Origin: a virus
DNA: 20,276 bases
Virus record (IMG/VR): IMGVR_UViG_3300031951_020250
Location: 1-20,276 of that record
Reading direction: 5' to 3' (one strand)
Shown here: positions 1 through 20,276 of the stretch, piece by piece
Numbering within the stretch: position 1 is the stretch's first letter
Layout of the letters: every line of letters starts with the position of its first letter
Notes under the pieces: model-generated
Seen by the model: the letters and a program-made list of their open reading frames with translations, nothing else
The model's database searches: none
Told to the model about the DNA's origin: nothing
Made by a program: the position numbers and the translations under genes

Positions 1-2
1 TG

Positions 3-407
3 CGCGCCGGCATGGCGACGTTGGCCGTCGCCGAGAAGCACGACGTGCACTACTCCACCGTGCGCAAGGCACGGACCCGTGTGCTCGGTCGGCAGCGCAA
101 GCACCGGCGCTGGAACCGATCGCGGCTCGCGATCGCTTGCGCGCAGGGAATGACCATCGCCGAAGTGGCTGCTGCGTGCCGGTGCTGCTACGGCACCATG
201 CGGCAGGTGCTGAAGCGCTTCGGGCTGAAGTGCAAGCGCGTCGACAGGCGGATCAAGATCAGCCGCGCGGCGTTCGTACAGGACTGGCGCGATGGGATGC
301 CGTTCCGACAGATGGCGCGGAAGCACGGCTTCAAGTCCGTGCACGGGGTGAAGACCAGGCTGCGGCGGGAAGGCGTGCCGGTGGACCGGCAGGCGGTGAG
401 CGCGTGA
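3..407 (+). CDS. Triple helix-turn-helix DNA-binding protein, 5' end cut by the window
   Basis: Small basic protein made almost wholly of HTH-like units. Three similar segments can be aligned by eye: one around the first ATG (R-A-G-M-A-T-L then AEKHDVHYSTVRKAR), a second at about residues 43-72 (AQGMTIAEVAAACRCC) and a third at about 93-122 (RDGMPFRQMARKHGF). Each has a G-M turn followed by a recognition-like helix. The ATG at position 12 falls exactly on the conserved Met of unit 1, and the frame stays open to the left edge (codons R-A-G). The true start therefore probably lies upstream and this ATG is probably internal. The stop codon overlaps the next gene's GTG start (GTGA), so the two are translationally coupled. 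DNA binding is inferred from the HTH pattern; the target and role are unknown. It could be a regulator or a transposase-like HTH remnant. Confidence 0.6.
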   Translation, partial: RAGMATLAVAEKHDVHYSTVRKARTRVLGRQRKHRRWNRSRLAIACAQGMTIAEVAAACRCCYGTMRQVLKRFGLKCKRVDRRIKISRAAFVQDWRDGMPFRQMARKHGFKSVHGVKTRLRREGVPVDRQAVSA

Positions 408-901
408 TCGTCCTCGGCCTCGATCCCGGCATCACGACCGGATGGGCGATCTACGACTGTGCCCACCGCCACTGCATCGCCGGCGGCGAGTTCCCCGGTC
501 ACAGCATCCCGAACGATCTCGCCGACCGTTCGCAGTTGTGCGTCAACGTCATCGAGCGCTTGCGTCCGCACGGCGCGAGCTACCCGCAGGTCGTCGAGGC
601 CGCGTACGTCTGCGGACGCCTCGTGGGGATGCTCGGCGACGAGCGGCGCCCAGTGCACGAGTTGCGCCGCGACGACGTGCGTCGAGAACTGCAGATCGCG
701 ACGCACGGGGCGATTCAGGTCGCCGACGACACGACCGTTTGGGCTGCCCTGCGCCTCCTGCACGGGGACGGCTGCACGCGTCAGGGCGGGCCGCTGCACC
801 TGCTGAAGTCCAGCGAGGCGGGGCACCAGCGCGCGGCGTTGGCCGTCGCTGTCGCCTGGTGCATCCGCGAGCGGCTGTTCGTGCCGGCGGGGGCCGCGTG
901 A
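404..901 (+). CDS. RuvC-like Holliday junction resolvase (phage type, RNase H fold)
   Basis: 165 residues, the usual size for RuvC-type nucleases, which cut four-way DNA junctions made in recombination or replication. The N-terminus has the diagnostic first strand VLGLDPGITTGWAIY with catalytic Asp7. A second acidic residue is Glu51 in NVIERL. The last helix GHQRAALAVAVAWC (140-153) aligns with the C-terminal active-site helix of RuvC. Thermus RuvC uses a His and an Asp there; here His141 is kept but the position expected to be Asp is Ala144, so activity is uncertain. Start chosen at the GTG that forms a GTGA overlap with the upstream HTH gene. A longer open frame exists upstream, but it is a shadow of that gene. 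It converges with the minus-strand regulator only 5 bases away, with no terminator visible between them. Confidence 0.8.
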   Translation: MIVLGLDPGITTGWAIYDCAHRHCIAGGEFPGHSIPNDLADRSQLCVNVIERLRPHGASYPQVVEAAYVCGRLVGMLGDERRPVHELRRDDVRRELQIATHGAIQVADDTTVWAALRLLHGDGCTRQGGPLHLLKSSEAGHQRAALAVAVAWCIRERLFVPAGAA

Positions 902-906
902 CGCGT

Positions 907-1149
907 CTACTTCTTCTCGGCGGCGGCGCGGCTGGCCGCGATGGCGGCGCGGACGCGTTCCAGGTCCAGCTTCAGGCCGGCAGCCAGCACCGAAACCGTC
1001 CCGAGGTGGGGCTTTGCGACCTTCCCGTTGCGGAGTCGCCAGACAGTTCGGGGATCGAGGCCGTTCTCGGTGCACCACTCGGTCAGCCCGTGCCCGTCCC
1101 GCAGAGCTACAGCGAGCAGGTCGTCCAGGGTCTCGGGGCGCTTCGGCAC
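907..1149 (-). CDS. Small XRE-like HTH transcriptional regulator (candidate phage repressor)
   Basis: 80 residues. The core LTEWCTENGLDPRTVWRLRN followed by GKVAKPHLGTVSVLAAGL is a classic lambda-repressor/Cro-like HTH: helix, turn, recognition helix, then the G-x-x-x-P-x-x-x-T/L-x-x-L-A pattern. It ends in a basic, helical AAIAASRAAAEKK tail. The GTG at 1149 is preferred because AGAAGG lies six bases upstream of it. A TTG at 1212 would extend the frame but would run through both copies of the 12-bp repeat. It is the only minus-strand gene in the left half and is divergent from the long replication operon, the usual position of a phage repressor gene. There is no peptidase domain, so it is not a LexA/CI-type cleavable repressor. 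The repressor role is inferred. Confidence 0.72.
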   Translation of the reverse strand: MPKRPETLDDLLAVALRDGHGLTEWCTENGLDPRTVWRLRNGKVAKPHLGTVSVLAAGLKLDLERVRAAIAASRAAAEKK

Positions 1150-1155
1150 GCGCTG

Positions 1156-1161
1156 CCTTCT
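1156..1161 (-). promoter_or_regulatory. Ribosome binding site deciding the regulator start
   Basis: AGAAGG on the minus strand, six bases before the GTG at 1149. It supports the short start and leaves the 12-bp repeats outside the coding region. Confidence 0.5.
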
Positions 1162-1164
1162 AGC

Positions 1165-1220
1165 GCAAATGTCCGAGGGAATCCAACCGAGCCGCTTGAC
1201 TTCATCGTGCAAATGTCCGA
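1165..1220. repeat. Two 12-bp direct repeats, candidate operators
   Basis: GCAAATGTCCGA occurs at 1165-1176 and again at 1209-1220, 44 bp apart (about four helical turns), in the interval between the divergent regulator gene and the operon starting at 1312. I noticed no other copy in the window. Position and spacing fit binding sites for the adjacent HTH regulator; the binding itself is inferred. A TTGACT hexamer lies between them (1196-1201), but I see no convincing -10 partner. Confidence 0.5.
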
Positions 1221-1311
1221 AAAGGACCGAAGCAAGAACGCCCCGGCCGCCGCCAGTCTTGGCGGATCAACGGCGACCGGAGCTGACCAGGAACCGCAAG
1301 GAACCCAGCCG

Positions 1312-1764
1312 ATGACCACCGTAGCCACTGCGCCAGCTCCGGCGCAACAGAGCGCCTCGCGCCTCCCCGCTCGCCTTCGCCGCGCCCTGCTGCTCGGGAT
1401 CCGCGCGCAACGCACCCAGCGCCACGTCTACCCGGACGGCATCTACACGGCGCGCAACCAGCACTTCGAACCGTCGATCCACTGGGGCACGGTCGCCATC
1501 GGGAAGGCGGTCGAGCAGATGACGGAAGGCGAGCTGGCCTACTTCAACGCCGGCCTGCGCGCCAAGTCGCCGTCGCGCCCCAGCTCGCGGCGCAGCCAGC
1601 AGGTGCTCCGCTACTCGAAGCTGCTGCGCGACCTGCTCGCGACGCGTGACGACGAGGGGATGCTCCGCCGCCTGCGGCTCTGGCTGCGGAAGAACCTGCT
1701 GCCGAAGGTCGTGCTGACCGCCGCGGACCGCGCGCAGGCCGCCGAGGCCGGGAGGCGCGCGTGA
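1312..1764 (+). CDS. Unknown basic protein, first gene of the replication operon
   Basis: 150 residues, not recognised. The N-terminus is Ala/Pro-rich and low complexity (TTVATAPAPAQQSASRLPARL). A middle part reads HVYPDGIYTARNQHFEPSIHWGTVAIGKAVEQM, and the C-terminal half is strongly basic and helical (SRRSQQVLRYSKLLRDLL, LRRLRLWLRKNLLPKVV). This could bind nucleic acid, though no named domain is visible. The ATG at 1312 is preceded by AAGGA nine bases upstream. The reading frame is open far upstream (from 442), but that stretch is the shadow of the resolvase and regulator. The stop overlaps the next GTG (GTGA). It is the first gene after the candidate operators, so it is likely an early gene. 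Confidence 0.6.
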   Translation: MTTVATAPAPAQQSASRLPARLRRALLLGIRAQRTQRHVYPDGIYTARNQHFEPSIHWGTVAIGKAVEQMTEGELAYFNAGLRAKSPSRPSSRRSQQVLRYSKLLRDLLATRDDEGMLRRLRLWLRKNLLPKVVLTAADRAQAAEAGRRA

Positions 1765-2189
1765 CCAAAGGCATCTCAGCCGGATCCGGCGTTGGCATGG
1801 ATCGGAAGGTGTCGGCTCGGCAGCAGCTGATCATTCGCTGCCAACGACAGATCCTGAATCTTCTTGGGCGGAGTTCGCCGTCGCAGGAGTGCCGATCACT
1901 GCTGGCGGACCTCAAGAACTTCATCACCAACCAACCCAAGGTGCGGCCCGTCGATCTGCCGCCGTGCGACCCTCACGCCATCTGGCTGCGAGCAACTGCG
2001 CACTGGACGGAGAACAGGGGGCAGATGATCGAGAGGGCCATCGCGGCTGGGACGCCCGTCCCGGTGCCGGCCGGAGACCTCGCGGCGATGCGGGACAGGA
2101 TCGAGATTCTGACGAACATGATCCGTCATGTTGACCGCGAATTCGCAGATGACTTGAAGCGGGCCGACGAGGCTGGGAGGCGCGCTTGA
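1744..2189 (+). repeat. Duplicated 21-base gene-junction cassette
   Basis: 1744-1764 and 2169-2189 match at 19 of 21 bases. The core GGGAGGCGCGC plus GTGA or TTGA acts as ribosome site, stop and start at two consecutive junctions and encodes the shared C-terminus EAGRRA. Confidence 0.55.
1761..2189 (+). CDS. Unknown helical protein
   Basis: 142 residues, not recognised. The sequence is mainly helical and charged (RQQLIIRCQRQILNLL, CRSLLADLKNFITN, DLAAMRDRIEILTNMIRHVDREFADDLKRADE), with a Pro-rich stretch near residues 63-70. Start GTG at 1761 is set by GGGAGG five bases upstream and a GTGA overlap with the gene before. Its 3' end carries the same DNA cassette as the end of the previous gene (19 of 21 bases), so both proteins end in EAGRRA. 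No membrane segment or signal peptide. Probably an accessory early phage protein. Confidence 0.6.
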   Translation: MTKGISAGSGVGMDRKVSARQQLIIRCQRQILNLLGRSSPSQECRSLLADLKNFITNQPKVRPVDLPPCDPHAIWLRATAHWTENRGQMIERAIAAGTPVPVPAGDLAAMRDRIEILTNMIRHVDREFADDLKRADEAGRRA

Positions 2190-2563
2190 GCACCTACGAC
2201 CTCCGCGAGCAGCAGCTCGCCGCTTGGACCGAGCGCCGTGCCGACGAGACGCGCGCGATGCTGGCGACGGCCGGCACCGCGCCGCAGCCCGAGGGACGGC
2301 ACACCAGCGAGGACGGGAAGTGCCTGCGCTGCCGCGGCGCGCTGTTCGTCCTGGAGCGGCAACCGCACCTGCAGCGCGACTGGTGCTCGTGCTCCTTCTG
2401 CGGGTCCACCATGCCGGCGGTCATCGGATCGGCTGGCGAGCCGATCCGCATGCCGGGGCTCGCTGAGTCGGCCGCCGCGAAGGCGTCGCTCGCGCTCGGC
2501 TGCATCGCCTCCCTCGCGGTCCTGCTGTGGGACGCGCACCTGAACTACCTCAATCACCAGTAA
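2186..2563 (+). CDS. Unknown protein with zinc-ribbon-like cysteines and a C-terminal membrane segment
   Basis: 125 residues. Two cysteine pairs, C46-x2-C49 (KCLRCRG) and C69-x2-C72 (CSFCG, with an extra Cys67), are spaced like a zinc ribbon. Near the C-terminus a hydrophobic stretch of about 19 residues (about 96-114, AAAKASLALGCIASLAVLLW) could span the membrane or pack as a helix. Start is TTG at 2186, supported by GGGAGG five bases upstream and a TTGA overlap with the previous gene. It ends the first mini-cluster; a 35-base A-rich gap follows before the Sak4-like gene. Function unknown; metal binding and membrane placement are inferred only from the residues. Confidence 0.55.
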   Translation: MSTYDLREQQLAAWTERRADETRAMLATAGTAPQPEGRHTSEDGKCLRCRGALFVLERQPHLQRDWCSCSFCGSTMPAVIGSAGEPIRMPGLAESAAAKASLALGCIASLAVLLWDAHLNYLNHQ

Positions 2564-2587
2564 CCAAAACCCTAACAACGGAACCAG

Positions 2588-3521
2588 GAGAACGACAAAT
2601 GGCAATCTCGCTCGCAGACATCAAGCAATCCCGCATGGGGCCGCCGCGCCTCGTCATCTACGGCCCCGAAGGCGTCGGCAAGACCACGCTGGCCGGGCAG
2701 ATGCGCAAGCCGGTGTTCATCGCCGCTGAGGACGGATTGCCGAACGGCGTCGCCTCTCTTCGCCCGACCAACTACGCCGAGGTGCTGCAGTGCATCGAGG
2801 CGCTGATCAACGAGGAGCACGACTACAAGAGCGCGATCCTTGATTCGGCCACGGTCATCGAGCCCTGGCTGCACGACCACGTCGTTGCGACGGTGCCTCA
2901 CGAGAAGGGGCACATGGTGCCGAACCTCATCGCCTACGGCTTCAACAAGGGATTCGACCACGCGGAGAAGGAGTGGCGGCACACGCTGCTCGCCGGCCTC
3001 ACCGCCCTGCGCGACATCCGGGGCATGAGCGTCTGCCTGATCGCGCACGCTCACACCGAGCGCGTGGAGAACCCCGAAACCGACCCCTACGACCGGTTCC
3101 AGATCAAGGTCCACAAGAAGGCCGCCGCCGCAATCTGCGAGTGGGCCGACGCGGTCCTGTTCGTCAACCCGAAGGTCGCCGCGGTGAAGGCCGGAGAAAC
3201 CCGCAGCGGCGAGGAGCGCAAGCGGGCAGCAGGCGACGGCAGCGCCGTGATCTACACGACCTTCCGCCCGGCTTGGCAGGCGAAGAACCGCTACTCGATG
3301 CCGCGCGAGGTGCCGCTCGTGCAGGGCGACCCGGCCGCGACGTGGGCGCCGATCCAGGCCGCCATCGACGCGAAGGTCACGTACAGCCCGACCGAGGTCC
3401 TGCGCGACGCCTTCATCAATGGAGCGCCACCGCTCCCGAACTGCGCTGCCACCAGCTGACACACACAACCTGTCCCGTAACTCCAAACACGAAACGCAAG
3501 AGAGAAAGAACGAGAACGACA
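2588..3521 (+). repeat. Duplicated 10-base translation leader GAGAACGACA
   Basis: GAGAACGACA lies at 2588-2597 and at 3512-3521, directly before the ATGs of the Sak4-like gene (one extra A) and the DUF669 gene (none). Both sit in short A-rich leaders that contrast with the GC-rich genes. The only two non-overlapping junctions in this part of the operon share this sequence. Confidence 0.45.
2599..3459 (+). CDS. Sak4-like phage recombination ATPase (RecA-like P-loop NTPase)
   Basis: 286 residues. Walker A is at 22-30 (GPEGVGKTT) and Walker B-like KSAILDS at 77-83 (Asp82). A beta strand ending in a sensor-like motif, VCLIAHAHTERV, follows, then KVHKKAAAAICEWADAVLFV. This order is typical of the AAA_24/Sak4 family of short phage RecA-like ATPases, which work with an SSB-like protein in strand annealing or recombination. 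Start ATG at 2599 with AGGAG just upstream; the longer frame from 2527 overlaps the preceding gene and has no ribosome site. The next gene is the DUF669 SSB-like protein, a common partner in phage recombination clusters. Family assignment is good; the exact biochemical role is inferred from relatives. Confidence 0.8.
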   Translation: MAISLADIKQSRMGPPRLVIYGPEGVGKTTLAGQMRKPVFIAAEDGLPNGVASLRPTNYAEVLQCIEALINEEHDYKSAILDSATVIEPWLHDHVVATVPHEKGHMVPNLIAYGFNKGFDHAEKEWRHTLLAGLTALRDIRGMSVCLIAHAHTERVENPETDPYDRFQIKVHKKAAAAICEWADAVLFVNPKVAAVKAGETRSGEERKRAAGDGSAVIYTTFRPAWQAKNRYSMPREVPLVQGDPAATWAPIQAAIDAKVTYSPTEVLRDAFINGAPPLPNCAATS

Positions 3522-4052
3522 ATGGGTAACCTCAACTTCGACGCCTCCGGCATCGCCCCGACCACTGCCTTCGACCCGCTGAAGGATGGCTGGTATGCCA
3601 TGCGGATCATCGAGTCCGAGATGGTGCCGAGCGAGAAGGCCGGCGACATGCTGAAGCTCCGCCTCGAGATCGACGAGTCGGCGCACCCGGAGATGGCGAA
3701 CCGCAGCGTGTTCCACCGGCTCTGCCTGAACCACCCGACCAGCGCGCAGGCGCGCGAGATCGCGCAGCGCACGCTGTCGGCGATCTGCCACTCGATCGGC
3801 AAGCTGCAGATCAGCGACACCGAGGAGCTGCTCGGCCAGTCGCTTCGCGTGAAGGTGAAGGCGCTGCCGGCGCGCACCGACGCCGCCACCGGCAAGACCT
3901 ACGAAGCCAGCAACGAAGTCGCTGGCTACAAGGCGCTGAGCGAGAAGGTGGAGGCGTCGGCCCCGGCCCCGGCCACCACGCCGACGGCGAAGCCCGCCGC
4001 CACCACGGCGCCCGCGGCGTCCCGTCCGGCCACGCCCAGCTGGAAGAAGTGA
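3522..4052 (+). CDS. DUF669-family phage SSB-like protein
   Basis: 176 residues. The N-terminus MGNLNFDASGIAP, then FDPLKDGWYAMRIIESEMVPS, LKLRLEIDE, NRSVFHRLCLNHP and AQRTLSAICHSIGKLQISDTEELLGQSLRVKV follows the DUF669 pattern seen in phage proteins next to recombination ATPases. These are thought to act as single-strand DNA-binding, OB-fold-like proteins. After about residue 145 the protein is a low-complexity Ala/Pro/Thr tail ending SRPATPSWKK, perhaps a flexible tail that contacts partners, as in SSBs, although it lacks an acidic tip. It follows the Sak4-like gene with a 62-base leader and is three bases from the SbcC-like gene. ATG at 3522 is preferred; the long upstream frame is a shadow. 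Confidence 0.8.
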   Translation: MGNLNFDASGIAPTTAFDPLKDGWYAMRIIESEMVPSEKAGDMLKLRLEIDESAHPEMANRSVFHRLCLNHPTSAQAREIAQRTLSAICHSIGKLQISDTEELLGQSLRVKVKALPARTDAATGKTYEASNEVAGYKALSEKVEASAPAPATTPTAKPAATTAPAASRPATPSWKK

Positions 4053-4055
4053 CCC

Positions 4056-5447
4056 ATGGCCACTCCCTCCTGGGTCCGACCTGTTGCGGGGGCGCCGGCT
4101 GCGAAGCCGGTGCCCGCCGCACCGAAGCCGCCGGCGACGCCGGCAACAACGCCACCGGAAGCGCCGCAGGTCCCCGCGGCGTCGGGTGGCCTGACCATCG
4201 TTCGTCTCACCGCCGAGAACGTGAAGCGCCTGAAGGCGGTCGAGATCGTGCCCGACGGCAATCTGGTGGTGCTGTCGGGCAAGAATGCGCAAGGCAAGAG
4301 CTCCATCCTCGACGCCATCACCTACGCGCTCGGCGGCAAGGGTGCGGTGTGCGCCGAGCCCATCCGGCGCGGGCAGGAATCGGCCGAGATCGTCTGTGAC
4401 CTCGGCGACCTGGTCGTGAAGCGCCGGTTCACTGCCGGCGGTGGGACCACGCTCGAGGTCACGTCGCGCGAAGGGCTCCGCTTCCCGTCGCCGCAATCGA
4501 TGCTCGACAAGCTGGTAGGCGAACTGACGTTCGACCCGCTCGCGTTCGCGCGGCAGAGCGCGAAGGACCAAGTCGAGACCCTGCAGCGACTGCTGGGTCT
4601 GGACTTCTCGGAAGCCGATCGCGAAGCCGAGCTCGCCTACAACGAGCGCACGCTGGTCAACCGCGAGCTGAAGGCCGCAGAGGCGCGGCTGAAGGCGATG
4701 CCGCCGATGCACGCAGGCACGCCGAAGGAGCCGGTCAACCCCGGCGACCTTGCTGGCGAGCTGCAGAACGCCAACTTCACCAACAGCGACAACGCTCGGC
4801 GTCGCCAGCTGGCCGACAGCTGCCGCGAGGACCTGCGACACCGACAAGCCGAAATCGTCAGGATGCGCGAGGCGCTTGCCCGAGCAGAGGCAGAGCTGAA
4901 GGAGCTGACGACGAAGCAGGCGGAGCAGGAAGCGCGCGTCGCCCTCCTCGTCGACGTCGACACCAAGCCGATCCTGCAGCGGATGCGCGATGCCGACGCG
5001 GTCAACCAGCGCGTGCGGGCCAACCAGCAGCGCGCCGAGGTCGAGAAGGAGGTCGCGGCGAAGAGCGCGAAGTCCGACGAGCTGACCGGCCGCCTCGACG
5101 AGATCCAGCAGTGGAAAGCCAACGAGGTGGCGAGCGCCAAGATGCCGGTGTCCGGCCTCGGGCTGTCGGACGACGGCGTCACCCTGAACGGGCTGCCGCT
5201 GAGCCAAGCCAGCGCGGCGGAGCAGCTGCGCGTGTCGGTCGCCATCGGCATCGCGATGAACCCGCGGCTGCGCGTGCTGCTGATCCGCGACGCCAGCCTG
5301 CTCGACAAGCAGTCGCTGGCGCTGGTCGCCGAGATGGCGAAGGCCGCCAACGCCCAGGTGTGGCTGGAGCGAGTCGAGGACGACTCGGCGACGGCCGTCG
5401 TCATCGAGGATGGGATGGTGCGGGAAGCGGCGGGGGCATCGTCATGA
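4056..5447 (+). CDS. SbcC/RecF-like AAA ATPase (SMC-type, short coiled coil)
   Basis: 463 residues. Residues 1-45 are an Ala/Pro-rich tail. The ABC/SMC head follows: strand LTIVRLTAENVKRLKAVEI, then Walker A GKNAQGKSS at 75-83. A coiled-coil middle runs over about 185-355 with clear heptads (EIVRMREALARAEAELKEL). The signature region LSQASAAEQLRVSVAIGIA is at 382-400 and the Walker B region RVLLIRDASLLD at 406-417. Relatives (SbcC, RecF, phage AAA proteins) act in DNA end processing and recombination. It has no C-x-x-C zinc hook and the coil is short. Walker B has Arg-Asp in place of the usual Asp-Glu. ATG at 4056 has GGAAGAAG upstream. Its stop overlaps the next ATG (ATGA). The neighbouring exonuclease suggests an SbcC/D-like pairing with a different nuclease. 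Confidence 0.78.
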   Translation: MATPSWVRPVAGAPAAKPVPAAPKPPATPATTPPEAPQVPAASGGLTIVRLTAENVKRLKAVEIVPDGNLVVLSGKNAQGKSSILDAITYALGGKGAVCAEPIRRGQESAEIVCDLGDLVVKRRFTAGGGTTLEVTSREGLRFPSPQSMLDKLVGELTFDPLAFARQSAKDQVETLQRLLGLDFSEADREAELAYNERTLVNRELKAAEARLKAMPPMHAGTPKEPVNPGDLAGELQNANFTNSDNARRRQLADSCREDLRHRQAEIVRMREALARAEAELKELTTKQAEQEARVALLVDVDTKPILQRMRDADAVNQRVRANQQRAEVEKEVAAKSAKSDELTGRLDEIQQWKANEVASAKMPVSGLGLSDDGVTLNGLPLSQASAAEQLRVSVAIGIAMNPRLRVLLIRDASLLDKQSLALVAEMAKAANAQVWLERVEDDSATAVVIEDGMVREAAGASS

Positions 5448-5644
5448 CCAATCCGACCACGACGGTCCCTGTGGTTCTCGAAGCGTGGGCATGCTTCCGC
5501 CCGGACGGAACGATCGCCCGTTACTACAAGGACCACGGGCCACTCTGCATCTTCGCCATGGAGCACGAGGCAATCTCGGCCAAGGGGGCGCAAGAGGTCG
5601 TTCGAGTGGTTGGCGTTCGTTCAGCGGCGGGGGCGCAGGCCTGA
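5444..5644 (+). CDS. Small unknown protein between ATPase and exonuclease
   Basis: 66 residues, not recognised. It begins MTNPTTTVPVVLEAWACF and continues RPDGTIARYYKDHGPLCIF, which looks like a small beta-rich fold, then a helix, EHEAISAKGAQEVVRVVGV. The start overlaps the previous stop as ATGA and its stop overlaps the next start as TGATG, so it is embedded in the operon and very likely translated. Being locked between the SbcC-like ATPase and the PD-(D/E)XK nuclease suggests an accessory role in the same process, but nothing in the sequence shows this. Confidence 0.55.
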   Translation: MTNPTTTVPVVLEAWACFRPDGTIARYYKDHGPLCIFAMEHEAISAKGAQEVVRVVGVRSAAGAQA

Positions 5645-6642
5645 TGGCGCCCCTCCCGCTGATCCCTGTCGCGACCTCGGCCGCCGCACTGCACGCCGCG
5701 TACGAAGCGCGTGCGGCCGCGGCGGCGCCGGGGTCGGAGCACGACTGGCGCCGCGACCATCTCGGCGCGTCGCTGATCGGCCACCCGTGCGATCGCTACC
5801 TCTGGCTTTCCTTCCGCTGGGCGCTGAACCCGCACCGCAAGGGGAAGCTGCTGCGCCTGTTCGAACGCGGGCACCGCGAGGAAGCGTGGATCGTCGAGGA
5901 CCTGCGCGCAGCAGGCTTCGCCGTGCAGGATCGCGATCCGGCCACCGGCGAGCAGTTCCGCGTGACCTGGCACGGCGGGCACTTCGGAGGCGGCCTCGAT
6001 GGGCTGGTGGCGGGGCTCCTGGAAGCGCCCAAGACGACGCACGTCCTCGAGGTGAAGACGCACAACCTCAAGTCATTCGAGAAGCTGCAGAAGGACGGCG
6101 TGAAGCGAAGCAAGCCGCAGCACTACGCCCAGATGCAGACCTACATGCGCGGCCGCGGCCTCGATCGGGCCTACTACGTCGCCGTCTGCAAGGACAACGA
6201 CGAGCTCTACACCGAGCGAGTGCACTTGGAGCCGGCCTTCGCCGACGAGCTGATCGCGCGCGCGCGCCAGATCATCGACGCACCCGAGCCGCCGGCCAGG
6301 AAGCCCGAACCCGACTTCCCGCCGTGCCTCTACACCACGGCGGAAGGCGTCCAGCACCCGTGCCAGTTCCGCGACCTGTGCTTCGGCGACGGCGTAATGC
6401 CGGAGCGGAACTGCAGGACCTGCATCGACGCGACGCCCGCAGAAGGCGGTTCGTGGCGCTGCGCGAAGTTCGAGTGCGAGATCCCGAAGGAGCACCAGCG
6501 CTTCGGCTGCCGCGAGCAGCTCACCATCCCCTCGATCGTCAACATGCAGGTCGCCTCGGTCGACGAGCACGGCCGCCGCATCACCTACCAGGCCGCCGAC
6601 GGCCGGTCCTTCGTGGAAGCGCCACGGGGAGGTGACGCTTGA
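5644..6642 (+). CDS. PD-(D/E)XK exonuclease, RecB/Cas4-like, with cysteine-rich C-terminus
   Basis: 332 residues. Early motif LGASLIGHPCDRYLWLSF (40-57) is the S-x-x-x-x-C-x-R-x-x-W pattern of Cas4/RecB-type nucleases. The catalytic set is Asp119 (GGGLDGLV) and E136-V-K138 (VLEVKTH), followed by Q163-x3-Y167 in HYAQMQTYM. The C-terminal third is rich in Cys: C228, C240, C246, then C257-x2-C260, C273, C278 and C289. This suggests one or two metal sites; Fe-S or Zn cannot be told apart here. Relatives digest DNA ends to give single strands for annealing. TGATG overlap with the previous gene and TTGA overlap with the helicase place it firmly in the operon. Confidence 0.85.
   Translation: MAPLPLIPVATSAAALHAAYEARAAAAAPGSEHDWRRDHLGASLIGHPCDRYLWLSFRWALNPHRKGKLLRLFERGHREEAWIVEDLRAAGFAVQDRDPATGEQFRVTWHGGHFGGGLDGLVAGLLEAPKTTHVLEVKTHNLKSFEKLQKDGVKRSKPQHYAQMQTYMRGRGLDRAYYVAVCKDNDELYTERVHLEPAFADELIARARQIIDAPEPPARKPEPDFPPCLYTTAEGVQHPCQFRDLCFGDGVMPERNCRTCIDATPAEGGSWRCAKFECEIPKEHQRFGCREQLTIPSIVNMQVASVDEHGRRITYQAADGRSFVEAPRGGDA
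6626..6635 (+). promoter_or_regulatory. Strong ribosome binding site for a TTG start
   Basis: GGGGAGGTGA lies six bases (counted from GGAGG) before the TTG at 6639. It decides the start of the helicase gene inside the end of the exonuclease gene. Confidence 0.6.
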
Positions 6643-7730
6643 TCGCCCTCTCTCAGCAGCAAGACGCCGCCTGCGCGGCCGTCCTCGACTGGTTCACGCT
6701 GCAGCACGAGCAGGTGTTCCGGCTGTTCGGGTACGCAGGCACCGGCAAGACAAGCATCGCGAAGATCCTGGCGCAGGCGATCCGCGAGAAGAGCGGGAAG
6801 GCCGTCGTGTTCGCCGCCTTCACCGGCAAGGCCGCCAGCGTCCTGCGGGACAAGGGCTGCCACGGCGCGTCGACGATCCACAGCCTGATCTACAAGCCCG
6901 TGCAGGTCGGTTCGAAGGTCACGTTCATGCTGGCCGGCGAGGACCTGCGATCGAAGCGGGTCGCGATGGTCATCATCGACGAGTGCTCGATGGTCGGCGA
7001 GGAGCTCGGCCGCGACCTCGAGTCCTTCCGCGTGCCGATTCTGGTGCTGGGCGACCCCGCACAGCTCCCGCCCGTCGGCGGTGGTGGCCACTTCACCAAC
7101 CACGAGCCGCACGTCCTGCTGACCGAGATCCACCGGCAGAAGGAGGGATGCGGCATCCTGGACATCGCGACCGCGGTGCGGATGGGGCAGCCGCTTCCGC
7201 TCGGCACCTACTCCGAAAGCGCGATCCGGCCACTGTCGGACCTGCACCGCATCGACCCGTTCGAGTTCGACCAGGTCATCGTCGGCAAGAACGCCACGCG
7301 CCGCAGCTGGAACGCCAAGATGCGCGCGCGCCTCGGCCGGACGTCGGCGCTGCCGGTCCCTGGCGATCGCCTCATCTGCCTGCGCAACAACCGCTCGGCC
7401 GGGATCATGAACGGCGAGCAGGTCACGGTGGTGGAGGCGAAGGAGGGGCCTGACGGGAACCTGCACGTCACCTTCGACCACGACGGCGACGTGAAGTCGC
7501 GCTGGGTGTCGACGCACTACCTGCTGGGCAACGAGGGCGACGCGCCGTGGAGCGGCGACGAGCTGCTGTTCTTCGACTACGGCTACGCGATCACCTGCCA
7601 CAAGAGCCAGGGCAGCCAGTTCCGCCGGGTCCTGGTCATCGACGAGTCGCGCGTCTTCCGCGAGAGCGCGGCGCGCTGGCTCTACACGGCACCGCCTCGT
7701 GCGCGCGAGCACGTCACGGTGGTGCGATGA
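6639..7730 (+). CDS. SF1B DNA helicase, Dda/RecD2-like
   Basis: 363 residues, a compact Dda-like size. Motif I is GYAGTGKT (31-38), Ia VFAAFTGKAA (57-66), II IIDECSM (112-118), III LGDPAQLPPV (137-146), IV near LLTEIHRQ (160-167), V YAITCHKSQGSQF (316-328) and VI LYTAPPRAREHVTVV (348-362). These helicases move 5' to 3' on single-stranded DNA and restart or load replication forks. Motif VI has two prolines where relatives usually have A-x-T-R-A. Start TTG at 6639 is set by the strong ribosome site at 6626-6635 and the TTGA overlap. The ATGA overlap with the next tiny gene continues the operon. Confidence 0.88.
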   Translation: MIALSQQQDAACAAVLDWFTLQHEQVFRLFGYAGTGKTSIAKILAQAIREKSGKAVVFAAFTGKAASVLRDKGCHGASTIHSLIYKPVQVGSKVTFMLAGEDLRSKRVAMVIIDECSMVGEELGRDLESFRVPILVLGDPAQLPPVGGGGHFTNHEPHVLLTEIHRQKEGCGILDIATAVRMGQPLPLGTYSESAIRPLSDLHRIDPFEFDQVIVGKNATRRSWNAKMRARLGRTSALPVPGDRLICLRNNRSAGIMNGEQVTVVEAKEGPDGNLHVTFDHDGDVKSRWVSTHYLLGNEGDAPWSGDELLFFDYGYAITCHKSQGSQFRRVLVIDESRVFRESAARWLYTAPPRAREHVTVVR

Positions 7731-7846
7731 AGAAGCACACGTGCACGTGGTGGTGCCGGCCGGTGGCCGCCCTGATCGGCTCCGCAGCAGGCTGCCTCGT
7801 CGCGGCCCTGATCGTGGCCATCGTCAAGGCGTGGAGGTGGCTGTGA
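7727..7846 (+). CDS. Tiny single-pass membrane protein
   Basis: 39 residues: MKKHTCTWWCRPVAA, then a hydrophobic stretch LIGSAAGCLVAALIVAIV (16-33), then KAWRWL. This is the layout of a one-pass inner-membrane peptide with basic ends. It overlaps the helicase stop (ATGA) and its own stop overlaps the next GTG (GTGA), which supports translation despite its size. No known family recognised. It could be a membrane anchor or phage accessory peptide; holin-like function is not suggested by its position among replication genes. Confidence 0.5.
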   Translation: MKKHTCTWWCRPVAALIGSAAGCLVAALIVAIVKAWRWL

Positions 7847-9594
7847 CCGCCGCCCCCTCCCTCTTCGACGACACGCCGCTGCAGGTGCCGCCGCTCGCCA
7901 TGCAGCTGCGCCCGTACCAGCAGGAAGCCGTCGACAGCATCTTCGCGTGGTTCGACAAGGAGACCGGAAACCCGCTGGTGGTGCTGCCCACCGGGGCCGG
8001 CAAGTCGCTGGTGCTCGCCGCCTTCATTCACGCGGTGCTGTCGAACTACCCGCGCGAACGCATCCTCGTGCTGACGCACGTGAAGGAGCTGATCGCGCAG
8101 AACCACGCGCAGCTTCTGCGCTGCTGGCCGGGCGCGCCCGCCGGCATCTGCTCGGCCGGGCTGCGCCGGCGCGAGCACGATGCACCGGTCCTGTTCGCCG
8201 GCATCCAGTCGACCTACCGGCACGCCGCGAAGATCGGCTGGGTCGACCTGGTCCTGGTCGACGAGGCCCACCTGATCCCGAAGGAGGGCTTCGGCATGTA
8301 CCGCGCCCTGCTGAAGGACCTGCTGTCGATGAACAGCCAGCTGAAGGTCATCGGCCTGACGGCGACGCCGTTCCGCACCGGCGAGGGGTCGCTCGATGCC
8401 GGCGCCGACCGCCTCTTCCACGGCATCGCCTACTCGGCGAGCCTCGTCGAACTGATCCGCGACGGCTACCTGTCGCCGGTCACCACGAAGGCGACGGCGT
8501 CCGAGGTCTCCACCGCCGGCGTGCACCGGCAGGGCGGCGAGTTCGTCGCCAAGGAACTTGAGGAGGCCGCGCTCTCCGGCGACCTGGTTCAGCGCGCGTG
8601 CAGCGAGATCATCGCGCGCGGCGCCGACCGAAAGGCTTGGCTCGTGTTCTGCTGCGGCGTGCGGCACGCGAAAGCGGTCGCCGCGCAGATTGAGGCGGCC
8701 GGCATCACCTGCGCCTGCATCTTCGGCGACACGGACCAGGGCGAGCGCGACGAGGCGATCAACGCGTTCAAGGCCGGACGCCTCCGCTGCATCGTCAACG
8801 TGAACGTGCTGACGACGGGCTTCGATGCGCCGCACGTCGATCTGATCGCCCTGCTGCGGCCGACCTGCTCGCCCGGGCTCTACGTGCAGATGGTGGGGCG
8901 CGGGCTTCGCAGAGCGCCGGGGAAGACCGACGCGCTGATCCTCGACTTCGGCAGCAACGCCGGGCGGCATGGGCCGATCGACGCGATCGCCATCACGCAG
9001 CCGAAGGACCGGAAGGAAGACGCCAAGGACCCCACTGAGCGCGTCCTCGCGAAGGCCTGCCCGAAGTGCCAGACGCTGGTCGCTGTCGCGATGCGCCAGT
9101 GCCCAGACTGCGGGCACATGTGGCCGGAGCCGACGCCAGACCACGCGGCGAAGCCGGACGAGCAGGCGACCCTGGTGCAGGGCACGCACCCGACGGGCGG
9201 CATCGAGCGGTGGGAGGTGCAGAAGACCTTCTACCGGCTTCACCGCAAGGAGCTGAGCAAGCCGCCGACGCTCTGCGTCGAGTACCGCTGCGGGTTCCAC
9301 CAGACGGCGCGCGAGTGGGTCTGCCTCGAGCACACCGGCTACGCCAGGCACAAGGCCGTCGCGTGGTGGAAGAGCCACGGCGGACAGATGCCGGCACCGG
9401 AATCGGTCGACGTGGCCCTGGCCCGAATTGAGTGCGGCGAGCTGCTCGACGTGGCCGTGGTGACGGTCGACGTGCGCGGCGAGTACCCGCAGGTCAAGGG
9501 GACTCGCATGGCGGCACGTGAGGCTGGCGAACAGGACTTCGCCGCGAAGCCGGAGACAGGAAACCCCAGCGACTACCAAGACATCCCGTTCTGA
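7843..9594 (+). CDS. SF2 DEAH-box helicase with zinc ribbon and SSB-like C-terminal tail
   Basis: 583 residues. LRPYQQEAV at 22-30, motif I LPTGAGKS (48-55), Ia VLTHVKELI, II VDEAH (139-143), III GLTATPFR (171-178), V VLTTGFDAPHVDLI (322-335) and VI QMVGRGLRR (349-357). This is the UvrB/RecG/RAD25-like helicase core common in phage replication modules. A zinc ribbon follows (C406, C409, C420, C423; ACPKCQ and QCPDCG). A second Cys/His-rich region near 478-497 (CVEYRCGFHQTAREWVCLEH) is a further possible metal site. The last residues are SDYQDIPF, close to the DDDIPF tip of bacterial SSB. GTG at 7843 has GGAGGTGG just upstream and a GTGA overlap with the tiny membrane gene. Likely unwinds or remodels DNA at the phage origin or forks. 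Confidence 0.88.
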   Translation: MTAAPSLFDDTPLQVPPLAMQLRPYQQEAVDSIFAWFDKETGNPLVVLPTGAGKSLVLAAFIHAVLSNYPRERILVLTHVKELIAQNHAQLLRCWPGAPAGICSAGLRRREHDAPVLFAGIQSTYRHAAKIGWVDLVLVDEAHLIPKEGFGMYRALLKDLLSMNSQLKVIGLTATPFRTGEGSLDAGADRLFHGIAYSASLVELIRDGYLSPVTTKATASEVSTAGVHRQGGEFVAKELEEAALSGDLVQRACSEIIARGADRKAWLVFCCGVRHAKAVAAQIEAAGITCACIFGDTDQGERDEAINAFKAGRLRCIVNVNVLTTGFDAPHVDLIALLRPTCSPGLYVQMVGRGLRRAPGKTDALILDFGSNAGRHGPIDAIAITQPKDRKEDAKDPTERVLAKACPKCQTLVAVAMRQCPDCGHMWPEPTPDHAAKPDEQATLVQGTHPTGGIERWEVQKTFYRLHRKELSKPPTLCVEYRCGFHQTAREWVCLEHTGYARHKAVAWWKSHGGQMPAPESVDVALARIECGELLDVAVVTVDVRGEYPQVKGTRMAAREAGEQDFAAKPETGNPSDYQDIPF

Positions 9595-9651
9595 CGCAGC
9601 AGACGGCGAGATCGACAGCGACAGCGACTGCAACCGCCCTGGGAGGGGCCG

Positions 9652-11979
9652 ATGGCACAACACGAAACGAGCAGCGCCCACCCGGGCGAGGGTCAGGCAT
9701 TCACTTCGCCGATCGATGCGGCACTGCGCTACGCGTCGATCGGCTGGCCGGTGTTCCCTTGCCGGCCGTTCACCAGCGTCGCCGACCGAGAGAACAAGAA
9801 GCCGCTGACGACGCACGGCTTCCAGGAGGCCACCACCGAAACCGCGCAGATCGTCGAGTGGTGGCGGAAATGGCCGCAGGCGCAGATCGCGGTCGCCACC
9901 GAGGCCGCCGGACTCTGCGTCATCGACCTCGACCTGAAGCCCGAGGAAGGCCTCGACGGGCCGGCAGCCTGGCTGCGCCTGAAGGACGAGCACGGCGCCG
10001 ACATGTGCGGGCTGATCGCCAGCACACCGCGCGGCGGCCGGCACTACGTCTACGTGATGCCGGAAGGCGGGGTGCGCTCGGGCAGCGACATCGTCAAGGG
10101 CAGCGGAATCGACGTGCGTGCGAACGGGGGCTACATCGTCGTGCCGTCGCCGGCGTCGCCGGACCGATCCTGGATCGTCGGCGACCCGTTCGAAGCGGGG
10201 AGCGACGGCTCCACCGACCTCGGCGGCATGCCGGAGTGGGTCCGCAACCTGGTCACCAAGGAGCGGCGGGCGTTCACCGCCGGCGGCGACGGGGGCTCTT
10301 CCTCCCGGGCCCTCCCGCTCGACGAGCGACAGGTCGCGCGAATTCGGTCCGCCCTGGACTGGATCGAGAACGACACGCGCGACAGCTGGCTGCACGTCGG
10401 CATGGCGCTGAAGAGCACCAGCGCCGGCCAGCAAGCCTACGACCTGTGGGTCGAGTGGTCCAAGCGGACAGCCACGGGCGCCGTCCACCCGAAGTTCGAC
10501 GCGAAGGACCAGCACTACCAGTGGCGCAGCATCCGCGAGTTCCGGCACAACGGCACCGAGATCACCCTCGGCACGCTGTTCCACCTGGCCAAGCTGGCCG
10601 GCTGGGCGCCAACGCTCGAGGAAGAGCTCGAGATCGAGGCCGAGCAGCTGGCGAGGCAGGCGGAGGCGATCGCCGCCGAGGTCGCGCCGGCAGCTGCTGC
10701 GGCGGTGCCCTCCCGCCCGTTCCCGCTCGAGTTGATGAACTGCCCTGGGCTGGTTGGCGAGATGGCCGACTGGATGGTGAAGAGCTCGACGCGGCCGCAG
10801 CCGGCGCTGTGCCTCGCTTCGACGCTGTGCGCGCTGGGGGCGCTGCTCGGCCGACGGGTCGCGTCGCCCACCGACCTGCGCACCAACCTCTACGCGCTGG
10901 GCATCGGCGAGACCGGCTGCGGCAAGGACCCGTCCGTGAAGCTGCCGCAGATGCTGTTCGCGCACGCGGGCCTGTCCAAGTTCGTCGGGCCGGGGGAGTG
11001 GAAGTCGGACTCCGGCCTGCGCGCCGCCCTGGTCGCCGAGCCCTCGCACGTCTGCCTGATCGACGAGTTCACGAAGGCGCTCGCGGTCATGTCCGGCCGG
11101 CAGGTGCCGCCGCACATCCTCGGCATCAAGTCGTACCTGCTCCGGCTCTTCCCGCTGGCCAACGGCGTGTTCCTGGCGCCGGCCTACGCCGACCGCAAGA
11201 TGAACGCGCCGGTCGAGATCCCGGAGCCGAACCTGTGCGTCTACGGCACGGGCGTCCCGAGCGAGCTGTTCTCGAGTTTGGATCGAGGCGCGGTGCAGGA
11301 CGGGTTCCTGAACCGCTTCCTGGTGTTCCTGGTCGACGAGCAGCAGCCAAAGCGCCAGAGGGTTAGCCGGGCCGTCCCGCCAGTTGATCTAGTCGACGGC
11401 GTGAAGGCTCTCGACCTCGCCACCAAGCCGAAGGGCAACCTGCAGGGGGTAGGCAGCGGCATGGCCAGCGCCACCGGCTGCCGGACCATCCCGCACGACG
11501 CGGAGGCGTCCGAGTTCCTGGCGGCGCTGGAGGCCGAGATCGACGCCAAGGTGGCGCACCTGCGGTCGAAGTCCGACCCGCTGGTCGACCTCTGGCTGCG
11601 CTTCATCGAGCACGTGGTCAAGGTCGCCCTGATCCGGTCCGTCGCCGACGACGCGACCAGACCGACCAACGTGCACGACCTGCGCTGGGCCTACGAGCTG
11701 GTGCTCTGGTGCACCGAGCGAACGGCGGCCATCGCCGAGTCCCACGTCGCCGACAGCCAGCAGGAGGCGGCGACGAAGCGAGTGCTGCGCCTGATCGCGG
11801 GAGCCGGGCCGGGCGGGATCACGAGCGACGCCCTGACGCGGAAGACGCAGTGGCTCCGCAGCGGGGACCGGAAGGACATCCTGGCGACCCTGGAGGCCGG
11901 CAATCAGGTGGCGCGCCGAACGGTCGCGACCTCGACCAAGCCGAAGCTGGTCTTCGTCGCCCTGGCGGTGGACCAGTGA
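9652..11979 (+). CDS. Primase-polymerase / PriCT_2 / DUF3987 helicase-like replication protein
   Basis: 775 residues in three parts. Residues 20-200 are an archaeo-eukaryotic-type bifunctional primase-polymerase: A-x-x-Y-A-S-I-G-W-P-V-F-P-C start, DxD at D92/D94 (CVIDLDLKP), TPRGGRHYVYV with His131, and GIDVRANGGYIVVP with Asp154. Residues 232-318 match PriCT_2 (LDWIENDTRDSWLHVGMAL, YDLWVEWSKR). Residues 355-640 match DUF3987, with a P-loop GETGCGKD (419-426), where Asp replaces the usual Ser/Thr, and a Walker B VCLIDEF. The C-terminus looks like a winged-helix domain (about 715-775). It synthesises primers and probably unwinds the origin. ATG at 9652 follows GGGAGGGG; 57 bases separate it from the helicase. 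The AT-rich iteron island starts one base after the stop codon. Confidence 0.88.
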   Translation: MAQHETSSAHPGEGQAFTSPIDAALRYASIGWPVFPCRPFTSVADRENKKPLTTHGFQEATTETAQIVEWWRKWPQAQIAVATEAAGLCVIDLDLKPEEGLDGPAAWLRLKDEHGADMCGLIASTPRGGRHYVYVMPEGGVRSGSDIVKGSGIDVRANGGYIVVPSPASPDRSWIVGDPFEAGSDGSTDLGGMPEWVRNLVTKERRAFTAGGDGGSSSRALPLDERQVARIRSALDWIENDTRDSWLHVGMALKSTSAGQQAYDLWVEWSKRTATGAVHPKFDAKDQHYQWRSIREFRHNGTEITLGTLFHLAKLAGWAPTLEEELEIEAEQLARQAEAIAAEVAPAAAAAVPSRPFPLELMNCPGLVGEMADWMVKSSTRPQPALCLASTLCALGALLGRRVASPTDLRTNLYALGIGETGCGKDPSVKLPQMLFAHAGLSKFVGPGEWKSDSGLRAALVAEPSHVCLIDEFTKALAVMSGRQVPPHILGIKSYLLRLFPLANGVFLAPAYADRKMNAPVEIPEPNLCVYGTGVPSELFSSLDRGAVQDGFLNRFLVFLVDEQQPKRQRVSRAVPPVDLVDGVKALDLATKPKGNLQGVGSGMASATGCRTIPHDAEASEFLAALEAEIDAKVAHLRSKSDPLVDLWLRFIEHVVKVALIRSVADDATRPTNVHDLRWAYELVLWCTERTAAIAESHVADSQQEAATKRVLRLIAGAGPGGITSDALTRKTQWLRSGDRKDILATLEAGNQVARRTVATSTKPKLVFVALAVDQ

Positions 11980-12068
11980 AATACGGTCGTGTCGGATTTC
12001 TTGAGGGATTCGGATTCCTCAAGCGCTCAGAACGGCGCAAAGCCCGCTGCCCGTAGGGGTTTGCGAAG

Positions 12069-12149
12069 ATCCCTCAAATACCTCAATCCCTCACCTAGGG
12101 GGGTATTCTGTAATGGGGGCATAGTGAGGTATTGAGGTATTTGAGGGAT
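12069..12149. repeat. Inner 26-bp inverted repeat, possible cruciform
   Basis: 12069-12094 and 12124-12149 are inverted copies, 25 of 26 bases matching, separated by a 29-base loop that contains two G-runs (CTAGGGGGG and TGGGGG). Each arm holds three tandem iteron-like sites. It could extrude as a hairpin in single-stranded DNA or RNA. Confidence 0.85.
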
Positions 12150-12180
12150 ATATATATCTCTCTTTTTTTCATATACTTAC
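12147..12180. other. AT-rich stretch, candidate DNA unwinding element
   Basis: Directly right of the inner repeat: alternating ATATATATATC, then CTCTCTTTTTTTC and ATATACTTAC. It is the most AT-rich stretch I noticed in the window and sits beside the iterons, as unwinding elements do. Confidence 0.5.
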
Positions 12181-12411
12181 GTCCTTCTAATCCCTCAACG
12201 CCTACTAGATTCCTCAAGAAATCCGACACCACCGTATGCGGCGAGTTACAGCCGCGAGACAACCGACGCCGGGCCCCAGGTCGCCCGCACGTCCTCGGAT
12301 CGCCATCGGGCGGCGGCACCTCGACCCAGGTCCCCTTCGTCGAACCTGGCGCCAACCAGCCGCCCTGCCTGCCGCGTCTGTGACACCGAACCCCCCAGTT
12401 TCGTGAGAAGC

Positions 12412-12445
12412 GGGCCGCGACCGGGGTGCAACCCAGCCGCGGCCC
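12412..12445. repeat. GC-rich hairpin
   Basis: Perfect 8-bp stem GGGCCGCG / CGCGGCCC (12412-12419 with 12438-12445) enclosing an inner 4-bp stem GGGT/ACCC (12424-12427, 12431-12434) with a 3-base loop. No T-run follows, so it is not a standard terminator. It lies 34 bases before the start codon of a possible leader peptide. Confidence 0.5.
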
Positions 12446-12478
12446 TCGGCAACCCCTGAATCGCACACAGGAGCCACC

Positions 12479-12529
12479 GTGCCCGTCCCATCGTCAGTCG
12501 TCCCCGTGTCCCGTGAGGTCGGACCATGA
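12479..12529 (+). CDS. Possible 16-residue leader peptide
   Basis: GTG at 12479 is preceded by AGGAG with a five-base gap, one of the better-placed ribosome sites in this part. It encodes MPVPSSVVPVSREVGP and stops at 12527-12529, overlapping the ATG of the next gene as ATGA, the same coupling used throughout the window. It may serve to deliver ribosomes to the 82-residue gene rather than make a useful peptide. No family can be assigned at this length. Confidence 0.3.
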   Translation: MPVPSSVVPVSREVGP

Positions 12530-12774
12530 TCCGCCTCGGGCATTCGTTCTTCCTCGATCCCGACTCGGACGGCTGGTGGCTGCTCGAGGTCGCCGGCAAG
12601 GACCGCGACCGTCAGACGCGGAGGTTCGGGCCGTTCACCAGCGTGCGCCACGTGCTGCAGCAGCGGCAGGTGAAGCTGCCGAAGGCAGTGAAGGCGGAGC
12701 TGCTGGAGCTCGAGGAGGCTGCAGGGGCGGGCGACGACTCAGTGGGCGAGCTGCCGGTTACCGAGGCCGGCTGA
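12526..12774 (+). CDS. Small unknown protein downstream of the origin-like region
   Basis: 82 residues, not recognised. The N-terminus MIRLGHSFFLDPDSDGWWLLEVAGK, then RRFGPFTSVRHVLQQRQVKLPKAVKAELLELEEAAG, suggests a beta hairpin followed by a helix, as in small phage proteins. The acidic tail is low complexity. GAGG lies upstream of the ATG and a possible leader peptide overlaps the start. It is the first gene after the candidate origin. No metal, membrane or enzyme motif is visible. Confidence 0.55.
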   Translation: MIRLGHSFFLDPDSDGWWLLEVAGKDRDRQTRRFGPFTSVRHVLQQRQVKLPKAVKAELLELEEAAGAGDDSVGELPVTEAG

Positions 12775-12850
12775 AAAGGCGAACCCTCGGAATCGCGCGC
12801 CGACTGTCGGGATGGTCCCGGTCGCACCAGACCGACCTCCCCCGAGGACC

Positions 12851-14203
12851 ATGGACAAGACGAACCCGAGTGAGGCCGCGGCGGCCTCGTCCCCCTACCT
12901 GTCAGAGGGCATGCTGCGAGCGCAGGCCAACCCGGACTGCGCGTTCCCGGATGCAGTGCAGGTGCTGTCGCGGGAGGTCCTGCGCCTGCGCGCGCAGTGC
13001 CCTCCGACGGCGGAGGTCGAGCGGATGCGCAACGCGTTGATGGCGTGCGCCAAGGCCGCGCACCCGAATGCCTTCGGGCACATTCGTGCCGGCGACGTCC
13101 ACATCGACTTCCTCTGCGAGGACGTGCAGAAGGAGGTGGGCCACCTGCGAGCCGACCGCGACGCCTGGAAGCGCACGGCCGACACGCTCGGCGGCGACCT
13201 GAACCGCATCCGTGCGCTCGTGCCGACGGCGAGCGACGAGCAGACGACGTTCGACGCGGTGCAGGCCTACCTGGAGACGATCGGCAAGGAACGTCGCGAC
13301 CTCGCGGTTGAGCGCGACAAGCTGCGCAATCTGATCGCGGCAGCCGATTGCGAGTTCCTCCGGGCCGGAACTGTTCCCCTCGACGGCAAGACGGTCCCCG
13401 TCGACGCCGCGATGCGCGAGCTGGCGAATGTGGTGGCGGAGTCGAAGCGCGACCGCGCCGAGAAGCAGCAGGCGCTGCTCGACGAGATCGCGCGGCTGGT
13501 GCCGGGCAAGGGGACGCTGACCGAGCGCGTCGCCAGGCTCGCGAACTTCTACCGGGACGCACACGACGCCGACATGGACCGCTACGGCTTCGCGCAGCTG
13601 CGGCTGATCGGCGAGGACATCGGCGCGTTCTACGACCCTGGGATCGGCACGCGGAAGAGCGTCGCGAAGCTGCTGCGCGCCTACTCGGACAAGGCCTACC
13701 AGGTCGAGCGGCTGCAGTTCGAGTGCGAGGCGAGGACGGGGCGGTCGACGTGCCCCGCCACCGGCGGCGTGGTGGGTGCGTCCGACTTCCTCAAGGCCAT
13801 GCGCACCACGGAGCCGAAGCCCGAGGTCGCGCGCAAGCCGGTCAGAGACCTCGTCGACGAGGCCCTCCGCATGGTGAGGGGGAAGATGCGCGAGGCGCCG
13901 AACTTCGCCTTCGACCCGGCGGAACCGCTCGGGTCGAAGGTCGCCCCCGCCACCGGCCAGCCGCGCACCGAGGTGCCGCTCGCGGCCGACGGCAGCGGGA
14001 CACTGTTCGCAGATCTGGTTAAGGCTGGGAAGGCCATCTACCTCGGCGAGGTGTTCTACAAGGCGCTCGAACACGCCGACCCAGACTTCTTCGGCAGCCC
14101 GCAGTTCCTCGACGGCAAGACGGACGAGGAGTCGCGGTATCGCCACCTCTACTGCGCCGTCAGGGAGCTGGCCAAGGTCGTCGAGCGCATCGGGGCGCGG
14201 TGA
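12851..14203 (+). CDS. Large coiled-coil protein of unknown function
   Basis: 450 residues from the ATG at 12851; an in-frame ATG at 12812 would add 13 residues. Neither has an ideal ribosome site: GAGGA lies only two bases from 12851. The sequence is mostly helical with long charged stretches, for example VLSREVLRLRAQ, VQKEVGHLRADRDAWKRTADTL, IGKERRDLAVERDKLRNLI, ESKRDRAEKQQALLDEIARL. A repeated idea is Arg/Glu-rich coil followed by a small loop with DGKTVPVDAAM. Several Cys are scattered without a clear metal pattern. The C-terminal part (LVDEALRMVRGKMREAPNF, DPDFFGSPQFLDGK) may be a separate domain. Its stop overlaps the sigma factor start (GTGA), hinting at a joint role such as regulation, but this is not shown. 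Confidence 0.6.
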   Translation: MDKTNPSEAAAASSPYLSEGMLRAQANPDCAFPDAVQVLSREVLRLRAQCPPTAEVERMRNALMACAKAAHPNAFGHIRAGDVHIDFLCEDVQKEVGHLRADRDAWKRTADTLGGDLNRIRALVPTASDEQTTFDAVQAYLETIGKERRDLAVERDKLRNLIAAADCEFLRAGTVPLDGKTVPVDAAMRELANVVAESKRDRAEKQQALLDEIARLVPGKGTLTERVARLANFYRDAHDADMDRYGFAQLRLIGEDIGAFYDPGIGTRKSVAKLLRAYSDKAYQVERLQFECEARTGRSTCPATGGVVGASDFLKAMRTTEPKPEVARKPVRDLVDEALRMVRGKMREAPNFAFDPAEPLGSKVAPATGQPRTEVPLAADGSGTLFADLVKAGKAIYLGEVFYKALEHADPDFFGSPQFLDGKTDEESRYRHLYCAVRELAKVVERIGAR

Positions 14204-14802
14204 CCGAGCGCCGGAACAGCCGCGAGCGCGCCGAGGCCCTGTTCGCCGAGAACCAGGGGCTCGTGCGCTGGATCGTGCGCCAGAAGCGCTTCGGCGATCT
14301 GTTCCGGCAGCACCGCATGGACGTCGACGACGCACTGCAGGTCGCCAGCATGGGCCTGTGGCACGCGTGCCAGCGGTTCGACGCGTCGCGCGGCATCAAG
14401 CTGTCGAGCTACGCCGTGCATTGCGCGCGCGGGTTCCTGTTGACCGCGCTGAAGCTGCAGCGGTTCGGCGTGGCCAACCCCGTCGACGGCGGCATCGACC
14501 TGACTAGGTTCCAGCTGGTGGGCGAGCGCCGGGACCTCGACCGGGCCGCCGGCGACGAGACGCTGGACGATGCCGTGCGCGCCGAGCAGGTGGCCGCCGT
14601 GCGCGCCGCGGTCGCGAGCCTGCCGGGTCGCCTCGCTCGCATCATGCAGATGCACATGGCCGACGCGACGCTGGACCAGATCGGCGCCGAGTTCGGGTTC
14701 ACGCGCGAGCGGGCGCGGCAGCTGGTCGTGAAGGCGAAGGATCGGCTGCGGCGGTTGCTCAGCCGGCACCACGAAGAGGGAGACGCGTTCGATGCTGCGT
14801 GA
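14200..14802 (+). CDS. Sigma-70 family RNA polymerase sigma factor
   Basis: 200 residues with sigma regions 2 and 4 only. Region 2 at about 13-88: LFAENQGLVRWIVRQKRF, DVDDALQVASMGLWHACQRFD, IKLSSYAVHCARGFLLTALK. Region 4 at about 131-186: VRAAVASLPGRLARIMQMHM, ATLDQIGAEFGFTRERARQLVVKAKDRL, with the recognition helix TRERARQL. Such factors direct host RNA polymerase to element-specific promoters. Start GTG at 14200 overlaps the previous stop. The small downstream gene starts inside its last codons. Being encoded after replication genes suggests control of later genes; this is inferred. No anti-sigma gene is obvious nearby, although the coupled small proteins could be candidates. Confidence 0.85.
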   Translation: MTERRNSRERAEALFAENQGLVRWIVRQKRFGDLFRQHRMDVDDALQVASMGLWHACQRFDASRGIKLSSYAVHCARGFLLTALKLQRFGVANPVDGGIDLTRFQLVGERRDLDRAAGDETLDDAVRAEQVAAVRAAVASLPGRLARIMQMHMADATLDQIGAEFGFTRERARQLVVKAKDRLRRLLSRHHEEGDAFDAA

Positions 14803-14959
14803 GCAGAAGCCTCGGCCGAGCGCCGTGCGTGTCGTCGACCGCGACACCGGCAAGCCGATCCTCCTGGCGTTCGACCAGGAGACGTTGCGCCGGGTGCTGG
14901 TCGAGGCGATGGCGCGGGTTCGCGGCCCGCGCCCGCGCCTCGCTACCTCGGGCGCATGA
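14792..14959 (+). CDS. Small unknown protein overlapping the sigma factor end
   Basis: 55 residues: MLREQKPRPSAVRVVDRDT, then GKPILLAFDQETLRRVLVEA and a basic end MARVRGPRPRLATSGA. It starts at 14792 inside the last codons of the sigma gene, after GAAGAGGGAG, and its stop overlaps the next ATG as ATGA. Double coupling and in-frame integrity suggest a real gene. It looks like a short beta hairpin plus helix. Its position suggests a partner of the sigma factor, but there is no sequence proof. Confidence 0.5.
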   Translation: MLREQKPRPSAVRVVDRDTGKPILLAFDQETLRRVLVEAMARVRGPRPRLATSGA

Positions 14960-15408
14960 CCAAGCCCGAGACCCGTCCCCACCAGCTGCTCGCCGAGGCG
15001 CTCGCCGCCATCGTCTGCGCCGCGATCGCCGCGCGTTTCTTCCGTCGCGAGAAGCCGGCGACCGGCGGCGACGTCGCGCCCCGCGAGTGCCTCGTCTCCT
15101 TGGCCGACTTCCTGCACCTCGCCCAGATGCCGGCGGAGAAGCGCTGGTTCGACGAGCACGTGCGGGCGGTCGCTGGGGGCGTTGTCGACGACTTCGAGGG
15201 CCGCGGCGTGCCGCACTCGTTCGTCGCGCCCACCTGGAACCGCGACGGCGCCACGGTGCTGGGCGACCACATCGCCAGCGCGAACAGCGACGGGCCGGTT
15301 GTGCGCGTGGTGGTGTTTGAGGAGGCGAACCACCTGCCGCGGATCGCGGTGCTCTACTCGCCGCGCTTCGCCGCCGAGGGTTCGCCAGCCGTCGCGCCGC
15401 CCGCGTAG
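14956..15408 (+). CDS. Unknown protein with N-terminal hydrophobic helix
   Basis: 150 residues. A hydrophobic segment at about 11-27 (LLAEALAAIVCAAIAARFF) follows MTKPETRPHQ and precedes RREK, so the protein may be membrane-anchored or start with an amphipathic helix. The rest is mixed alpha/beta (LVSLADFLHLAQMPAEKRWF, VVRVVVFEEANHLPRIAVLY). The ATG overlaps the previous stop (ATGA). The stop TAG lies 10 bases before the exported 614-residue protein. No family recognised. Confidence 0.55.
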   Translation: MTKPETRPHQLLAEALAAIVCAAIAARFFRREKPATGGDVAPRECLVSLADFLHLAQMPAEKRWFDEHVRAVAGGVVDDFEGRGVPHSFVAPTWNRDGATVLGDHIASANSDGPVVRVVVFEEANHLPRIAVLYSPRFAAEGSPAVAPPA

Positions 15409-15418
15409 ACCCGCCGGC

Positions 15419-17263
15419 ATGCACCGATTCCCCCTGCTGGTCCTCCTGCTGTGCTGCCTGCTCCCCGCACAGGTCGTGCGCGTCGCCAACCTCGCACCGG
15501 TCCCGTTCTCCGGCTGGAAGCGCACTGTGGCCGACATCGCGCCGCCGCACCAGGCCGGCGCCGTCGGCGACACGATCTACGTCGTCGGTCGCGCCGTCGG
15601 GCTCGAGACCCGCGTGGTGGACCTGCGCGTGACCCTCGCTGCCGGCGAGGAGCGCAGCATCGACCTCGCCGCGTCGACGCCGATCGAGTGGACCCTGGCG
15701 CCGCTGCCCGCCGACCCGCTGGCGCACTTCGGCGGCGCCTGCACGCTCGCCGGCGAGCCGCTGCAGCTGGTGGGCCTGCAGCCGGACGGCGCTGCGTGGT
15801 CTGCCACGATGCGCGGCCGCGTCGGCCGCATGTTCGTGTGCACCGTCTGGGTGCCCTGGTATCCCGACCAGCCCGGCTGGGCGCAGGGCGAGTGCGCGGT
15901 GATCGCGAGCAACCCCGGCGTGCCCGACATGGTCGCGACCGCGCCGCCGAACGCGTTCCTGCAGTTCGGCAACGCCTTCACCTTCCTGCCAGGCCGAGGC
16001 GTCGCGCCGTTCCTGCAGGCCGGCGACACGTTCGCCGATGGCCAGGGCCGCGTCGCCCCGGTGACGTTCTTCTGGCTGCAGCACCTGCGGCAGGCGACCG
16101 ACTTCGCCTCCGTGGGCGCGGTCGCGAGCTGCGGTGTCGGCGCGGTCGGCGTCTCGCGCGTCTGGGCAGACGGCAACCCGACTTACCCGGCGTCGTTCGA
16201 CGCGCGCAGCTGGACGGCTCAGCGGTTCGGCGAGAGCGCGCGCCGGCTGTGGACGTGGGACGTGCCGGTCATCGGGCCGGCGATCCGCAGCAACGACAGC
16301 GGCGGCCAGGAGGAGCAGTTCTGGACCCGCGGCGAGCCCATGCTGCAGGCGGGCGCCGAGTGGGTGCTGCTGTTCTCGTCGCTGAAGCTGCATGGCGAGC
16401 GGCCATGCAACCACCACGAGATCGGCGGCGAGCCGCTGGACCTCGACCGGCACACGTCGCCGCGCCTGCTGTTCTGGGACGGGCGGCCGCACACGAACGC
16501 TTCGGCCAACCCTGCCGGACTGCTCGGCAAGCCACGGCCGCTGAGCGAGGAATCAGGGGAGGCGCGCGGCCGCTACGGGCCCGACAACGAGCACTTCCTG
16601 GCGCGCACGCTGACCGCGAGCGCTCGCTACACGGGCTCGCCGGCCGCGCAGTACCTGCTGGGGCAGATGGCCCGCGCCTACCTACTGCAGCGGACGGCGG
16701 AGCCCGGCTGGTCGACCAGCGGCATCTTCGGCCAGCGCGAGATCGGCTACGAGGGCGAGTTCGTCGTCGACGTCCACCTGAACCTGGAAGACCGCGCGCT
16801 CGCCGCACGCGTCGTGCAGCGCTGGCGCGAGCGCATGGAGCGCATCCTGATCCCGCAGCTGTCGTCGAAGCCCGGCGACGTCTGGTTCACGTTCGAGAAC
16901 GACGCGCGCATCGGCGACGGCGTCGGCAAATGGTGGCAGCCGTGGATGCAGGCTCACGCCGCGATCGGCATGGACGACGCCTGCCGCATCGTCGGGCCGG
17001 CGGCCGGTCGCGCGCTGGCTCTGCGTGGCGCGCGTGCGGTTCTGCGTGACGGGTTCACGCTGCGGAATGGGCAGTGGGTGTCGCACGACCACGTCGCGCT
17101 GGACGGCCGCAAGGGCACAAACGGCTCGCTCTACCTGTTCGGCACGCCGGGAGCCGTCGCGGTGGTGCTGCGGCACGATCCCGAGAACGCGCAGGCTCGC
17201 GCGATCCTGCAGCAGATGCGGGCGGCGGGTGGCGGGACGTGGATGCCGCCGGGGGTGCAGTGA
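15419..17263 (+). CDS. Large exported protein of unknown function
   Basis: 614 residues. MHRFPLLVLLLCCLLPAQ is a clear export signal; LLLC at 9-12 could also act as a lipobox, so secretion or lipid anchoring are both possible. The first 260 or so residues look beta-rich (TVADIAPPHQAGAVGDTIYVV, VVDLRVTLAAGEERSIDLA, MFVCTVWVPWYPDQPGW). The rest is helix-rich with aromatic stretches (DNEHFLARTLTASARYTG, AAQYLLGQMARAYLLQ, VGKWWQPWMQAHAAIGMDDA), the texture of alpha/alpha-toroid carbohydrate-active proteins, but I see no catalytic motif and do not assign one. It starts at 15419, 10 bases after the previous stop; the longer frame from 15182 is a shadow. It ends in a TGATG overlap with the next gene. 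Unusual cargo among replication genes; it may be virion-linked, surface-active or host-derived. Confidence 0.65.
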   Translation: MHRFPLLVLLLCCLLPAQVVRVANLAPVPFSGWKRTVADIAPPHQAGAVGDTIYVVGRAVGLETRVVDLRVTLAAGEERSIDLAASTPIEWTLAPLPADPLAHFGGACTLAGEPLQLVGLQPDGAAWSATMRGRVGRMFVCTVWVPWYPDQPGWAQGECAVIASNPGVPDMVATAPPNAFLQFGNAFTFLPGRGVAPFLQAGDTFADGQGRVAPVTFFWLQHLRQATDFASVGAVASCGVGAVGVSRVWADGNPTYPASFDARSWTAQRFGESARRLWTWDVPVIGPAIRSNDSGGQEEQFWTRGEPMLQAGAEWVLLFSSLKLHGERPCNHHEIGGEPLDLDRHTSPRLLFWDGRPHTNASANPAGLLGKPRPLSEESGEARGRYGPDNEHFLARTLTASARYTGSPAAQYLLGQMARAYLLQRTAEPGWSTSGIFGQREIGYEGEFVVDVHLNLEDRALAARVVQRWRERMERILIPQLSSKPGDVWFTFENDARIGDGVGKWWQPWMQAHAAIGMDDACRIVGPAAGRALALRGARAVLRDGFTLRNGQWVSHDHVALDGRKGTNGSLYLFGTPGAVAVVLRHDPENAQARAILQQMRAAGGGTWMPPGVQ

Positions 17264-17502
17264 TGGACGCGCTTCGCGACGAACGCGTTGCGGCAGCGGT
17301 GCTGGAGGCAGTTCGCCTCGGCATCGACGACGCCGTCTACCGCAAGCAGGACAAGTGGCGCAGCTTCCCGGCGACCCTGATCGGCGTCGACCTCTACGCG
17401 CTGAAGATCGAGCTGGAGAAGTCGGTCGAGCAAGCCATGTCGATCTGCCTGCGCAGCGCTCTGGGAATGGAGCCGGCGCCGATGCGGACCGAGGTGCGCT
17501 GA
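17263..17502 (+). CDS. Small unknown helical protein
   Basis: 79 residues, all helical in texture: DERVAAAVLEAVRLGIDDAV, RKQDKWRSFPATLIGVDLYALKIELEKSVEQAMSICLRSALG. Starts by TGATG overlap with the exported protein gene and ends with the GAGGTGCGCTGATG junction cassette, giving C-terminal EVR. First of four coupled small genes. No family recognised. Confidence 0.5.
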   Translation: MDALRDERVAAAVLEAVRLGIDDAVYRKQDKWRSFPATLIGVDLYALKIELEKSVEQAMSICLRSALGMEPAPMRTEVR

Positions 17503-17773
17503 TGCCAGTCCAACGCACCTATGGCGCCGACGGCTACATCGAGCGCGACGGCGACCGCATGTCGACCTGGATCTGGGGCGACCCGAAGCCGAAGACCATC
17601 GCGCAGCAGGTCGACGAACGCCTCGTCGCCGAGATCCAGGATGCCAACGGCATGCCGCGCGTCATCTCGCTGCTGGAGGAGATCCGCGACCGGCTCGCCG
17701 GTGTGCGGCCGACGATCCACGTCCCGACGGCGGACGAGTGCCTGCGGTTCGGCGGCAAGGAGGTGCGCTGATG
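17491..17773 (+). repeat. Duplicated 14-base gene-junction cassette
   Basis: GAGGTGCGCTGATG is identical at 17491-17504 and 17760-17773. Each copy supplies the ribosome site (GAGGTG), the stop of one gene and the start of the next (TGATG), and encodes the shared C-terminus EVR. Confidence 0.6.
17502..17771 (+). CDS. Small unknown protein
   Basis: 89 residues. MPVQRTYGADGYIERDGDRM, then STWIWGDPKPKTIAQQVDERLVAEIQDANGMPRVISLLEEIRDRLAGV is mostly helical with a possible short coil. It ends with the same EVR tail and the same junction DNA as the gene before. TGATG overlaps on both sides. The twin junctions may come from duplication or reuse of a translation cassette rather than from shared function. 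Confidence 0.5.
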   Translation: MPVQRTYGADGYIERDGDRMSTWIWGDPKPKTIAQQVDERLVAEIQDANGMPRVISLLEEIRDRLAGVRPTIHVPTADECLRFGGKEVR

Positions 17774-17968
17774 CACGGCGAGAAGCTGCACCAGTTCAAC
17801 CTGAGCGACTTCGGCGACATCACGCCGACGTTCCCGACGCAGGGCGTGACCGAGGCCATCCGAGAGCATCGATTCGCCCGCACGGCCATCGACCGCATGC
17901 AGGCCGAGTGGGAGCGCAAGCGTGTGATGCGCGGCGAGGCGGCGAACTACCAGCGGGGGCGGAGCTGA
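17771..17968 (+). CDS. Small unknown charged protein
   Basis: 65 residues: MHGEKLHQFNLSDFGDITPTFP, then a helix TEAIREHRFARTAIDRMQAEWERKRVMRGEAA and a basic tail. It starts through the second copy of the 14-base junction cassette and ends in a TGATG overlap with the zinc-ribbon-like gene. No known domain. Confidence 0.5.
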   Translation: MHGEKLHQFNLSDFGDITPTFPTQGVTEAIREHRFARTAIDRMQAEWERKRVMRGEAANYQRGRS

Positions 17969-18195
17969 TGGGCTTCTACTGCGACGGATGCGGGCGCGGC
18001 CAGCGGCGCAACAACCCGCCCGACGTCTCGCCCTACGACCTGCAGGTGCACCGCCGACCGAACGGTGACGAGCACTGGCTGTGCACCCGCTGCCAGCCAC
18101 GCGCGTTCGGCTCGGTGCCTGTCGACGTCGTGGAGCAGGTCGCGGCGGACCGGTCGAAGCACGCGGGCGGGCCGAGGGTGCTTCAGTCGTCCTGA
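17968..18195 (+). CDS. Small zinc-binding-like protein
   Basis: 75 residues. Paired cysteines C5-x2-C8 (YCDGCG) and C39-x2-C42 (LCTRCQ), about 31 residues apart, fit a zinc ribbon or treble-clef-like site. VDVVEQVAADRSKHAGG follows as a short helix. It is the last gene of the right plus-strand group and its 3' end overlaps the minus-strand HTH-like gene by 13 bases, tail to tail. No terminator is visible there. Metal binding is inferred. Confidence 0.5.
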   Translation: MGFYCDGCGRGQRRNNPPDVSPYDLQVHRRPNGDEHWLCTRCQPRAFGSVPVDVVEQVAADRSKHAGGPRVLQSS

Positions 18196-18533
18196 CCGAC
18201 CTCGGCCTCTCGGTGCGCAGCAGCCCACAGCGCGCGCCATCCCGCGAGGTCCGTCGGTGCGCCGTCGACGGATCGCCACCGCGGAAGCGCAGCGAGCGCC
18301 GACAAGCTCTCGATGGGCTCCTTGCCGTGCAGGCCGAGCAGCACGCGACGCAGCGTTGACGGTGCAAGCTCCGAGTCGACGGCGAGCAGGTCGAGGCCGT
18401 AGAGCTTGCCGAACTGCCAGGCGGTGAGGGGCGGTGCGAGTCCGGCGTCGGTGAGCAGCGCACGCCGCTTCTCGTCGTCGGTGCGCTCGCCGTAGCCGCG
18501 CAACTTGGGGGCAGACTTCTTCTTGGTGGCCAT
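18183..18533 (-). CDS. Small HTH-like protein downstream of RadC
   Basis: 116 residues from the ATG at 18533 (MATKKKSAPKLRGYG). In-frame ATG 18551 and GTG 18581 are alternatives; none has a good ribosome site, so the start is uncertain. The section LTAWQFGKLYGLDLLAVDSELAPSTLRRVLLGLHG resembles an HTH of the XRE/Cro type (APSTLRRVL as recognition helix), followed by LSALAALPRW. It lies just after the RadC-like gene on the same strand and is probably co-transcribed. A regulatory role, perhaps at the 13-bp repeats before RadC, is inferred. Confidence 0.55.
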   Translation of the reverse strand: MATKKKSAPKLRGYGERTDDEKRRALLTDAGLAPPLTAWQFGKLYGLDLLAVDSELAPSTLRRVLLGLHGKEPIESLSALAALPRWRSVDGAPTDLAGWRALWAAAHREAEVGQDD

Positions 18534-18584
18534 GGTGGTGTTCGGAATCATGCATTTCGGTTCAGGAAAAGCCAGCCGCACCCC

Positions 18585-19043
18585 TCAGGTGCGGTAGGCG
18601 AAGAAGCCTTCCTCCGCGAAGCTGTAGTAGCGGGCGGTCCCGATCACGATGTGGTCGAGCAGCGGGATGCCGAGCAGCTCGCCGGCAGCGCGGATGCGGT
18701 CGGTCACCGCGCGGTCCTCGGCGCTCGGCGTCGGGTCACCGCTCGGGTGGTTGTGCGCGATCAGGACGGCCGAGGCCGCCAGGGCGACCGCCGGGCAGAA
18801 CACTTCGCGCGGCGAGACCAGCGTGGCCTCCGCCGTGCCGATCGAGACCTGATACACGGCCAGCGGCTTGTTCCGAGCGTCGACGTAGACCGCGACCATC
18901 ATCTCGCGGGGATCGTTTGCGACGAAGGTGCGCACGAGGTGCGCCACGTCGGTGCCGCTGCGCATCGTGTACGGCTCGGCGGCAGTCTCGCGAACGAGGG
19001 TCACCTTCACCTTGCGCCAGCTCTTCAGTTCCTTGGTTGCCAT
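18585..19043 (-). CDS. RadC-like JAB/MPN domain protein
   Basis: 152 residues. It carries the full JAMM metal motif HNHPSGDPTPSAED (His97, His99, Ser101, Asp110) and an upstream Glu47 in DPREMMVAVYVD, then VSIGTAEATLVSPREVF and LLDHIVIGTARYYSFAEEGFF, the typical RadC C-terminal domain without the N-terminal HhH part. Short RadC proteins are common on phages and integrative elements; their exact role is unsettled. ATG at 19043 (MATKELKSW) is chosen over a longer start at 19127, which would run through the 13-bp direct repeats. Divergent from DUF6573 across a short regulatory region. Confidence 0.85.
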   Translation of the reverse strand: MATKELKSWRKVKVTLVRETAAEPYTMRSGTDVAHLVRTFVANDPREMMVAVYVDARNKPLAVYQVSIGTAEATLVSPREVFCPAVALAASAVLIAHNHPSGDPTPSAEDRAVTDRIRAAGELLGIPLLDHIVIGTARYYSFAEEGFFAYRT

Positions 19044-19077
19044 GCCCTGAAGTGTCCACTGGGCGCCCTCGCTTGTC

Positions 19078-19110
19078 GAACGATAATGAAAAAAAGTGAA
19101 CGAGAATGAA
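19078..19110. repeat. Two 13-bp direct repeats between RadC and DUF6573, candidate operator
   Basis: GAACGATAATGAA at 19078-19090 and GAACGAGAATGAA at 19098-19110 differ by one base. Start-to-start distance is 20 bp, about two helical turns, so a protein would bind both on one DNA face. The site is AT-rich, lies between divergent genes and is the natural place for both promoters, although I cannot fix -10/-35 boxes. Confidence 0.6.
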
Positions 19111-19143
19111 GGAAGCGGGAGGGGCATCGGCTACTTTGGGGGC

Positions 19144-19533
19144 ATGGAAAGCAACGCACTGAACCTCCCGCTGATCGCCTCCTACACCCGCGCCGAAGCC
19201 ATCGAGGACGGCGCCCTGGTTGACGTCACCACGCAGGCCCGCGAGACCCTGAGCGGGTTCCGGGTGCCCGTCGCCGTGACCTCGGCCGTCTGGGGCGCGA
19301 TCGAGGCGATCCCGGCCAGCCTGAGCCACCAGGACATCGCCGGCCGCCTGCACGACGTGCTGTGGATGGCGTTCTCGGCGGCACGCGTGGCGCGTGATTC
19401 GTCGTCGGTGCTGTTCCGCGTGATCTTGCCGAGCCGCGGCACCCGCCAGCGCATCCGCACGATGCGGTGCGACATCGGCCCTGGCGATGCCGGCGAGGCG
19501 GTGGTGACGATCGGCTTCCCGGAGGACTTCTGA
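19144..19533 (+). CDS. DUF6573 family protein
   Basis: 129 residues. LIASYTRAEAIEDGALVDVTTQARETLSGFRVPVAVTSAVWGAIE is the marker stretch of DUF6573, a family seen on phages, plasmids and integrative elements next to RadC and DUF4942 genes. The C-terminal part (LWMAFSAARVARDSSSVLFRVIL) is mixed beta/alpha. Function of the family is not established to my knowledge. ATG at 19144 with GGGGG just upstream; a GTG at 19096 would run through one 13-bp repeat. Its stop overlaps the DUF4942 start (TGATG). Confidence 0.72.
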   Translation: MESNALNLPLIASYTRAEAIEDGALVDVTTQARETLSGFRVPVAVTSAVWGAIEAIPASLSHQDIAGRLHDVLWMAFSAARVARDSSSVLFRVILPSRGTRQRIRTMRCDIGPGDAGEAVVTIGFPEDF

Positions 19534-20276
19534 TGACGAGCGCCGCGCTCGTTCCATCCTGCAGCGCCGAGGCGATCCAGGCCGAGCGCGACGCCGTCGT
19601 GCGCTGGGCCGAGCAGGTCGGCGCGCTGATCCGCTCCGCACCCGCGAAGGCGCCGAAGCTGCACATCGACGAGCATCGGTGGGGCCGCGAGGAGTTCTCG
19701 GTGGCCCGCGTGACGCGGGATGCCGACGCCCACGCGTGGGATCGGCTGCTGCGCGAGTCCGGGCTCTGGTCGTTCATGGATGCCCAGGCGCGTGAGGAGT
19801 GGCGCGCGCAGATCAACGGGCCGAACCACCACGGCGCGAAGCTGCCCGACCTGCCGGCGTTCACCGTGGCCGCGGCTGAGGACGTGGCGCGAGGCATTCA
19901 CGAGAAGCGCGGCGCCATGGTGGCTCGCGGCGTCGAGGAAGTGCACCGCCGCCTGTCTGGCGACTACAAGTCGAACGAGCCGGCGCGCTTCGGTCCTCGC
20001 ATGGTGCTGCGGCACCTCGGCCACTGCTGGGGATCCGGCAAGTGGCTCAGCATCTCGCACGAGACCTGCGACCGGCTCGACGACCTCGCGCGCCTCCTGC
20101 GCCTCGCGCGAGGCATCCCGGAAGACGACCACCGGCGAGGCTGCTGGCACCAGCTCAGCGACGCATCCAACTCGGCGCCGTGCGTGGTCGAGCTCGAGTT
20201 CTTCAGGGTCAAGGTGTTCAAGAACGGTAACGGCCACCTGTGGTTCCGCTTCCCCGAGGACATCGCGCGCCTGAAC
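19533..20276 (+). CDS. DUF4942 family protein, 3' end cut by the window
   Basis: 248 codons with no stop before the window ends. Marker stretches are WDRLLRESGLWSFMDAQAREEWRAQI, GIHEKRGAMVARGVEEVHRRLSGDYKSN, and the C-terminal FFRVKVFKNGNGHLWFRF with PEDIARLN, all typical of DUF4942. These proteins occur on phages and mobile elements, often near RadC or DNA methylase genes; some relatives are fused to methyltransferases. Whether such a domain follows here cannot be seen. ATG at 19533 has GGAGG seven bases upstream and overlaps the DUF6573 stop. Confidence 0.8.
   Translation, partial: MTSAALVPSCSAEAIQAERDAVVRWAEQVGALIRSAPAKAPKLHIDEHRWGREEFSVARVTRDADAHAWDRLLRESGLWSFMDAQAREEWRAQINGPNHHGAKLPDLPAFTVAAAEDVARGIHEKRGAMVARGVEEVHRRLSGDYKSNEPARFGPRMVLRHLGHCWGSGKWLSISHETCDRLDDLARLLRLARGIPEDDHRRGCWHQLSDASNSAPCVVELEFFRVKVFKNGNGHLWFRFPEDIARLN

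Follow-up and report, generated by a model that had tools for sequence, protein, structure and literature searches.

Which function is served by a short, densely repeated non-coding element that directly follows a primase gene in a viral genome? The element in question spans 257 bp (11981–12237) of a 20,276-bp viral sequence, the whole of which is referred to here as the window. An original prediction, made from the sequence, described an iteron-like array at this position and took it for a phage replication origin whose initiator could be the primase or one of the helicases. The analyses below establish where the sites of the array lie, that their geometry is conserved, that they are linked exclusively to the DUF3987-primase family, and that the winged helix is the only part of the primase with which they co-vary. 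Judged from sequence and comparison, the reading of the element that stands well ahead of all others is a replication origin, and theta is the best reading of its type.

The Primase-Helicase and Its Genomic Neighborhood

The genes at 2973–11979, all on the plus strand, together make up a phage replication module, as assigned from Pfam and PHROGs matches. In order, they encode a DUF669 single-strand DNA-binding protein (2973–4052), an AAA/SbcC-like ATPase as module partner (4056–5447), a Cas4-domain exonuclease with a presumed place in replication and recombination (5410–6642; phrog_1990, 1.1e-90), a Dda/RecD-like helicase with AAA_30 and UvrD_C_2 domains (6639–7730), a SF2 helicase of the ResIII/Helicase_C type in the same replication operon (7699–9594), and finally a 775-aa primase-helicase (9652–11979), which is the proposed initiator. 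The SF2 helicase recurs as a neighbor of the primase in the related loci L021, L036, L027/L097, and L102. On the 3′ side of the array are genes without an assignment, followed by a phage-encoded sigma-70-like factor with regions 2 and 4 (14200–14802). The right end of the window (19096–20276) is occupied by DUF6573 and DUF4942 genes, and the product of the latter has a further match, to a PHROG whose annotation is DNA methyltransferase.

The primase-helicase combines four parts in the order Prim-Pol, PriCT_2, DUF3987, and winged helix. The first three are Pfam matches (PF09250, AEP Prim-Pol, 5.2e-31; PF08707, PriCT_2; PF13148, DUF3987), and the protein as a whole matches phrog_3022, a DNA primase, at 1.6e-91. 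The array thus lies directly behind a prim-pol/DUF3987 gene, as had been predicted. A TOPRIM (DnaG-like) primase domain is absent from the protein according to Pfam, with the AEP Prim-Pol in its place. The DUF3987 segment carries a Walker A motif (GIGETGCGKD) and a Walker B motif (LIDEF) that are conserved in the alignment; in the P-loop, the residue that follows GK is D or N instead of S or T.

Structure prediction adds two points. The model of the DUF3987 segment (pLDDT 86, pTM 0.84) has its best PDB matches among MCM2-7 subunits, with E-values down to 1.6e-6 and TM scores of only 0.3–0.5, and it also matches the C-terminal region of the phage NrS-1 primase. This likeness to MCM is at the level of the fold only; it would fit an origin-melting AAA+ helicase, but is no reason to call DUF3987 an MCM. 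The last ~70 residues of the protein are predicted by AlphaFold2, at a pLDDT of 91, to form a winged helix in the order helix-helix-helix-strand-strand, the structural neighbors of which in the PDB are winged helices as well, at weak E-values (about 5e-3). This domain (residues 703–770; 11758–11961, plus strand) is the proposed iteron-binding part of the protein, on the basis of the model, the PDB matches, and the co-variation described below.

Organization of the Array

The 9-bp motif ATNCCTCAA has exactly eight matches in the window, all of them at 12001–12217, against an average of 0.07 matches, and never more than 1, in dinucleotide shuffles of the window. The first site lies 21 bp 3′ of the primase stop. 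Two near copies, located by repeat search, complete the set: ATCCCTCAC at 12086–12094 on the plus strand (repeat family D1) and GTGAGGTAT, also given as ATACCTCAC, at 12124–12132 on the minus strand. Each shares one base with the neighboring site. Both the predicted number of sites (eight exact and two near copies in 217 bases) and their density relative to shuffled sequence were therefore borne out.

The sites are arranged as three tandem copies, a loop, and three inverted copies, with outer pairs on either side. The left half of the core consists of ATCCCTCAA (12069–12077), ATACCTCAA (12078–12086), and the near copy ATCCCTCAC, all on the plus strand; across a 29-nt spacer (12095–12123), the right half consists of the second near copy, ATACCTCAA (12132–12140), and ATCCCTCAA (12141–12149), all on the minus strand. 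The two near copies complete a pair of 26-nt inverted arms (12069–12094 and 12124–12149) that are 96% complementary around the 29-nt loop, in agreement with the arrangement that had been proposed. The outer sites are ATCCCTCAA at 12001–12009 (minus strand) and ATTCCTCAA at 12014–12022 (plus strand) on the left, and ATCCCTCAA at 12190–12198 and ATTCCTCAA at 12209–12217 (both plus strand) on the right. A second, outer inverted repeat, missed in the original prediction, joins 11981–12009 to 12209–12237 (29 nt, 93% complementary, both arms listed on the plus strand). It frames the element as a whole, beginning 2 bp past the primase stop codon.

The GC content, measured over 500 bp, dips from ~0.69 to 0.59–0.60 around the array. 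The idea of an AT-rich island in GC-rich DNA thus stands as a dip; strong AT richness is local and confined to 12146–12190 (73% AT), a candidate DNA-unwinding element. An AT-rich stretch that adjoins the core was also noticed by eye in relatives. GC skew, a change in which had been suggested as a check, shows no switch within the window and is uninformative in two complete relatives, Synechococcus phage Yong-M3-232 and plasmid pC; it neither supports nor refutes an origin.

Within the AT-rich tract is a hairpin that resembles an intrinsic terminator, followed by a run of seven Ts (12143–12169, plus strand), which may also end the primase transcript. This hairpin, together with the placement of the array between the operon and the next genes, could suggest that the element is an operator or other regulatory region instead of an origin, i.e., a site for repressor binding or a terminator or attenuator of the primase operon. 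Such a role by itself is very unlikely, since no sigma-70-like promoter was found in 11900–12600, approximately ten sites over 217 bp are unneeded for a terminator, and the array is linked to the primase gene, with site sequences that track the primase's own DNA-binding domain (see below). Autoregulation by the initiator could, however, coexist with origin function.

Recurrence of the Array among Viruses

Recurrence was examined in two ways. In the motif-first approach, 2.9 million viral contigs were scanned for the convergent core with two geometric patterns and no protein reference. The core was found in 46 contigs, all six frames of which were then searched with a profile of DUF3987 plus the winged helix. 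In 45 of the 46, the core lies 20–111 bp downstream of the stop of a DUF3987-primase gene; the remaining contig starts too close to the array, which opens at base 16, for the upstream gene to be included. Of the two patterns, the second had been designed after arrays of the protein-first set, and many of the matching contigs are close relatives; counted fairly, there are 18 non-redundant arrays, the window included. Nowhere in the viral contigs was the core found beside another gene, and its distance from the primase is always short.

Nor did the pattern occur in any of 384 other genomes from the class to which a host metagenome-assembled genome (MAG) belongs; this class-wide scan, which serves as a specificity control, matched the seed genome only. 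Two further pattern matches, in a Methanosarcina MAG (L101, where it follows a radical-SAM gene) and in a Burkholderiaceae MAG (L103), were set aside as unrelated palindromes. These distributions bear on whether the element might be a partition (parS-like) site, a packaging site, or a mobile repeat of the MITE kind, as its terminal inverted repeats, framing a short non-coding element, might suggest. It is present as a single copy in the window, its core is confined to the vicinity of the primase in the viral contigs scanned and missing from the 384 genomes, and the window genes scanned gave no match to parA or parB, all of which makes such an identity extremely unlikely.

In the protein-first approach, viral contigs were searched with an alignment of five primases, which yielded 80 relatives; the window primase as a single query had found none in the protein search. 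In annotated phages, the C-terminal 77 aa of the primase found no match, and blastn of the element gave chance matches only. Selection by protein alone gave 26 non-redundant relatives, of which 13 have at least three ATNNNTCAA sites within 300 bp 3′ of the primase stop, compared with none of 2,871 other 300-bp windows from the same contigs having even two. Eight further relatives of the 26 carry a different but significantly repeated iteron 3′ of the primase. Motif clusters behind DUF3987 genes, which had been proposed as a check, are thus strongly evident by both approaches, and the array is a conserved module.

Its geometry recurs along with its sites. Relative to the stop, an outer site is found at about +7, tandem sites at about +80, +89, and +97, inverted sites at about +160 to +180, and outer sites again at about +230 to +255. 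The general site across the family is ATNNNTCAA, with middle letters that vary by clade. The motif as first described is therefore real, but it is one clade's version of a wider family, and close relatives have replaced it with other iterons. For instance, the closest relative of all (L104, 59% identity), one of the eight just mentioned, has the iteron ACACTTCAA. In one large clade, the left arm is spaced at 9 and 8 bp and the right arm at 8 and 8 bp, with differing middle letters and constant TCAA positions, and outer sites in relatives frequently repeat directly instead of forming arms. Purines and pyrimidines often alternate along a tract of the spacer between the half-arrays, for example as ACGCGTGCACGCGCG; this is seen in L136 (from about +115 to about +150 past the primase stop) and, in similar form, in L160, L164, and L174.

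Iteron arrays of other sequence follow further related primases. Spartinivicinus ruber plasmid pC, an 82-kb circular phage-plasmid, has an array directly after its Prim-Pol primase, composed of ATGTGAAAA/ATGTGATAA iterons that flank an AT-rich center (L191, 3396–3690). The primase module is the only replication-initiation candidate among the listed genes of pC, the PLSDB gene table being incomplete and another initiator possible. Synechococcus phages carry an array of GTCGGTTAGC iterons downstream of a related primase; in phage Yong-M3-232 (L184, 3784–4040) this dense array lies ~400 bp 3′ of the gene, past one small gene, and the same is seen in phage Ssp-JY40. In Streptococcus (S. thermophilus) phage Sfi21, the origin is 3′ of the primase. 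Records from Roseobacter, Vibrio, Pseudoalteromonas, Sinorhizobium, and Bealeia with a detectable C-terminal match have no such array just 3′ of the gene. In Pseudoalteromonas phages H40/1 (L186, ~560–640) and C7 (L192, ~450–630), CTTTTTAC repeats are located upstream, not downstream, of the primase, and origin placement may therefore differ in that branch.

Bordetella phage BPP-1 (L240, 25500–30500) possesses convergent tandem 9-bp repeats of the CGAGGCAAA type ~465–570 bp downstream of the primase stop (bbp29), in which two tandem copies face two inverted ones across ~70 bp. These repeats make a candidate for an iteron origin, in a phage that has been well studied. They also bear on the proposal that origins of this kind are cruciforms or stem-loops recognized by shape, with the repeated letters a by-product of palindromy. 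An essential 100-bp stem-loop has been reported downstream of pRN1 orf904 and a similar origin stem-loop in phage BIP-1, which is near-identical to BPP-1 (PMC4234260). The window element indeed folds far better than its shuffles (−59.6 versus −27.7 kcal/mol, z −8.9), as would any palindromic array; weak Rfam matches to a plant miRNA and to SymR, below the gathering scores, reflect the same hairpin and were rejected. In many relatives, however, the unequal arm spacing and different middle letters would give a bulged, mismatched hairpin while the TCAA positions are kept, and the outer sites are frequently direct repeats, which disfavors a perfect hairpin and favors individual protein sites. With the convergent tandem repeats of BPP-1 as well, recognition by shape is improbable, and the BIP-1 “stem-loop” may itself consist of iterons, given its near-identity to BPP-1.

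The Domain Proposed to Read the Iterons

Across 31 non-redundant loci, five of which (the window included) were picked by motif, iteron similarity correlates with winged-helix identity once the helicase core is corrected for (partial r 0.49; p 0.0005 by a permutation that ignores phylogeny). The reverse comparison, helicase core given winged helix, gives a partial r of −0.10 (p 0.84; 31 loci). When the comparison is slid along the primase, residues 660–775 alone correlate (partial r 0.35 and 0.48), with values of −0.17 to 0.09 for the other segments. The winged-helix codons adjoin the array, and some of the co-variation could stem from inheritance of the two together, which would inflate the signal, although the signal drops steeply over the preceding protein segment. 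Since the iterons co-vary only with its C-terminal winged helix, the primase is the favored initiator, and the choice originally left between it and the other helicases narrows accordingly.

Within the window's own clade, the relation between iteron and winged helix is loose. The winged helix of L104 is 50% identical to that of the window, yet its iterons are ACACTTCAA, whereas L021 has the window's iterons at 31% winged-helix identity. Recognition is therefore not readable from the few residues compared. A simple rule that relates recognition-helix residues to iteron position 5 failed, as L168 shares much of the L021 helix but has TTCAA sites. In L109 and L110, KATRW replaces R(K/R)TQW in the winged helix, and TGCACAAAAG iterons replace TCAA sites 3′ of the primase; together with their TCAA relatives, these loci form a natural test pair for recognition.

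A Proposed Mechanism of Initiation

The linkage and the co-variation support the predicted phage replication origin, with a replication start that would lie within the element. The explanation favored here, and considered likely in full, is that 11981–12237 is an origin read by the primase-helicase encoded directly upstream. As judged from co-variation and predicted fold, the C-terminal winged helix would bind the 9-bp iterons. The symmetry of the core suggests that the three facing iterons on each side would then nucleate two AAA+ DUF3987 oligomers head to head, while the outer sites might contribute to loading or to copy control. The adjoining tract of 73% AT would melt, the N-terminal Prim-Pol would lay primers on the opened strands, and forks would depart both ways with the operon helicases and the DUF669 single-strand binding protein. 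Confidence in an origin as such is higher than in this scheme as a whole, and that in the double-hexamer step is lower.

A broader proposal, plausible but with the balance tilted somewhat against it, is that DUF3987 prim-pol proteins are self-sufficient MCM-like phage initiators. As double hexamers assembled head to head on convergent 9-bp iterons, they would need no host DnaA, DnaB, or DnaG to open and prime the origin that is theirs, and replicon identity would be switched as the winged helix and iteron change together. If true, this would define an origin family with a natural protein-DNA recognition code readable from sequence. Phage primases with DUF3987 form a widespread class, yet the domain has so far received no name. 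A candidate origin with defined sites, 18 non-redundant versions, and a sequence that switches with one protein domain makes the prediction of origin recognition directly testable. Matched winged-helix/iteron pairs offer a natural set for deriving recognition rules, and the genomes of uncultured phages could have their origins flagged by a simple DNA pattern.

Comparison with Known Systems

No description of these iterons was found in the part of the literature covered, which is not to claim that none exists. Several known systems nonetheless share features with the window. Classical DnaA-dependent iteron plasmids (Rep_3, RepA, pi) differ from it, as the window has no DnaA box TTATNCACA at up to one mismatch and no plasmid Rep initiator family in Pfam and PHROGs scans of the window genes tested. 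SGI1 rep/oriV (PMC7433901) also has an iteron origin directly 3′ of the initiator gene, but with 17-bp iterons, a DnaA box, and a different initiator. The phage P4 alpha protein and its ori/crr (cited in PMC4234260) likewise represent a primase-helicase, in P4 with a winged helix that binds origin repeats; the P4 primase is of the TOPRIM type, however, and its repeats are unrelated. MCM helicases are AAA+ hexamers of the presensor-1 hairpin superclade that load as double hexamers at origins, a family to which the modelled DUF3987 fold may be likened at TM scores of 0.3–0.5 only.

The Rep/ori of the Staphylococcus aureus pathogenicity islands (SaPIs; Ubeda et al. 2007, as described in PMC7581432) and the SCCmec Cch2 origin (PMC7581432) resemble what is proposed for the window in pairing a self-recognizing initiator helicase with a short-iteron origin directly 3′ of its gene. 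There, the helicase binds the iterons through its C-terminal domain and two hexamers have been proposed; here, the co-variation and the symmetry of the core would fit such an arrangement. Unlike in SaPIs, the helicase of the window is DUF3987 fused to an AEP Prim-Pol (Pfam assigns DUF3987 alone, with no homology to the DUF927 or Primase_Cterm types of SaPI Rep), the ATNNNTCAA iterons form a convergent 3+3 core accompanied by outer sites, and the carriers are phages.

pRN1 ORF904 and BPP-1/BIP-1 (PMC4234260) share with the window a Prim-Pol, a helicase, and a winged helix in one protein, as well as a palindromic origin (in the window, a candidate one) 3′ of the gene, which in pRN1 is a large stem-loop comparable to the strong fold seen here. 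The pRN1 stem-loop is without iterons and its helicase is of the SF3 type, in contrast to the clear array of eight exact iterons in the window.

Finally, the order AEP-PriCT-DUF3987-WH is that of the PrimQH family in the PrimPol-PV1 supergroup, as described by Kazlauskas et al. (2018; PMC5862659); the likeness is one of domain content, and All3500 members of the supergroup can also carry DUF3987. There, DUF3987 is a predicted helicase and the WH domain is predicted to recognize the origin. The passages covered name no origin DNA for DUF3987 members, for which the window array now supplies a candidate.
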